Made by a program: the position numbers and the translations under genes | NCBI RefSeq assembly: GCF_000689395.1 | Contig: NZ_HG966617.1 | Coordinates: 3,322,721-3,386,720, forward strand | Length of the DNA: 64,000 nt | From: Candidatus Phaeomarinobacter ectocarpi | GTDB taxonomy: Bacteria > Pseudomonadota > Alphaproteobacteria > CGMCC-115125 | Reading direction: 5' to 3' | Notes under the pieces: model-generated | The model's database searches: none | Seen by the model: the letters and a program-made list of their open reading frames with translations, nothing else | What the model was told of the DNA's origin: nothing | Part shown: positions 1-64,000 of the stretch, piece by piece | Position numbering within the stretch: position 1 is the first letter of the stretch | How the letters are laid out: every line of letters begins with the position of its first letter

Positions 1-1136
1 CCCTGCAGAACGCCGGCCTGAATGGCGGCGCCCATGGCCACAACCTCATCCGGGTTCACACCCTTATGCGGCTCCTTGCCAAAGAACTTTTCAACGACTT
101 CCTGGATCTTCGGCATGCGTGTCATGCCGCCGACCAGAACAACTTCGTCGATGTCTGATGCCTTGAGGCCTGCGTCTTCCAGTGCCTTCTTGCAGGGGTC
201 GATCGTGCGCTGCACCAGCTTGTCCACCAGCTGCTCCAGCTTGGCGCGGGTCAGCTTCGTGGTCAGGTGCTTGGGGCCGGACGCGTCAGCGGTGATGAAC
301 GGCAGGTTCACTTCCGTCTGCGTCGCGGACGACAGCTCGATCTTTGCCTTTTCAGCGGCTTCTTTCAGGCGCTGCAGGGCAAGCTTGTCGCCCTTGAGGT
401 CAATGCCGTTTTCCTTCTTGAACTCGTCCGCCAGGAAATCGACCAGCAGCATGTCGAAGTCTTCACCACCAAGGAAGGTGTCACCATTGGTGGACTTCAC
501 TTCAAACACGCCGTCGCCGATCTCGAGGATCGACACGTCAAACGTACCACCACCAAGGTCATAGACCGCGATGGTCTGACCGTCGGCCTTGTCCAGGCCA
601 TAGGCGAGGGCAGCCGCGGTGGGCTCGTTGATGATGCGCAGCACTTCAAGGCCGGCAATCTTGCCTGCATCCTTGGTGGCCTGACGCTGGGCGTCGTCGA
701 AATAGGCAGGAACCGTAATCACGGCCTGCTCGACGGTTTCGCCAAGATAGCTCTCAGCGGTCTCTTTCATCTTCTGCAGAATGAACGCAGAAATCTGCTG
801 CGGCGAATACTTCTCACCATGGGCTTCAACCCAGGCCGCGCCATTGTCCGCCTCGACGATGGAGTAGGGCACCATGCCCTTGTCCTTTTTGACCGTCGGG
901 TCGTTGATGCGGCGGCCGATGAGGCGCTTGATCGCAAACAGGGTGTTTTCAGGGTTGGTAACCGCCTGGCGCTTGGCCGGCTGACCCGTCAGACGTTCGC
1001 CGTCTGCGGTAAAGGCCACCATGGAAGGCGTCGTGCGTGCGCCTTCTGAATTCTCGATAACTTTCGGGTTGGACCCGTCCATGACCGCAATGCACGAATT
1101 TGTCGTGCCAAGGTCAATGCCGATGACTTTCGCCAT
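1..1136 (-). CDS. dnaK: Chaperone protein DnaK (Hsp70), N-terminal part; cut by window start
   Basis: Cytosolic ATP-dependent Hsp70 chaperone that works with DnaJ and GrpE to fold and rescue proteins. The minus strand reads [20 protein letters not shown] from the ATG at 1136 and stays open to base 1. About 378 residues are visible, which is essentially the whole nucleotide-binding domain: the phosphate-1 loop GIDLGTTNS near residue 6, the phosphate-2 segment [11 protein letters not shown], and the adenosine-side motif [11 protein letters not shown]. The substrate-binding domain lies outside the window. grpE and hrcA follow a few kb away on the same strand, but other genes stand between them, so this is not a tight operon. 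The family assignment is certain from sequence. Confidence 0.98.
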
Positions 1137-1222
1137 TTACTTCGTCTCCACGTTACTTTTAGGCGGACCAGGAATGCTGCGGCCTTACTCTTCAAGCACC
1201 GAACTGCATCCGTGTTGCGGGA

Positions 1223-1251
1223 CCTATACGCGCCTTAACAGCAAACGTCAG
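1223..1251 (-). promoter_or_regulatory. Possible promoter of dnaK
   Basis: On the minus strand CTGACG (1246-1251) and TATAGG (1223-1228) are separated by exactly 17 bases and lie about 87 bases before the dnaK start. Each hexamer matches four of six sigma-70 consensus bases. I could not find a convincing CTTGAA-type heat-shock sigma box nearby. The call rests only on consensus likeness and position. Confidence 0.25.
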
Positions 1252-1413
1252 GCCCTGCAGGTCCCCTCGTGTTGAACCTACAAAAAAGCGTGTCCAAAAA
1301 GACCCGCAACTTCAGGGCGGTATATAAGTAGCAGGCGGGTGCACTGCAACACTCGCGGCCCGAATTCGGGGCCAATTTTCCATAATTCTACTGTGAATCG
1401 AGGAATACTGGGA

Positions 1414-1734
1414 ATGAGTCAGCATCCAGATGGTCCCAACAGAGGGATTCTGCGTGTCCAACGCATGTTGTTGGGTTTCGTGGCGCTCCCGCTTGCTCTT
1501 TGGTCCGTGCAGATGGCGGCGCTCATCGGCTGGACATCAACGCATTGGGCAATACAGACGGTTTCATTTGTGTACCTCTTTATTGCTCCCGCTGCTTTGG
1601 TTGCGTGCGGAATTGGCTGTTTGCTGCCATTGGAAAGACTTCAAAATGCCTGTGTGGGAGCAATGAAGGTGGCGATTCTGGTGGCTCTTGCTCACTTTGT
1701 GCTGCTGATTGCAGTGTCATTTCTGACAGGCTGA
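1414..1734 (+). CDS. Small integral membrane protein of unknown function
   Basis: A 106-residue protein that I do not recognise. It has three hydrophobic stretches that look like membrane spans: about residues 18-40 (MLLGFVALPLALWSVQMAA), 45-72 and 85-104. The start at 1414 (MSQHPDGPN) is chosen because AGGA lies 9 bases upstream; a longer reading from 1339 is open but has no ribosome binding site. It ends five bases before the AlkB-like gene, so the two may be co-transcribed. Base composition is somewhat more AT-rich than the neighbours. A DoxX- or YccF-like small membrane protein is possible but not supported. Confidence 0.6.
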   Translation: MSQHPDGPNRGILRVQRMLLGFVALPLALWSVQMAALIGWTSTHWAIQTVSFVYLFIAPAALVACGIGCLLPLERLQNACVGAMKVAILVALAHFVLLIAVSFLTG

Positions 1735-1738
1735 AAGC

Positions 1739-2368
1739 ATGACGGGCTTTTGTAACAAACTGACGCCTGCGCCCGGCGTTGATCTGCACTCGGGAGCTCT
1801 GGATACAACAGCCCAGCGCAGGCTGCTGGACGATATTCGCGAGATCACCGGACAGGCGCCGCTTTATAATCCCACCATGCCGCGCACCGGCAAGCCGTGG
1901 ACCGTCCGCATGACCAGTTGCGGCCCTCAGGGGTGGGTGTCGGACCGGTCCGGCTACCGCTACCAGCCAAATCACCCCGAAACAGGCAATCCATGGCCCG
2001 CCATTCCGCAGATGCTGCTCGACCTCTGGGACGAGACCACCGGTTACCCGGCGCCACCAGAATGCTGTCTGGTCAATTTCTATGCTGACAACGCCCGCAT
2101 GGGCCTGCACCGCGATGAGGACGAGGAGGCACTGGACGCCCCCGTTCTCTCCATCTCCCTGGGTGATACGGCAACGTTCCGCCTTGGGGGGCTGGAGCGG
2201 AAGGGCAAGACCCAGAGCTTCAAGCTCCACTCAGGCGACGTCCTCCTCATCGGCGGCGACAACCGCCTCGCCTATCACGGCATCGACCGGGTGTTTCCCA
2301 ACACCTCAACGCTGCTGAAGGATGGCGGACGCATCAACCTGACGCTGCGGCGGGTCACAAAGCCCTAG
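1739..2368 (+). CDS. alkB: AlkB-like 2-oxoglutarate/Fe(II) dioxygenase (DNA/RNA alkylation repair)
   Basis: Oxidative demethylase that removes 1-methyladenine and 3-methylcytosine lesions from nucleic acid, using Fe(II) and 2-oxoglutarate. The 209 residues match E. coli AlkB in length and layout. The iron ligands are visible as His124-x-Asp126 (LHRDED) and His180 (YHGI), and the 2-oxoglutarate arginines as Arg198 and Arg204 in the RxxxxxR motif (RINLTLR). The substrate-lid region near residues 50-80 carries the MTSCGPQGW/YRY segment typical of AlkB. The start follows the upstream membrane-protein stop by four bases. Its stop shares the palindrome CTAG (2365-2368) with the stop of the convergent glyoxalase gene. 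Confidence 0.93.
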   Translation: MTGFCNKLTPAPGVDLHSGALDTTAQRRLLDDIREITGQAPLYNPTMPRTGKPWTVRMTSCGPQGWVSDRSGYRYQPNHPETGNPWPAIPQMLLDLWDETTGYPAPPECCLVNFYADNARMGLHRDEDEEALDAPVLSISLGDTATFRLGGLERKGKTQSFKLHSGDVLLIGGDNRLAYHGIDRVFPNTSTLLKDGGRINLTLRRVTKP

Positions 2369-2766
2369 TCACGGTTTGCCGCCATCAGGCCCGGCGACTT
2401 CACCGTCGGGTCGATGTCATGACCAAAGCAGATGATGTGGCCGTCCGGATCGCGGATGTCGAAGTCGCGCAGGCCATAGGGTGTGTTTTCGATCTCGCGG
2501 ACAATGTCCACACCGTTTTTGGTCAGCTCCGCCAGCAGCGCATCGGCGTCCTCCACATAGACATAGGCCGCCCAGTACTGGTTGAGGGCCGGCTCAATGC
2601 CGTCGCGCGCCCGGTCGAGGGCAATCGTCACCTCGCCCCTTTGAACGATGCAAAAGTCAGGACCGTCTCCCCAGCCACCATGGGAGGTGAAGCCCAGTCG
2701 GGTGCAGTAAAACTGTTCGCTCGCGGTTACACTTTTGACCTGCAGGACGGGCATGGCGCGGATCAT
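2365..2766 (-). CDS. Glyoxalase/bleomycin-resistance fold (VOC) protein
   Basis: A 133-residue vicinal-oxygen-chelate fold protein. Visible traits are the opening strand MPVLQVKSVTASEQFYCTRLGF, a central YVYVEDADALLAEL segment and the closing motif RDFDIRDPDGHIICFGHD, where the metal-ligand Glu of true glyoxalases would sit in the last strand. Members range from glyoxalase I to bleomycin-binding resistance proteins and unknown dioxygenases; substrate cannot be told here. The start at 2766 (MIRAMPVL) has GAGG about eight bases upstream; an ATG at 2754 also fits. Longer readings run into the promoter of the divergent DUF3047 gene and are unlikely. Confidence 0.8.
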   Translation of the reverse strand: MIRAMPVLQVKSVTASEQFYCTRLGFTSHGGWGDGPDFCIVQRGEVTIALDRARDGIEPALNQYWAAYVYVEDADALLAELTKNGVDIVREIENTPYGLRDFDIRDPDGHIICFGHDIDPTVKSPGLMAANRD

Positions 2767-2904
2767 GGCTCGAGCCTCGCGTGTATCGATTTCCAATCCA
2801 TACAGTTTTGCCCAAGTGGTCCCGATGAACAATGCGTGTAACTGCTGGCGCATGATCCGCTCGGCGTCGTACGCTGAGGGTGAAAAAGATCGGGGAGAGA
2901 TCAA

Positions 2905-4074
2905 ATGGGCGCAGCGCACGATATTGGTGTGGCTTTCAAACGCTGGCGCTATGTCAGCAAACACGGCAAGGCCGACGCGCCCATGTCCAGCGACGATTTT
3001 CGCGCGCAAGCGCAGCCGCTGATTGATGCGGCCGCAGAGCACATTGCGGAAGCTGCCTTTATTGACCTGCCGCCATCGCGGATGCCGTGGACATCAACGG
3101 ACATTGTGCTGGAGGACGGCGACGAAGTGACCTTGCTGTCCGTTGGCCGCCTTTGGCTGAGCCGCGGACTTGATATCTGGGTCGGGCCGCAGTTTCAGGT
3201 CTGGGGCCGGGTCGGGGAAACCGGCGAGATCTTCAATGGCACCCGCGAAAGCATGACGGTGACAGCGTCCAGCACGGCTGCGACGGGTGGCCGTCTTTAT
3301 CTCGGCGGCCAGTTCCCCGGGCAATTTTCGGAAAAAACCGGCCGCATGATGCCGGACCTGAACGCCTATGAAGCCGCTGATGGCGAATTCGCGGTCCTGG
3401 CCATCCGCTGGCTTGGAACGGCTGCTGCAGGCCTTGCAGCCATGGCACAGGTCGGGGACGTAAACGATCTTGTGTCGGGGGAGCGTAAGCGTCTTGAAAA
3501 CCCGGATACGCCGCCCGAAGGCTGGAACCATCTGTGGTTCCTGGGCCAGAATGATATCTATACGGATCAATCAGATTCCGGTGAACACGCCTGCATCCAC
3601 TGCCACACCGATCAGAACGTCGGCATCCTGCAAAAGGAAACACCGTTCGAGCTGACACCGGACACGGAGATTTCATGGGACTGGAAGGTAGGCGCCATCC
3701 CCTCCGCCCTGCCCGAGGATACCGCCGCCAGCCACGACTACATTTCCATCGCGGTGGAGTTCGAGAACGGCCGCGACATCACGTATTACTGGAGCAATGA
3801 TCTGCCGATTGGCAAAGCCTATTGGTGTCCGCTGCCCACCTGGAAGGACCGCGAGTTCCACGTCGTGATCCGCTCCGGCGAGGGGGACTTGAAAAAATGG
3901 CTCAGCGAAAAACGTAATCTGTATGCGGATTATGTGCAGTATATGGGCGCACCGCCCGACCGTATTGTCCGCGTCTGGTTCATTGCCAACAGCCTGTTCC
4001 AGCGCATCCCCGGCATGGCGGATTTCCGCAACATCGAACTGACATCCGGCAGTGAGAAACTACGCGTGCTCTAG
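2905..4074 (+). CDS. DUF3047 domain protein with a CxxCH motif
   Basis: A 389-residue protein of unknown function whose C-terminal half looks like DUF3047: WDWKVGAIPSALPEDTAASH, then a YISIAVEFENGRDITYYWS strand pair and RVWFIANSLFQ. The N-terminal part, with VLEDGDEVTLLSVGRLWLS and a GGRLYLGGQFPG segment, resembles a sugar-binding beta-sandwich; that is my reading of pattern only. Residues 230-234 are CIHCH, which matches the c-type heme attachment pattern, but I see no N-terminal signal peptide for export. The start has GGGGAGAG six bases upstream. It is divergent from the glyoxalase-type gene. Function unknown. Confidence 0.75.
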   Translation: MGAAHDIGVAFKRWRYVSKHGKADAPMSSDDFRAQAQPLIDAAAEHIAEAAFIDLPPSRMPWTSTDIVLEDGDEVTLLSVGRLWLSRGLDIWVGPQFQVWGRVGETGEIFNGTRESMTVTASSTAATGGRLYLGGQFPGQFSEKTGRMMPDLNAYEAADGEFAVLAIRWLGTAAAGLAAMAQVGDVNDLVSGERKRLENPDTPPEGWNHLWFLGQNDIYTDQSDSGEHACIHCHTDQNVGILQKETPFELTPDTEISWDWKVGAIPSALPEDTAASHDYISIAVEFENGRDITYYWSNDLPIGKAYWCPLPTWKDREFHVVIRSGEGDLKKWLSEKRNLYADYVQYMGAPPDRIVRVWFIANSLFQRIPGMADFRNIELTSGSEKLRVL

Positions 4075-4120
4075 GCGGATCAAGGTGTGCCGAGCGCTAA
4101 GACGCCCACCCGCCCGTTTT

Positions 4121-4207
4121 GTCACCCCGGACTTGATCCGGGGTCCAGAGCCATATGGCAACGCGCTCACATGTCGCTCCTGGATCCCGGATCAAGTCCG
4201 GGGTGAC
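4121..4207. repeat. Dispersed palindromic repeat, complete copy (copy 1)
   Basis: Two arms in inverted orientation, 4121-4146 and 4182-4207, each centred on the palindrome CCCCGGA-CTTGA-TCCGGGG or its near-complement. The arms bound a short spacer. The same core returns at 34848-34866, 61610-61628 and, as a half, at 62231-62249. It lies between the ends of the DUF3047 gene and grpE, where it could also act as a bidirectional stem-loop. Confidence 0.85.
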
Positions 4208-4239
4208 ATGTCAGGGCGTTGGGCGGGCCTCTGAAAGCT

Positions 4240-5010
4240 TCAGGCTTTGGTGTCGATCTTTGAACCCGGTGTCGGCTTGTCCGGGTCTGCGGCCTCAGGC
4301 GCCGGGTCGGCTGGAGTTTCCGGTGCAGCTTCTGCGGCGGGTTGCGGGGCCACAGCGGGGCCACCTTTGGAGATGCCCACCATCGCAGGGCGCAGCAGAC
4401 GATCACCGATCACATAGCCGGTCGCGACAACTTCCATGACGGTACCTGCCGGACGGGTCGGGTCGGGCGCTTCAAACATCGCCTGATGCAGATTGGGGTC
4501 AAACTTTTCGCCGTGCGGGTTGATGGCTTTGACGCCGTGGCGCTCCATCACCGAGAGGAATTCCCGCTCGGTCATCTCAACGCCTTCAATGAGATTGCGG
4601 ACCGGCTCTGGCACGCCCTGGCGATCTTCCTCAGACAGAGTGTCGATGGCGCGGCGCATGTTGTCGCCGACGCTCAGAATATCGCGGGCAAAGCTGGTCA
4701 TGGCGTATTTGCTGGCATCCTGCTTGTCGCGCTCGGCACGCTTGCGGGTGTTTTCAGCGTCGGCTACGGCGCGCAGCAGCCGGTCGCGCAGGTCATTTAC
4801 CTGGGATTCCAGCTCGGCAATCTGGGCTTCCGGTGTCAGCAGCGCGTCAGCGGCTGCTTCCAGAGCTTCCTTGGATGTGGGCTCACCGCCCTCCGCCCAT
4901 GGCGTGTCGCCTGTGGAATCCGCCGCAGCAGCGTCTTCAGCCGGCGTTTCGGGCGCGCCTTCAGTGTCAGGCATGTTCTGGGGGTCTTGCGGGTCTTTGG
5001 GGTCACTCAT
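4240..5010 (-). CDS. grpE: Nucleotide exchange factor GrpE
   Basis: Cytosolic partner of DnaK that releases ADP and so resets the chaperone cycle. The 256 residues carry the GrpE core: a long coiled-coil helix (about 65-105, AQIAELESQVNDLRDRLLRAVADAENTRKR), the dimer helices around RDILSVGDNMRRAID, and the beta-wing with GEKFDPNLHQAMFE and the signature GYVIGDRLLRPAMVGISKG. An acidic, Ala/Pro/Glu-rich N-terminus and an Ala/Pro-rich C-terminal tail add about 50 residues beyond compact GrpE proteins. It lies downstream of hrcA on the same strand with a 148-base gap. Confidence 0.97.
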   Translation of the reverse strand: MSDPKDPQDPQNMPDTEGAPETPAEDAAAADSTGDTPWAEGGEPTSKEALEAAADALLTPEAQIAELESQVNDLRDRLLRAVADAENTRKRAERDKQDASKYAMTSFARDILSVGDNMRRAIDTLSEEDRQGVPEPVRNLIEGVEMTEREFLSVMERHGVKAINPHGEKFDPNLHQAMFEAPDPTRPAGTVMEVVATGYVIGDRLLRPAMVGISKGGPAVAPQPAAEAAPETPADPAPEAADPDKPTPGSKIDTKA

Positions 5011-5158
5011 CAGAACGTCACCATCTGGAACTAGGGTGGAATACCGGGATGTTGGGGCGCTTGTAAGCCAAGCAGCGGCCTGTGTGAACCATCCCGAAAA
5101 AACGATTATGGCAGCTATCTAGGGGCACAAAGGCAATCTGTGAAGCCCCCATCTGTCC

Positions 5159-6247
5159 CTAGCTCACAAGCTGGGTCACCAGCCGGGCGGTATAGTCCAC
5201 CATGGGGATGACCCGGGCATAATTGAGCCGTGTGGGCCCCACCACCCCGAGCACGCCGACAATGTCGTTGTCCGCATTCGTGTAGGGCGAAACGATGACC
5301 GACGAGCCCGACAGGGAAAACAGCTTGGTTTCAGAGCCGATGAAAATCCGCACCCCGTCGGCATCTTCCGCCATGGTCAAAAGCTGCAGCAGCTCTTCCT
5401 TGGTTTCCAGATCATCAAACAGTTTGCGGACCCGCTCCAGGTCTTCCAGCGCCTGAACGTCTTCCAGCAGATTGCCGCGCCCGCGCACGATCAATGATCG
5501 TTCTGCGGTGCCATTGACCGAGTCCGTGCCGGACCACACAGCCAGCCCCGCCTCCACCACCTGGGCGGTCAGGGCATCAAGCTCGGCCTTGCGGGCTGAG
5601 ATTTCCTGCCGGACCTGCCGCTGGGCATCGCCAAAGCTGCGGCCCTTGAGGCGCGCATTGAGATAGTTGGAGGCCATGGTCAGCGACGACGCGGGCATAT
5701 CCACCGGCGTATCAATGATCCGGTTTTCAACCAGCCCATCTTCAAAAACGATGACGGCGAGCGTCTGCCCCGGGGCCACCGGCACAAACTCAAGCTGCTT
5801 GAGCCGCGCTTCGCGCTTGGGCGCCACCACAAGCCCTGCGCAATGCGACAGGCCGGAGAGTGTTTGCGAGACCTGCGCCAGCGCGTCATCCACCGCCTGA
5901 TTGGAGCCTGTCAGCTGCGATTCAATGCCCGCGCGTTCGTCGTCGCTGAGATCGCCCACCTGCAGCAGCGCATCCACAAACAGCCGCAATCCGGCCTCGG
6001 TCGGCATGCGGCCAGCAGACGTATGCGGGGAGGAGAGCAGGCCCAGATCCTCTAGGTCCGCCATGACATTGCGAATGGAGGCCGGCGACAGGGACGCGCC
6101 ATTCACCAGCCCGGTCTTGGACAGGGTGCGTGATCCTACGGGCCCGCCTGTTTCCAGATAGGTCTCTACAAGCTGGCGGAACACATCCCGCGAGCGTTGA
6201 TTGAGTTCGAGCAGCGTATTGGGGCCGTCAGACGTAAAGTCGGACAT
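5159..6247 (-). CDS. hrcA: Heat-inducible transcription repressor HrcA
   Basis: Repressor of class I heat-shock genes that binds the CIRCE operator and needs GroEL to stay active. The 362 residues show an N-terminal winged helix ([30 protein letters not shown], then [31 protein letters not shown]), a GAF-like middle and the closing [24 protein letters not shown] typical of HrcA. The ATG at 6247 (MSDFTSDG) is chosen; the frame stays open upstream to a TTG at 6292 without a better ribosome site. It is divergent from rph, an arrangement common in Alphaproteobacteria. No CIRCE inverted repeat was seen in the window, so its targets (groESL) lie elsewhere. Confidence 0.96.
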
Positions 6248-6310
6248 AAAGCTGTGTCGTCTCCCAGAATGCGGGCTTTGGCGCGCCCGCAAATGACCTA
6301 TCTGTTGTCA

Positions 6311-6339
6311 AATCTAGGAACGCGGCTGCATTCCGTCAA
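6311..6339 (-). promoter_or_regulatory. Probable sigma-70-type promoter of hrcA
   Basis: On the minus strand TTGACG (6334-6339) and TAGATT (6311-6316) are 17 bases apart and 64 bases before the hrcA start. The -35 box matches five of six consensus bases and the -10 box four. It lies in the hrcA-rph divergent spacer. Confidence 0.45.
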
Positions 6340-6518
6340 TTTTGCCGACCCCCGCATTGCTGCCCCTGCTTTGCTGAATCTGCATTCCCTGCCTGCGCAT
6401 TCCTACTTGCCGGGGGGCGGTGCGAACGATAGGAAGTGGCCAACTTGGCTGGCCAATCAAGCGTCAGCCTACACGTCTTTGTCTCAAGACCCCTTCATAC
6501 AAGAATATTGGAGTTCCC

Positions 6519-7232
6519 ATGCGCCCGTCAGGCCGCCGTCCCGATCAAATGCGTTCCGTATCCTTCGAGCCGGGCTTCTCCAAGCACGCGGAAGGCTCCT
6601 GCCTTGTGCGTTTTGGCGACACCCATGTGCTGGTGACCGCCAGCCTTGAAGAGCGCGTGCCGCCTTTCCTGCGCAATTCGGGCCGTGGCTGGGTGACAGC
6701 TGAATACGGCATGCTGCCCCGCGCGACAGGCGACCGCATGCGCCGCGAGGCCTCCGCTGGCAAGCAGTCCGGCCGCACCCAGGAAATCCAGCGCCTCATC
6801 GGCCGCTCCCTGCGCGCCGTGGTTGACCTTGAAGCCATGGGCGAACGCCAGGTGTCCGTTGATTGCGACGTCATTCAGGCCGACGGCGGGACCCGCACAG
6901 CTTCCATTACCGGCGCCTGGGTGGCCCTGCACCAGTGCTTCAGCTGGATGAAAGAGCGCGAGATGATCAAGGAAATCCCCTTGAAGGATCATGTGGCAGC
7001 TATTTCCTGCGGCATCTATCAGGGCACGGGCGTGTCTGATCTCGATTACGCTGAAGATTCAACCGCCGACACCGACGCCAACTTCGTGATGACCGGCTCG
7101 GGCGGCATTGTTGAAATTCAGGGTACAGCCGAAGGCGACCCTTTCACCGAAACCCAGTTCAACGAGCTGATGGGTCTGGCCAAGGCCTCGATCCGCGATC
7201 TGGTGGAAATGCAAAAGCAGGCGGTGGCCTGA
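6519..7232 (+). CDS. rph: Ribonuclease PH
   Basis: Phosphorolytic 3'-5' exoribonuclease that trims tRNA 3' ends. At 237 residues it is the standard length. Family traits visible: [20 protein letters not shown] at the start, [20 protein letters not shown] with the conserved arginines, [19 protein letters not shown], the [20 protein letters not shown] phosphate-site segment, and [18 protein letters not shown] near the end. The ATG at 6519 follows GGAG by four bases. It is followed by rdgB after three bases, and the pair is probably an operon with hemW. Confidence 0.97.
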
Positions 7233-7235
7233 CCC

Positions 7236-7865
7236 ATGCCGCATCGCCGTTTCACAGCAGGCAAGCTGGTTGTCGCCAGCCACAACGAAGGCAAGGTCAA
7301 GGAGATCCGCGCCCTGCTTGAGCCGTTTGGCGTCGAGACAGTATCTGCGGCAGAACTTGACCTGCCCGAGCCGGAAGAAACGGAAACGACCTTCACAGGC
7401 AATGCGGAACTCAAGGCGCTTGCCGCTGCAAAGGCAGCCGACATGCCCGCCCTGTCGGACGACAGCGGGCTTGCGGTGGATATTCTCGGCGGCGAGCCTG
7501 GCATCTATTCTGCCCGCTGGGCGGAAACCGGTGAGGGCCGTGACTTCGGCGTCGCCATGACCCGCGTCGAAAAAGAGATGTGCGAGAAAAACGGCGGGCC
7601 GGACGGCAACCGCAAGGCACAGTTCATCTGCGCGCTGACATTGGCGTGGGCCGACGGCCATGTTGAAACCTTCGAAGGCAGTGTCGCGGGCGCCCTTGTC
7701 TGGCCGGCCCGCGGCACACGCGGCTTCGGCTATGATCCCGTGTTTCAGCCCAATGGGCACAAGGTCACTTTTGGCGAGATGGATCCGGCGGCCAAACATG
7801 CAATCTCCCACCGCGCCCACGCCTTCGAGCAGCTCATCGACGCGTGCTTTGCCCACAAGAGCTGA
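7236..7865 (+). CDS. rdgB: Non-canonical purine NTP pyrophosphatase (RdgB/HAM1 family)
   Basis: House-cleaning enzyme that hydrolyses ITP, dITP and XTP to monophosphates, preventing deaminated purines from entering nucleic acids. The 209 residues carry the family signatures: [17 protein letters not shown] at the N-terminus (substrate binding), the [22 protein letters not shown] motif around residue 70, GFGYDPVF, and the closing [11 protein letters not shown]. It sits three bases after rph and its end overlaps the likely start of hemW, so the three genes appear to be translated from one message. Confidence 0.96.
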
Positions 7866-9015
7866 CACGCCTGCGGATGAGCGCCCGTTCGGCGTCTACG
7901 TCCATTGGCCGTTCTGTCAGGCCAAATGTCCCTATTGTGATTTCAACAGCCACGTAAAGCAGGGCGTTGATCAGGCCCGCTATGCCAGGGCCCTCACCCG
8001 TGAACTGACGGCCATGGCGCAGCGGATGCCCAGGCGGACAGTCAGCAGCATCTTCTTTGGCGGCGGCACGCCGTCATTGATGGATGTGACAACTGTCTCG
8101 TCATTGCTGGAGGCCATCAACAGCCTGTGGACAGTTTCCGACGACGTTGAAATCACCCTCGAAGCAAACCCCACCAGCGTCGAGGCAGATCGCTTTCGCG
8201 GTTACCGCGCTGCGGGCGTGAACCGCGTATCGCTGGGCGTGCAGGCCATGGACGACAAGAGCCTCAAGGCGCTTGGCAGATTGCATACGGCGCAGGAGGC
8301 GCTGACGGCGGTGGCGCTGGCCCGCGATACCTTTGAGCGCGTGTCGTTTGACCTCATCTACGCCCGCCCCCACCAGACAATCGACGACTGGCGGCGCGAG
8401 CTGACCGACGCACTGGCCTACACCGCCGGGCACATGTCGCTCTATCAGCTCACCATCGAGGAGGGGACGCCCTTTGCAGCGCTCCACGAAGCCGGGCGTC
8501 TGGAGACACCGTCTGAGGATGTGGGTGCTGCGATGTACGAAGTAACCCAGGAGTTGTGCGAGGCGGCAGGGCTTCATGCCTACGAAGTGTCAAACCATGC
8601 CCGGCCCGGAGACGAAAGCCGCCACAACCTGGTCTACTGGCAGGGCGACCCGTATGCGGCTGCGGGCCCCGGTGCCCACGGCCGGCTGCTGGTCGACGGG
8701 AAATGGATCTCAACCCAGACCCATGATGACCCCATGCGGTGGCTGACCCAGGTTGAGAAAACCGGGTCCGGTATGGCTGTGGATGACCATGTGGATAACT
8801 TGGACAGAGCGGTGGAAATCCTCTTGATGGGTCTAAGACTCACCTCGGGAGTCCATCAATCGCAGCTTCCAGCCCTTCTGGGAGACGTCGTTGACAGCCA
8901 GGCTGTCAAAGCTCTTGCAGCCGAAGGATTGCTTCTGGCCCATGGGGATAACCTGCAGGTGACCTCAAAAGGCCGCCCTGTGCTCAACGCCATCCTGCGC
9001 GAAATTCTGCTCTAG
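7849..9015 (+). CDS. hemW: Heme chaperone HemW (radical SAM, coproporphyrinogen III oxidase-like)
   Basis: Radical-SAM protein now viewed as a heme chaperone rather than the anaerobic coproporphyrinogen oxidase it resembles. The cluster motif is at the N-terminus as [11 protein letters not shown] (CxxxCxxC, Cys23, 27 and 30 from this start), followed by [13 protein letters not shown] and [12 protein letters not shown]. The HemN C-terminal domain is present to the end. The start is uncertain: TTG at 7849 overlaps rdgB by 17 bases, while ATG at 7798 overlaps it by 68 and would add a Ser/Thr-rich leader. I prefer the shorter form. Its stop shares CTAG (9012-9015) with the stop of the convergent lipoprotein gene. 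Confidence 0.92.
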
Positions 9016-10250
9016 AAAACCGGGCCACCTGTAAGTGATGTCGGGGCCGGGCTGACGACAACAAAGCCGCCCGGGCGCACTTCCATCACAGCAAGGCCAC
9101 GCTCGTTGAGACCTTCCGGCGTGAACCGGAACACACCGTCGATACCGGCAAAGCCATCTTCAGCTGTCAGCTCGCTGACCGTGTAACGCTGCCCCGGCTG
9201 ACCGCCAGAAAGTGCGATCGAGAGGCTCATGGCATCATAAGCGAGACTTGAAATACGGTGCGGCTTCGACCCGAACACGCGCTCATAGCGGTCCTGAAAC
9301 GCCTTGCGGGTTTCAGGCGGTGGTGCTGCAAACCAGCCCCCAACAAGGGACGGTTCGCGCAGCACGGAGGGGTCATCCCACAGGCCCGTGCCGATGAACT
9401 TCACCTGGCGGGGATCAACATCATAATAGGGCAGAAGCGGCGCGAGGCCCTGCAGCTCGGTGCCACCGGCAGGCAGCAGCACAACGTCGTAGCTGGCTTT
9501 GAGTTTCGCCAGCCGCTCGGCCGGGGCCAGCATACCGTCGGTTGTGGGGGTGTAGCTTTCTGTCGCCGCAAGTTCAGCACCACGGGCCAGAACCGCCTGG
9601 CCGAACTGGTTGCGTACCCGCTGGCCGTATTCGCTTTGCGGCAGCATGGCGGCAAAGCGCTGGTGGCCTTCAAGCACGGCAAAATCAACGACGCGCTCAA
9701 TGTCTTCTTCCGGCAGGAAGCTCAGCAGATAAACCCCGCCGCCGGCCACATTGCGGTCCGTTGAAAAGGCGATCACCGGCACGCCGGCAGATTGAGCGGG
9801 GCCCGCAACAGCGGCAACCGAGGACGCAAACAGTGGTCCCAGAATGATGTCAGCACCTTCGCTGATTGCTTCACGGGTCGCCTGCGCTGCCTTGGCTGGA
9901 TCACCGGACGTGTCCTTTGGGATCAACAGCACATTTGGGTTGTCGAATTCAAACAGCGCCAGCTGCGCGGCGTTGAGCATGGCGTCGCCCACAGGGGCAG
10001 CGCCGCCTGAGAGCGGCAGCAGAATGGCCACGCGGACGGGTTCATTTGCATCAAGATGGCGCGGCTTCAGGAAACCGCTCGTATTGCGATCAGGAATATT
10101 CTGCGGTGGAGGGGTAATCGTCACGTCCGGCGTCGTGGGACGCTGCGGCGCCGGTGTCGGCTTGTTACCGGAGCTGGTGCAGGCCACCAGGACCAGAGCC
10201 AGGGCACCCACAAGTCCGGTGCGCATTACGTGTTTCGCTGAATTCACCAA
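9012..10250 (-). CDS. Penicillin-binding protein activator, LpoA/LppC-type lipoprotein
   Basis: Outer-envelope lipoprotein with a periplasmic-binding-protein fold, related to LpoA, which stimulates PBP1A in Gammaproteobacteria. The 412 residues start with a lipoprotein signal: a hydrophobic run ending in LVLVAC with the acylated Cys at residue 24. A Pro/Thr-rich linker follows, then the type-1 periplasmic binding fold (VRVAILLPLSGGAAPVGDAML, ADIILGPLFASSVAAVAGPA, GVPVIAFSTDRNVAGGGVYLLSF). Alphaproteobacterial members lack the N-terminal TPR domain of E. coli LpoA, as here. It is divergent from rsmI, the gene pair found together in many Proteobacteria. Function in peptidoglycan synthesis is inferred from family only. 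Confidence 0.87.
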   Translation of the reverse strand: MVNSAKHVMRTGLVGALALVLVACTSSGNKPTPAPQRPTTPDVTITPPPQNIPDRNTSGFLKPRHLDANEPVRVAILLPLSGGAAPVGDAMLNAAQLALFEFDNPNVLLIPKDTSGDPAKAAQATREAISEGADIILGPLFASSVAAVAGPAQSAGVPVIAFSTDRNVAGGGVYLLSFLPEEDIERVVDFAVLEGHQRFAAMLPQSEYGQRVRNQFGQAVLARGAELAATESYTPTTDGMLAPAERLAKLKASYDVVLLPAGGTELQGLAPLLPYYDVDPRQVKFIGTGLWDDPSVLREPSLVGGWFAAPPPETRKAFQDRYERVFGSKPHRISSLAYDAMSLSIALSGGQPGQRYTVSELTAEDGFAGIDGVFRFTPEGLNERGLAVMEVRPGGFVVVSPAPTSLTGGPVF

Positions 10251-10417
10251 ATCCGATACTCCAAACCCACATCTTCAAACCCGCCACGTCTGCGGCGGCC
10301 AGCACCCGATCACACCCCGATAACACCCCGATCACACAGGGCCAAGCAGCTATATACGCGTCACTTACCAGATAACAGCTTTCTTGCCAGCACTGTCCGC
10401 GTACCCTATGGGGCAGC

Positions 10418-11326
10418 ATGACCACTGACAAAGACATATCGACGGCTTCCGGCAACAATGCGGCAGGAAAGCAGGCACGTCCCCTTGCACCGGGCCTTCA
10501 TATTGCCGCGACCCCCATAGGTAACGCGCGGGATGTGAGCCTCCGCCTGCTTGACGCCTTCGCCGGGGCGGATCTCGTTTTGTGCGAAGACACCCGCGAA
10601 ACGGCAAAACTGCTGAATATCCATGGCATCTCAGCCAGGCTCGAGAGCTACCACGAGCACAATGCGGAACGCATGCGGCCGCGCATTCTGGCGCGCCTCG
10701 CGGATGGCGCCGCCATTCTTCTGGTCAGCGATGCGGGCACGCCTCTGGTCTCAGACCCCGGCTACAAGCTGGTGCGCGATGTCATTGCCGAAGATCACCC
10801 GGTGACCGCATTGCCGGGACCCTCTTCGGTTCTGGCGGCCTTGTGCGTGGCCGGTCTGCCGACGGACAGGTTCTTCTTTCAGGGCTTTCTGCCTGCCAAA
10901 CAGGGTGCCCGCGCCCGTACCATCGCCGAACTGGCACCGGTCCCGGCAACACTTGTCATTCTGGAAGCGGCCAAACGGATCGAGCCAACGCTCGCAGCGC
11001 TCGTGGAGGGCTTGGGCCCCCGTGAAGCAGCGGTCACCCGCGAACTGACGAAGCGGTTTGAGGAGGTGCGACGCGGCACGCTGCCGGATTTGGCGAAGCA
11101 CTATGCCGCGGAAGGCCCGCCGCGCGGCGAGGTGGTTCTTGTGATTGCGCCGCCCGAAGAATTGGTGGCCGACGATGACGCGCTTGATGCTGCCTTGAAG
11201 GATGCCATGCAGTCCCAAAGCGCCAGCCGGGCGGCGGCAGACGTTGCAAAGGCGCTCAACATGCCGCGCAAGCGCGCCTATGCCCGTGCGCTGGAGTTGT
11301 CCGCAGCGGACGAAAAAAGCGAATGA
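10418..11326 (+). CDS. rsmI: 16S rRNA (cytidine-1402-2'-O)-methyltransferase RsmI
   Basis: Methylates the ribose of C1402 in the ribosomal P site using S-adenosylmethionine. The 302 residues show the tetrapyrrole-methylase fold: LHIAATPIGNARDVSLRLLDAF, VLCEDTRETAKLLN, LVSDAGTPLVSDPGYKLVR and the signature ALPGPSSVLAALCVAGLPTDRFFFQGFLP. The C-terminal part (about 230-302) is an accessory domain rich in Ala and Asp. It overlaps yraN by four bases (ATGA), so the pair is translationally coupled. Confidence 0.96.
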   Translation: MTTDKDISTASGNNAAGKQARPLAPGLHIAATPIGNARDVSLRLLDAFAGADLVLCEDTRETAKLLNIHGISARLESYHEHNAERMRPRILARLADGAAILLVSDAGTPLVSDPGYKLVRDVIAEDHPVTALPGPSSVLAALCVAGLPTDRFFFQGFLPAKQGARARTIAELAPVPATLVILEAAKRIEPTLAALVEGLGPREAAVTRELTKRFEEVRRGTLPDLAKHYAAEGPPRGEVVLVIAPPEELVADDDALDAALKDAMQSQSASRAAADVAKALNMPRKRAYARALELSAADEKSE

Positions 11327-11685
11327 GCAACAAGCGTCAGGCTGCCGAAACACGCGGCCGCCGCGCTGAAAGCCTTGCGGCCTGGTTGCTGCGCTTCAAG
11401 GGCTACCGGATTATTGCTGCAAGGCTGCGCACACCGCTTGGCGAGATCGACCTTGTCGCCAAGCGGGGCAAGTTAATTGTCATTGTAGAAGTTAAGGCCC
11501 GCGCAAACGTTAACGAGGCCATGGCAGCGGTCTCTGTGCGTCAGCAACAGCGTCTTGCCGCCGCCGCCGGCTGGTTGCCGTCCTGGAAGCCTGAACTGGC
11601 TGAGTGTGACATCCGTTTTGACGTCATCGCCATGGCGCCCGGGCGCTGGCCCCAACACATCCAGAACGCGTGGATTTCCAACTAA
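11323..11685 (+). CDS. yraN: UPF0102 family protein YraN (nuclease-fold)
   Basis: A 120-residue protein with the restriction-endonuclease-like fold of UPF0102; role unproven. Visible motifs are RGRRAESLAAWLLRFKGYRI, then the PD-(D/E)xK-like core LRTPLGEIDLVAKRGKLIVIVEVKAR (Glu, Asp, Glu-x-Lys). The start overlaps the rsmI stop. rsmI-yraN is a conserved pair and is often followed by gshB, which here lies about 2.4 kb downstream with two genes between. Confidence 0.92.
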   Translation: MSNKRQAAETRGRRAESLAAWLLRFKGYRIIAARLRTPLGEIDLVAKRGKLIVIVEVKARANVNEAMAAVSVRQQQRLAAAAGWLPSWKPELAECDIRFDVIAMAPGRWPQHIQNAWISN

Positions 11686-12043
11686 CGTTTCGCCCCCGTG
11701 CCGCGATCTGGTATGAAGGGTTTGTCCAAAACGAATCAGTTGCATGAAGATGCTGCTGAAAGACTTGGTTCCAAAACACCTCGTGAACAGAAGGTGGAGG
11801 CCGGTCTGTCGGGACACCCGCCCTCAAGAAAAGCAGGGCACGCACACCAGACAAAAGTCTGGGGCACCTCGGCCAAGGATGGCCATCCAATAGGGACGTC
11901 ATTATCCGGCAACCACTTGTCCGCGCGCGGCCATCGCGAGCGGGTTCACTGCCGCATGTCACTTCGCTGTTTGCGGGTCGGCGTGCGGTGTTCCGTGGTT
12001 GAGGCACTCTTTGAGGGCCTCCTGTCTGCAGGTGACATGTCTC
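11686..12043. other. 358-base spacer with several small hairpins; no gene seen
   Basis: No convincing coding frame is present. Local stems include GCCCT/AGGGC (11820-11839) and CCAGAC-AAAA-GTCTGG (11847-11862). A perfect seven-base pair GGAGGCC (11796-11802) with GGCCTCC (12016-12022) could close a long structure around them. A small RNA or a 5' leader of the downstream BON-domain gene is possible. I could not match it to RNase P RNA, tmRNA, SRP RNA or a riboswitch class. Confidence 0.35.
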
Positions 12044-12973
12044 ATGACCAAGTCAATCAACATGACCCGCTTCTTCCCCGTCTTCGCCATTGGTGCAGCG
12101 CTGGCCATGGCGGCGTGCTCGCCCATCGGCATGGCAGTTGGTGCCGGAGCGACCGCTGGCATCGCCGCCTTTCAGGAGCGCCCCATCGGCGAGGCGCTCG
12201 ATGACACGGAAATCAAGCTTGGCCTGATGGACCGGCTGATCAAAAGCGACAACGGCCTGTTCTCCGATGTCACGACCAATGTCATGGAAGGCCGTGTCAT
12301 GCTGACGGGCCTTGTGCAGCACGCTGAAGACCGCGCGGAAGCGGGCAAGATCGCCTGGACGGTGCCCGGCGTTCGAGAAGTGATCAATGAGGTCGAGATT
12401 GCCGATCGCTCTACTTTCGAAGCGCTGCCGGCGGATGGCTGGATCAGCACCAAGCTGACAGCCAGGTTGCTGACCGACTTCAGCATTTCAGACATCAACT
12501 ACGAAACAGACGTCACCAACGGCTCGGTCTACATTCTGGGGATTGGTCAGGACAACGCGGAAATTGACCGCGTCGCCGCCCATGCGCGCGACATCAACGG
12601 CGTCAAACGCGTGGTGATGCACGCCATCACTGTCGATGATCAACGTCGTATGGCAGACGCCCGGCCGCCCAGCGCACCGGCGGTACAGCCGTTCGAGCGC
12701 ACGCCGTCCGGTGACCGTCAGGGCCATACCCTCGCAGAAAGCCGCGAAACAGCGGATCTGCTGACCGGCCAGCCACCGCTGCGCACGGACATGTCGGACT
12801 ATGATGATGCCGTTGCAATTGAGACCGCCAGCACGCAGCCCGCTTACTATTCAGCGCCCGCGCGTGAGCCTTACTACGACCCCGCTTATAGCCAGCCCGC
12901 CTCGTCCGGCCCGGTATCTCTGTCACCGCAAAATCGCGGTATTGAGAGTCGCGACTTAGCGCCAATCAGATGA
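12044..12973 (+). CDS. BON-domain lipoprotein (OsmY/DolP-like)
   Basis: Predicted outer-membrane lipoprotein of 309 residues. The signal sequence ends in ALAMAAC, with the acylated Cys at about residue 25, followed by a short glycine-rich stretch. Two BON domains follow (about 50-125 and 130-205), seen in LGLMDRLIKSDNGLFSDVTTNV, GRVMLTGLVQHAEDRAEAGKIA, GVREVINEVEI and later GSVYILGIGQDNAEIDRVAAHA. This matches DolP, which supports envelope integrity. The C-terminal 100 residues are Pro/Ser/Tyr-rich and low in complexity. The start at 12044 follows AGGTGA; an ATG at 12062 is a weaker option. Confidence 0.87.
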   Translation: MTKSINMTRFFPVFAIGAALAMAACSPIGMAVGAGATAGIAAFQERPIGEALDDTEIKLGLMDRLIKSDNGLFSDVTTNVMEGRVMLTGLVQHAEDRAEAGKIAWTVPGVREVINEVEIADRSTFEALPADGWISTKLTARLLTDFSISDINYETDVTNGSVYILGIGQDNAEIDRVAAHARDINGVKRVVMHAITVDDQRRMADARPPSAPAVQPFERTPSGDRQGHTLAESRETADLLTGQPPLRTDMSDYDDAVAIETASTQPAYYSAPAREPYYDPAYSQPASSGPVSLSPQNRGIESRDLAPIR

Positions 12974-13044
12974 GGGCGCTATCATTCACCCGTCGTGGTG
13001 ACGCCGAGGCTCGGCGGCACCAGTTCTCTGCGGGAAAGCAATCC

Positions 13045-13956
13045 ATGACGCCTGAGCTTGATCGCATTCTGCGCGCTGCCGGTGAGGCGGCTGACGATGC
13101 CCTGGACCTTGCGCACACGGCGCTGGCCCTGGGCGCGGCCGACATGCCTGACCTGGTGCTGGACCCCTATCACGCCCATCTTGCCCGCATCGTCAGCGAT
13201 GTGGCGACGCGCGCCAAAGCGCTGGAGACACCCGACGCCCAGTCGGCTGATCCCACACGGCGCGAAGCGGCGCGCACCCGCGCGCAGGCCCAGGCTCTGA
13301 CAGATGTGATCGCCGGCGACTTTGGCTATGACGGCGACCGTGTGACCTATGACGACATGGCAAATGCCAATCTGGTGCGGGTGATTGACCGCAAGCGTGG
13401 CCTGCCGGTGGCGCTGGGCCTGATCTACATCCATGCCGGACGCGCCAATGGCTGGGCTGTGTCAGGCGTGAATTTCCCCGGTCATTTTCTGGTTCGCCTC
13501 AACGGCGTCGTGCAGGGCGGGCCGCCACCTGTGATGATCGACCCGTTCTCCGGCGGGCAGGTGCTGGACGAGGACGCCATCACCTCATTGCTCGCTCGGG
13601 TGCAGGGTCTTGAAGACGAAGAAGACGACCCAAGTCTGGCAGACCTCGAACGCGCTCTGGCGCCTGTCTCAGCCCGCGCGGTTTTGTTACGGCTCCAGAA
13701 CAATATCTATTCCCGTGCCTCCCAGGCCCGCGACCTCACCCGGGCGGACGCGATCCTGTCCCGCATGACCGCCATTGCGCCGCGCGACCCGGCGCTGTGG
13801 CTGGAACGCGGCAGCCTTGATGGGGAGACAGGCAGTTTGATGTCCGCCCGCAAAGCCTATGCGCGCGCGGCCGAACTGGCGCTGGCGGAGGGCCGCGGGC
13901 AGATTGCCCGTGAGGCCAAGTCCCGCGCCGACAAACTGCGCATGAGCCTGAACTAG
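13045..13956 (+). CDS. SirB1-like transglutaminase-fold protein with C-terminal TPR
   Basis: A 303-residue protein of the SirB1 family, a cysteine-less or degenerate transglutaminase-like fold of uncertain role. The core is seen in YDDMANANLVRVIDRKRGLPVALGLIYIHAG and GVNFPGHFLVRL, followed by VMIDPFSGG. Helical repeats like TPR units fill residues 205-303 (LTRADAILSRMTAIAPRDPALWLERGSL). The ATG at 13045 (MTPELDRIL) is chosen; the frame is open to an ATG at 12970 that overlaps the upstream stop as ATGA, which would add 25 unusual residues. Either could be correct. Confidence 0.83.
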   Translation: MTPELDRILRAAGEAADDALDLAHTALALGAADMPDLVLDPYHAHLARIVSDVATRAKALETPDAQSADPTRREAARTRAQAQALTDVIAGDFGYDGDRVTYDDMANANLVRVIDRKRGLPVALGLIYIHAGRANGWAVSGVNFPGHFLVRLNGVVQGGPPPVMIDPFSGGQVLDEDAITSLLARVQGLEDEEDDPSLADLERALAPVSARAVLLRLQNNIYSRASQARDLTRADAILSRMTAIAPRDPALWLERGSLDGETGSLMSARKAYARAAELALAEGRGQIAREAKSRADKLRMSLN

Positions 13957-14130
13957 TCTCTCAACGCATTATGAAACGGATGTTTGGCGGCACCCGCACA
14001 AGGTTGCCCATTGACCTTGCAGGGCCGCACCCCGACATTCCGCCCGAACCAGAACACAACCAAAAGCTGGCCGGGCGTGACCCGGCCCCAGAAGAACCGG
14101 CTCAAGACAACCGGTGGAGCAGGGCGGCAT

Positions 14131-15072
14131 ATGACTCTCAAAGTAGCAATTCAGACGGATCCGGTAGCAGCCTTCGACATTCAGGGGGATTCAACCTTCC
14201 GTCTGGCCCTTGAAGCGCAGGCGCGGGGCCATGAGCTGTCCTATTACCTGCCGCGCGACCTGTCGCTGCACGATGGCAAGGTGCTCGCGCATACGCGGCC
14301 TCTGGAGGTGCGCGACACACAGGGCGATCATTTCACCCACGGCAACTCAGTTGTCACCGACATGCGCGACGTCGATGTGGTACTCATGCGGCAGGACCCG
14401 CCGTTTGACATGAGCTACATCACCGCCACCCACATTCTCGATCACATCCACCCCCATACCCTGGTGGTGAACGACCCCACCCATGTGCGCAACGCCCCGG
14501 AAAAGCTGTTTGTCACCGAGTTTGACGGTGTGATGCCGCCAACCCTGATCTCGTCAAACGAGCAGGATATCAAGGCTTTCCGCGCCGAACATGGCGATAT
14601 CATCCTCAAACCGCTCTATGGCAATGGCGGCGCGGGCGTCTTTCGCGTCAAAAAAGACGACGAGAACATGGCGTCGCTCCTGGAGATGTTCACCCAGATG
14701 TTCCGCGAGCCGCTCATTGCGCAGGCCTACCTCCCGGCGGTGCGCGCCGGCGACAAACGCATCATTCTGGTGGACGGCGAGATTGCCGGTGCCATCAACC
14801 GGGTGCCGGCCGCGGGCGAAAGCCGCTCCAACATGCATGTGGGCGGCAGGCCGGAAGCAACCAAGTTGACAGATCGCGAGCGCGAGATCTGCGCCATCAT
14901 TGGGCCGGAACTCAAACGCCGAGGTCTGATCTTTGTCGGCATTGACGTCATTGGCGACTACATGACCGAAATCAACGTCACCTCACCGACGGGTCTGCGC
15001 GAGATCGAGCGCTTCGACGGCACCAATATCGCCGCCATGATCTGGGATGTCATTGAAGCCAAGCGGGCCTGA
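14131..15072 (+). CDS. gshB: Glutathione synthetase
   Basis: ATP-grasp enzyme that joins gamma-glutamylcysteine and glycine to make glutathione. The 313 residues match E. coli GshB in length. Motifs include [29 protein letters not shown] at the start, [35 protein letters not shown], the ATP-grasp lysine region [19 protein letters not shown], and [26 protein letters not shown] for metal and product binding. The ATG at 14131 follows GGAG and GGGCGG; a longer open frame upstream is not GshB-like. Confidence 0.96.
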
Positions 15073-15315
15073 GACGCCGTCGGGCGCCTATCTCGGGCTG
15101 CCCAATTTCGTTCCATTCGTTAACGCAAAAGGTTAACATACTCCCATCAAGAAGAACGTGCGTTCCTGTAATGTTCGTGTTACGGTCCATTTTACAGACG
15201 TGGATTGGGGATAATCCTACTCGGTTGTCAAGTTGACCTCGACTTGCGGAACATTTGCAGGCAGGGGCTCAGCGGGGCAGCACGGCAGTTAACACTGGGG
15301 TGCGAGGGCAGAACG
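15073..15315. other. Spacer between gshB and comM; likely promoter region of comM
   Basis: No gene seen. It contains two GTTAAC hexamers (starting at 15119 and 15132) in an AT-rich stretch, which may be part of a promoter or operator. No clear terminator for gshB was found. Confidence 0.3.
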
Positions 15316-16848
15316 ATGGTGGCGCGGATCAATACTGTCGCCTTTGAAGGCGTTGAGGCACGAGATGTAGGTGTCCAGGTCCAGATTTCGCCCGGCGTCC
15401 CGGCTTTCACCATTGTCGGCCTGGGTGACAAGGCAGTTGCTGAAAGCCGCGAACGGGTGCGTGCCGCCCTCACCGCCATTGGTCTGGCTCTGCCGCCCAA
15501 GCGCATCACGGTCAATCTGGCACCGGCCGACCTCCCCAAGGAAGGCAGCCACTACGATCTGCCCATCGCCCTTGCCCTGATGACCGCCCTGGGCGTGATC
15601 CCGCAGGACGCCATGGACGGGTTGTGTGTGCTGGGCGAGCTTGGTCTGGACGGCACGATTGCGCCGGTCACAGGCGCCCTGCCAGCTGCGATTGCGGCCA
15701 ACGCCGCTGATCGCGGCCTTGTCTGTCCTGAGGCCTGCGGGCCGGAAGCCGCCTGGGCGGGGGACATTGAGATCATTGCCCCCGCAACGCTTCTTGAATT
15801 CGTCAATCACATCAAAGGTGTTCAGGTCCTGCCTGTGCCGCGGCCTGGCACGCCGCCGCAGCTGGGCACGGTACCCGACATGGCGGACATCAAGGGTCAG
15901 GAAACCGCCAAGCGCGCCCTCGAAGTGGCCGCCGCCGGGGCCCACAATCTGCTGTTTGTTGGCCCTCCCGGCGCGGGCAAATCCATGTTGGCAAGTCGGT
16001 TGCCCGGCATCCTGCCGCCCATGACACCCAAAGAGATGCTTGACGTTGCCATGGTGGCGTCCGTTGCCGGGGTTTTGGAGGGCGGGGCCTTGAGCCCGGA
16101 GCGCCCATTCCGCGCGCCGCATCACTCAGCGTCCATGGCCGCCCTTGTGGGCGGCGGCATCAAGGCCAAGCCCGGCGAAGTCTCGCTTGCCCACAATGGC
16201 GTGCTGTTTCTCGACGAGTTGGCGGAATTTGCCCGCCCGGTGCTTGATGCCTTGCGCCAACCCCTGGAAACCGGGGCCGCCGTGATCGCCCGGGCCAATC
16301 ATCATGTGAGTTACCCGGCGCGGGTCCAGCTGGTGGCGGCCATGAACCCCTGCCGCTGCGGCTTTGCCAGTGAGCCTGGCATGGCGTGCGGACGCCTGCC
16401 GCGCTGCGCCCAGGACTATCAAACGAGGGTCTCAGGCCCGTTGATGGATCGAATTGACATCCAGCTTGACGTGCCGCCGGTGTCCGCCGCCGACATGCGC
16501 CACGGGGTGGCCGGCGAGCCCAGCGCAGCCATCGCGGCACGGATCAAGGCCGCGCGGGATATCCAGACGCAGCGCTATGCGGAGATAACAGACGGACAGA
16601 CCGTCATGACCAACGCGCAGGCGGACGGTCAGGTTCTGGAAAGAGTTGTTCAATTGGACGCTGCGGGCCTTGATCTGATGGACAAGGCAGCGGAGTCCAT
16701 GCGCCTGTCCGCGCGCGGCTACGTGCGCGTTTTGCGTGTGGCGCGCACCCTTTGTGATCTTGAAGGTGGTGGTCCCGTCACCCGGGCCCATCTGGCCGAA
16801 GCCCTGAGTTTCCGCCGGGCGCCCGCGCAGGCCATTGTTGCTGCGTGA
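15316..16848 (+). CDS. comM: YifB/ComM family AAA+ ATPase (Mg chelatase-like)
   Basis: A hexameric AAA+ helicase family that promotes branch migration during natural transformation in some Proteobacteria; its role in non-competent species is unclear. The 510 residues show the Lon-like N-terminal domain (INTVAFEGVEARDVGVQVQI, GLGDKAVAESRERVRAAL), then the Mg-chelatase ATPase with Walker A GPPGAGKS at about 216-223, RPFRAPHHSAS, GVLFLDELAEF (Walker B) and the zinc-like MNPCRCGFASEPGMACGRLPRC cysteines. The ATG at 15316 follows GAGGG by eight bases. It precedes the hybrid kinase gene. Confidence 0.94.
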   Translation: MVARINTVAFEGVEARDVGVQVQISPGVPAFTIVGLGDKAVAESRERVRAALTAIGLALPPKRITVNLAPADLPKEGSHYDLPIALALMTALGVIPQDAMDGLCVLGELGLDGTIAPVTGALPAAIAANAADRGLVCPEACGPEAAWAGDIEIIAPATLLEFVNHIKGVQVLPVPRPGTPPQLGTVPDMADIKGQETAKRALEVAAAGAHNLLFVGPPGAGKSMLASRLPGILPPMTPKEMLDVAMVASVAGVLEGGALSPERPFRAPHHSASMAALVGGGIKAKPGEVSLAHNGVLFLDELAEFARPVLDALRQPLETGAAVIARANHHVSYPARVQLVAAMNPCRCGFASEPGMACGRLPRCAQDYQTRVSGPLMDRIDIQLDVPPVSAADMRHGVAGEPSAAIAARIKAARDIQTQRYAEITDGQTVMTNAQADGQVLERVVQLDAAGLDLMDKAAESMRLSARGYVRVLRVARTLCDLEGGGPVTRAHLAEALSFRRAPAQAIVAA

Positions 16849-16994
16849 GGCTGGTTGAGTGACCCAATTTAGCAAAAACCGCAGAATTGCTGCGAATTTC
16901 GCTCCCAGTTAACGCGATCTTCAGGGGCTCGTGACAATTCTAGGCAGATCATCCGGACGCCGTTTCAGCGGCGGGTTTCAGGAGCTGCCGCCTT

Positions 16995-19178
16995 ATGCCT
17001 TTTGGCCTTCCTTCCAGATCCGGCCAAACGCCGACACCCCGGCATATGCCCTCTCGGCGTGTGGTGGCGGCGCGCGCGTGGCTAGGGACGTTGCGGGAAA
17101 GAACCAAAGCCTTGATCCGCAAGGCAACGGGCCTGGAAGGCGAGTATCGTGAACTCATGTCCCTGCGCAGCGAAGCGCGCCTGCTGCGCGGGCTGCTGGC
17201 CGGTCAGGCAGATATCATTTTTCGCCGCAACACCCGGGGCCAGCTGACTTTCGTCAACGACGTGTTCTGCGACACGTTCGGCGTGACCCGTGAACAGGTA
17301 TTGGGCCGCCCCTTTGTGCCCCATGTGGACGCAAGCACGGGCGAAGGGCTGCTGGGGAAAGCACCGACCGTCGAGGCCGCTCCGGGGACAGCCGGCGCGC
17401 AAAAGTTCCGCATCCGAACCGATCAGCGCATCAAGACCGTCGGCGGCTGGCGGTGGATCGGCTGGGAAGAACTGCCCATCCGCGACGACGATGGCCGCCT
17501 GGTGGAAATCCAGTGTGCGGGCCGTGACATCACCGAACGCAAGAATACCGAACGCGACCTCGCCCGCGCCCGCGATGAAGCCGAGCAGGCCAATCAGGCC
17601 AAGTCCGCCTTCCTCGCGACCATCAGCCATGAAATCCGCACGCCGATGAACGGCATCATCGGCATCTCGGCCTTGCTGAGCGAAACAACCCTGTCACCGG
17701 AACAGGCCAACTATGTGCAGGCCGTGCGGCGTTCAGGCCGTGCCCTGCTTCGCCTGATCGACGACATTCTTGATTTCTCAAAAGTCGAAGCGGGCCATCT
17801 GGAGCTTGAGCAGCATCCCTTCTCCCTCGAGGAAATGGCGCAGGGCCTTGCGGAGCTTCTTGCCCCGCGTGCGCAGCAACGCGGCATCAGCCTGTCAACG
17901 GTTCTGGACCCCACCTTGCCAACGCAGGTGGTCGGCGATCAGGGCCGCCTGCATCAGGTGTTTGCCAACCTCGTCGGCAACGCCATCAAGTTCACCGACA
18001 AGGGGGGCGTTACGCTCGTGCTGCGGCGCGGACAGGCGCCGTCACCGGAGGGCAAGACGGCCATTCTGGAAGCGCAGGTCATCGATACCGGCATCGGTAT
18101 GGGTGAAGAAGATCAGCGCATCGTGTTTGAAGAATTCCAGCAGGCGCGGGCCGCCGCTGCCCAGCGCCGTGGCGGCACCGGGCTCGGCCTTGCCATTTCG
18201 CGCCGCCTCGTCAGCACCATGAGCGGCACCATTGCCCTGAAGAGCGCGCCGGGCCGCGGCACCACTTTCTCGGTGTCCATCCCGATGCCGATTGCCGACG
18301 CAGAACCACTTGGGGATGACACAAGCCTCGCGGACACAATCTGTGCCGTGGCCATTGAAGGTCACGAGGCGGAGGCGGTTGCCGAGGTCATTCGTCACCA
18401 TGGCGGCACGCCCAACATGGTCACCGACACGCTGCCGATACGTGACCAGATTGCTGACGCCGATGTTCTCATTGCCGATGCGGCACTCCTGACCGCAGAC
18501 GGCATTGAGACATTGCGCGGAACCAATCCCGACCTGCGCATCCTTGCAGCGTCTCTGGCAGGCGACCGGGCGCAGGCGTTGGACGTGACCACGCGTGCTG
18601 ACGTTCCGGCAGACGGTTATGTTCTGTTGCCCGCGCGCCGCCAGACCCTGATTGCTGTCATCCGTGATGACGCCAGCCTTGGTGATGGTGCTGGCGAGCT
18701 TGATGGGTCACCCATCACTGGCGACGACGACCCCGACATACGGGTTCCGGATGGCTCTGCCGGCAGCGGTGAGCCGACCGGCCGCCGGGTGCTGCTGGCA
18801 GAAGACAATGACGTCAACGCCTTGTTGACGGTGAGCGTTCTTGAGCGCGACGGCCATGAAGTCATTCGCGTCCTCAATGGACGCGAGGCTGTTGAAGCCC
18901 TCAACACCCAGGCCCGGTTCGACATCGTTCTCATGGACATGCATATGCCGGAGATGGACGGCGTCGAAGCAACCCGCGCCCTGCGCGATCATGGCCATGG
19001 CGTGCATGTGGTGGCGCTCACTGCCAACGCCTATTCGGAAGATCGCCAGATGTGTCTGGATGCTGGAATGGACGATTATCTTTCCAAACCTGTCGAGCCC
19101 GAAGCCCTTCGCGATATCTTGATCAATCTCAAGGCGGTGGATGTCACCGCTGACGAGAGCCTGTCACAAGCGGGCTAA
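16995..19178 (+). CDS. PAS-domain hybrid sensor histidine kinase with C-terminal receiver
   Basis: Signal-transduction protein of 727 residues, apparently soluble: I see no membrane spans. Order of domains: a basic N-terminus; a coiled helix; PAS (about 66-175, with ADIIFRRNTRGQLTFVNDVFC and GRDITERKNTERDL); HisKA with phospho-acceptor His212 in SHEIRTPMNGIIG; HATPase (N-box FANLVGNAIKF, G1 DTGIGMG, G2 GGTGLGLAI); a weak receiver-like segment at about 435-560; and a full receiver with acidic EDN and phospho-acceptor Asp648 (FDIVLMDMHMPEMDG) and Lys in LSKPV. AGGAG lies 11 bases upstream. Signal and partner are unknown; a separate phosphotransfer protein would be expected. Confidence 0.92.
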   Translation: MPFGLPSRSGQTPTPRHMPSRRVVAARAWLGTLRERTKALIRKATGLEGEYRELMSLRSEARLLRGLLAGQADIIFRRNTRGQLTFVNDVFCDTFGVTREQVLGRPFVPHVDASTGEGLLGKAPTVEAAPGTAGAQKFRIRTDQRIKTVGGWRWIGWEELPIRDDDGRLVEIQCAGRDITERKNTERDLARARDEAEQANQAKSAFLATISHEIRTPMNGIIGISALLSETTLSPEQANYVQAVRRSGRALLRLIDDILDFSKVEAGHLELEQHPFSLEEMAQGLAELLAPRAQQRGISLSTVLDPTLPTQVVGDQGRLHQVFANLVGNAIKFTDKGGVTLVLRRGQAPSPEGKTAILEAQVIDTGIGMGEEDQRIVFEEFQQARAAAAQRRGGTGLGLAISRRLVSTMSGTIALKSAPGRGTTFSVSIPMPIADAEPLGDDTSLADTICAVAIEGHEAEAVAEVIRHHGGTPNMVTDTLPIRDQIADADVLIADAALLTADGIETLRGTNPDLRILAASLAGDRAQALDVTTRADVPADGYVLLPARRQTLIAVIRDDASLGDGAGELDGSPITGDDDPDIRVPDGSAGSGEPTGRRVLLAEDNDVNALLTVSVLERDGHEVIRVLNGREAVEALNTQARFDIVLMDMHMPEMDGVEATRALRDHGHGVHVVALTANAYSEDRQMCLDAGMDDYLSKPVEPEALRDILINLKAVDVTADESLSQAG

Positions 19179-19519
19179 CAGCGCTTTTTGCGCCTCGTTG
19201 CGAGCGCAACCCATTACCCGCAGCTGGCGCAAATCTCAACAAAACTGACAATAAATTCAATCTGTTAGGCCCCCGGAGCCAACGGTGGTAGAATTGGATT
19301 GTCGCGTTTTTACGGGCAATCGCGCCGGTCAAAGTGACACCGTGGCGTCACATTGACGTGGCAATGCCATCACCGGCTTCAGATATTGAGTGTTTTGGTG
19401 TCGTTGCCATGCGCGCGCACAGGCTAATAGGGCTGGACAACGGCCCGAATTCTGCTGACAAGCAGACAGCAGCACCGGGCGGGAATAATCACCTCCGGGC
19501 GCAACAGGGAGTACCGGGT
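19179..19519. other. Spacer with two GTCA-N3-TGAC palindromes upstream of the acyltransferase gene
   Basis: No gene is assigned, though the frame of the downstream gene is open back to 19334. Two palindromes stand out: GTCA-AAG-TGAC (19328-19338) and CGTCA-CAT-TGACG (19346-19358), with centres 19 bases apart. They may be an operator for a dimeric regulator. No clear terminator for the kinase gene is visible. Confidence 0.35.
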
Positions 19520-20701
19520 TTGTTCAAGCAGCTTGCCGTGGCCGGACTGCGCCGAGGATTTGGTGCCGTCAAAGCCCTGCGCTCCCGCTATACCCGCCGC
19601 CGACGCATGCGCACGCGCAGCCTGCTGCGGCTGACCCGTGGCTTTGTTGCCCGCAGCCGCTATGGCCATCAGCTTGGTATGTCCCTGCATGCGCGCACGC
19701 CCCAGCACGCGCGCACGCCCAAGACACGCCGTGTCTTCTGGGGCTTTGAACCTCGCCACATGCGGCCCTCCCAGAACCCGGCCTTTGCCAAACTCTCCGG
19801 CAAGCCCATCAACCGCGCGGCGCGCTACTCGGGAAAATATGGCCCCCCGCCGCGTCCCCTGGCCCGCCGCAAGTCTCTGGAAGTGCGCGTCGCAGAAACA
19901 GAAGCCGAAGTCCGCGCTGCCCAGCGCCTGCGCTACAAGGTCTTCTATGAAGAGATGTCCGCTCAGGCCAGCCCGCGCATGGCTGCGGAACGACGCGACT
20001 TTGATCATTTCGATGCCTTTGCCGACCACCTGCTGGTGATCGACCACTCCCGCATCCCCGAGGACTACTCAGGCCGCGGTGTTCCCGAAGATGCCATCGT
20101 CGGCACCTACCGGCTGATGCGCCAGGAAGTGGCAGAGGCTCATGGCGGGTTTTACACCGCCAATGAGTTCGACATCGAGCCATGGGTGACTGCTGCTGGA
20201 CCCGACACCCGCTTCCTGGAGCTTGGCCGGTCCTGCGTGCATATCGACCATCGCTCGCGGCCGACGCTGGAGCTCATGTGGCATGCCATCATCAGCTATC
20301 TGGTGCATTACGAACTCGACATCATGTTTGGCTGCGCAAGCCTTGAGGGCACCAACCCGGATGAGCTCGCGCTGCCCCTGTCCTTCATGCACCACTACTG
20401 CCGCGGCGATGTGGAAACCACCCCGCCTGTGCGGGCCCGCGACGAACTGTTCGTCGACATGAACCGCATGCCCAAGGACGACGTCGAAGCCAAAAAAGGC
20501 CTGCGGGCCCTGCCGCCTCTCATCAAGGGCTATCTGCGGGCCGGCGCCACCATCGGCGACGGCGCGGTGGTGGATGAGCAGTTCGGCACCACCGACGTGC
20601 TCATCGTTTTCCCGGCCAACCAGATCAGCGACCGCTACCGCGACAAGTTCGGCAAGGGCGACATGCGGGACGAAAAGCCTGCGGCGGCGCAAAGCGCCTG
20701 A
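19520..20701 (+). CDS. GNAT-fold N-acyltransferase, OlsB/hemolysin-like
   Basis: A 393-residue protein with the Acetyltransf_5 domain of L-ornithine N-alpha-acyltransferase OlsB: LEVRVAETEAEVRAAQRLRYKVFYEEM, then DFDHFDAFADHLLVID, VGTYRLMRQEVAEAHGGFYTANEFDI, FLELGRSCVHIDHRSRPTLELMWHAI and IMFGCASLEGTNPDE. OlsB makes lyso-ornithine lipid from acyl-ACP; relatives acylate other amines, so substrate is open. I choose the TTG at 19520 because AGGGAG lies eight bases before it and codon use looks coding from there; ATGs at 19679 and 19760 are alternatives. The first 120 residues are Arg-rich and contain a tandem HARTPQ/HARTPK duplication. Confidence 0.82.
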   Translation: MFKQLAVAGLRRGFGAVKALRSRYTRRRRMRTRSLLRLTRGFVARSRYGHQLGMSLHARTPQHARTPKTRRVFWGFEPRHMRPSQNPAFAKLSGKPINRAARYSGKYGPPPRPLARRKSLEVRVAETEAEVRAAQRLRYKVFYEEMSAQASPRMAAERRDFDHFDAFADHLLVIDHSRIPEDYSGRGVPEDAIVGTYRLMRQEVAEAHGGFYTANEFDIEPWVTAAGPDTRFLELGRSCVHIDHRSRPTLELMWHAIISYLVHYELDIMFGCASLEGTNPDELALPLSFMHHYCRGDVETTPPVRARDELFVDMNRMPKDDVEAKKGLRALPPLIKGYLRAGATIGDGAVVDEQFGTTDVLIVFPANQISDRYRDKFGKGDMRDEKPAAAQSA

Positions 20702-20708
20702 TCGTCGC

Positions 20709-22982
20709 CTAGGTATCGAGGCCGTATGCCGCGATCGCTGCCAGGTTCACGAGATCTGACACCGCGGCACCCATGGGTGCGATCTGTACCGACTTTTCAA
20801 GACCAACCAGCAATGGCCCGATGATCGACGCGCCGCCCAGCTCTGACAGCATCTTGGTGGAAATCGAGGCTGAGTGAATGGCCGGCATCACCAGCACATT
20901 TGCAGGCTCGGTCAGGCGGCAGAACGGATACATGCTCATGGCATCGCGGTTGAGCGCGACGTCCGCAGACATTTCACCGTCATACTCAAAGTCACGCTGC
21001 TTCTGGTCCAGGATCTCCACCGCTTCACGCACCCGTTCGGAGCGTTCGCCCATCGGGTGACCGAATGTGGAGTAGGCCAGCAGGGCCACGCGCGGCTCAT
21101 AGCCAAGGCGGCGCGCAACATCCGCACTCTCGATGGCAATGTCTGCCAACTCCTGCGCCGTCGGCATATCATGCACATTGGTGTCGGCCACAAGCACGGT
21201 GCGCCCGCGGGCAACCACCATGGACATGCCCATGGCCCGCTTGCCCGGCGCATCATCGATGACGCGACGCACATCACCAAGCGCAACGGAGTAAGAGCGC
21301 GTCACACCCGTGATAAGCGCGTCCGCATCACCGGCAGAGACCATGGAGGCTGCAAAGATGTTGCGGTCATTGAACACCATGCGCGTACAGTCACGCGCGA
21401 GATAGCCGCGCCGCTGCAGCTTGTCATAGAGCGCATCCGCATAGTCCGGCGCTGCATCAGATGTGCGCTGGTTGATGATCTCGATGCCTGCCGCGTCTTC
21501 AAGCCCTACATCTTTCATCTGTCCACGGATTATTTCTTCGCGACCCAGCAGGATGGGGGTGCCCAGGCCCTGGTCGCGGAACGCGATGGCCGCGCGCACC
21601 ACCTTGCTTTCTTCGCCTTCCGCAAACACAACGCGCTTTGGTTCGCGGCGCACACGCTCGACAATAAAGCCAAGCGACGCCGCCGTTGGGTCAAGGCGCA
21701 CGGTCAGCTCATGGATGTAGCTTTCCATGTCGATGATCGGACGCTGCGCAACACCGGATTCCATGGCCGCTTTTGCAACCGCTGTTGGCACCGTCGTGAT
21801 GAGACGCGGATCAAACGGCACGGGAATGATGTAGTCCTTGCCGTAGCGCGGACGCATGCCGTGATAGGCGGCAGCCACTTCGTCCGGCACGTCTTCGCGC
21901 GCCAGGGTGGCTAGTGCTTCCGCCGCAGCAATCTTCATGGCGTCATTGATGGTGGACGCGCGCACATCCAGTGCACCACGGAAAATGTAAGGGAAGCCCA
22001 GAACATTGTTCACCTGGTTGGGATAGTCCGACCGGCCCGTCGCCATGATGACGTCATCGCGCACTTCATGGGCTTCTTCCGGTGTAATCTCCGGGTCCGG
22101 GTTGGCCATGGCAAAAATGATCGGGCTGGGGGCCATGGAGGCAACCATGTCCGGCGTCAGGGCGCCTTTGACGGATACGCCAAAGAACGCATCGGCACCG
22201 TCCATGGCTTCTTCAAGAGTGCGCTTGTCCGTGGGCGCCGCGTGCGCTGACTTCCACTGGTTCATGCCCTCCTGGCGGCCCTGATAGATCACGCCTTTGG
22301 TGTCACACAAAAGCGCGTTTTCGGTTTTGACGCCCATGGCCTTGACGAGCTCGAGGCAGGCAATGCCCGCCGAGCCTGCGCCGTTGACCACAAGCTTCAT
22401 GTCTTCAAATTTGCGGCCGGTCAGATGGCACGCATTGATCAGGCCAGCGGCTGCGATGATGGCGGTGCCGTGCTGGTCGTCATGGAACACCGGAATGTCC
22501 ATGAGTTCACGCAGGCGCTCTTCCACCATGAAGCACTCAGGCGCCTTGATGTCTTCCAGGTTGATGCCCCCGAAAGACGGCCCCAGATAGCGCACCGCAT
22601 TGATGAAGTCGTCCGCGTCGTCTGTGTCGACTTCAAGGTCGATCGAATCCACATCCGCAAACCGCTTGAAAAGAACCGCCTTGCCTTCCATCACCGGCTT
22701 GGAGGCGAGCGCCCCCAGGTTGCCCAGGCCCAGAATGGCCGTGCCATTGGAGATCACGGCAACAAGGTTGCCCTTGGCGGTGTAGTCGTAGGCGGTCGCG
22801 GGGTTGTCAGCTATGGCGCGCACGGGCGCGGCCACGCCGGGCGAATAGGCCAGCGACAGGTCGCGTTGGCTGGCCATCGGCTTGGTCGGCGTGATTTCTA
22901 GCTTGCCCGGACGGCCTTCTGAGTGAAACAGCAGGGCTTCTTCGTCTGTGTAGCGGCGGCGGCCGCCGGAGCCTTCGGTCAT
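20709..22982 (-). CDS. maeB: NADP-dependent malic enzyme with phosphotransacetylase-like domain
   Basis: Converts malate to pyruvate and CO2 with NADP reduction. The 757 residues have two domains: malic enzyme (about 1-430, with [58 protein letters not shown] and [14 protein letters not shown]) and a phosphate acetyltransferase-like C-terminal domain (about 430-757, [20 protein letters not shown], and later [17 protein letters not shown]), usually regulatory and not catalytic. The ATG at 22982 ([10 protein letters not shown]) is chosen; a TTG at 23015 would add 11 residues. Convergent with the acyltransferase gene with seven bases between stops; divergent from mutS. Confidence 0.95.
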
Positions 22983-23201
22983 GGGTTGGAAGCCTTGTGT
23001 TGGAGGCCGCGCCAATGCTGGCAGCGGACGCGGAAATCAGTGTTGTTTGACGCAGGGGCAGCAAAGGATGGGAGCCATCCACACATGTGCCGGGGCAGGT
23101 GGTGTAGCCGAGGGGTGAAGCTATAGGCAAGCCCGCCTCACGCCACAAGCGTTACACCCCTCACATCCGGTCAAATATGCGCCGATCCACACGTGACACA
23201 G

Positions 23202-23225
23202 GCTCGCAGTCGGGCTCGCAGTCGG
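23202..23225. repeat. Tandem 12-base duplication upstream of mutS
   Basis: The unit GCTCGCAGTCGG occurs twice in direct succession (23202-23213 and 23214-23225), about 28 bases before the mutS start. It may affect spacing in the mutS leader or simply be a slippage product. Confidence 0.8.
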
Positions 23226-23253
23226 GCCCGCCGCCTGATAGTCTCCGCCGGCT

Positions 23254-26073
23254 ATGACCCCGCCCGTAATCAAAGAAACAGCGCCTGCTGCCCCGCTCAA
23301 ATCAGAGCCGGTTAAGCAGGGCGTGCCTGCATCAAAGTCCCAAGCCACCCCCCAAGCCACGCCCATGATGGCGCAATATATGGAGATCAAGCAGGCCCAT
23401 GAGGACTGCGTCCTGTTCTATCGGATGGGCGATTTCTATGAGCTGTTCTTTGACGATGCGGTCAAGGCGTCAGCGGCGCTCGACATTGCGCTGACCAAGC
23501 GCGGCAAGCATCTGGGCGCGGATATCCCCATGTGCGGTGTGCCGGTGCATGCAGCAGACGCCTATCTTTCCCGGCTGATCCGCAAGGGGTTCAGGGTCGC
23601 GGTCTGTGAACAGACAGAAGATCCTGCAGAAGCCAAGAAACGCGGCTCCAAATCCGTGGTCGCCCGGGCCGTGGTGCGGATCGTCACGCCGGGCACGCTG
23701 ACGGAAGACGCCCTGCTGGATGCCCGTGATACAAATCTGCTGGCAGCCCTGGCCCGGGTGCGGGCGGATGGCAGCCAGACACTGGGTTTGGCCTATGCGG
23801 ATGTCTCCACCGGCTCCTTCCATGTGGAGGCGGTTGAAGCCAATGCCCTGGCGGCAGCGCTGGCCCGCCTGAGCCCCAGCGAACTTGTGATGCATGACGG
23901 GCTGCTGGCCGACGAGCTTATCGCCGACGCCATTCAGGGCGTGGGAACGCCGCTGACGCCCCTGCGCGCCTCGGCCTTTGACAGCGACAATGCCCGCCGC
24001 CGCCTTGAAACGCTGTTCGGCGTCAAAGCCCTTGATGGTTTTGGTGACTTCAGCCGGGCGGAAATCGCCGCTGCCGGTGCGCTGGTGGACTATGTGACGC
24101 TGACACAGGCAGGCGCGGCACCCGCCCTGTCGCCTCCCAAAACCACCAGCGAGCAGGGGTTGATGGCGATTGATGCCGCCACCCGCCAGAGCCTCGAGCT
24201 GACCCGCGGGCCTGAGGGTGGCCGCGACGGCAGCCTTCTTGCCATCATGGATGCAACTGTGACAGCCGCAGGCGCGCGCGCCCTCAAGCAGCGTGTGGCC
24301 GCGCCTCTCGCAGACCCGGCCCCAATCAACAAGCGCCTGGCGGCTGTGACGCTGTTTGCCGAGCAGACCCGGCTGCGGGGCGATATGCGCGACTGCCTGC
24401 GCGGCGTGCCTGATCTGGAGCGCGCCTTGTCCCGGCTGGCCCTGGGCCGTGGTGGCCCGCGTGATCTGGGCGCGGTGGCTGCCGCCATCAAGGGCGGCGC
24501 GGACGTTGCCGCATTGCTGGACCCACAGGCGGGCAGGGCGCCCGACTTTCCGCCCCTGCCCGAAGATGTCAGCGCGGCGGCAACGCGTCTGGAGACAACC
24601 CGGACCGGATCAGCCTCGGCGCTGGGCGTCCTGCTGGGCCGGGCGCTGGTCGAGGAGCCGCCCCTGCTGGTCCGTGATGGCGGGTTCATCGCACCGGGCT
24701 ATGACGCGGACCTCGATGAGCTGATTTCCCTGCGCGACGGCAGCCGCAAGGTGATTGCCGGGCTGGAAGCGCAATATCGCGACCAGACCGGCATCAAGAC
24801 CCTCAAAGTGCGCCACAACAATGTGCTGGGCTATTTCATCGAGGTGTCTGCCACCCAGGCCGACCGAATGATGGACGGCGAGTTGCAGGAAACCTTCCGC
24901 CATCGCCAGACCCTCGCCAATGCCATGCGGTTTTCAACCGTTGAGCTCGCAGAGCTGGACGCCAAGGTCTCCCGCGCCGGCGATGGCGCGATTGGCCGCG
25001 AAAAAGAGCTGTTCGATCAGCTCGCGGCTGAAATCAAGGCGATCCCCGACCTGCCGGACATCGCATCTGCTCTGGCAGAGCTTGATGTGGCGGCAGCGCT
25101 GGCGGACGCAGCACAGGGCAATAACTGGGCGCGCCCCAAGATAGACAATTCACTTGCCTTTCACATTGATGCCGGGCGGCATCCGGTGGTTGAGGCTGCG
25201 CTCAAGCGCCAGGGCAACGGGGCGTTCATTCCCAATGACTGCAATCTGTCCGGTGAGGGTGCAATCGACGAAAAAACCGGTGAGCCCGCACGGCCTGTCT
25301 GGCTGCTCACAGGCCCCAATATGGCCGGTAAATCGACATTTCTGCGCCAGAACGCATTGATTGCGGTGATGGCCCAGGCGGGCAGCTTCGTGCCCGCGGC
25401 AGCAGCCCATATCGGCGTTGTGGACCGGCTGTTTTCCCGCGTCGGTGCGTCTGACGACCTGGCCCGGGGACGGTCCACATTCATGGTCGAGATGGTGGAA
25501 ACCGCCGCCATTCTCAACCGCGCGACTGACAAATCGCTTGTCATACTGGACGAGATTGGCCGGGGCACCGCCACCTATGACGGGCTTTCGATTGCCTGGG
25601 CGACGCTGGAACATTTGCACGAGGTCAATCGCGCCCGCACGCTCTTTGCCACCCACTATCATGAGTTGACAGCGCTCACCTCAACGCTGGACCGGTTGGC
25701 CAACGCCACCATGCGGGTGGCCGAGCACGGTCAGGACATCGTGTTCCTGCATGAGGTTGCCCCGGGCGCAGCTGATCGCTCCTACGGCATCCATGTGGCC
25801 CGGCTGGCCGGGTTGCCGGACGCGGCGCTGTCGCGGGCCGAAGAGGTCCTCAAGGCTCTCGAAGAGGGTGACACCGGCGGGGCGTCCAAAGGCGACCTTG
25901 CAGCAGACCTGCCCCTGTTTGCCGCAGCCCCGCGTCCAAAATCCGCCGGGCATGCCCCATCGGGACCAGACCCCATCCGCGACGCCCTGAGCGAAGCAGC
26001 CCCCGACGAAATGACTCCGCGCGACGCGTTGGACCTGATCTATGCGCTCAGGCGCAAGCTGAGCGACGATTAA
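23254..26073 (+). CDS. mutS: DNA mismatch repair protein MutS
   Basis: Recognises mismatches and small loops and starts methyl-directed or nick-directed repair with MutL. The 939 residues include the mismatch-binding motif [15 protein letters not shown] (the Phe-x-Glu is YEL-adjacent, near residue 60), connector and lever domains, and the ABC ATPase with Walker [15 protein letters not shown] near 686, [12 protein letters not shown] signature, Walker [16 protein letters not shown] and the His switch FATHYHEL. A Pro/Ala/Lys-rich leader of about 35 residues precedes the family start. The C-terminus keeps the dimerising helix. It is divergent from maeB. Confidence 0.98.
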
Positions 26074-26100
26074 TCCTGACCCGGACGAAATCTGCCAGGC

Positions 26101-26119
26101 AACGCCTTTTCAAGGCGTT
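26101..26119 (+). terminator. Stem-loop after mutS
   Basis: AACGCCTT-TTC-AAGGCGTT forms a perfect eight-base stem 28 bases after the mutS stop. It lacks a following T-run, so it may be a weak terminator or an mRNA 3'-end stabiliser. Confidence 0.45.
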
Positions 26120-26163
26120 ACATGGTTAATCCTCACATTTGAGTCGAAGACCTATAAAACATG

Positions 26164-26216
26164 AAAAAGGCCGGGCAGCGTTCCGAGGAACATGGTCCCT
26201 CTCCTGCTGCCCGGCC
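26164..26216 (-). terminator. Rho-independent terminator of the minus-strand lipoprotein gene
   Basis: A perfect 11-base stem, GGCCGGGCAGC (26169-26179) paired with GCTGCCCGGCC (26206-26216), is followed on the minus strand by five T residues (26164-26168). It starts 27 bases after the lipoprotein stop. The loop is 26 bases, long for a terminator, but stem strength and T-run are convincing. Confidence 0.8.
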
Positions 26217-26242
26217 CAATCCATGGCCATAATGTCAGCGGC

Positions 26243-26746
26243 TTAGCTGGAAGGCGGATTCGCGATCGGCTGCATACCGCCTGCTGGCGCTGCAGCAGGT
26301 GCTGCGTCCGCGTCGGCTTCGGCAGGGGCCGGAGCCTCTGGTGCGGCTTCTGCAGCGGGTGCCTCAGGCACAAGTGTTACGGTGATGGTGTCATCATATT
26401 TGCTGTTGGCGCCGGTAGAGGCGTCAATCACGACCCCAATGAGGCCACCGGCAATGGCATTGCCAAATGTGGCAGCGGCCAGATCTGATTCAAGTATGCC
26501 ACGGGTTTCCTTGAAGCCCTCTTTGTTGCACACAACCGTCAGGTCAGCGCTGGACTTGTCCACCGTGACGCGGCCTGGCGTCTTGTTTACTTTGGCGATC
26601 GTCACGCCATTTTTCTGCACGGTGCATTCAGCCTCACTTGGAACAGAGGCCAGTGTGATATCCTGATCTGTACCTTCGATAATTGTTGAACAGCCCGCCG
26701 CGGCAAACGCGATAAGCCCGATAGCAAGTCCTGTACGAATGGCCAT
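26243..26746 (-). CDS. Small lipoprotein of unknown function
   Basis: A 167-residue exported lipoprotein. The signal MAIRTGLAIGLIAFAAAGC ends in a lipobox with the acylated Cys at 19. The middle resembles small lipoproteins that carry a PEGA-like segment: SEAECTVQKNGVTIAKVNKTPGRVTVDKSSADLTVVCNKEGF, then a glycine-rich hydrophobic segment (FGNAIAGGLIGVVIDASTG) as in glycine-zipper proteins. The last 40 residues are Ala/Pro/Glu-rich. A strong AGAGGGGGG lies just before the ATG at 26746. It is a single-gene unit: own terminator downstream and glnD divergent upstream. Confidence 0.82.
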   Translation of the reverse strand: MAIRTGLAIGLIAFAAAGCSTIIEGTDQDITLASVPSEAECTVQKNGVTIAKVNKTPGRVTVDKSSADLTVVCNKEGFKETRGILESDLAAATFGNAIAGGLIGVVIDASTGANSKYDDTITVTLVPEAPAAEAAPEAPAPAEADADAAPAAAPAGGMQPIANPPSS

Positions 26747-26820
26747 ATGGCCCCCCTCTTTTATGGTCAGCGTCCGCAAAATACACGTAACGCTCGCGCA
26801 GCGTTGTATGCTTTGAAGTC

Positions 26821-26829
26821 TGTTACAAT
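26821..26829 (+). promoter_or_regulatory. Possible extended -10 promoter of glnD
   Basis: TGTTACAAT is an extended -10 element (TGn plus TACAAT, five of six bases) 56 bases before the glnD start. I see no good -35 hexamer at the usual spacing, which extended -10 promoters can tolerate. Confidence 0.35.
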
Positions 26830-26885
26830 GAACAATCGGTCCGAATACCGCGCATTTCCGACGCAAACGAGCTATATGTGGCGTA

Positions 26886-29840
26886 ATGAACACAATTAAG
26901 AAGTCAGCATCCGTCGCCGTCACACTTTCTCCCGCAAAGATTGTGGACGCAGACGCACTGCGCGTTGCCCTGACCGCATCGTTCCGTGCGCACGCGGGCA
27001 ATGAGATGGAACAGCGCGCCGCTGTTCTGGAGTTGCTGAAAACAACCATGGCCGATGGCCGCGCCGTCATACGCGAGGCGCTGGAAGCCGGCATGAAGGG
27101 CATCATGACCGCCCAGAGCCTTTGCTACCTGCAGGATGTCATCATCCAGGCGCTCTACGACTATTGTCGCGTCCACGCCTTTCCGTCTGCACACCACACC
27201 GAAGCAGAGAACATCTGCATCGTGGCTGTGGGTGGCTATGGACGCGGTACACTGGCACCCCAGTCTGACATCGACCTGCTGTTCGTGCTGCCGCACAAGC
27301 AGACGCCCTGGGGCGAGAGCGTTGTGGAATACATGCTCTACATGCTGTGGGATCTGGGCCTCAAGGTCGGCCATGCCACCCGCTCCGTAAACGAGTGCAT
27401 CCGCCTGTCGCGCGAAGACATCACCATCCGCACCACCATTCTTGAGGCGCGTTATCTATGGGGCCATGAGCCTCTGTTCGACGACCTGATGGACGCGTTC
27501 TGGAACCAGCTGGTGCCCGGCACCGGCCGTGAGTTTGTGCGTATGAAGCTCGAAGAGCGCGATGAGCGCCACGCCCGCGCCGGCCAGTCGCGCTATCTGG
27601 TGGAACCCAACATCAAGGAGAGCAAGGGCGGTCTGCGCGACCTGCAGACGCTCTTTTGGATCGGCAAATATCTCTACGGCGTGCAGGACCCGCGTGATCT
27701 TGTGAAGAAAGGCGTGTTCCGCGCGTCGGAAATGCGCACCTTCATGAAGGCGGACGAATTTCTGTGGGCTGTGCGCTGTCATCTGCACTTCGTCACCGGC
27801 CGTCCTGAAGACCGTTTGAGCTTCGACATCCAGATCGAGATGGCCAGGCGCCTTGGCTACACCAGCCACGGCGGCATGAAGGACGTTGAGCGCTTCATGA
27901 AGCATTACTTCCTCGTGGCCAAGGATGTAGGCGATCTCACCCGCATCTTCTGCGCCACCCTGGAAGACCAGCAGCGCAAGGCAGCCCCAGCATCAAGTGC
28001 TGCCAACAGCCTGCGCAACAAGCTGGCCCCCTTGATGGAAGCCGTGGGCTTCGGCGCCAAAGTACGCCGGGGCGCCGCGCCGCTGCCGCCGGGCTTCGTG
28101 CTTGATGGTGCGCGCATTAATGCGGATACGGAGGATCTGTTCTCCAGTGATCCCGTCAACATCATCCGGCTTTTCCACGCTGCTGAAATGAACGGCACGC
28201 ATATTCATCCAGATGCCCTGCGCCTTGTGCGCCGGTCGCTCAAGCTGGTGGATGCAAGCCTGCGCAAGAACGACGAAGCCAACCGGCTGTTCTGCGAAAT
28301 CCTGGTGTCAGAGCACACGCCGGACATTGCCCTGCGCCGCATGAACGAAGCCGGCGTGCTGGGCCGCTTCGTGCTCGACTTTGGCCGCATCGTCGCGCTG
28401 ATGCAGTTCAACATGTATCACCACTACACCGCCGACGAGCATTTGATCTACGCGATCCATATTCTCTCCGGCATTGAAAAAGGCGTTGATGCCGACCAGC
28501 ACAAGCTGGCGAATGACCTGATGCAGAAAGTGCAGTCGCGCAAGGTGATCTATCTCGCCATGTTCCTGCATGACATCGCCAAGGGCCGCCCGGAGGACCA
28601 CTCGGTGGCCGGTGCGAAGATCGCCCGCAAACTTGGTCCCCGCCTGGGGTTGACGCCGGCGGAGACCGATACCGTCGAGTGGCTGGTGCTGGAACATTTG
28701 ATCATGTCCGACGTCGCCCAGACCCGGGACATCTCCGATCCGCGCACGGTGAAGGACTTTGCCGACAAAGTGCAAAGCCCTGAGCGCCTGAAGCTGCTGA
28801 CCATCCTCACGACTGCGGACATCAAGGCCGTGGGCCCCGGCGTGTGGAACGGCTGGAAGGCGCAGCTGATCGAGCAGCTCTATGATGAAACGCTGCCGCT
28901 CCTGTCCGGCAAGAACAAGGCCCTGAGCCGCACCAACCGCGTGGATGCCGCCAAGGACGTCTTCCGTACACGGATGGCTGATCTGGGTACCCAGACAGTC
29001 GAGGCTCTGATCGAGCGCCAGACCCCCAGCTACTGGCTGGTGGTGGACCCGGATACCCAGGAGCGTCATGCAAGGCTGATGGCCGGTGCGGACGAAACCG
29101 CCGGCCCGGAAAGCGTGCTTGAAATCGGCGTCACGCCGCTGCCGGACAATGAAGCCACCGAGATCACTGTGCTGACACCGGACCATGCGGGTCTCTTCTC
29201 GCGCATCGCAGGCGCTGTGGACATGACCGGCGCCAACATCGTTGACGCCAAGATTTTCACCACGACCGACGGCATGGCGTTGGATACCTTCTGGGTCCAG
29301 TCAGACAATTCCAAGGTGGTGGATGAAGAGCGCCGGGTGGCGCGTCTGAAAGAGCTGATCGAGAAAAACCTGCGCGGCGAGACGCTGCCCAAGGACACCA
29401 TCGCCCGCGAGCGCAAGCGCACCCGCCGCCAGCAGGCGTTTGAAATCGAGCCACAGGTCATCATCGACAATACAGCGTCTGAACGCTTCACGCTGATTGA
29501 AGTGAACGCGCTGGACCGTCCGGGTATCCTCTATGACCTGACCCGCGCCCTGTTCCACCTGAACCTCACCATCACGTCAGCCCACATCGCCACCTACGGC
29601 GAGCGCATTGTTGACGTGTTCTATGTGAAGGATGTCACCGGCGGCAAAGTCGTCCAGGACGGCAAGAAGGAAGCGGTCACTTCGGGCCTCATCTCAGCCA
29701 TCAACTCCCGCCTCAGCCCACAGCCCAAGGACGTGAAAGACCGCGTCAAAAAACGCACCGAACGCCGCGAAGCCGCCCGCGAAACGGGCAAGAAGGCACG
29801 TGCGGCGCGGACGAAGCGGCTCAAGGGGGCGGCGGAGTAA
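26886..29840 (+). CDS. glnD: Bifunctional [protein-PII] uridylyltransferase/uridylyl-removing enzyme
   Basis: Primary nitrogen sensor: adds UMP to PII proteins when glutamine is low and removes it when glutamine is high. The 984 residues show the nucleotidyltransferase motif GGYGRGTLAPQSDIDLLF near 116-133, the PII-uridylyltransferase linker with RYLVEPNIKESKGGLRDLQTLFW, the HD hydrolase with HDIAKGRPEDHS near 562, and two C-terminal ACT domains (ITVLTPDHAGLFSRIAGAVDM and TLIEVNALDRPGILYDLTRALF) that sense glutamine. The tail is Lys/Arg-rich. A glnD-then-murJ order is frequent in Alphaproteobacteria, as here. Confidence 0.97.
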   Translation: MNTIKKSASVAVTLSPAKIVDADALRVALTASFRAHAGNEMEQRAAVLELLKTTMADGRAVIREALEAGMKGIMTAQSLCYLQDVIIQALYDYCRVHAFPSAHHTEAENICIVAVGGYGRGTLAPQSDIDLLFVLPHKQTPWGESVVEYMLYMLWDLGLKVGHATRSVNECIRLSREDITIRTTILEARYLWGHEPLFDDLMDAFWNQLVPGTGREFVRMKLEERDERHARAGQSRYLVEPNIKESKGGLRDLQTLFWIGKYLYGVQDPRDLVKKGVFRASEMRTFMKADEFLWAVRCHLHFVTGRPEDRLSFDIQIEMARRLGYTSHGGMKDVERFMKHYFLVAKDVGDLTRIFCATLEDQQRKAAPASSAANSLRNKLAPLMEAVGFGAKVRRGAAPLPPGFVLDGARINADTEDLFSSDPVNIIRLFHAAEMNGTHIHPDALRLVRRSLKLVDASLRKNDEANRLFCEILVSEHTPDIALRRMNEAGVLGRFVLDFGRIVALMQFNMYHHYTADEHLIYAIHILSGIEKGVDADQHKLANDLMQKVQSRKVIYLAMFLHDIAKGRPEDHSVAGAKIARKLGPRLGLTPAETDTVEWLVLEHLIMSDVAQTRDISDPRTVKDFADKVQSPERLKLLTILTTADIKAVGPGVWNGWKAQLIEQLYDETLPLLSGKNKALSRTNRVDAAKDVFRTRMADLGTQTVEALIERQTPSYWLVVDPDTQERHARLMAGADETAGPESVLEIGVTPLPDNEATEITVLTPDHAGLFSRIAGAVDMTGANIVDAKIFTTTDGMALDTFWVQSDNSKVVDEERRVARLKELIEKNLRGETLPKDTIARERKRTRRQQAFEIEPQVIIDNTASERFTLIEVNALDRPGILYDLTRALFHLNLTITSAHIATYGERIVDVFYVKDVTGGKVVQDGKKEAVTSGLISAINSRLSPQPKDVKDRVKKRTERREAARETGKKARAARTKRLKGAAE

Positions 29841-29999
29841 TTCTGCGTTCTAAAAGTGTGTCTTACTGGACTCACCACGTCATGAGTATTTCTCATCACC
29901 ATGAATTATATTCATATTGTCCTCGACAAAGTCCTGCCCCTGATTCAAGTTCAGAAACTGTGGTGGCCGCTGCCACTCATTGCGTTAGACCTGCAATGT

Positions 30000-30031
30000 G
30001 AGCTTCAACTTCAAATTAGAAGTTGAAGCTC
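30000..30031. terminator. Perfect 13-base stem-loop overlapping the stop of the 39-residue ORF
   Basis: GAGCTTCAACTTC (30000-30012) and GAAGTTGAAGCTC (30019-30031) form an uninterrupted 13-base stem with a six-base loop. The stop codon of the minus-strand small ORF (30016-30018) lies in the loop. There is no T-run on either side, so it may be a 3'-end stabiliser or a site of protein binding instead of a classic terminator. It also lies downstream of glnD. Confidence 0.6.
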
Positions 30032-30135
30032 AGTTGTATCGGGCGAGATCGAAAATGCGAGCACACATGCTCCATTCGACCGCACCTGAACCGGGTGTAA
30101 GCGTGGACAAATACGTCCTTCACACGCGATTTCAT
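30016..30135 (-). CDS. Probable 39-residue protein of unknown function
   Basis: A short frame beginning MKSRVKDVFVHAYTRFRCG and ending RSRPIQLSFNF. It is rich in basic and aromatic residues and has two Cys (18 and 25). The case for a real gene: a textbook AAGGAGG lies four bases before the ATG; a seven-base hairpin (30155-30171) sits just upstream of it; a 13-base hairpin spans the stop; and a plausible promoter lies 118 bases upstream. Otherwise this 530-base gap between glnD and murJ is empty. The frame stays open upstream to a TTG at 30240 without a ribosome site. Unrecognised, not secreted by sequence; possibly a nucleic-acid-binding peptide. Confidence 0.5.
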   Translation of the reverse strand: MKSRVKDVFVHAYTRFRCGRMEHVCSHFRSRPIQLSFNF

Positions 30136-30154
30136 ACAACCTCCTTCGGTTAGG

Positions 30155-30171
30155 GCCAGCCTCAGGCTGGC
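30155..30171 (-). promoter_or_regulatory. Leader hairpin ahead of the 39-residue ORF
   Basis: GCCAGCC-TGA-GGCTGGC (read on the minus strand) is a perfect seven-base stem with a three-base loop. It ends about ten bases before the AAGGAGG of the small ORF, so it could influence translation or message stability. Confidence 0.45.
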
Positions 30172-30252
30172 TCTGTTGAGACGCTCGTCGCCCCGCCGCG
30201 AGAGGGCAAAGAACGGCGTTCCGAAGGTGAGTGGCAGCAACCACCGAATCAG

Positions 30253-30281
30253 ATTCTTGGATGCTTGGCATGCCGGATCAA
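30253..30281 (-). promoter_or_regulatory. Possible promoter of the 39-residue ORF
   Basis: On the minus strand TTGATC (30276-30281) and AAGAAT (30253-30258) are 17 bases apart. Each matches four of six consensus bases. Transcription would start about 110 bases before the small ORF. Confidence 0.3.
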
Positions 30282-30370
30282 GTGCATACCGACATTAATC
30301 CACAGCTTTGTGTAAAATCAGGCCGACCGTTGCCTTGTCTTTGCCCGCAAACACCCGCAAGCCTTAGCCC

Positions 30371-31930
30371 ATGAACCTGCTCAAATCCTTCGCCACGGTG
30401 GGTGGCATGACCATGATGAGCCGGGTGCTTGGCTTTGTGCGCGATATATTGATCGCAGCCGTGCTGGGGACCGGGCCGGTGGCGGACGCGTTTTTTGTGG
30501 CGTTCAAGTTTCCCAATCTGTTTCGCAGGCTGTTTGCGGAAGGCGCGTTCAACTCGGCCTTTGTGCCGCTGTTTGCCAAACGGCTGGAAGGCGAGGGGGA
30601 AAAGTCGGCGCGGCAGTTTGCCGAAGAAGCCTTTGCGGTCCTGCTGACGGTGCTGATTGTCTTTACCGCCATCGCCCAGCTCGCCATGCCGTGGCTGATG
30701 TATGGCATCGCCCCGGGCTTTTCTGATACGCCTGACAAGTTCGACATGGCGGTGGTGTTCACCCAGATCGCCTTTCCCTATCTGCTGTTCATGTCGCTGG
30801 TGGCGCTCCTCTCCGGCGTGCTGAACTCCCTTGGCAAGTTCGCCGCCGCCGCCTTTGCGCCGGTGCTGCTCAACATCATTCTTATTTCAACGCTGCTGTT
30901 TGCGGCGCCCTACTTTGAGAACGCAGGTCTGGCGCTGGTATGGGGCGTGTCGGCGGCAGGCGTCGCGCAGCTGGCCATGCTGGTGTGGGCCGCCCACCGG
31001 GCGGGCTTCATGCCGCGACTGCGGATGCCGAAAATGACACCGGGCGTCAAACGTCTGGTGGTGCTGGGTATTCCCGGGGTCATCGCCGGAGGTATCGCTC
31101 AAATCAATCTGCTGATCGGGACAATCATCGCCTCGCTGCAGGACGGGGCCGTCTCGTGGCTCTATTACGCAGACCGGGTCTATCAGCTGCCGCTGGGCGT
31201 CATCGGCATCGCCATTGGCATCGTGCTGCTGCCGGATCTGGCGCGCCGCCTGCGCGCGGATGACGGTGACGGTGCCATGTGGTCCCAGAACCGGGCCATG
31301 GAATTTTCCATGCTGCTGACGCTTCCTGCCGCAGCCGCGCTGATCGCCATTCCCGGCCCGATCATCGAGACATTGTTTGAGCGCGGCGCGTTTGACGCAG
31401 CCGACACCTTGAAGACGCAGATGGCGCTCGCTGCCTTTGCGGTCGGTCTGCCGGCCTTCGTATTGATAAAAGTGTTTTCGCCTGGCTTCTTTGCGCGCGA
31501 AAACACCGTGACGCCCATGCGCTTTGCCGCGGCGGGCATCGCCGTCAATATCGCGGGCTCGCTGATCCTGTTCTATCAGATCGGCTTTGTCGGCATCGCC
31601 ATCGCCACCTCCATGGCGGCGTGGGTCAATGCCGGGCTGTTGTGGTTCCGACTTGCCGCCAATGGTCACTACCAGGCCGATGCGCGCCTGAAAAAGCGCC
31701 TGCCAATGATCCTGATTGCCAGCGCCGCCATGGGCGGATTGCTCTGGGCCACGGCCACCTATGCGGGGCCAACGGCTGCCGACATGATGCCCGGCGGCTG
31801 GACGGCGGACGCGCTGGGCATTCTGGCGCTGGGTGGCCTCGTGGCAGGCGGCGGGCTCGTTTATGCGCTGCTGTGTCAGATCACCGGGGCGGCGCGCCTC
31901 TCCGACCTGAAGCAGGCCTTGCGGCGCTAG
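30371..31930 (+). CDS. murJ: Lipid II flippase MurJ (MviN)
   Basis: Inner-membrane MOP-superfamily flippase that moves lipid II to the periplasm for peptidoglycan synthesis. The 519 residues form about 14 membrane spans. Family traits: MNLLKSFATVGGMTMMSRVLGFVRDILIAAVLG, VADAFFVAFKFPNLFRRLFAEGAFNSAFVPLF (the cavity arginines), and later LYYADRVYQLPLGVIGIAIGIVLLPDLARR and ETLFERGAFDAADT. The ATG at 30371 is the usual family start. Essential in most bacteria. It is followed by trpS after a short spacer and may be co-transcribed with it. Confidence 0.97.
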   Translation: MNLLKSFATVGGMTMMSRVLGFVRDILIAAVLGTGPVADAFFVAFKFPNLFRRLFAEGAFNSAFVPLFAKRLEGEGEKSARQFAEEAFAVLLTVLIVFTAIAQLAMPWLMYGIAPGFSDTPDKFDMAVVFTQIAFPYLLFMSLVALLSGVLNSLGKFAAAAFAPVLLNIILISTLLFAAPYFENAGLALVWGVSAAGVAQLAMLVWAAHRAGFMPRLRMPKMTPGVKRLVVLGIPGVIAGGIAQINLLIGTIIASLQDGAVSWLYYADRVYQLPLGVIGIAIGIVLLPDLARRLRADDGDGAMWSQNRAMEFSMLLTLPAAAALIAIPGPIIETLFERGAFDAADTLKTQMALAAFAVGLPAFVLIKVFSPGFFARENTVTPMRFAAAGIAVNIAGSLILFYQIGFVGIAIATSMAAWVNAGLLWFRLAANGHYQADARLKKRLPMILIASAAMGGLLWATATYAGPTAADMMPGGWTADALGILALGGLVAGGGLVYALLCQITGAARLSDLKQALRR

Positions 31931-32012
31931 GCTGCGCGCGCCATAAGACGCGCCTCCCCTGCAAAATGGGGCCCGGTGTCCACATCCGGGGTTGAAGCAG
32001 CAAGGTCAAAAA

Positions 32013-33047
32013 ATGTCTTTCCCAGAACGCGTGTTTTCCGGTGTGCAGCCCACAGGCACACTCACCCTTGGCAACTATCTCGGCGCGCTCAGCCGCTTTT
32101 CTGATTATCAGGACAAGTATGAGTGCCTGTATTGCGTGGTGGACATGCACGCGATCACCATGTGGCAGGACCCCAAGGAGCTGCACGCCAACACCCTGGG
32201 CGTGACGGCGGCCTATCTCGCCTCCGGCCTCGACCCGGCCAAGAACATCATCTTCAACCAGAGCCAGGTGGCAGCTCACGCTGAAATGGCATGGGTGTTC
32301 AACTGCGTGACCCGCATCGGCTGGCTGAACCGCATGACCCAGTTCAAGGAGAAGGCCGGCAAGCATCGCGAAAACGCGTCTGCGGGCCTGTATGTCTATC
32401 CAAGCCTCATGGCGGCGGACATTCTCGTCTACAGGGCCACCCACGTGCCCGTGGGCGATGATCAGAAGCAGCACCTTGAGCTGGCCCGCGACATCGCACA
32501 GAAGTTCAATCACGACTACGCGGATACCATCCGTACACAGACGAATGGCGAAGAATTCTTTCCGCAGCCCGAGCCATTGATTGAAGGCCCGGCCATGCGC
32601 GTCATGAGCCTGCGCGACGGCACCAAGAAGATGTCCAAGTCGGACCCGTCCGACAACAGCCGCATCAACATGGATGATGACGCGGATACGATTGCGCAGA
32701 AGATCCGCAAGGCGAAGACGGACCCGGATGCCCTGCCGTCTCTGGAGGATGGTTTTGAAGGCCGGGCGGAAGCAGAAAACCTGCTGGGCATCTATGCGGC
32801 GCTTGCCAAGGAACCCAAGAACGACGTCGTGACCCGGTTTGCCGGTCAGCAGTTCTCTGAGTTTAAAAAGGAGCTGACCGAGCTGGCAGTGGAAACACTG
32901 GCCCCGGTGTCAAATGAGCTGGTGCGTCTCAAGGGTGACCCGGGTCATCTTGAGAGTGTGCTCAAGGCGGGCTCCGAGCGCGCCGCGGCCATTGCAGAGC
33001 CGATCATGAAGCAAACCAAGGCAATTGTGGGCTTTGTAGGGGCGTAG
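32013..33047 (+). CDS. trpS: Tryptophan--tRNA ligase
   Basis: Class I aminoacyl-tRNA synthetase charging tRNA-Trp. The 344 residues match the bacterial enzyme. The first signature appears as [18 protein letters not shown] (the HIGH equivalent TLGN) and the second as [10 protein letters not shown]. The dimer-type fold shows [48 protein letters not shown] and [38 protein letters not shown] at 32013 follows AAGG; an upstream TTG at 31992 is unlikely. Confidence 0.98.
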
Positions 33048-33100
33048 CAAGCGCGCCTCAATCCGCTTACTTGATCCAAATACCGGCGTTCTTATGTAAA

Positions 33101-33122
33101 AGGAACCCTGATACGGGTTCCT
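33101..33122. terminator. Stem-loop between trpS and the DUF2333 gene
   Basis: AGGAACCC-TGATAC-GGGTTCCT forms a perfect eight-base stem with a six-base loop, 54 bases after the trpS stop. No T-run follows on the plus strand; on the minus strand TTTT follows the stem. It could separate trpS from the next gene. Confidence 0.45.
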
Positions 33123-33152
33123 GACACCAATCAAAAAGGCCTAGCCACCTAT

Positions 33153-34193
33153 ATGGGCATGCTCGACAAGGCGCGCGACAGCGCACAATCCCTGCGCAAC
33201 AAATGGGCCTATCGCGATACCGGCAGCACGGTGGGGACACCGGCGGGCAAATCAGGCCGGTCCTGGGTGCCCAACATTGAAGGCGTGTGGCTGCGCCGCT
33301 CCGCTATCATCCTGGCGATCCTGCTCATCGTCTATTACCCGCTGGGTGCCTGGTGGACCCACAAGGTTGACGACAACCTCAATTTTGAAATCCAGACCGA
33401 AGTATTGCCCGGTCAAAGCCGCGCGGTGGCCATCACCGCTGACCTGATCGACCGCGAGGTCAATCAGAACAACTGGGTCGCCAACAACCCGTTCTTCCTG
33501 CCCGCTTCCATCCTCGACAACATGCCCAACTTCCAAAAGGGTGTGATTGCGGCCCTGGCCCGCTTTTCCTTTGAACTGACGGACCAGCTGGGCCGCACCC
33601 GTGGCTCCAGCGAGGCGGATTCAGACCTGCAATCAGCCGCGGGCCTGCTGCAATATCCCGGTGACGTATGGGTGTGGGACCCGACCGTCTCCCTCGCCCC
33701 GACGGCCACGTCCGAGGCGCAATACCGCCAGGCCATGCGCAAACTGCGCACCTACAATTCCCGTCTGGCCGCAGGCGATGCCACTTTCCAGAAGCGCGCT
33801 GACAATCTGCTCGCCACCCTCGACCGCATTGCGCTCGATATCGGGTCCACATCCGCCGTGCTCGACCGTCACGTGCTGGAGCGCTCCGGCTTTGCTCTGG
33901 ATTCGCAGGCGGATGATGTCTTCTATTTCACCAAGGGCCAGGTCTATGGCTACGCCCTGATCCTGCGCGAACTGCGCCGGGATTTTGACGCCCTCATCGT
34001 GGAGCGCGAGCTAGGCGATGCGTGGGACGAACTGACCCTGTCCATGGAGCAGACGGTCGATCTCAACCCCTGGGTCATCATCGACGGGGCGCCGGATTCG
34101 CAGTTCGTGCCCAGTCACCTGTCGGCCCAGGGCTTTTACCTGCTGCGGGCCCGCACCCAGCTGCGTGAAATCACCAATATTCTCTTGAAATAG
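33153..34193 (+). CDS. DUF2333 family inner-membrane protein
   Basis: A 346-residue protein of the DUF2333 family, function unknown. One membrane span is visible at about 50-70 (SAIILAILLIVYYPLGAWW), giving a cytoplasmic N-terminus of about 48 residues and a large periplasmic domain. Conserved-looking parts include SRAVAITADLIDREVNQNNWVANNPFFLPASILDNMPNFQKG and YFTKGQVYGYALILRELRRDFD. Its place after murJ and trpS suggests a link to the envelope; this is inference. Two ATGs (33153 and 33159) are close together and either could be used. Confidence 0.85.
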   Translation: MGMLDKARDSAQSLRNKWAYRDTGSTVGTPAGKSGRSWVPNIEGVWLRRSAIILAILLIVYYPLGAWWTHKVDDNLNFEIQTEVLPGQSRAVAITADLIDREVNQNNWVANNPFFLPASILDNMPNFQKGVIAALARFSFELTDQLGRTRGSSEADSDLQSAAGLLQYPGDVWVWDPTVSLAPTATSEAQYRQAMRKLRTYNSRLAAGDATFQKRADNLLATLDRIALDIGSTSAVLDRHVLERSGFALDSQADDVFYFTKGQVYGYALILRELRRDFDALIVERELGDAWDELTLSMEQTVDLNPWVIIDGAPDSQFVPSHLSAQGFYLLRARTQLREITNILLK

Positions 34194-34245
34194 TCATTAA
34201 TCTTGCCGCTTGCGGTGGACCGCCATCCTCGGGCAGCCTTGGGGC

Positions 34246-34779
34246 ATGAACGCAAAGTCAAAAACCGAGTGGTCCGAGCCCATGCCGGATAACCCGGCGC
34301 CCAAGGCGCCGCCTGCCCGTAAACGCAAGTTTCTGGTCATTGCCGACGGCTCTGAGGAAGCAACCAAGGCGTTGCACTTTGCCGCCCTGCGTGCGGCCCA
34401 CACCGGCGGTGCCGTCACCCTTCTGGCGGTGCTGAGCCCGGCTGATTTCCAGCACTGGCTGGGCGTTGAAAACATCATGCGCGAAGAGGCCCGCGCGGAA
34501 GCCGAGCATGTGCTGCACAAGCTGGCCGCCCAGGCCTACGACCATTGCGGCGTGCAGGCGGAGTTGATCGTCCGCGAGGGCAAGCTGCGGGAGCAGATGG
34601 CCCAGCTGATATCCGAAGACCCCGATATTGCGGTCATGGTGCTGGGCGCCGGCACCAGCAAGGAAGGCCCCGGCCCGCTGGTCTCCTCCATCGCAAGCGA
34701 TGCAGCAGGCGGATTTGGCATCCCGGTGACCATTGTGCCCGGCGATTTGTCGGATGAGCAGATCGACCTGCTGGCTTAG
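34246..34779 (+). CDS. Universal stress protein family (UspA)
   Basis: A 177-residue single UspA domain. Visible traits: the opening strand KRKFLVIADGSEEATKALHFAALRAAHTGGAVTLLAVL and the closing VMVLGAGTSKEGPGPLVSSIASDAAGGFGIPVTIVPGDL, where the ATP-binding G-x2-G-x9-G pattern of one Usp subgroup is only partly matched. A 35-residue Pro/Ala-rich leader precedes the domain. The start at 34246 (MNAKSKTEW) is chosen; 34282 is also possible. Usp proteins aid survival under starvation and stress, with no firm mechanism. Confidence 0.86.
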   Translation: MNAKSKTEWSEPMPDNPAPKAPPARKRKFLVIADGSEEATKALHFAALRAAHTGGAVTLLAVLSPADFQHWLGVENIMREEARAEAEHVLHKLAAQAYDHCGVQAELIVREGKLREQMAQLISEDPDIAVMVLGAGTSKEGPGPLVSSIASDAAGGFGIPVTIVPGDLSDEQIDLLA

Positions 34780-35141
34780 CAGCGATGCTGCTTGGATCCC
34801 CTGATAGTCTCGGGATTACGTACTTTAATGAGTAGAAAAATCCGTATCCCCGGACTTGATCCGGGGTCCACTCTCAATCGCTGTGCAGTTGATCGCTAGC
34901 GAGTAGGCTCCGGATCAAGCCCGGAGCTGCGGGTCTTGGGAAACCAGACACGACCATTCAACGCCATTGTCCGGTTTAACCGGACAATCCATGCTGGGCG
35001 CACCTAAATCCATGTTTTGCTCATGGTTGAAGATGTGCCCCTTTTGGGCCATCTAAGTGATAACCAACGCCATTAGTCAGGTATTTGCCGCCGTTTCCTG
35101 AAGTTTTCCGGGGATCAGGCGGCCAAGTGGAGTGTCCGCGT
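34780..35141. other. 362-base spacer holding a dispersed palindrome; no gene seen
   Basis: The only clear feature is palindromic copy 2 (34846-34926). The rest shows no coding frame that I trust. A GGTTTAACCGGAC run (34972-34984) includes the short inverted pair GGTTTAACC. The promoter for nfu should lie in the last 150 bases, but I cannot place it with confidence. Confidence 0.5.
34846..34926. repeat. Dispersed palindromic repeat, copy 2
   Basis: The core CCCCGGACTTGATCCGGGG (34848-34866) is followed by GTCCACTCTC, a 40-base spacer and a diverged inverted arm CTCCGGATCAAGCCCGGAG (34908-34926). The spacer text CTGTGCAG also occurs in copy 3 (61643-61650). Confidence 0.85.
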
Positions 35142-35699
35142 ATGTTTATCCAGACCGAGTCGACCCCCAATCCCGCCACCATGAAATTCCTGCCCGGGCA
35201 GGACGTCATGCCGTCCGGCACGGCGGATTTCACCGATGCCGAGGGCGCCAAAGCGTCTCCGCTCGCGGACCGGCTGTTTGCACTGGGTGACATTGAAGGC
35301 GTCTTCTTCGGCAGTGACTTTGTGACCGTCACCAAGGCGGACGCTGTGGAGTGGAACCACATTCGCCCGTCCGTTCTGGGCGCCATCATGGATCACTTCA
35401 CCTCCGGCGCACCGCTGATGGCAGAGGGCGCTGAAAACGCGACCGGTCATGCAGCTCCGGCCGACGACGATGATCCGCTGGTTGTCCAGATCAAGGACAT
35501 CCTCGACACCCGCGTCCGCCCGGCTGTGGCCCAGGACGGGGGCGACATCGTCTTCCACGGCTTTGAAGAAGGCGTTGTCTATCTCAACATGATCGGTGCC
35601 TGTGCCGGGTGCCCGGCGTCAACGGCAACCCTCAAAAACGGTGTTGAAAACCTGCTCAAGCACTTCGTGCCGGAAGTCCAGGAAGTGCGCGCCGTCTAG
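35142..35699 (+). CDS. nfuA: NfuA/NFU1-type iron-sulfur cluster carrier
   Basis: Carries 4Fe-4S clusters to client proteins such as the radical-SAM enzymes encoded nearby. The 185 residues have the Nfu N-terminal domain (MFIQTESTPNPATMKFLPGQDV to about 90) and the NifU C-terminal domain (about 110-185), where the bridging Cys154-x2-Cys157 sit in IGACAGCPASTATLKNGVE. This domain order is the alphaproteobacterial/mitochondrial NFU1 type; E. coli NfuA instead has an A-type N-terminal domain, so the symbol is used loosely. GGAG lies before the ATG. Conserved close to tsaB in this class. Confidence 0.93.
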   Translation: MFIQTESTPNPATMKFLPGQDVMPSGTADFTDAEGAKASPLADRLFALGDIEGVFFGSDFVTVTKADAVEWNHIRPSVLGAIMDHFTSGAPLMAEGAENATGHAAPADDDDPLVVQIKDILDTRVRPAVAQDGGDIVFHGFEEGVVYLNMIGACAGCPASTATLKNGVENLLKHFVPEVQEVRAV

Positions 35700-35757
35700 G
35701 CCCACTGCGACAACAGACGTCTGGATTGGCCATCTTGAGTGACGTACCACTTCTGCC

Positions 35758-36291
35758 ATGGCAAAGATCAGATATTACATTGCTGCGAGCGCTGACGGGT
35801 TTATCGCCAGCGACGGCGGTGGTGTGGAATGGCTGGATCCGTACACAGACCCGTCCGGATACGGGTACAACGACTTTTATGCCGACATCGAAACTCTGGT
35901 GATGGGCCGTGCGACCTATGATCAGGTGCAGGACTTCGGCACCTGGCCCTATGACGACAAGCCGACTTACGTGGTGACCCGTCGTCCGCTGGATAAGGCC
36001 GCACCTGCCTGTGTCCAGGCATTGCCGTTGGAGGATCTGGTCAGCACAGTCTCTGCATGGCGCGCCGATGCCGACAAGGGCGACGTCTGGATCGTCGGCG
36101 GCCCTGCCAGCACCGCGCCGCTCATCGCCGCAAATCTCATCGATACCTATGAGTTGTCCATCATGCCGGACCTGCTGGGCTCGGGCATCAGGCTGTTTGC
36201 CGACGGCACGCCGCCTGGTCATCTCAAACTTCTTTCCCACAAGGCCTATGCGGACGGCGTTTTATCGCTAGTTTACGCTCCAGACGCCTGA
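35758..36291 (+). CDS. Dihydrofolate reductase-fold (RibD C-terminal) protein
   Basis: A 177-residue protein of the RibD_C/dihydrofolate-reductase-like family. Seen: MAKIRYYIAASADGFIASDGGGVEWLDPY, TLVMGRATYDQV, YVVTRRPL, DVWIVGGPASTAPLIAANLIDTYELSIMPDLLGSGIRLF. This matches YyaP/YwjB-like reductases, and not folate DHFR itself. The substrate is unknown, NAD(P)H use is expected. It stands 15 bases before the nitroreductase gene and probably shares a message with it. Confidence 0.87.
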   Translation: MAKIRYYIAASADGFIASDGGGVEWLDPYTDPSGYGYNDFYADIETLVMGRATYDQVQDFGTWPYDDKPTYVVTRRPLDKAAPACVQALPLEDLVSTVSAWRADADKGDVWIVGGPASTAPLIAANLIDTYELSIMPDLLGSGIRLFADGTPPGHLKLLSHKAYADGVLSLVYAPDA

Positions 36292-36306
36292 GCCGGAGGA
36301 CACACC

Positions 36307-36900
36307 ATGGCTGCCAAAATTACCAACGCTGCAATTGACCAGATTTTCATGGACGCCCGCACCCACAATTACTGGCTGGACAAGCCGGTGAGTGAAGAAA
36401 CCATTGCCGAGCTCTATGCAATGATGCGCATGGGGCCAACGTCAGCCAATTGCTCACCGGCCCGCATCGTGTTCGTGCGGTCGGACGAAGCGAAAGCCAA
36501 GCTCAAGCCATTGCTGATGGAAGGCAATCAGGAAAAGACCATGGCCGCACCTGTCTGCGCCATCATCGGTCATGACCTTGAGTTCTACGAAAAAATTCCC
36601 GAACTGTTTCCCCACAACCCGGATGCCAAGAGCTGGTTTAACTGGTCCGAGGAATTTGCCGAGCAGACAGCGTTCCGCAATGGCTCGCTTCAGGGCGCCT
36701 ACTTCATGATTGCCGCCCGTGCGCTTGGGCTGGATTGCGGCCCCATGTCGGGCTTCGATCAGGACGGCGTCAACGAAGCGTTCTTTGGCGGCACGACCAT
36801 CAAATCCAATTTCCTGTGCAATATCGGCTATGGCAACGACGCCAAGCTTGACCCGCGCTCGCCACGTCTTGCCTTTGGCGACGCCTGCCAGATCGTCTGA
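36307..36900 (+). CDS. Malonic semialdehyde reductase/RutE-like nitroreductase
   Basis: FMN-dependent oxidoreductase of the nitroreductase fold, 197 residues. Matches RutE/Had[45 protein letters not shown] (FMN phosphate contacts), [36 protein letters not shown] and the end [25 protein letters not shown]. RutE reduces malonic semialdehyde in pyrimidine breakdown, but no other rut gene is in the window, so the real substrate is uncertain. GGAGG lies nine bases upstream. It ends 14 bases before tsaB. Confidence 0.9.
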
Positions 36901-36914
36901 ATACGGAACACTTA

Positions 36915-37652
36915 GTGACCACACCTCCCAGCTCACCGCCGGACGATGTTTTCGTTCTTGGTTTTGATACCGCCATGGACGCCTGTCAGGTGGCCATTGT
37001 GTCGCGCACGGGCCATATCGTGGCCAAGGCCCATGAAGAAATGAAGCGCGGCCACGCCGAAGCACTGATTCCCATGATCGGCGCCGTGCTGGAAGCCGCC
37101 GAACTTGGCCTTGAAGACTTGACGCGTATTGGCGTCACCGTGGGGCCGGGCACATTTGCCGGGCTGCGCGTCGGGCTGTCTGCGGCCCGCAGCTTTGGTC
37201 TCTCCCATGACATTCCCATTGTCGGGGTGTCGACCCTTGAAGCTGTCGCAGTGACGCTGCCTGAGCCAGAGGCTGATCAGCCATTGCGCGCCGGTGTCAT
37301 CGCTTTTGATGCGCGCAATGATGAAGTCTATCTGCAGATCGTGGACCCCCTGGGCACGCTCGTCGTCGCACCTTCGGTCATTGACCTGAAAACTGCCGCT
37401 GAAGCGGTGCCGGAAGGTCTGGTGAATTTGTCCGGGTCCGGCGCACCCAAGCTTGCAGACGCGCTGGCCGCTCTTGAGCGCAGCAGCGATGTTGCCGTGG
37501 TGGACGAGAGCCTGTGGGCTCCCCAGGCGGAATGGATTGCGCGGCTGGCATTGGTTGCGCCTGATGACCGCGTGGGTCCCCCATCGCCGCTCTATCTCAG
37601 GCCCCCGGACGCCAAAGAACCGGAAAACGGCGGAGCGCTTCCCCATGCCTGA
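36915..37652 (+). CDS. tsaB: tRNA t6A37 biosynthesis protein TsaB
   Basis: Inactive ASKHA-fold partner of TsaD, needed to make N6-threonylcarbamoyladenosine at tRNA position 37. The 245 residues show VLGFDTAMDACQVAIVS, the dimer segment RGHAEALIPMIGAVLEAAEL and VTVGPGTFAGLRVGLSAARSFGL, the family signature. The start codon is GTG at 36915. The gene overlaps rimI by eight bases, a classic tsaB-rimI pair. Confidence 0.96.
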   Translation: MTTPPSSPPDDVFVLGFDTAMDACQVAIVSRTGHIVAKAHEEMKRGHAEALIPMIGAVLEAAELGLEDLTRIGVTVGPGTFAGLRVGLSAARSFGLSHDIPIVGVSTLEAVAVTLPEPEADQPLRAGVIAFDARNDEVYLQIVDPLGTLVVAPSVIDLKTAAEAVPEGLVNLSGSGAPKLADALAALERSSDVAVVDESLWAPQAEWIARLALVAPDDRVGPPSPLYLRPPDAKEPENGGALPHA

Positions 37653-38145
37653 TGGCGCGAACTGGTCACCGCAGGTGCGCCCGGGTGACGCGCAGGATGT
37701 CGCTGCCATGGCGCATATCCACGCGTCGGCCTTTGACGAAAAGTCCGCCTGGAGCGCGCCGTCGCTGCTGCATCTGGTTGAAACACCCAATGTGTTTGCG
37801 CTGATGGTCGAGCGTGACGGCACCCCGGCTGGCTTCGTGCTGATGCGGGTGGCCGCCAGTGAAGCCGAAGTGTTGACCATTGCAGTGGATCCCGCGTTCC
37901 ACCGTCAGGGCATGGCCCGCGCGCTGGTCATGGCCGGTCTGACCGCGGCTCTAGCGGTTGAGTGCGATACGGTGTTTCTCGAAGTCGCGACCGACAATGA
38001 GCCCGCAAAAGCCCTTTATCAGAGCATGGGTTTTGACATAGCCGGTGAGCGCAAAGCCTATTATGCGCGCCCGGCGGGCCCTGCGGTGGATGCGCTGGTT
38101 CTGCGCTGGACCGCGCAGGAGAGCAATCCCGCCGCAAAAGGATGA
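37645..38145 (+). CDS. rimI: Ribosomal protein S18 alanine N-acetyltransferase RimI
   Basis: GNAT acetyltransferase of 166 residues, expected to acetylate the N-terminus of ribosomal protein S18. The acetyl-CoA loop is seen as VLTIAVDPAFHRQGMARALVMAGL (V-x-P-x3-R/Q-G-x-G/A pattern), followed by VFLEVATDNEPAKALYQSMGFDIAGERKAYYA. In RimI the pyrophosphate loop is Q-x2-G-x-G/A; RQGMAR fits. Start at 37645 overlaps the tsaB end; GGAG lies 12 bases upstream. Substrate assignment is by family and position. Confidence 0.93.
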   Translation: MPDGANWSPQVRPGDAQDVAAMAHIHASAFDEKSAWSAPSLLHLVETPNVFALMVERDGTPAGFVLMRVAASEAEVLTIAVDPAFHRQGMARALVMAGLTAALAVECDTVFLEVATDNEPAKALYQSMGFDIAGERKAYYARPAGPAVDALVLRWTAQESNPAAKG

Positions 38146-38215
38146 CGTGGCGCGCCCAAAAGACTAGATTGCTACCAATCACCGTACCCAGGCCGCTCAA
38201 GACCGGAAGACGAAA

Positions 38216-38641
38216 ATGGACAGGCTAGAAACTCTCTGCATCGAAAAAGGCATGCGCATGACCGAGCAGCGCCGCGTGATCGCGCGTGTTCTGTCCGCCG
38301 CCGACGATCATCCCGATGTGGAGGAGCTGTATCGGCGCGCTTCTGAAGTGGATTCCAACATCTCGATCGCGACCGTGTACCGGACCGTTCGGCTGTTTGA
38401 GGAAGCCGGCATTCTTGAGCGCCATGACTTCCGCGACGGGCGGTCGCGCTACGAACCGGCGACGGACGATCACCACGACCATCTGATCAACGTGCAGACG
38501 GGCGATGTCATTGAATTCAACAATGACGAGATTGAGCGCCTGCAGGAAATTGTCGCCCGCGAGCTTGGCTTCAAGCTGGTGGATCATCGCCTGGAGCTGT
38601 ATGGCGTTCCTCTGGAAGACAAGAACACCGCAACCGGCTGA
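38216..38641 (+). CDS. fur: Fur family metal-responsive regulator (Fur/Mur type)
   Basis: DNA-binding repressor of 141 residues with an N-terminal winged helix (MTEQRRVIARVLSAADDHPDVEELYRRA and ISIATVYRTVRLFEEAGIL) and a C-terminal metal and dimer domain (DDHHDHLINVQTGDVIEFNNDEIERLQE, HRLELYGVPL). It lacks the CxxC pairs of zinc-site Fur proteins, as is usual in Alphaproteobacteria, where this protein senses iron or manganese (Mur). The Irr-type HHH motif is not present. It is separated from rimI by 70 bases and from plsC by 33. Confidence 0.92.
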   Translation: MDRLETLCIEKGMRMTEQRRVIARVLSAADDHPDVEELYRRASEVDSNISIATVYRTVRLFEEAGILERHDFRDGRSRYEPATDDHHDHLINVQTGDVIEFNNDEIERLQEIVARELGFKLVDHRLELYGVPLEDKNTATG

Positions 38642-38674
38642 CGGTCGGCACAAAGGGCGGGAAAGGCGATACGA

Positions 38675-39478
38675 ATGGGCACCTGGCGCGCCATCCTGCG
38701 GGTAGCAGGCTTTGTGGGAATGACCCTGGCAATGATGCCCGTGCAATGGTTGCTGGTCCGGCTGAACCTGCCTGGGTCCTATGCCCTGCCGCTCTATTAT
38801 CACCGCCTGCTGTGCAAGATCATCGGTATCAAAGTGACCCTCAAAGGCACGCCGGTAACTGACAGGCCGGTGCTCATCTGCGCCAATCATACCTCCTATC
38901 TTGATATCCCGATCATGAGCACGGTCTTTCCCGTCTCGTTCATCGCCAAGAGCGAAGTGGCGACGTGGCCGTTCTTCGGCCAGATGGCCAAACTCCAGCG
39001 CACGGTATTTGTCGAGCGCGAGCGCCGCACAAAGACGCGCGAACATCGCAACCAGATCCACGGGCGCATCGTTGACGGCGACACGCTGATCCTGTTTCCC
39101 GAAGGCACCTCCAACAACGGCAACTGGGTCTTGCCCTTCAAGAGCGCCTTGATGTCTGTCGCCCAGATGAGCGTGGTAGGGGATGACGGCGCGCTGGACG
39201 ACATGGTGATGGTGCAGCCGGTGTCCGTTGCCTATACGCGCCTGCACGGCCTGCCCATGGGACGGCATTTCCGGCCCTTCTTTGCCTGGTACGGCGACAT
39301 GGAGCTGGTACCCCATCTCTGGGAAGTCTTCCAGCTTGGGCCGTTTGATGTGGTCATGGAGTTCCATGAGCCCGTTTCCATCACCCAGGCCGGCACCCGC
39401 AAGGCCCTGGCGGTTTATTGCGAAGACAAGGTGGCCAATGGCGTGGCCCGGGCCATTTCCGGCCGCGACGCGGCCTGA
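38675..39478 (+). CDS. plsC: 1-acyl-sn-glycerol-3-phosphate acyltransferase
   Basis: Membrane-bound acyltransferase making phosphatidic acid from lysophosphatidic acid. The 267 residues include an N-terminal span (about 8-30), the catalytic NHTSYLD (H72, D77; the H-x4-D motif), the glycerol-phosphate site near VERERRTKTREH and FPEGTSNNGN at 141-150. OlsA-type enzymes of ornithine lipid synthesis share this fold, and the window does hold an OlsB-like gene 18 kb away, so an OlsA role cannot be ruled out from sequence alone. Confidence 0.92.
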   Translation: MGTWRAILRVAGFVGMTLAMMPVQWLLVRLNLPGSYALPLYYHRLLCKIIGIKVTLKGTPVTDRPVLICANHTSYLDIPIMSTVFPVSFIAKSEVATWPFFGQMAKLQRTVFVERERRTKTREHRNQIHGRIVDGDTLILFPEGTSNNGNWVLPFKSALMSVAQMSVVGDDGALDDMVMVQPVSVAYTRLHGLPMGRHFRPFFAWYGDMELVPHLWEVFQLGPFDVVMEFHEPVSITQAGTRKALAVYCEDKVANGVARAISGRDAA

Positions 39479-39697
39479 TCCCCCCGCCGTCTGACTTTGG
39501 GTTTTGTCGAAAAGCTCCTGCCTGTCATCGCCCTGCCATGTCCCCGTGATCATGCTGAGCGCAGGATTCGGTCTGATGCTGCTGGAGCACGCATATCAGC
39601 CCATTAACGGTGTGAGTTGAGCCAGTGACCAAACCGGCGCATAAATGATGCAGGACCAACCGCTTACATGCCTTTCCAAGAGAGATAGACGCCCACT
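39479..39697. other. 219-base spacer between plsC and miaB
   Basis: No gene or strong stem-loop seen. The miaB promoter probably lies here; I could not pick convincing hexamers. Confidence 0.4.
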
Positions 39698-41119
39698 TTG
39701 CCGGACGACCGCACACCAGATTCAGCACCAGAAAACGACAAGCCCCAGCTTTTCATCAAGACCTATGGGTGCCAGATGAATGTCTATGACAGCGATCGCA
39801 TGTCAGACGCGCTGGCCCCCAAGGGCTATGAAACCGCAAAGGCGCCGGACGCCGCCGACGTCGTGATCTTGAACACCTGTCACATCCGTGAAAATGCCGC
39901 CGCCAAGGTCTATTCAGAACTGGGCCGCCTGCGCATTCTCAAAGAAGCGCGCCTCAAGCAGGGCCGTCCGCTGACCATTGGTGTGGCCGGCTGCGTGGCG
40001 CAGGCGGAGGGACAGGAAATGCTCGACCGTGCGCCGGTGGTTGATTTCGTCGTTGGCTCGCAGGCCTATCACCGCCTGCCGCAGCTCGTTGAGCGCGCCA
40101 AGGATGGCGAGCGCCTGGTCGAAACGGAGTTTCCCACCGAAGACAAGTTTGAACATCTGCCGCAGCCATCGAAAAAAGTAACCCTGGGCCGTGGTCCGGC
40201 GGCCTTCCTCACGGTGCAGGAAGGCTGCGACAAGTTTTGCACGTTCTGCGTCGTGCCCTATACGCGCGGCTCTGAAGTCTCGCGCCCCATGCACCAGTTG
40301 CTCGATGAAGCGCGCGGCCTTGTGGATGCTGGCGTGCGTGAAATCACGCTGCTGGGCCAAAACGTCAATGCGTGGCACGGAGATGGGGTGGGGGACGCGC
40401 CTTCCAACCTTGGTCGCCTGCTGTTTGCCCTGGCCGAGATCGATGGACTGGAGCGCCTGCGCTACACGACCAGCCACCCCCGCGACATGCATGACCATCT
40501 GTTTGCCGCCCATCGCGATCTGGACAAGCTGATGCCCTATCTGCATCTGCCGGTGCAGGCGGGGTCAGACAAAATTCTCAAGGCAATGAATCGTCAGCAT
40601 ACGGCACAAGACTATTTGCAGCTGATCGACAAGCTGCGCGACGCGCGTCCCGACATCTCATTGTCTGGTGATTTCATCGTCGGGTTCCCCGGCGAAACAG
40701 ACGAAGATTTTGAAGCGACCATGCAGCTTGTCCGCGATGTGGGATACGCGCAGGCCTACTCGTTCAAATATTCCCAGCGACCGGGAACACCCGCCGCCAT
40801 TCAGGACACGCAGGTGCCCGAGGACGTGAAGGTTGAGCGTCTGGCGCGCCTGCAGGCCCTGCTGAACGAGCAGTCGCGCGACTTCAATGCGGCCTCCGTC
40901 GGCAAGACCATGTCGGTGCTGCTGGACCGCGTGGGCAAGCGAGACGGGCAACTGGCCGGGCGGTCGCCCTATCTTCAGGCCGTTCATCTTGATGCACCAA
41001 TGCATCTACGCGGCGAAATCGTGCCGGTTGTCATTGAAGCCGCGCACGCGAACAGTCTTTCAGGTAAGCTTGCCGACATATCGGCGACGGACAGTCTTGT
41101 TAAAGGAGACGCTGCTTGA
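39698..41119 (+). CDS. miaB: tRNA-2-methylthio-N6-dimethylallyladenosine synthase MiaB
   Basis: Radical-SAM methylthiotransferase that modifies i6A37 in tRNA. The 473 residues carry the UPF0004 domain with its second cluster Cys25, Cys61 and Cys99 ([19 protein letters not shown]), the radical-SAM motif Cys177-x3-Cys181-x2-Cys184 ([17 protein letters not shown]), and a C-terminal TRAM domain (about 395-465). The start is TTG at 39698, giving [15 protein letters not shown] lies upstream. It overlaps the TTG start of phoH, so miaB-phoH-ybeY are coupled. A cluster supply from the nearby Nfu protein is plausible. Confidence 0.97.
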
Positions 41120-42252
41120 GCGTTGGAACCAGTGCTTCTGCTCCCGTTGGAGCCTCATCATCGGCGCAAAGCGCCGCAAACCAGGCCGCGCAGCCCGAGG
41201 CGCAAAAAGCCAAGGGGGCCCAGATTCGGGGTGCCGAGGCCCAAGGGGTGCGAGCTCAGGGCGGACCACGGCCTGACGTTGTGGTGCTCGACTTTGACGA
41301 CAACCATTTGATGAGCGGACTGGCCGGCGTTGCCGACTGCAACCTTGCCCGCATAGAGCAATTGCTCGGGGTTGCCCTGACACCGCGCGGCAATCGCATT
41401 GCCATCCGCGGTGCCGATGACGCACGCGGGAATGCGGCGCAGGCCCTCGGCGACCTCTACGGCAAACTCAAGCGCGGTCAGGAAGTGGCCATGGCGGATG
41501 TGGATGGGGCGGTGCGCATGGCCACCAGCGCCCTGCCCGAAGGCCGGAAGGGCTCGTCCAGCGTCCAGATTGTGACCAAGCAACGGGTCATCGAGCCGCG
41601 CTCTGCCAACCAGGCCCACTACATGAAACAGCTCCAGACCAATGAGCTGGTCTTCGGCATGGGGCCTGCGGGCACCGGCAAGACCTATCTGGCGGTGGCA
41701 GCGGCAGTGTCCCTGTTCATCAAGGGTCAGGTGGATCGCATCATCCTGTCGCGCCCTGCTGTGGAAGCAGGTGAACGTTTGGGGTTCCTGCCCGGCGACC
41801 TGCGCGAGAAGATCGACCCCTATCTGCGTCCGCTCTATGACGCACTCTACGACACGCTGCCCGCCGAGCAGGTGGCCCGCAGTCTTGAGTCCGGCGAGAT
41901 TGAAGTCGCACCGCTGGCGTTCATGCGTGGCCGCACCCTCTCCAATGCCTATGTCATTCTTGATGAAGCGCAGAACTGCTCATCCGTGCAGATGAAAATG
42001 TTCCTGACGCGGTTGGGCGAAAACTCGCGTATGGCCATCACCGGTGACCCGACACAGGTCGACCTGCCCATGGGCTCAAAGTCCGGCCTCAGGGAGGCGC
42101 GCGACGTGCTGCGCAACGTCAAGGGTGTCGCGGTCACGGAGTTTGCCAATGTGGATGTGGTGCGCCACCCGCTGGTGACCCGCATCGTGCATGCCTATTC
42201 CGAAGCGGAGGGCAAGTTGCTGCCGAACGAGGACAAGGGCGGCAATGCCTGA
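41116..42252 (+). CDS. ybeZ: PhoH-like ATPase (YbeZ)
   Basis: Cytosolic P-loop ATPase of 378 residues, partner of YbeY in ribosome quality control and rRNA processing. Walker A GPAGTGKT is at 183-190 and Walker B lies in [10 protein letters not shown], followed by [23 protein letters not shown]. The first 50 residues are Ala/Ser/Gln-rich and poorly conserved. The start codon is TTG at 41116, overlapping the miaB stop (TTGA). The ybeY start lies eight bases inside its 3' end. Confidence 0.95.
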
Positions 42253-42772
42253 CCCGGCATCAAAGCCTGACGCTGATCAATCCGGCCTGCTTCAGATCGA
42301 CATCCTTCGCGAAAATGGCGACTGGGGCACTCTCGACGATGTTGAGGGGCTGATCCGTGCCGCGGTCGAGGCGGCTTTTCAGCCCGCACCGGACAGTGCA
42401 GCGGACCAGGTGATCGAGGTCAGCATCCTGCTGGAAAACGACGCCGCCCTGCAGGCCTTGAACAAGCAGTGGCGCAACAAGGACAAGCCAACCAATGTGC
42501 TGTCCTTTCCAGCGCCACCCCTTCCAGACGCCACGCTGGCCATGCAGGCGGCGCGCCATCTGGGCGACATCGCCCTCAGCTTCGACACGCTGGCAGCCGA
42601 AGCCCGCACGGAAAACAAGACAGTGTCCGACCACCTGCAGCACCTTGTCGTCCACGGCATGCTGCATCTGCAGGGGCATGACCACCAAACGCCTGGCGAC
42701 GCAGACGAAATGGAAGATCTGGAGCGCAGGATTCTCGCAGACCTTGGCATTGGCGATCCTTACGCGTCCTGA
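42245..42772 (+). CDS. ybeY: Endoribonuclease YbeY (rRNA maturation factor)
   Basis: Metal-dependent endoribonuclease for 16S rRNA 3'-end maturation and 70S ribosome quality control. The 175 residues contain the zinc motif H-x3-H-x5-H as His137, His141 and His147 (HGMLHLQGHDH) and the preceding NKQWRNKDKPTNVLSFP. Its start overlaps the phoH stop by eight bases. A 138-base gap separates it from corC. Confidence 0.96.
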   Translation: MPDPASKPDADQSGLLQIDILRENGDWGTLDDVEGLIRAAVEAAFQPAPDSAADQVIEVSILLENDAALQALNKQWRNKDKPTNVLSFPAPPLPDATLAMQAARHLGDIALSFDTLAAEARTENKTVSDHLQHLVVHGMLHLQGHDHQTPGDADEMEDLERRILADLGIGDPYAS

Positions 42773-42910
42773 CAGCCATGGAGCCTGACACCCCGCGCAT
42801 GTGGCGTCCGGGTTGAGGGTTCTGTAATGATGGCAATGCACTGTAGATTGCCCGAATGACAATGTGCCTCCCCGGCAGGCCGAACCGCCGGGAAACAGGA
42901 GCCCCAGACG

Positions 42911-43891
42911 ATGGCCTTGGCCAACGACACGACAGACAAGACTTCCCCCGGCGACAGACCCGCATCAGCGGCGTTTGCACCCGGCCAACCGCTGACACAG
43001 CGCCTGGCGCGCGCCTGGCGCTACATACGCGGCGGTGCAGAAGCCAGTTCCCTGGGCGCGTCCCTTGATGCCGTGCTGGCAGAGGAACGAGACGGCGCCG
43101 CGGGCCTGTCCGCAGCGGAGCAGGACATGTTCGTCAATCTGCTGGGCTTCAATGAGCTGCGCACCGAAGACGTCATGGTGCCGCGTCCCGACATTGTCGC
43201 GGTCGAAGAAGGCACGTCACTTGATGAGCTCGTGAAAGCCTTTCGTGAAGCCAACCATTCCCGTCTGCCGGTTTTCAGCGAAACGCTGGATGATCCGCGC
43301 GGCATGGTGCACATCAAGGACCTGCTCGGCTGGATGGCTGACAACCGCACCGGCGGTGCGACCGATGACAAATTCGACCTGGCATCCATCCGCCGCGATC
43401 TCGTCTATGTGCCACCCTCCATGCCGGCCATTGACCTGCTTCTCAAGATGCAGGCAAGCCGCGTTCACATGGCGCTGGTGATTGACGAGTATGGCGGGAC
43501 AGACGGCCTTGTCACCATTGAGGACCTGGTCGAGGAAATCGTCGGTGAAATTGAAGACGAGCACGACGAGGCTGAACGCTCCGACCTTGTGCGCCTTCCC
43601 GACGGATTGATCGATGCCACAGCGCGCGCTGAGATTGGGGACCTTGAAGAAATGCTCGGCGTCACATTGATGCCAGAAGAGCGCGAAGATGAACTGGACA
43701 CCTTGGGTGGCCTCGTATTCGACATGCTGGGCCGCGTGCCACAACGCGGTGAAGTCGTGGTGCATGAAACCGGCATCGAGTTTGAAATTGCAGATGCCGA
43801 TCCGCGCCGCATCAAGCGGCTGGTGGTGCATCCAGGGGCAGCGTCGGATAGTCCGGCTTCTGAAATGTCGGATAGTCCGACCACTGATTAA
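42911..43891 (+). CDS. corC: CorC/HlyC family CBS-domain protein
   Basis: A 326-residue cytosolic protein with a CBS pair (about 80-205: VMVPRPDIVAVEEGTSLDELVKAF, HSRLPVFSETLDDPRGMVHIKDLL, VPPSMPAIDLLLKMQASRVHMALVIDEYGGTDGLVTIEDLVEEIVGEIEDEHDE) and a CorC_HlyC domain (about 225-310). Linked to Mg/Co efflux in E. coli; sometimes annotated as hemolysin. It lacks the membrane DUF21 domain. AGGAG lies upstream. It ends 15 bases before lnt, and corC-lnt is a conserved pair. Confidence 0.94.
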   Translation: MALANDTTDKTSPGDRPASAAFAPGQPLTQRLARAWRYIRGGAEASSLGASLDAVLAEERDGAAGLSAAEQDMFVNLLGFNELRTEDVMVPRPDIVAVEEGTSLDELVKAFREANHSRLPVFSETLDDPRGMVHIKDLLGWMADNRTGGATDDKFDLASIRRDLVYVPPSMPAIDLLLKMQASRVHMALVIDEYGGTDGLVTIEDLVEEIVGEIEDEHDEAERSDLVRLPDGLIDATARAEIGDLEEMLGVTLMPEEREDELDTLGGLVFDMLGRVPQRGEVVVHETGIEFEIADADPRRIKRLVVHPGAASDSPASEMSDSPTTD

Positions 43892-43906
43892 CAACAGGCA
43901 GGGCGC

Positions 43907-45532
43907 ATGCAGGGGATTGTTGGGGGAGTAACCCGGCTGGCGGAGTGGCTGGCCGGGCGATCAGGCTGGCAGAGGCTCGGTCTGGCGGCCATTGCGGGCG
44001 CGCTGACCGTATTTGCCATGCCGCCCTTTGGTCTGTGGCCATTGCTGTTCGTCACCTACCCGGTGCTGCTGTGGTTGCTGGACGGTATTGAGCCCGATGC
44101 TGAAAAACGCTTTGTCGGCTGGCGCTCTGCGGCCCTGACGGCGTGGGCCTTTGGCTTTGGCTTCTTTCTGGCAGGGCTGTACTGGATCGGCTCTGCCTTC
44201 CTTGTGGACGCTGACCAGTTCGCCTGGATGCTGCCCTTTGTGGCGGTCATCATGCCCGGCGGTCTGGCCTTGTTTTTTGCGGGTGCCGCCGTTGCAGCGC
44301 GCGCCGTATCCCGCACCGGAGCGACGCGCGTCCTCACCTTTGTGGTCGCCTTTGCGCTGGCCGAGTGGCTGCGCGGCCATGTGCTGACGGGCTTCCCGTG
44401 GAACAGTCTTGGATATGGCTTCTCTGTCTCCGACACCTTGGTGCAGGCCACGTCCCTTTGGGGTCTTTATGGACACACGGTTCTGGCAGCTCTCGTTGCA
44501 ACAGCGCCCGCGCTGCTGGCGGGGCCCGGTGTCACAGTGACCCGCAGCCGGGCTGCCGCCTTTGTGTGTTTCGCCGGCGTTCTGCCGCTGGCGCTTTTTG
44601 GATTTGGTCTGTGGCGGCTGTCCTTGCCCACACCGGCCGATGTGGCCGATGTCAAAGTGCGGATCGTGCAGCCGAACATCGCCCAGAAAGACAAATGGCG
44701 GCCGGAGCTGCGCGCGGTCAACTTCTCACGCCTTTTGCGCCTCAGCCGGGCGCAGGACAATCTGGATGGCATCACCCATGTCATCTGGCCTGAAAGCGCA
44801 CCGCCCTTTTTGCTGGCGGACAATCCAGACGCGCGCGCGCTTATTGCCGACACCTTGCCTGACGGCGTGCATCTGATCACCGGCGCGGTGCGTGCTGAAC
44901 CATTGCCGCAGACCATGCCGGATGGCCGGTGGGCGCGGTTCTTCAACTCAGTCATGGTGCTGGACTCGAATGCCACCATTGCGGCCACCTATGACAAGGC
45001 GCATCTGGTGCCGTTTGGAGAGTATTTGCCGGCGCAACGACTCCTGAATGCCATCGGGTTGCAGCAACTGACCCGACAGCGCGGAGGTTACAGCAGCGGT
45101 CCAGGTCCGCAGTCTGTAAACGTGCCTGGAATGCCATTTGTGGGCCCGTTGATATGCTATGAGATCATATTCCCCGGAAATTCCGTAGGGGATTACAGAC
45201 CCGGATGGCTTCTCAACGCGACGAACGATGCGTGGTTTGGCGATTCGGTTGGCCCACGGCAACATTTTTTTCAAGCAAGAATGCGTGCGGTCGAGCAGGG
45301 GCTTCCACTTATCCGTGCAGCTAATACTGGAATATCGGCGGTGATTGGTCCGCGTGGCCAGATACGGGCCCATCTGCGTTTGGGTGAAGCCGGAGTATTG
45401 GACCAGAACTTACCGGGAAAAATTGATCCGACCATTTACTCTAGAAATGGTGATCTAGGGTTTTGGATTATCTGTATAGCCCTAGTATTAACTATACTGT
45501 ATTCAAAACTGACTAAACACAGACAATATTGA
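43907..45532 (+). CDS. lnt: Apolipoprotein N-acyltransferase
   Basis: Inner-membrane enzyme adding the third acyl chain to lipoproteins; needed by the lipoproteins encoded in this window. The 541 residues have about six N-terminal spans and a nitrilase-like domain. The catalytic triad is Glu296 (WPESAPPF), Lys364 (YDKAHLVPFGEY) and Cys417 (GPLICYEIIFP); the spacing matches E. coli Lnt (267, 335, 387). The last third of the gene, from about 45150, is much richer in AT and uses codons such as ATA, AGA and CTA that are rare in the neighbours. The final span (LGFWIICIALVLTILYS) is still present. Confidence 0.96.
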   Translation: MQGIVGGVTRLAEWLAGRSGWQRLGLAAIAGALTVFAMPPFGLWPLLFVTYPVLLWLLDGIEPDAEKRFVGWRSAALTAWAFGFGFFLAGLYWIGSAFLVDADQFAWMLPFVAVIMPGGLALFFAGAAVAARAVSRTGATRVLTFVVAFALAEWLRGHVLTGFPWNSLGYGFSVSDTLVQATSLWGLYGHTVLAALVATAPALLAGPGVTVTRSRAAAFVCFAGVLPLALFGFGLWRLSLPTPADVADVKVRIVQPNIAQKDKWRPELRAVNFSRLLRLSRAQDNLDGITHVIWPESAPPFLLADNPDARALIADTLPDGVHLITGAVRAEPLPQTMPDGRWARFFNSVMVLDSNATIAATYDKAHLVPFGEYLPAQRLLNAIGLQQLTRQRGGYSSGPGPQSVNVPGMPFVGPLICYEIIFPGNSVGDYRPGWLLNATNDAWFGDSVGPRQHFFQARMRAVEQGLPLIRAANTGISAVIGPRGQIRAHLRLGEAGVLDQNLPGKIDPTIYSRNGDLGFWIICIALVLTILYSKLTKHRQY

Positions 45533-45690
45533 TACACAAAAAATGCAACCCAAGGTTGTGCCGTGCGTTGTTATTGACTATTTTGACATAGCTCATATTG
45601 ACGTACGCATCACCTGCTTGCACTCATAGGTTAGTGTTAGTGCAAAATACCACTGTATCAAATGTGGTCTTTGCTAGGGGAGTTGTGTGG
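45533..45690 (+). promoter_or_regulatory. AT-rich leader of the XRE gene with three TTGAC motifs
   Basis: This stretch continues the AT-rich end of lnt. It has three TTGAC words at 45574, 45583 and 45598. TTGACT (45574-45579) and TATTGA, 16 bases further on, could form a promoter. The motifs could also be sites for the downstream regulator. Confidence 0.35.
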
Positions 45691-46119
45691 GTGGCTAGGA
45701 AAGAACCAAATCCGATTGACGTACATGTGGGGAGCCGGGTCCGCCTGCGCCGCCTGCTAGTCGGGATGAGTCAGGAAAAGCTGGGTGAGCAACTCGGGCT
45801 GACCTTCCAGCAGGTTCAGAAATACGAAAAGGGCACAAACCGTATTGGCGCCAGCCGCCTTTATGAGGTGTCGCGTATTCTCAATGTGCCTGTGCAGTAT
45901 TTCTACGAAGAAATGGCTGACAATGATGCCCTTGCTCCGGGGGGAGATCAGGCATTTGCAGAAGGCGACAGCGCGCCATTTGTCATGGACTTTGTCTCCA
46001 GTTCAGAAGGCCTGCAGCTCAACCGGGCCTTTGTCGAAATCCGCGACCCGGGCGTTCGCCGCGGCATTGTGGACATGCTCAAGGCCCTGGCGAAATCCCA
46101 GGCCCCTGCGGCGGAATAG
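45691..46119 (+). CDS. XRE-family transcriptional regulator
   Basis: A 142-residue regulator with an N-terminal helix-turn-helix: VGSRVRLRRLLVGMSQEKLGEQLGLTFQQVQKYEKGTNRIGASRLYEVSRIL, nearly the consensus of a regulator found widely in Alphaproteobacteria. The C-terminal half (about 75-142) is acidic, then ends in a helix. GTG at 45691 is chosen since AGGGGAG lies eight bases before it and the family starts with M-A-x-K/R-x-PNPIDxHVG. It precedes metK, the usual order, which hints at a link to methyl metabolism; that is inference. Confidence 0.92.
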   Translation: MARKEPNPIDVHVGSRVRLRRLLVGMSQEKLGEQLGLTFQQVQKYEKGTNRIGASRLYEVSRILNVPVQYFYEEMADNDALAPGGDQAFAEGDSAPFVMDFVSSSEGLQLNRAFVEIRDPGVRRGIVDMLKALAKSQAPAAE

Positions 46120-46451
46120 GGCGCGCCCGCTTCGGCGTACCCGGACGGCAGCAACACCCATAATCTGCTAGGGAGCGCTTCTCGTCGGGGGCGCATACCT
46201 GCTTGGCCCTGGCTTGATCCCTGCTGAGCCCGTGCTGAGCCCGTGCTGAGCCTTGACGGGTTCCGCCAAACCCGGCAAGAACCCCGCATTCTTTTTCGCC
46301 GGTCCCATGGACCGGTATCTTTCACCGTTCATATGCAGCGAAAGCAGCCCCGGCGGCTGTAATCTGTATATGACCGACTGCCAGTCGCCTGGGCGTTTTC
46401 GGCAAGGGGCCGCAACCGCACTTCCGGGCTTACATGGGGAGACCACCTGCC
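46120..46451. other. 332-base metK leader with tandem repeats
   Basis: No gene seen. It holds nearly three copies of the 11-base unit TGCTGAGCCCG (46222-46254), a possible -35 box TTGACG (46253-46258) just after them, and a small stem CCGGTC/GACCGG (46302-46317). I looked for the SAM-II, SAM/SAH and SAH riboswitch cores expected before metK in this class and did not find a convincing match. Confidence 0.5.
46222..46254. repeat. Tandem 11-base repeat (about 2.8 copies)
   Basis: TGCTGAGCCCG at 46222-46232 and 46233-46243, then TGCTGAGCC at 46244-46252. It abuts TTGACG at 46253-46258, so it may lie at a promoter. Confidence 0.8.
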
Positions 46452-47663
46452 GTGGCACGTTCCAGCTATCTGTTTACCAGTGAGTCCGTTTCTGAAGGCC
46501 ATCCTGACAAGGTCTGCGACCGGGTTTCCGACGAAATCGTCGACCTCATCTTCCGGACCGCTGAAAAGGAAGGCATGGACGCCTCCCAGGTGCGTGTTGC
46601 CGCTGAAACGCTGACAACCACCAACCGCGTCGTTATCGCCGGTGAAGTGCGCGCCCCTGAGAGCCTTCTGGGCGACGGCGACCGCGTGACACCTGCGCCA
46701 TTTGAAGACGTGGCCCGCGCCGCCATCAAGGACATCGGCTACGAGCAGGATGGCTTCCACTGGAAGAACGCCCAGGTAGACGTGCTGCTGCACGCCCAGT
46801 CCGCCGATATTGCGCAGGGTGTGGATGCTGCCGGCAACAAGGACGAAGGCGCCGGCGACCAGGGCATCATGTTCGGTTACGCCTGCCGCGAAACAGACGT
46901 GCTGATGCCAGCACCGATCGTGTTCTCGCACCGCATTTTGAAATCACTGGCTGACGCCCGCCACGCCGACGCCAACTCAGGCCTCGGCCCGGACTCAAAG
47001 AGCCAGGTCACCCTGAAATATGAAAACGGCAAGCCCGTTGGTGCGACATCCGTTGTTGTATCCACCCAGCACGCCGAAGGCCTCTCCACCGAGCAGGTCC
47101 GCGAAATTGTTCGCCCGCATGTTCTTGATGTGCTGCCCGATGGCTGGATGTGCCCGGAAGACGAATTCTACGTGAACCCCACTGGCATCTTTGTCATTGG
47201 TGGCCCGGATGGCGACGCAGGCCTCACAGGCCGCAAGATCATCGTCGACACCTATGGCGGCGCAGCGCCCCACGGCGGCGGCGCATTCTCCGGCAAGGAC
47301 CCCACCAAGGTGGACCGCTCTGCAGCTTACGCTTCCCGCTACGTGGCCAAGAACGTTGTGGCCGCAGGCTTTGCGGACAAGTGCACCATCCAGCTGGCTT
47401 ACGCGATCGGCGTGTCCAAGCCCCTGTCTGTGTATGTGGACCTGCACGGCACCGGCAATGTGGACGAAGCCAAGCTTGAAGGTGCGATCCAGGAAGCCAT
47501 GGATTTGAGCCCGCGCGGCATCCGTGAGCACCTGAACCTCAACAAGGCGATCTACGCCCGCTCCGCTGCCTATGGCCACTTTGGCCGTGACGCAGACGCA
47601 GATGGCGGCTTCTCCTGGGAGAAGACAGATCTCGTTGAGCCGCTCAAAGCAGCCATCAGCTAG
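46452..47663 (+). CDS. metK: S-adenosylmethionine synthetase
   Basis: Makes S-adenosylmethionine from ATP and methionine; supplies MiaB, TrmB, RsmI and other methyltransferases. The 403 residues carry [22 protein letters not shown] (His17, metal and ATP contacts), [13 protein letters not shown], the P-loop-like [27 protein letters not shown] and C-terminal GHFGRD. GTG at 46452 gives the standard [22 protein letters not shown] lies ten bases before it. An ATG at 46434 is in frame but has no ribosome site. trmB follows after 25 bases. Confidence 0.97.
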
Positions 47664-47688
47664 ACACTCCAAAAGTAAAGCCACACCT

Positions 47689-48393
47689 ATGGCTGATAGA
47701 CACAAAGATGAGGGGCGGCCGTTTACGCGGCGGCCCCTTATTTATGGCCGCGCCAAGGGCAAGGCCCTGTCACCGCGCCAGCAAAAGCTATTCGCGGACC
47801 TGCTGCCGCGCATCGCCGTGCCGACAGACAAACCACTTGATCCGTACACGTTGTTTTCTGACGTCAAAGAAGTCCATCTGGAAATCGGCTTTGGCGGTGG
47901 CGAACATCTGATCGCCCGTGCTGCTCAAAACCCGGACATCGGGTTCATCGGCTGCGAACCTTTTCTCAATGGCGTCGCCAAGACCCTGGCCGCCATCGAA
48001 GAACAATCACTTTCAAACGTCCGCCTGCATCATCGGGACGCCCGCGACGTGCTGGACGCACTCGAGCCTGAGACCCTCGACCGGGTGTATCTGCTCTATC
48101 CCGACCCGTGGCCCAAATCGCGCCAGAACAAGCGACGCTTCGTTGGCGGCGATACGCTGACAAGCCTCGCCCGCGTCATCAAACCCGGCCAAATCCTGCA
48201 GGTCGCAAGCGACATCCCGGATTATATCCAGTGGACCCTGCGCGAGATTGCCGAGAACGGGCAATTCACCCAGACCGCTCAAAGCCGTGCGGACCACGAC
48301 ACGCCACCTCCCGGCTGGCCCGGCACCCGCTACGAAGCCAAAGCCATCCGCGAGGGCCGCACGCCCTGCTATCTGGAATTCGAGCGGCAATAA
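47689..48393 (+). CDS. trmB: tRNA (guanine-N7)-methyltransferase
   Basis: Methylates G46 in the tRNA variable loop. The 234 residues show the SAM motif HLEIGFGGGEHLIARAAQ, then FIGCEPFLNGVAKTLAAI, the PDPWPKSRQNKRR signature (YLLYPDPWPKSRQNKRRF) and ASDIPDYIQWTLREI. The start at 47689 lies 25 bases after metK, so co-expression is likely. A small palindrome ATAACC-CCA-GGTTAT follows the stop. Confidence 0.97.
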   Translation: MADRHKDEGRPFTRRPLIYGRAKGKALSPRQQKLFADLLPRIAVPTDKPLDPYTLFSDVKEVHLEIGFGGGEHLIARAAQNPDIGFIGCEPFLNGVAKTLAAIEEQSLSNVRLHHRDARDVLDALEPETLDRVYLLYPDPWPKSRQNKRRFVGGDTLTSLARVIKPGQILQVASDIPDYIQWTLREIAENGQFTQTAQSRADHDTPPPGWPGTRYEAKAIREGRTPCYLEFERQ

Positions 48394-48488
48394 CCCCAGG
48401 TTATGGGCGCTATCTCCAAATGCCATTTCTTCAATCCGGCGGCAGCCCCTAGCTACAGGGCATACCGCTCTGGAGGCAGGAGGGATTC

Positions 48489-48962
48489 ATGGCATCCACA
48501 CAAGAAGAAAAGACCATCGCGTTTTACAAGCGCGTCAACGGCACCACCGGGCCGATCGCGCTGACGCGGGCCCATTGGCTGACCCGTCGCATCGCACGGT
48601 TCCTAGCAGCCTTCACCTGGCGCAAGAAGAATGGCACCCCGCAGGACACCGTGTCGGCCATGGCCACGGAGTGGCGGCGGCTGTTTGGTCTGGAGCGGTT
48701 CTGGAAAATCGACCGGGTGGAGGACGAGACCGCCTACGCGGAAATTCACTTCCCCTGTTCGCTGGAAGGCACAGGCGATGTTGCCGCGTGCCACCGACTG
48801 ATGGAGTATGACCGCGCGTTGTTGAAAAAGATGGGCGGTGACTTGATCGTCCTGGAAAGCCGCGCTGACCCGCGCGTCAAAGGCTGCTGCAAGGTCGCCA
48901 TCAGAAAGCACGCAGATGCCCGCACCGATCTTGTGCCCGCCCATGAGACAGCGGCCTCCTGA
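48489..48962 (+). CDS. Conserved-looking protein of unknown function
   Basis: A 157-residue soluble protein with no signal or spans. It is rich in basic residues in the first 60 (LTRAHWLTRRIARFLAAFTWRKKNG) and has conserved-looking segments with cysteines: AEIHFPCSLEGTGDVAACHRLMEYDRALLKKMGGDLIVLESRADPRVKGCCKVAIR. Three or four Cys-containing motifs (Cys90, Cys101, Cys132/133) could suggest metal or thiol chemistry. A good GGAGG-GAGGG ribosome site precedes it. It sits between trmB and the LysR gene, interrupting the usual trmB-rimP order. I do not recognise the family. Confidence 0.7.
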   Translation: MASTQEEKTIAFYKRVNGTTGPIALTRAHWLTRRIARFLAAFTWRKKNGTPQDTVSAMATEWRRLFGLERFWKIDRVEDETAYAEIHFPCSLEGTGDVAACHRLMEYDRALLKKMGGDLIVLESRADPRVKGCCKVAIRKHADARTDLVPAHETAAS

Positions 48963-49006
48963 ACAACAGTCTGGATATTCCTGGCCATGCGGCGGACACT
49001 TCCTCA

Positions 49007-49915
49007 ATGATCCGACTGGACCGAAAACATCTCGCACTGGTTTGCGCTATTGCCCGCGAGGGCACGATGACGGCTGCCGCAAATGCCCTCGCCGTCTCGC
49101 AACCTGCCCTCAGCAAGCAGCTGACACAGCTCGAGGAGATGCTGGGCACGCCCCTGTTTGAGCGCACGGGCAAGAGCACATCCACCGGCCAGACGACTAT
49201 GCGCCTGACCCGCCCCGGCCGCGCATTTGAACAGCGCGCCCGCAGTTTGCTGGAAGAGTTTCAGGCCTTCGAGACCACGCTCAATACCCGGGTGGGCGGC
49301 GCATCAGGCCGCCTGCGCATTGCCACGGACGTCATTCACAACGACGCGGCCCTTGCCCGCGCCATGCGGGCGTTCACCAGCGACCATCCCGGCATCGAAC
49401 TTGATGCAGGCCCCGAAATCGCGCCTCTGGATGCGCTGACGGCGGAGAAAGTGGATCTGGCCATCGTCGGTGAGGCGCCGACAATGTCCGGCGTCGCGTA
49501 CACCCAGCTGGAGCCGGATGAGCTGGTAGCGGTCATGCGGGCAGACCATGGCCTGGCCGCAAAGGCGCACGTCACGCCCGACGACCTCGAAGGTCAGGAA
49601 ATCATCTATCACCTGGAACTCGAACGCTCGATCCTCCACAGGCGGCATCTCAAGCCCGCGGGCATCCGCATCGCGGGCTTCCATCGCATTGAGAGCCCTG
49701 CAGGCATTCTGGCGGCGGTGGCAGACAGTGACGCCGTCAGTGTTTTGCCACGGCGGGTGGCAGAATCCTCGCCCCAGGCCGCGTTTCTGGCGTTACGGCC
49801 CATTGGGGAGGACGGGTACTGGTTCCATTGGCACGCAGCCCGCCGGCGGACCGATAGCCGGGCAGAGGTCGCGGGTCTGATTGCCCGGCTGGCAGCTTCA
49901 GGCGCAGTCAGTTAG
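49007..49915 (+). CDS. LysR-family transcriptional regulator
   Basis: A 302-residue LysR-type regulator. The N-terminal helix-turn-helix is clear: MIRLDRKHLALVCAIAREGTMTAAANALAVSQPALSKQLTQLEEMLGTPLFERTG. The effector domain from about residue 95 begins GRLRIATDVIHNDAALARAMRAF and has DLAIVGEAPTMSGVAYTQLEPDELVAVMRADHGLA; it resembles MetR more than amino-acid-type regulators, but I cannot name the effector. It stands alone before rimP and does not have a divergent target gene, so its regulon is not evident. Confidence 0.9.
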   Translation: MIRLDRKHLALVCAIAREGTMTAAANALAVSQPALSKQLTQLEEMLGTPLFERTGKSTSTGQTTMRLTRPGRAFEQRARSLLEEFQAFETTLNTRVGGASGRLRIATDVIHNDAALARAMRAFTSDHPGIELDAGPEIAPLDALTAEKVDLAIVGEAPTMSGVAYTQLEPDELVAVMRADHGLAAKAHVTPDDLEGQEIIYHLELERSILHRRHLKPAGIRIAGFHRIESPAGILAAVADSDAVSVLPRRVAESSPQAAFLALRPIGEDGYWFHWHAARRRTDSRAEVAGLIARLAASGAVS

Positions 49916-50108
49916 GCAGCAGGGATATGCTTCAAAACCGGCCTCAAGACAGACCTTTGCAAATTCCAGCCGTTGGGCGTATGGTCCGCGCAAGTTGAGA
50001 CCCCGGTTGTTTTGCTTGGTTGGCAGAATGGCTGCGACGGTAGGTTCCAGGGGCGCTTCGGCAGCCCCTTTTTTTGTTTTTGCGGTTTTGTTTCTGGAGA
50101 CCGGATTT

Positions 50109-50696
50109 TTGAGCCTGAAGGCCAAGACACCCGCGGAAGAACGCATTGAAGGCATCATTGCCCCTCTCGTTGAGAGCCTGGGCTATGAAATCGTGCGCAT
50201 TCGCGTGATTGGCTCCGGCACACCGACCCTGCAGATCATGGCGGAAAAAGCCGACGGCACCATGCCGATTGAAGGCTGCGAGGAAGTCTCCCGCGCCGTC
50301 TCGGCGGCTTTGGACGTGGATGACCCGATTTCTGGCAAATACACCCTGGAAGTGTCCTCCGCCGGCATTGACCGCCCGCTGACCCGCGAAAAGGACTTTG
50401 AGACCTGGGCCGGGCATCTCGCAAAGGTCGAGTTGCAGGTGCCGATTGATGGCCGCAAACGCTTCCGTGGTCTGCTGGATGGATTTGCGACAGACGAAAA
50501 CGAAATCCGCATTGCGGTTGAGATTGAAGGATTTTCCGAGCCTCAGGTCGTTGGCCTGCCGTTCGGCGATGTGCATGACGCAAAGCTGGTGCTGACCGAC
50601 GCGCTCATCAAACAAAGTCAGAAATCGGGAGGGGCATCACCAAAACCATCTGCCCCCACCGAACTTGAAACACTAGAAGAAGACATCACGGAGTAA
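50109..50696 (+). CDS. rimP: Ribosome maturation factor RimP
   Basis: Assists late assembly of the 30S subunit. The 195 residues carry the RimP N-terminal domain (IEGIIAPLVESLGYEIVRIRVIGSGTPTLQIMAEKADG, CEEVSRAVSAALDVDDPISGKYTLEVSSAGIDRPLTREKDFE) and the SH3-like C-terminal domain (about 95-170), with an acidic tail. The start is TTG at 50109, after GGAG. It begins the conserved rimP-nusA-ylxR-infB-rbfA-truB-rpsO-pnp block. The nusA start lies six bases after its stop. Confidence 0.96.
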   Translation: MSLKAKTPAEERIEGIIAPLVESLGYEIVRIRVIGSGTPTLQIMAEKADGTMPIEGCEEVSRAVSAALDVDDPISGKYTLEVSSAGIDRPLTREKDFETWAGHLAKVELQVPIDGRKRFRGLLDGFATDENEIRIAVEIEGFSEPQVVGLPFGDVHDAKLVLTDALIKQSQKSGGASPKPSAPTELETLEEDITE

Positions 50697-50702
50697 GTTT
50701 CC

Positions 50703-52346
50703 ATGGCACAGGCTATTAGCGCCAACCGGCTCGAGCTTCTGCAGATTGCTGACGCGGTCGCCCGCGAAAAGTCCATCGACAAGGCAATCGTCATCGAGGC
50801 GCTGGAAGACGCCATCCAGAAGGCTGCCCGCTCTCGCTACGGCGCGGAGAATGAAATCCGCGCGCAGATCGATCCCAAGACCGGTGAGATCAAACTCAAC
50901 CGGCTGCAGGAAGTGGTCGAGACCGTTGAGAACGATGCGACGGAACTTTCCCTGGAAGAAGCCCGCGTCCGCAACCCGGCCGCTGTGATTGGCGACTTCC
51001 TGACCGAGCCGCTGCCGCCGATCGATTTTGGTCGCATCGCCGCCCAGACCGCCAAGCAGGTGATCGTGCAGAAGGTCCGCGACGCTGAGCGTGACCGTCA
51101 GTTTGATGAATACAAGGACCGCGTCGGCGAGATCATTCACGGTCTGGTAAAGCGCGTGGAATACGGCCACGTCATCGTCGACATGGGCCGCGCCGAAGCC
51201 ATCGTGCGCCGCGACGAGCAGATCCCGCGCGAAGCCTTCCGCACCGGCGACCGTATCCGCGCCTATGTGTTTGATGTGCGCCGCGAACAGCGCGGCCCGC
51301 AGATTTTCCTGTCACGCACCCATCCCCAGTTCATGGCGAAACTGTTTGAGCAGGAAGTGCCTGAAATCTACGACGGCATCATCGAAATCCGCTCTGTGGC
51401 GCGTGATCCCGGCAGCCGCGCCAAGATCGCCGTCATCTCGAATGATGGCTCAATCGATCCCGTCGGCGCCTGCGTGGGTATGCGCGGCAGCCGTGTGCAG
51501 GCCGTTGTGAACGAACTGCAGGGCGAAAAGATCGACATCATCCAGTGGTCACCGGACCCCGCGACATTCATCGTGAACGGCCTCGCCCCCGCTGAAGTGG
51601 TGAAGGTGGTGCTCGACGAAGATGCAGAGCGCATTGAAGTCGTTGTGCCTGACGATCAGCTGTCACTCGCCATTGGCCGCCGCGGCCAGAACGTGCGTCT
51701 GGCCTCCCAGCTGTCTGGCTGGACCATCGACATTCTGACCGAAGCTGAAGAAAGCGAACGCCGCCAGGCTGAATTCGCGGAACGCTCCAAGCTCTTCGAA
51801 GAAGCGCTGGATGTGGACGAAGTGATTGCCCAGCTGCTGGCCTCTGAAGGCTTCGCAACGGTGGAAGAAATCGCCTACGTGGAATCCGAAGAAGTCTCCG
51901 ACATCGAAGGCTTTGACGAAGACACGGCTGCTGAGATTCAGGCCCGCGCAACCGAGTATCTTGAAAAGCTCAACACAGAGCTCGACAACAAGCGCAAGGA
52001 GCTGGGCGTTGAGGATGAAGTCGGCGACGTGCCCGGCATCACCTCAGCCATCATGGTGTCTTTGGGTGAGAACGACGTGAAGACCGTCGAAGACCTTGCC
52101 GGCTGCGCCACCGATGACCTGACGGGCTACTACGAGAGCGTTGAAGGCGAACGCCGCCGTGAGCCGGGCTTCCTCGACGGACATGACGTGTCCCCGCAGG
52201 AAGCAGAAGAGATTATTATGGCCGCCCGCGTAAAAGCAGGCTGGATCACCGAAGAAGACCTCGAAGCCATGCGGGCCGAAGCGGAAGCCGCTGAAGCCGG
52301 TGAAGAGGGCGAGGAAGGTGAAGCAGAAGAGGTGCCTGCTGAGTGA
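50703..52346 (+). CDS. nusA: Transcription termination/antitermination protein NusA
   Basis: Binds RNA polymerase and RNA, enhances pausing and termination, and takes part in rRNA antitermination. The 547 residues include the N-terminal polymerase-binding domain (1-130), S1 (about 135-200, with VEYGHVIVDMGRAEAIVRRDEQIPRE), two KH domains (about 230-350, VGMRGSRVQAVVNELQGEKIDI and IGRRGQNVRLASQLSGW) and C-terminal acidic HhH-like repeats. Its stop overlaps the start of ylxR (TGATG). Located in the usual rimP-nusA-ylxR-infB order. Confidence 0.98.
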   Translation: MAQAISANRLELLQIADAVAREKSIDKAIVIEALEDAIQKAARSRYGAENEIRAQIDPKTGEIKLNRLQEVVETVENDATELSLEEARVRNPAAVIGDFLTEPLPPIDFGRIAAQTAKQVIVQKVRDAERDRQFDEYKDRVGEIIHGLVKRVEYGHVIVDMGRAEAIVRRDEQIPREAFRTGDRIRAYVFDVRREQRGPQIFLSRTHPQFMAKLFEQEVPEIYDGIIEIRSVARDPGSRAKIAVISNDGSIDPVGACVGMRGSRVQAVVNELQGEKIDIIQWSPDPATFIVNGLAPAEVVKVVLDEDAERIEVVVPDDQLSLAIGRRGQNVRLASQLSGWTIDILTEAEESERRQAEFAERSKLFEEALDVDEVIAQLLASEGFATVEEIAYVESEEVSDIEGFDEDTAAEIQARATEYLEKLNTELDNKRKELGVEDEVGDVPGITSAIMVSLGENDVKTVEDLAGCATDDLTGYYESVEGERRREPGFLDGHDVSPQEAEEIIMAARVKAGWITEEDLEAMRAEAEAAEAGEEGEEGEAEEVPAE

Positions 52347-53098
52347 TGAGCCAGGCACCAGTGGGGGAGCCGTCGGCGGAAACGCCGGACACGCCCTCGC
52401 CTGAAAAAGGGTCTGGCCGCAAGAAAACCCCTGAGCGCCGCTGCCCTGAACGCAGGTGCATTGTCAGTGGTGAGACGGGGACGACGGCCACCCTGGTGCG
52501 GTTTGCCATCGGGCCTGACGACCAGGTGGTGCCGGATATCGAGGGCAAATTGCCCGGACGCGGTATCTGGGTGACCTCAAACCGCGATGCGGTGGAAAAA
52601 GCGGCTCAAAAGGGCCTTTTTGCCCGCGCCGCGAAACAAAATGCCAAGGCCCCCGCTGATCTGGCAGATCAGGTGGAAGCGGGGCTGAGGCGGCGGGTTC
52701 TGGCGTTGCTGGGGCTCGCGCGCAAGGCCGGCCAGGTGATGGCAGGCCATGCAAAGGTTGAAGAAGCGGCCGTGAAGGCCCAGGTGGTGGCGCTGTTTTT
52801 GGCGTCCGACGCGGGCAAGGAAGGCCAGAAGAATGCGAAGGCCATTGCGGCCGGCACCGATGCTCCGATTGTGGCCGAATTTTCGGCAGAACAATTGGGT
52901 TTGGCATTGGGGCGGCCAAATGTGGTACATGCTGCCCTGACTGCAAGCGGCGCTGCCTCAAAAGGGCGAGCGCGGCACATGGAGGCACCAGACGTACACG
53001 CGGGCGACTTGGCCCGAAATGTACTGCCTGCCGACAAGCTCTCCGGTCTCATTATGTGTGAGGTTGGACGGTTGCAGGGGTTCCAGGGCGGAGCTTGA
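52346..53098 (+). CDS. ylxR: YlxR/DUF448 RNA-binding protein fused to an L7Ae-like domain
   Basis: A 250-residue protein with a DUF448 (YlxR) domain, marked by PERRCIVSGETGTTATLVRFAIGPDDQVVPDIEGKLPGRGIWV, and an L7Ae/ribosomal-protein L30e-like domain (about 110-210, LALLGLARKAGQVMAGHAKVEEAAVKAQVVALFLASDAGKEGQ). The double-domain form is typical of Alphaproteobacteria, where short YlxR proteins of Firmicutes are not used. Likely binds RNA; some YlxR members bind RNase P RNA. It overlaps the nusA end (TGATG; a GTG at 52343 is also possible) and ends before infB by 125 bases. Confidence 0.92.
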   Translation: MSQAPVGEPSAETPDTPSPEKGSGRKKTPERRCPERRCIVSGETGTTATLVRFAIGPDDQVVPDIEGKLPGRGIWVTSNRDAVEKAAQKGLFARAAKQNAKAPADLADQVEAGLRRRVLALLGLARKAGQVMAGHAKVEEAAVKAQVVALFLASDAGKEGQKNAKAIAAGTDAPIVAEFSAEQLGLALGRPNVVHAALTASGAASKGRARHMEAPDVHAGDLARNVLPADKLSGLIMCEVGRLQGFQGGA

Positions 53099-53223
53099 GT
53101 GGGGGGTTGCCCCCGTTGCGGGGTTGGCGCGTGATTTGCGGCCAGCCGGACTGACAGGTTTTTTGAAACCCTGTAGCGGCATGATCAGCCGGCTTTGCAG
53201 GGTTTGGTAGTTGAAGGGGTCTC

Positions 53224-56058
53224 ATGAGCGAGACAAAGGACACAGACGCACAAGACGGCGAAACCGGCGGCACAGGTGCCACCCGGACACCGCGTGCGTC
53301 CGGCGGCAAGCTGACACTCGGCCGGACGGTTGAGACAGGTCATGTGCGGCAGAACTTCTCCCACGGTCGCTCCAAGGCGGTTCTGGTCGAGAAGAAGCGT
53401 CGCCGTGTGGCGCCCAAGGACAAGGCGGAAGCCCCCGCAGCAAAGAAGGCAGCTGCAGCGCCTGCAGCTGAGGCCAAGCCGGCTGCCGCAAAGGCGCCCG
53501 CGCCAGCAGCGCCTGCCGCTGACGCCCCGGCTGCAGAAGCAAAGCCTGCCGCCGCAAAAGCAGCGCCTGCTGCAGACGCCAAGGCCGAAGCAGCGCCCGC
53601 CGCTGAAACGGCTGCGAAGCCTGCGGCCAAAACAGCGACGAAAACCGCTGCCAAGACAACCACCAAGACAGCTGCAAAAACCGCCACCAAGACGGCGGCC
53701 AAGAAAGCAGCCCCGGCTGCCGACGCAGGCAAGCCCGCCCGTGCCTCGCGTCCCGAGCGCGATGCCCGCGCCCGTGGCAACATGGTGCTGCGCACCCTGA
53801 CGGAAGAAGAAAAAGGCGCCCGTGGCCGCGCGCTCATTGAAGCGCGTGAGCGTGAAAAGCTTGAACGCCAGAAAGCCATCGAAGACGCCGAGCGCCGCAA
53901 GGTCGCTGAAGAGGCTGCCCGCGTAGCAGCCATCGAAGAAGCCGCCCGTGCCGCCAAGGAAGAAGAAATTGCCCGCCGCGAGGCAGAAGCCAAGGCCAAA
54001 GCCGACAAGGCTGCAGCCCTGCTTGCCAAGGAAGAAGCCGAAGCCGAAGGCACGCCTGCGCAGGTTCTGCCTGGCGAGCCCAAGCCCGGTGCCAAGGCCA
54101 TTCCGACACCGGTCGCAAAGAAGCGCGAAGACGAAAACAAGCCAGCGCCCAAGCGTACAACCGGCAACGAACGCCGTCGTGGCCGCCTGACAATTTCAAA
54201 CGCCCTGGACGACGAACCGCGGCAGCGGTCGCTCGCTGCCATGCGGCGCCGCCAGCAGCGCGAAAAACGCGCTCGCGGTGGTCAGCAGGAGCAGGTGAAG
54301 GTGCACCGCGAGGTGACCATTCCAGACACGATCACCGTGCAGGAACTTGCCGCGCGTATGACCGAACGTGCCGTGGACGTCATCAAGCTGTTGATGGGCC
54401 AGGGTCAGATGATGCAGATCAACGATGTGATCGACGCAGATACCGCGCAGCTCATCGCCGAAGAAATGGGCCACACGGTTAAGCGTGTGTCTGAATCCGA
54501 TGTCGAAGAAGGCCTCACGGGCGACGTCGATGACGATTCTGATCTGAAGCCGCGTGCGCCGGTCGTGACCGTCATGGGCCACGTTGACCATGGCAAGACG
54601 TCGCTTCTTGATGCTCTGCGTCAGACCGATGTCGCAGCCGGCGAAGCCGGTGGCATTACCCAGCATATCGGCGCCTATCAGGTGCGCATGCCCGCAGGCC
54701 AGCGCATTACCTTCCTTGATACGCCGGGCCACGCCGCCTTTACTACCATGCGTGCGCGTGGCGCTCAGGCAACGGACATCGTGGTGCTTGTTGTGGCCGG
54801 GGATGACGGCGTGATGCCGCAGACCATCGAAGCCATCAACCACGCCAAGGCAGCGAACGTGCCGCTGATCATTGCCATCAACAAGATGGACAAGCCCGAC
54901 ATCGACCCCAATCGCGTGCGCACGGATCTGCTGCAGCACGAAGTGATTGTGGAAAGCATGTCCGGCGATGTGCAGGAAGTCGAAGTCTCCGCCACGGCGA
55001 AGATGAACCTCGACAAGCTCGAAGAAGCCATTTTGCTGCAGTCCGAACTCCTTGAACTCAAGGCCAACCCGGACCGTCCTGCTGACGGCCTCGTCATCGA
55101 AGCCCAGCTCGACAAGGGCCGCGGCCCGGTGGCGACGGTTCTTGTTCAGCGCGGCACGCTGCGACTGGGCGATGTGCTGGTTGCCGGTGGCGAATGGGGT
55201 AAGGTCCGTGCGCTGATCAATGATCGCGGCGAGCAGGTGAAGGAAGCCGGCCCGTCAGAACCCGTCGAAGTGCTTGGCCTCGGCGGCACACCGGAAGCGG
55301 GCGACATGATTTCGGTCGTGGAAGACGAAGGCCGTGCCCGCGAAATCACCGAGTATCGCCAGCGCGTCATGCGCGACAAGCGCGCTGCCGGTACCGCACG
55401 CGGATCGCTTGAGCAGATGTTCACGCAGCTGCAGCAAAGCGACAAGAAGGAAGTACCGCTCGTCGTCAAGGGCGATGTGCAGGGCTCAGTGGAAGCCATT
55501 GTCGGTGCACTCGAAAATGCGGGTACGGACGATATCATGGCGCGCACGCTGCACGCGGGTGTTGGCGGCATCACCGAAAGTGATGTGACGCTGGCTGCCG
55601 CCTCGGGCGCTGCCATTCTCGGCTTCAATGTGCGTGCAAATGCACCTGCCCGTGACGCTGCCCGTCAGCAGGGTGTGGATATCCGATACTACGCGGTGAT
55701 CTACGATCTTGTGGATGACGTGAAAGCGGCCATGGCCGGTGTGCTTGGGCCGGAACTGCGCGAGACGTTCCTCGGCAATGCGGAAATTCTCGAAGTCTTC
55801 AACGTGTCGAAGGTCGGCAAGGTTGCCGGGTGTCGCGTCTCCGAAGGCACGGTCAAACGTGGCTCGAAAGTGCGCCTGCTGCGTGATGATGTCGTGATCC
55901 ACGAAGGCACATTGTCCACCCTCCAGCGCTTCAAGGATGAAGTGAAGGAAGTGGGCAACGGCCAGGAATGTGGCATGTCCTTTGAAAACTATCAGGACAT
56001 CCGCAAGGGCGACGTGATCGAGTGCTTCGACGTGACGGAAGTGGAGCGGGTGATTTAA
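53224..56058 (+). CDS. infB: Translation initiation factor IF-2
   Basis: GTPase that places initiator tRNA on the ribosome. The 944 residues have an N-terminal Ala/Lys/Pro-rich region (about 60-190) of low-complexity repeats such as KTAAKTATK, an IF2_N segment ([27 protein letters not shown]), then the GTPase with G1 GHVDHGKT at 452-459, DTPGHAAF (G3) and NKMDKPD (G4), and the C-terminal domains II-IV. The N-terminal run is long, as expected in Alphaproteobacteria, and contains many near-identical Thr/Lys/Ala words. rbfA begins 38 bases downstream. Confidence 0.98.
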
Positions 56059-56096
56059 GCGCCTCGCTTGTCCTTCCCCTGAGGTCCGGATAGCTC

Positions 56097-56510
56097 ATGA
56101 GCAGATCAGATCATGTGTCCAACGCCAGCAGGCGGGGGCCATCGCAACGGCAGTTGCGGGTGGGCGAACTCATTCGCCATGTGCTCAGCGAATTGCTGGC
56201 GCGCGGTGACGTCCATGACCCGGTGCTGGAATCGACCATTGTCACCGTCACCGAGGTGCGCGCCTCCAACGATCTGCGCAATGCCAGTGTCGCCATCGAG
56301 CCCTTGGGCGGCGAGGGCGAACAGGAAGTGCTCGAAGCCCTCAGGCGCAACCGCAAATATCTGCGCGGTGAGCTTGGCAAGCGCATGACGACCAAGTTCA
56401 CGCCGGACCTGACTTTCGAAATCGACAAGAGCTTTGCCGAAGGTGCCCGCATTGACGGCATCCTGCGGTCAGCGGACGTGGCGCGCGACATCGAAGAAGA
56501 CGAGAAATAG
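56097..56510 (+). CDS. rbfA: Ribosome-binding factor A
   Basis: Cold-shock-linked 30S assembly factor with a KH-like fold. The 137 residues show RQLRVGELIRHVLSELLARGDVHDPVLESTIVTVTEVRASNDLRNASVAIEPLG and the closing FEIDKSFAEGARIDGIL. It stands 38 bases after infB and 3 before truB, so probably the same message. Confidence 0.96.
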   Translation: MSRSDHVSNASRRGPSQRQLRVGELIRHVLSELLARGDVHDPVLESTIVTVTEVRASNDLRNASVAIEPLGGEGEQEVLEALRRNRKYLRGELGKRMTTKFTPDLTFEIDKSFAEGARIDGILRSADVARDIEEDEK

Positions 56511-56513
56511 CCC

Positions 56514-57476
56514 ATGGGCCGTCGCAAAAAAGGCCTGCCTGTCTCTGGATGGGTGGTGGTGGACAAGCCGCTTGGGCCGACCTCAACCCATGTGGTGTCG
56601 AAGGTCCGTCGCGCGTTCAATGCCCAAAAGGCGGGCCACGCCGGCACGCTGGACCCGTTGGGCTCAGGCATTCTGCCGGTTGCGCTGGGTGAGGCGACCA
56701 AAACTGTTCCCTATCTGGTGGACGCCACCAAGGACTACCGATTTGCCGTCCACTGGGGCGAGCAGCGCGACACCGATGACCGCGAGGGTGACGTGACCGC
56801 CACCAGCGATGTGCGCCCCACCAAAGATGCCATTCTGGCCGCTTTGCCCAAATATGTGGGCGAAATCAGCCAAATTCCGCCCAAATACTCCGCCATCAAG
56901 GTCAATGGCGAGCGCGCCTACGACCTGGCCCGTGACGGCGAGGAGGTCGAGCTCAAGGCCCGCACGGTCGAGATCCACGATCTCAAGCTGATCGACCAGC
57001 CGTCCAACGACGAGGCTGTGTTTGAAATGACCTGCGGAAAAGGCACCTATGTGCGGTCCCTGGCGCGCGATCTGGCGCAGGATTTAGGCACTTTTGGCCA
57101 TGTGGCGATGCTGCGCCGCCTGCGGGTCGGCCCATTCAGCGAAGAAGACGCTGTAGCCCTTGATGTTATTACGGAATTTCCAACTCAAATAGCGGTGGAA
57201 ACTGCGCCCGATATGGGCAATAGTCCGCCCGCGCCAGACCCCAAGGCGCCTTTTTTATTGCCACTTGAGACCGCGCTGGACGACATCCCGGCCCTGGCCG
57301 TGAGTGGCAATGATGCGGCGCGATTAAAGCAAGGTCAGGCGGTTCTGTCGCGTGGACGGGACGCACCCATCGTCAAAGGCACAATATGCGCCATGCTTCA
57401 CGGGCAACCCGTTGCCCTGTGTGAAGCACGACAAGGTGAGTTACAGCCCACGCGCGTTTTCAACCTCCCCTCTTGA
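56514..57476 (+). CDS. truB: tRNA pseudouridine-55 synthase TruB
   Basis: Makes pseudouridine at tRNA position 55. The 320 residues show WVVVDKPLGPTSTHVVSKV, GHAGTLDPLGSG with catalytic Asp47, KYSAIKVNGERAYDLARDGEEVELKARTVEIHDL and the GKGTYVRSLARDLAQDLG motif. The C-terminal extra domain (about 235-320) is longer than E. coli TruB. The stop codon lies within a hairpin with a T-run (see terminator). It begins three bases after rbfA. Confidence 0.96.
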   Translation: MGRRKKGLPVSGWVVVDKPLGPTSTHVVSKVRRAFNAQKAGHAGTLDPLGSGILPVALGEATKTVPYLVDATKDYRFAVHWGEQRDTDDREGDVTATSDVRPTKDAILAALPKYVGEISQIPPKYSAIKVNGERAYDLARDGEEVELKARTVEIHDLKLIDQPSNDEAVFEMTCGKGTYVRSLARDLAQDLGTFGHVAMLRRLRVGPFSEEDAVALDVITEFPTQIAVETAPDMGNSPPAPDPKAPFLLPLETALDDIPALAVSGNDAARLKQGQAVLSRGRDAPIVKGTICAMLHGQPVALCEARQGELQPTRVFNLPS

Positions 57477-57486
57477 GGGGAGTTTT
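57465..57486 (+). terminator. Stem-loop with T-run overlapping the truB stop
   Basis: CTCCCCTC (57465-57472) pairs with GAGGGGAG (57475-57482), followed by TTTT (57483-57486). The truB stop codon (57474-57476) is inside it. The minimal two-base loop would open by pairing loss at the top. This could stop part of the truB message before rpsO. Confidence 0.55.
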
Positions 57487-57491
57487 AGACC

Positions 57492-57514
57492 GCGCTGCGT
57501 CATGAACGCAGCGC
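57492..57514 (+). promoter_or_regulatory. Candidate S15 leader hairpin upstream of rpsO
   Basis: GCGCTGCGT-CATGA-ACGCAGCGC is a perfect nine-base stem with a five-base loop, placed just before the rpsO ribosome site (AAAGGAAG) and 17 bases before the ATG. Leader hairpins bound by S15 control rpsO in several bacterial groups, with different shapes; function here is inferred. Confidence 0.5.
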
Positions 57515-57531
57515 CATAGAAAGGAAGCCCG

Positions 57532-57801
57532 ATGTCGATTACACCTGAGCGCAAATCTGAGCTCATCAAAGAATACGGCACCAAAGACGGTGACACTGGG
57601 TCACCCGAAGTGCAGGTCGCAATCCTCACCGAGCGGATTTCAAATCTGACGGATCACTTCAAAGGCCACGGCAAGGACAACCATTCCCGCCGCGGACTGC
57701 TGAAGATGGTCAGCCAGCGCCGCCGGTTGCTGGACTATGTGAAGGCAAAGAACGAGCCGCGGTACAAGGATCTGATCCAGCGCCTCGGCATTCGTCGCTA
57801 G
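57532..57801 (+). CDS. rpsO: 30S ribosomal protein S15
   Basis: Primary 16S rRNA-binding protein of the platform. The 89 residues are the standard length, with [21 protein letters not shown], the conserved H-x5-DNHSRRGLL region and [13 protein letters not shown] strong AAAGGAAG precedes the ATG. It is followed by pnp after 205 bases, the usual bacterial order. Confidence 0.98.
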
Positions 57802-57808
57802 CACGCAA

Positions 57809-57850
57809 AACAAGCGCCCGCCCTTGGAAATCCCAGAGGCGGGCGTTGTT
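57809..57850 (+). terminator. Stem-loop between rpsO and pnp
   Basis: AACAAGCGCCCGCC (57809-57822) pairs with GGCGGGCGTTGTT (57838-57850), with one bulged base. In other bacteria this spacer carries a terminator or an RNase III site used in pnp autoregulation. The following T-rich text is interrupted, so partial termination or processing is more likely than full stop. Confidence 0.55.
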
Positions 57851-58006
57851 GCTCAAAATCCGTATGCGGATCATCGGGAGGGCTCGATTGATGCACATGC
57901 GGTCCGGGTGTTGGAGAAGGCTCCGCTCCCGGCATCTTGGCGGCCCAAGGCAAACGAATGCCCCCGCCAGTGCCACATGACGGCACACGATTAGGAAACT
58001 GAAACT

Positions 58007-60121
58007 ATGTTTGATATCCACAAGCAAGAAATTGAATGGGGCGGGCGCACGCTCACCCTCGAAACCGGCCGCATCGCCCGTCAGGCTGACGGTGCAGTGC
58101 TGGCAACCTATGGTGAGACATCTGTTCTCGCCACAGTCGTCGCGGATCGCCAGCCCAAGCCGGGCCTGGATTTCTTCCCGCTGACAGTGAACTATCAGGA
58201 GAAGTACTACGCAGCGGGCAAGATCCCCGGCGGCTTCTTCAAGCGTGAAGCACGCCCGACTGAAAAAGAAACACTGACATCGCGCCTGATCGACCGTCCG
58301 ATCCGCCCGCTGTTCGTCAAAGGCTTCAAGAACGAAACGCAGGTTATCGCGACTGTTCTCAGCCACGACCTTGAAAACGATCCTGACATTGTGGCGCTCG
58401 TTGCCGTGTCTGCTGCTCTTACTATTTCCGGTGTGCCGTTCCTCGGCCCCATCGGTGGTGCACGCGTTGGCTACAAGGATGGTGCCTACTCCCTGAACCC
58501 GACCGTGGACGAGCTTGCTGAAAGCGATCTTGACCTTGTGGTTGCCGGCACAGGCGACGCGGTGCTGATGGTTGAATCAGAAGCCAACGAGCTGGACGAA
58601 GACGTCATGCTCGGCGCTGTGATGTATGGCCACAAGGAAATGCAGCCGGTGCTTGATATGATCATCAAGCTGGCTGAAGGCGCTGCCAAAGAGCCGCGCG
58701 ACTTTACAGCCCCGGACAACTCAGCCCTTGAAGCCAAGGTGCGTGAGATTGTTGAAGGCGACCTGCGCGCTGCCTATCAGATTGCTGACAAGGCCAAGCG
58801 CCAGGAAGCTGTGGCTCAGGCCAAGGACAAGGCCGTTGAGGCATTGGCCGACGGCTCCGAGGGCGCACCGGATGCATCTGCAATCGGTGGATCATTCAAG
58901 GCCATCGAGTCCGACATTGTGCGTAACTCGATCCTCGACACAAGCAAGCGCATCGACGGCCGCGGCCTTGCTGATGTGCGTCCGATCCTGTCGGAAGTGT
59001 CTGTTCTGCCACGTACGCACGGTTCCTCGCTGTTCACCCGTGGTGAAACCCAGGCGCTGGTTGTGGCAACCCTGGGCACCGGTGACGACGAGCAGATGAT
59101 TGATGCTCTGTCGGGCACCTACAAAGAAAACTTCATGCTGCACTACAACTTCCCGCCTTACTCTGTGGGTGAGACGGGTCGCACAGGCTTCACTGGCCGC
59201 CGTGAAATCGGTCACGGCAAGCTGGCATGGCGTGCCCTGAAGGCGCTGCTGCCTGCCAAGGACGAATTCCCCTACACCATTCGTCTGGTGTCGGAAATCA
59301 CCGAGTCCAACGGCTCGTCCTCCATGGCAACAGTCTGCGGTGCATCGCTGTCCATGATGGACGCAGGTGTTCCGCTCAAGCGTCCGTGCTCCGGCATTGC
59401 CATGGGCCTGATCAAGGAAGGCGACAAGTTCGCTGTCCTGTCAGACATCCTCGGCGACGAAGATCACTTGGGCGACATGGACTTCAAGGTGGCTGGGTCC
59501 GAAGCGGGCATCACGTCCCTGCAGATGGACATCAAGATCACCGGCATCACCGAAGAGATCATGCGCACAGCGCTTGATCAGGCAAAGGGTGGGCGCATGC
59601 ACATCCTCGGTGAAATGTCGAAGGCCCTGACATCCGGCCGCGAAGAAGTGGGCGAGTTCGCTCCCCGCATCGAAGTGATCACTGTGCCCAAGGACAAGAT
59701 CCGTGACGTGATCGGCACCGGCGGTAAGGTCGTGCGTCAGATCGTTGAAGAAACCGGCGCCAAGGTGAACATCGAAGACGATGGCACCATCTCCGTTGCC
59801 TCCAGCGACGCAGCCTCCATCAAGGCGGCTCTCGACTGGATCAAGGGCATCACGGCAGAGCCGGAAGTTGGTGAAATCTATGACGGCAAGATCGTCAAGG
59901 TCATGGACTTCGGTGCCTTCGTGAACTTCTTCGGCCCCAAGGACGGCCTCGTCCACATTTCCCAGCTTGCGCCTGAGCGCGTTGAGAAAGTGTCTGACGT
60001 GGTCAAGGAAGGCGACACTGTGAAAGTGAAGCTGCTGGGCTTTGATGATCGCGGCAAGGTGCGCCTGTCCATGAAGGTTGTGGATCAGGAAACCGGCAAG
60101 GATCTGGAAGCCGCCGAATAA
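58007..60121 (+). CDS. pnp: Polyribonucleotide nucleotidyltransferase (PNPase)
   Basis: Phosphorolytic 3'-5' exoribonuclease for mRNA decay. The 704 residues have two RNase PH domains (about 10-215 and 310-530), a linking helical domain, KH (about 560-615, [27 protein letters not shown]) and S1 (about 620-695, [32 protein letters not shown]). [27 protein letters not shown] and the SGSS-like [23 protein letters not shown] motif mark the active sites. A strong terminator follows. Confidence 0.98.
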
Positions 60122-60147
60122 GCTTCCTCGAACCTGAACAAATTGAA

Positions 60148-60180
60148 ACGGGCGCTGGCCATGAACCAGCGCCCGTTTTT
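60148..60180 (+). terminator. Rho-independent terminator after pnp
   Basis: ACGGGCGCTGG (60148-60158) pairs perfectly with CCAGCGCCCGT (60166-60176) across a seven-base loop; a run of T (60176-60180) follows. It lies 26 bases after the pnp stop and closes the rimP-pnp block. Confidence 0.92.
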
Positions 60181-60232
60181 CGTTATGGTGCCCATGTGCA
60201 AAACACGGATGCACCAATGAAGGGATACCAGG

Positions 60233-60838
60233 ATGCGACTTCTGACAGCCATCATCATCATGATTGCATTTGCCGCTCCGGCACACGCAGCCGACGACTG
60301 GCGCAGCGTCGGCCATCCCTATGATGTTGAACGCATAGACACGGTGGCCGCAGCCATTGCCCAGGGCAATGCGGAAGCCAAAGGCAAGGGCTCTGGCTAT
60401 GAGCAGGCCGTGGCAAAGCTGCTGATGGCGGCACCCGCCGGCAACATCGACACCAGGGCCATGGTCGGAAACTGGCAGTGCCGCACCATCAAGGTGGGTG
60501 GTCCTTTCGTGGGGCTGGTCATCTATGACTGGTTCAAATGCCGCATCGACGAACGCACCGGCACCCTGACCGTGACGAAGGTCACCGGGTCCCAGAACTT
60601 TGCAGGCACTCTCTACACAGATGGCCCCCGGCGCATGGTGCTGCTGGGCGGCGGTTATTATGGCTATGAAGCCCAGCGGGCCTATCAGGCGGGTGACAGC
60701 GCCGACGGCAAATCACCGGACAACCGCGACAAGGTCGCAACCGTCGAGATGCTGGGACCTAACTGGCTGCGGTTTGTGTTCCCGTACCCCGCCCGCGAAA
60801 GCACCTATGACATCATCGAGTTCCGGCGTGACGGATAG
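60233..60838 (+). CDS. DUF4893-type secreted protein
   Basis: A 201-residue protein with a clear signal peptide, MRLLTAIIIMIAFAAPAHA, cut after Ala19. The mature part resembles DUF4893: DDWRSVGHPYDVERIDTVAAAI, MVGNWQCRTIKVGGPFVGLVIYDWFKCRIDE (Cys pair), NFAGTLYTDGPRRMVLLGGGYYGYEAQRAY and LRFVFPYPARESTYDIIEFRR. Function unknown; likely periplasmic. A methyltransferase gene follows 15 bases on. Confidence 0.82.
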   Translation: MRLLTAIIIMIAFAAPAHAADDWRSVGHPYDVERIDTVAAAIAQGNAEAKGKGSGYEQAVAKLLMAAPAGNIDTRAMVGNWQCRTIKVGGPFVGLVIYDWFKCRIDERTGTLTVTKVTGSQNFAGTLYTDGPRRMVLLGGGYYGYEAQRAYQAGDSADGKSPDNRDKVATVEMLGPNWLRFVFPYPARESTYDIIEFRRDG

Positions 60839-60853
60839 GGGCAACGGGTAGCC

Positions 60854-61582
60854 ATGCCAGACGCCCATTACGATGATCCGCGCCTTGCCGCCATCTATGA
60901 TCTTGGCAATGGCTGGAGCGAGGACAGCGACTATTATCTGGCGCTCGCAGGGACCAGACCCTGCCGGGTTCTGGATATTGGGTGCGGTACCGGCATCATC
61001 ACCGACGCGATAGCCGCCCGCGGACATGTGGTCGTCGGCGCAGACCCGTCACCGGGCATGCTGGCGGTGGCCCGCGCCAAGCCGCAGGCCGACCGCATTC
61101 AGTGGGTGGAGAGCGACGCGCAGTCACTGGACCTTGGCGAGACATTTGATCTCATCATCATGACCGGTCATGCGTTCCAGACACTCGCCACGGACCGGGA
61201 CATTGAAGCAGCGGCTGCATCCATCAAGCGTCACCTGGCGCCTGATGGCCGCGCGGTGTTTGAAAGCCGCAATCCGCTCATCGACTGGCCATCCAGATGG
61301 GCCTACGGGGTTGATCTTGAAGCACCACAAGGCACGGTCCGTGAGACACGTGAGTTTCTTGGGGCTGACGCGGGATGCATGACGTTTGACCTGCGCTACA
61401 GATTTCCCGGTGGGGCAGAGCTTGTATCCCGCAGCGTCCTTCGCTTTGCAGAGCGCAAGACCATTGAAGCCGTGTTCCGCACCGCAGGCCTGGTGCCCGA
61501 GCATGTCCACGGTGACTGGGATGGATCATCCTTTGATGCCGCATCGTCACCTGAGATGATTTTCCACATGCGTCACGCCTAG
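60854..61582 (+). CDS. Class I SAM-dependent methyltransferase
   Basis: A 242-residue cytosolic methyltransferase. Motif I is RVLDIGCGTGIITDAIAARG, the acidic loop after strand 2 is GADPSPGMLAVARAK, and FDLIIMTGHAFQTL is near motif IV. The C-terminal part (about 150-242) is beta-rich and reads FDLRYRFPGGAELVSRSVLRFAERKTIEAVFRTAGL. Targets are unknown; small-molecule methylation is likely by fold. It follows the DUF4893 gene closely and may be co-expressed. Confidence 0.85.
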   Translation: MPDAHYDDPRLAAIYDLGNGWSEDSDYYLALAGTRPCRVLDIGCGTGIITDAIAARGHVVVGADPSPGMLAVARAKPQADRIQWVESDAQSLDLGETFDLIIMTGHAFQTLATDRDIEAAAASIKRHLAPDGRAVFESRNPLIDWPSRWAYGVDLEAPQGTVRETREFLGADAGCMTFDLRYRFPGGAELVSRSVLRFAERKTIEAVFRTAGLVPEHVHGDWDGSSFDAASSPEMIFHMRHA

Positions 61583-61609
61583 GTCGCCGAACGATCTGGT
61601 CCGCCGCAT

Positions 61610-61650
61610 CCCCGGACTTGATCCGGGGTCCACTCTCGGTTGCTGTGCAG
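61610..61650. repeat. Dispersed palindrome, left part (copy 3)
   Basis: The core CCCCGGACTTGATCCGGGG (61610-61628) is followed by text nearly the same as copy 2: GTCCACTCTCGGTTGCTGTG. The inverted arm expected about 50 bases downstream is missing; the 3' end of an AT-rich gene is there instead. Confidence 0.8.
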
Positions 61651-61661
61651 GCCGTGAGCTG

Positions 61662-62117
61662 CTAGTCGGCCCTTCGGTCTATTTGTTCTGCTAATGCCAA
61701 TGAACTTTGTAACTGCACCATGAACTTGCAGATAGAGAAGACCATTTCATCCAATCCCACCTCAAAATAGTGAAAGTCCTCAGAACTGTACTTTTGATAA
61801 GAATCAAGGTCTCGGTCCCAAACCACTCCCTTGCCCCCAACGAAAATCACCTTACCGCCTTCATTGAAAATGATGGCGTTGTAGTAGTCGCTGACCCCAT
61901 AGCCAATTTTCTGCGAATTGTTGCGCAGGTCGGCGAGAACTTCGATTGAAAGTGCCATGAAGTCCGCCGGCTCTATCGTGTCTTCGATATGATCCTTGGT
62001 GAATCTAATGACGATGTCAGTCAAGCGATACGGCCAAACCCCAAAATTCCAGGATTCAGAGGTCTCTCCATGAAACTGTCTCGTCCTACCGAATTCAATT
62101 ATTTCCTCGATCCGCAT
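61662..62117 (-). CDS. AT-rich gene of unknown function, possibly acquired
   Basis: A 151-residue protein, acidic and aromatic, with no signal peptide: MRIEEIIEFGRTRQFHGETSESW, WPYRLTDIVIRFTKDHIEDTIEPADFMALSIEVLADLRNN, then YYNAIIFNEGGKVIFVGGKGVVWDRDLDSY and EVGLDEMVFSICKFMVQLQ. Size and composition recall immunity proteins or SMI1-like folds, but I do not recognise it. Base composition is far from its neighbours: 23 of 60 bases are G or C in 61681-61740. It lies between two halves of a dispersed palindrome. GGAGTGAGG lies upstream of the ATG. Confidence 0.6.
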   Translation of the reverse strand: MRIEEIIEFGRTRQFHGETSESWNFGVWPYRLTDIVIRFTKDHIEDTIEPADFMALSIEVLADLRNNSQKIGYGVSDYYNAIIFNEGGKVIFVGGKGVVWDRDLDSYQKYSSEDFHYFEVGLDEMVFSICKFMVQLQSSLALAEQIDRRAD

Positions 62118-62230
62118 CAGAGGGCCTCACTCCGGTAATCGCGATTGAGCACTAATAACAATCAAAGGAAGGTCGGCAAAGCGCAGCTTTTGTTCGATGT
62201 CATTCCGGCAGGCAAGACGGCAATTTTGCC

Positions 62231-62249
62231 CCCCGCATCAAGTCCGGGG
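62231..62249. repeat. Dispersed palindrome, right part (copy 4)
   Basis: CCCCGCATCAAGTCCGGGG matches the inverted arm of the element seen in full at 4121-4207. Only this half is present. Taken with 61610-61650 it may be one copy split by the gene between. Confidence 0.65.
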
Positions 62250-62583
62250 CTACGGAAAAAATTTCAGGAATCTATCCCCGGTCTTTTGGGCGGCCTCATA
62301 CTGGGTACGCCTCGTGCTTGAGGGCATCCCGGACCGTCCGGGCTTGGGCATGGGGGCGGATGGCCTTGTGGGCAGCGTGCGGGTAACGAACGCAGGTGAC
62401 CATGAGGCGGCAAAGGCTCGGCCCGGCGCGTAAAGTAAGATCGCCCCGGTGGACGTGCATGCGGACGCGGCACATGGCCAGACCGGTGTCGGAATGCATG
62501 TGTGACCGGTAGCAAGGCTGCGGTGGAATTAGGTGAGGTAACGCTTCGCCCCATCGTTTGTGTCTGAGCCGAAGACCATCCGT

Positions 62584-62662
62584 AACGGGAGCGCTGCTCA
62601 TGAGCGGCACTCGATACATAGTTTGATCACAACGGCCGGGCTGCCACGGCAGCGCTCCCGTT
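62584..62662. repeat. Perfect 14-base inverted repeat
   Basis: AACGGGAGCGCTGC (62584-62597) and GCAGCGCTCCCGTT (62649-62662) are exact inverse complements, 51 bases apart. The right arm can also fold locally as GCTGCC-AC-GGCAGC (62641-62654), so two exclusive structures are possible. It sits about 75 bases ahead of marR. Confidence 0.75.
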
Positions 62663-62699
62663 CTCCCTTGCCTGAGACACCTCTTGAATGCAGCTTTTA

Positions 62700-62717
62700 A
62701 ATATGCATATACATATT
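62700..62717. promoter_or_regulatory. Operator-like palindrome upstream of the MarR gene
   Basis: AATATG-CATATA-CATATT is a perfect inverted repeat of six-base half sites, ending 21 bases before the marR start. A near copy lies before the Fe-S gene (63240-63258). MarR proteins usually repress their own gene through such sites. Confidence 0.65.
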
Positions 62718-62738
62718 ACAGATGATCAGGAGACAGCC

Positions 62739-63188
62739 ATGCCGACAAGGACCGACAGAAAAGACCTGCTGGACATCGGCCAGAACTGCGCCGCGCTGCG
62801 CACGCGCATGGCTGCGCGCGGTGTCACCCGCGCCTATGATGCCGCGTTGCGGCCTCTGGGCATCAAGATCACCCAGTTTACTTTGCTGGTGACAGCCAAA
62901 TACGAAGCGGAACTGTCCATTGGCGACATGGCGGATTTTCTGGCCATGGAACGCTCAACCCTGACCCGCAATCTCAAGCTGCTGGCGGACATGGGGCTGA
63001 TCGAGATGCGCAAGGGCTCAGCCCCACGCACAAAAGTGCCCGTCATTACGTCCAAGGGCGACGCGCTGCTCACACAGGCCATCCCGCTGTGGCGCGATGC
63101 CCAGGCCCGCCTGACGGCTCACATCGGCAAGACACGCTGGAAGGATGCCCGCGCCTTGTTGACGGATCTGTCTCTGGCTCCCGTCTAA
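62739..63188 (+). CDS. MarR-family transcriptional regulator
   Basis: A 149-residue winged-helix regulator: RAYDAALRPLGIKITQFTLLVTAKYEAELSIGDMADFLAMERSTLTRNLKLLADMGLIEMRKGSAPRTKVPVITSKGDALL is the full MarR core with recognition helix around MERSTLTRNLK. AGGAGA lies before the ATG at 62739; the frame stays open to 62688 but that reading would cover the operator palindrome. Matched palindromes before this gene and the next suggest joint control; inducer is unknown. Confidence 0.9.
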   Translation: MPTRTDRKDLLDIGQNCAALRTRMAARGVTRAYDAALRPLGIKITQFTLLVTAKYEAELSIGDMADFLAMERSTLTRNLKLLADMGLIEMRKGSAPRTKVPVITSKGDALLTQAIPLWRDAQARLTAHIGKTRWKDARALLTDLSLAPV

Positions 63189-63239
63189 AGAAGTCTAGAG
63201 CAGTCATCACGCAGCCCGCGCACCCCCCCTCTCACTATC

Positions 63240-63258
63240 AAATATGTATATACACTAG
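63240..63258. promoter_or_regulatory. Second operator-like site, upstream of the Fe-S gene
   Basis: AAATATGTATATACACTAG shares 16 of 19 positions with AAATATGCATATACATATT at 62699-62717. Only the left half is symmetric. It ends 12 bases before the Fe-S gene start, a repressing position. Confidence 0.6.
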
Positions 63259-63270
63259 TAGGAACACCTC

Positions 63271-64000
63271 ATGGCCCTCGAAGATCAGCCAGCCATCATC
63301 CGCTACCGTGAAAGCGCCGCCGCGAGACAGCAGAGCAGGTCCGGCGCGCAAATCGATTCTGAATGGCTGAAGGCGTTGGTCATGGAATGCGGTGCGGATG
63401 ACGCGGGCTTTGTCGCCATCACCCGCGAGGAGCTGCAACCGCAGCTCGGCAAACTCACCAAGCTGATGCCGCAGGTCAAAACCTTGGTCAGCATCTGCTG
63501 CCGCATGAACCGCACAGCCGTGCAAAGCACCACCCGGTCCATTGCCAATCACGAGTTTCACGAAACCTATGACGAGGTGAACCATGTGGCCCGCAAGCTG
63601 GTGCGGCGCCTGAGTGATGAAGGTTATGAGGCCATGAACGCGGTCGCAGCCTTCCCCATGGAAATGCAGAACGCGCCCGGCGATACCATCCCCATTCACC
63701 ACAAGCCCATCGCCGAAGCAGCAGGCATCGGCAAGATGGGTCTGCACCGCAATGTCATTCATCCCAAATTCGGCAACTTCATTCTGCTGGACACGGTGCT
63801 GATCGCCCACGACGTTACCGAACAGAGCGCGGCCCTCGACTACAGTCCCTGCATCGACTGCAAGCTGTGCGTCTCCGCCTGCCCGGTCGAGGCCATCGGC
63901 ATGGATGGCTCGTTCAACTTTTCAGCCTGTTACGCCCACAACTACCGCGACTTCATGGCCGGCTGGGCGGACTGGGTCGACCAAGTCGTCGAAGCAAAGG
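63271..64000 (+). CDS. 4Fe-4S protein related to epoxyqueuosine-reductase-like iron-sulfur proteins; cut by window end
   Basis: A cytosolic iron-sulfur protein whose first 243 residues are visible, starting MALEDQPAIIRYRESAAARQ; the gene continues past 64000. The ferredoxin motif is SPCIDCKLCVSACPVEAIG near residue 192-210 (CxxCxxCxxxCP), preceded by an N-terminal region shared with QueG-like and reductive-dehalogenase-like proteins: CGADDAGFVAITREEL, then MQNAPGDTIPIHHKPIAEAAGIGKMGLHRNVIHPKFGNFILLDTVLI. True QueG needs further domains beyond the window. AGGA lies upstream of the ATG. Control by the adjacent MarR protein is likely. Confidence 0.8.
   Translation, partial: MALEDQPAIIRYRESAAARQQSRSGAQIDSEWLKALVMECGADDAGFVAITREELQPQLGKLTKLMPQVKTLVSICCRMNRTAVQSTTRSIANHEFHETYDEVNHVARKLVRRLSDEGYEAMNAVAAFPMEMQNAPGDTIPIHHKPIAEAAGIGKMGLHRNVIHPKFGNFILLDTVLIAHDVTEQSAALDYSPCIDCKLCVSACPVEAIGMDGSFNFSACYAHNYRDFMAGWADWVDQVVEAK

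Follow-up and report, generated by a model that had tools for sequence, protein, structure and literature searches.

Phage morons are known from sites such as the rex and tin/old slots, and like the element described here they stand alone, with their own promoter, between unrelated phage genes, these slots included. In the type I toxin-antitoxin systems AapA1/IsoA1 and hok/sok, there is likewise a small open reading frame on an mRNA with paired ends and with the Shine-Dalgarno (SD) sequence held within structure; the full-length AapA1 mRNA is described as inactive, its 5′-3′ interaction sequestering the SD sequence and stabilizing the message (PMC8167048). A further parallel is offered by tmRNA and tRNA-like ends, which share paired ends, an internal reading frame and an ACC overhang past the closing stem, the last being present in 11 of 29 elements studied here. 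At the protein level, the PHROG 21154 entry, to which no function is attached, covers the same family as the peptide of this locus, the protein H0092 of phage VT2-Sa being its best structural match, and no study of this family was found in the literature, including by searches with peptide fragments or H0092.

The locus analyzed here lies in a window (the whole stretch of DNA analyzed) of 64,000 nucleotides from Candidatus Phaeomarinobacter ectocarpi, and its features are listed in Table 1. Compared with the type I systems, the element has a basic β-sheet peptide instead of a membrane peptide and a coding sequence that is itself structured, while no antisense promoter signal was found among σ70-type sites and 3′ trimming is not predicted to open the fold. 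Unlike tmRNA and tRNA, it has a normal start codon and ribosome site, its closing stem of at least 12 bp leads into a junction, and no tRNA or tmRNA was detected by ARAGORN or Rfam. It is much smaller than the phage morons, has a folded message, and is also found on plasmids and alone in chromosomes. For the PHROG 21154 entry no RNA-structure record was found, and the copy in the window is chromosomal, located between glnD and murJ. With a probability of roughly 0.6, the element is interpreted as a horizontally mobile, moron-type unit of one gene, composed of its own promoter, one closed message and one protein of about 40 residues, the role of which is inferred.

Table 1. Features of the element and the basis on which each was assigned
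Feature	Positions	Strand	Basis or remark
Promoter TTGATC-17-AAGAAT	30253-30281	-	-10 ends 7 nt ahead of first P1 base; 8/12 matches
P1 5′ arm, closing stem, GGTGGTTGCTGCCACTCA	30228-30245	-	Fold and comparison; first base is the predicted transcript start
P2 5′ arm CCTTCGG	30221-30227	-	Directly inside P1
P3 hairpin between the P2 arms	30179-30219 (approximate limits)	-	Fold; consensus pairs with compensatory changes
P4 leader hairpin GCCAGCC(TGA)GGCTGGC, 7 bp	30155-30171	-	Sequence, comparison, consensus pairs
P2 3′ arm CCGAAGG	30143-30149	-	Overlaps Shine-Dalgarno sequence
Shine-Dalgarno sequence AAGGAGG	30140-30146	-	4 bases ahead of ATG, from sequence
Coding sequence, 39 aa, PHROG 21154 family, MKSRVKDVFVHAYTRFRCGRMEHVCSHFRSRPIQLSFNF	30016-30135	-	ATG at 30135, stop ends at 30016; homologue alignment, PHROG match, dN/dS, structure model
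Coding hairpin GAGCA(TGTG)TGCTC over EHVC codons	30059-30072	-	Homologue folds; synonymous-shuffle z = -2.3 for this copy
Stop-codon hairpin, 17 positions, 94% complementary	29999-30032	-	Seems copy-specific
Conserved 3′ hairpin TTGC(AGGTCTAAC)GCAA, 9-nt loop	29980-29996	-	Hairpins with 9-nt loops at the same place in homologues
P1 3′ arm, TGAGTGGCAGCGGCCACC	29962-29979	-	18 coding-strand pairs (16 Watson-Crick, 2 G-U)

The first-pass annotation had read the minus-strand frame, with its SD sequence shortly before the ATG, as a real small-protein gene overlooked by automated annotation. Frame and SD sequence are indeed present, and the view that the 39-residue gene is real is strongly supported by the conservation of its family, by purifying selection on its codons and by a positioned ribosome site and promoter. 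By tblastn, the peptide matched 98 plasmid records at E <= 1 (best E = 8e-5) and 5 phage records (best E = 4e-4). Twelve invariant columns were common to nine aligned members, and a ten-residue core, V-Y-R-R-G-E-V-H-R-S, was invariant across 39 aligned homologues. As no stretch of the alignment was conserved enough for alignment-based genome scans, homologues were sought instead with a degenerate DNA pattern for this core, which occurred in at least 120 viral stretches of IMG/VR (chance expectation estimated at below 1). Nearly all of the matches lay in short open reading frames, about 30-50 residues from the likely start, and most of them had a ribosome site. The peptide of the window matched PHROG 21154 with E = 3.5e-8, its residues 6-32 aligning to positions 19-45 of the 47 in the profile, and the same entry was matched by all 37 aligned members tested, while searches of Pfam and NCBIfam with the family returned nothing relevant. 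A DNA-level search of relatives and plasmids gave no match, so that similarity survives only in the protein and in the pairing. The comparison of synonymous with nonsynonymous change that the first-pass annotation had recommended gave a median dN/dS of 0.19 on codons left free by the search pattern (11 core codons), with 117 of 124 pairs below 1; a first estimate of 0.10 had been biased by that pattern and was replaced. Judged from these codon comparisons, the peptide is under purifying selection.

A small, basic sheet of four β-strands is predicted for the peptide: its AlphaFold model has no helix (pLDDT of 94-97 in the core), and its 39 residues include six Arg, two Lys and four His against one Asp and one Glu. 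Searches of the PDB by sequence and by fold returned only noise and no analogue of the peptide; its best viral structural match was the 40-aa H0092. The C-termini of many homologues read QLxLF or QLxFxF, the copy in the window ending in QLSFNF (30019-30036). These tails resemble the β-sliding-clamp binding motif, a likeness inferred from sequence alone. Weak matches to the family profile were also seen within much longer open frames of two other genomes (L161/L214 in G344 and L162 in G373), for which neither gene status nor homology has been shown.

A larger feature, overlooked by the first-pass annotation, is a closing stem, P1, within which the entire gene lies. Folding of the minus strand over 29950-30280 gave -155.6 kcal/mol (z = -8.6), well beyond chance. 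For each homologue, P1 was scored as the strongest stem that the 5′ flank could form with the flank following the stop codon, and flanks swapped between loci provided the null. Scores of at least 30 were reached by 26 of 102 non-redundant homologues versus 0.74 expected from partner swapping, and scores of at least 32 by 18 of 88 loci versus 0.17 expected. The arms vary in sequence among loci and yet pair, for example GAGCTGCCCCTGA/TCAGGGGCAGCTC and GGTGACGGCCCGCCG/CGGCGGGTCGTCACC. A P1 of such strength is confined to about one quarter of the homologues and is absent from the lambdoid members; the 29 loci with scores of at least 28 are referred to below as P1-bearing. In 11 of the 29 loci the P1 3′ arm is directly followed by an ACC that resembles a tRNA acceptor overhang, and in 13 a CAC starts at the last P1 base.

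The promoter noted in the first-pass annotation exists; it scores below the cut-off of the consensus scan, yet promoters recur at the same spot in homologues. Among the 29 elements, σ70-like promoters peak with the -10 box ending 5-8 nt before P1 (z of 2.7-4.4), and those with at least 8 of 12 matches gave 18 counts in the four peak offsets and 0-1 at every other offset listed. The transcript is thus predicted to begin at P1, in the absence of expression data. No convincing antisense peak comparable to the sense one was found among σ70-type sites, the only type scanned.

Further helices lie inside P1. A P2 score of at least 16 was obtained for 19 of the 29 P1-bearing loci, against 5.5 expected. 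The element is long, and the MAFFT alignment of its leaders is unreliable. RNAalifold applied to 17 elements of the window's subtype recovered P1, P3, the leader hairpin, the coding hairpin and the 3′ hairpin, with compensatory double changes in 23 of 27 consensus pairs. This procedure favours P1, since the 17 sequences had been chosen for possessing it, but the other helices were not selected for. On the sense strand, G-U pairs outnumbered A-C pairs by 28 to 15, as expected for an RNA read from the coding strand. In a further check, independent of the stem counts as is the promoter position, synonymous codons were shuffled gene by gene without altering the protein or the codon composition; relative to these shuffles the folding of the native coding sequences had a mean z of -2.23 at P1-bearing loci (24 of 27 below -1; p = 4e-8) and of -1.19 at the other loci (n = 77). 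Because synonymous permutation weakens folding, the coding letters are selected for structure as well as for protein. Comparative evidence thus gives good support to the view that the entire message, with its coding letters, is maintained as one closed RNA fold. No Rfam family scored above the gathering threshold anywhere in the window, and no relevant match at E <= 10 was obtained for the homologues. The seven-base leader hairpin of the first-pass annotation belongs to this consensus, compensatory changes included. The hairpin it placed across the stop codon can be formed here and was not seen in aligned homologues; the conserved element is instead the neighbouring 3′ hairpin. Its suggestion that two hairpins control the message is partly supported, in that conserved, compensated structure overlaps the ribosome site, but the stop-spanning hairpin is not the conserved part and control itself is only inferred.

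Predicted accessibility of the SD sequence was slightly lower than in shuffled leaders (median of 0.32 vs 0.40; lower in 18 of 29). The mean of 0.35 for the full-length message was little altered by removal of the P1 3′ arm (0.33) and rose to 0.51 on removal of the P2 5′ arm, compared with 0.40 in the shuffled controls. As accessibility shifts with the P2 arm and not with the P1 arm, it is P2 rather than P1 that would set translation, and P1 may protect the message ends.

The taxonomic distribution of the element is patchy. A 491-bp segment (29841-30331) is absent from the same intergenic site of a sister species that is about 91% identical (G002), where the murJ leader comes almost immediately after glnD, and the three congeners lack a homologous frame. 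According to the first-pass annotation such an absence from close relatives would refute the gene, and this is literally what was observed; recent insertion, and not a spurious frame, is the likely explanation. Weak tblastn matches in relatives (L004-L026), inspected in part, looked like chance, and convincing matches were rare and scattered: of 397 other Pseudomonadota genomes sampled, 11 (about 3%) had one. In the congener G001 the same glnD-murJ slot holds a BrnT/BrnA-like pair, identified by eye (L157), hinting that small cargo lands repeatedly at this site. Homologues are carried by more than 120 viral contigs, by plasmids, by prophages of E. coli O157 and by chromosomes here and there. 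Of 5426 complete E. coli genomes, 266 gave megablast matches to a lambdoid-type copy (232 of them over most of the query), many of the matches listed being O157:H7, and most plasmid copies among the matches listed have no annotated gene. In lambdoid phages the gene is located between cI and N, whereas on plasmids and in P2-like prophages it adjoins the PADLOC candidate defence ATPases PDC-M12A and PDC-S06, respectively. It also occurs downstream of XRE-peptidase regulators (RmrA in PADLOC), on its own within runs of phage late genes, and next to genes resembling gyrB or thrS, these neighbours having been named by eye. The closeness to defence candidates may only reflect shared cargo slots. On two viral contigs, two different copies of the element stand in tandem, about 300 bp apart (L192, 8317-8702; L193, 2218-2625).

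Several other explanations of the locus may be considered. It is conceivable, if doubtful, that the locus encodes a toxin of the hok/AapA1 kind, whose folded mRNA stays silent and is restrained by an antisense RNA. The layout is common to both, with a 5′-3′ closing stem, a small reading frame and a structured leader at the SD sequence, and the end pairing typical of type I messages is met by P1 with a promoter placed at its first base; carriage by plasmids and prophages, the BrnT/BrnA-like pair in the slot of the congener and the tandem copies point in the same direction. However, the peptide is basic and soluble-looking and does not meet the expectation of a hydrophobic membrane peptide, toxicity being inferred only. 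The lack of a comparable antisense peak among σ70-type sites also weakens this explanation, as does the failure of P1-arm removal to free the SD sequence in silico, so that release by 3′ trimming as in hok or AapA1 is not supported. An explanation held with similarly low confidence is a dual-function RNA, in which the folded RNA would be the working molecule and the peptide its dedicated partner in a small ribonucleoprotein. Such a role would fit a structure that runs on through the coding sequence and is reflected in selection among synonymous codons, and it would equally fit the conservation of structure beyond the SD region (P3 and the 3′ hairpin), the basic β-type peptide and the acceptor-like ACC after P1. 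The lack of an Rfam match does not favour it, and RNA and peptide are separable, the peptide being retained in many homologues in which no P1 is detected.

A MITE-like DNA transposable element, with terminal inverted repeats and a reading frame carried by chance, would account for the long inverted repeat around a 284-bp unit and for the insertion polymorphism between species, but it is most improbable: the element is present in a single copy where a MITE or insertion sequence should be multi-copy, the arms of homologues vary and covary rather than forming one shared terminal repeat, the promoter is fixed outside the repeat, and the insert exceeds the repeat unit with no target duplication obvious by eye. 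A spurious short frame with chance hairpins, for which only the three congeners without the frame could be cited, is refuted by family-wide conservation, selection and covariation and can practically be dismissed.

Under the preferred interpretation of a mobile one-gene unit, comparison indicates that the message starts at P1, which holds its two ends together, that P2 overlaps the ribosome site, and that the remainder, coding sequence included, forms the further conserved hairpins. This interpretation is limited by the restriction of strong P1 stems to about a quarter of the homologues and by the small drop in SD accessibility. By inference, the closed fold makes the message long-lived and damps its translation, the peptide being released in particular circumstances, which may be unwinding, processing or phage infection. 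Less certainly, and without binding data in either case, the basic sheet may bind nucleic acid and the QLxLF/QLxFxF tail of many members may bring the peptide to the replisome. The peptide would then be an accessory factor serving prophages and plasmids, with exclusion, defence or toxin action as the most likely inferred roles; a role as defence or toxin remains a possibility based on inference. A bolder version, to which little confidence is attached, places the element in an undescribed class of mobile dual genes: a single RNA, about 280 nt long, would encode the conserved 40-residue protein and at the same time be a closed structural RNA with a tRNA-like 3′ overhang (C-ACC), RNA and peptide forming one phage- or plasmid-borne effector.

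Although widespread among phages, plasmids and prophages of E. coli O157, the family has no known function, and no RNA entry was found for it. Its members may form a class of very small defence or toxin genes, which are often missed by gene callers. If fold and peptide work together, the element would constitute a new design for tiny accessory genes, and it provides a testable case of codon choice serving two ends, protein and fold. Two further observations concern the neighbourhoods of homologues. In 24 lambdoid loci, a conserved gene of about 170 residues and unknown function (the L033/L139 type) lies just upstream of the small gene, with no PADLOC match for the one copy tested. On the Acinetobacter lwoffii plasmid pZS-2, a traJ-II RNA (RF01760, 67.9 bits; L030, 2110-2211) was identified near the gene copy.
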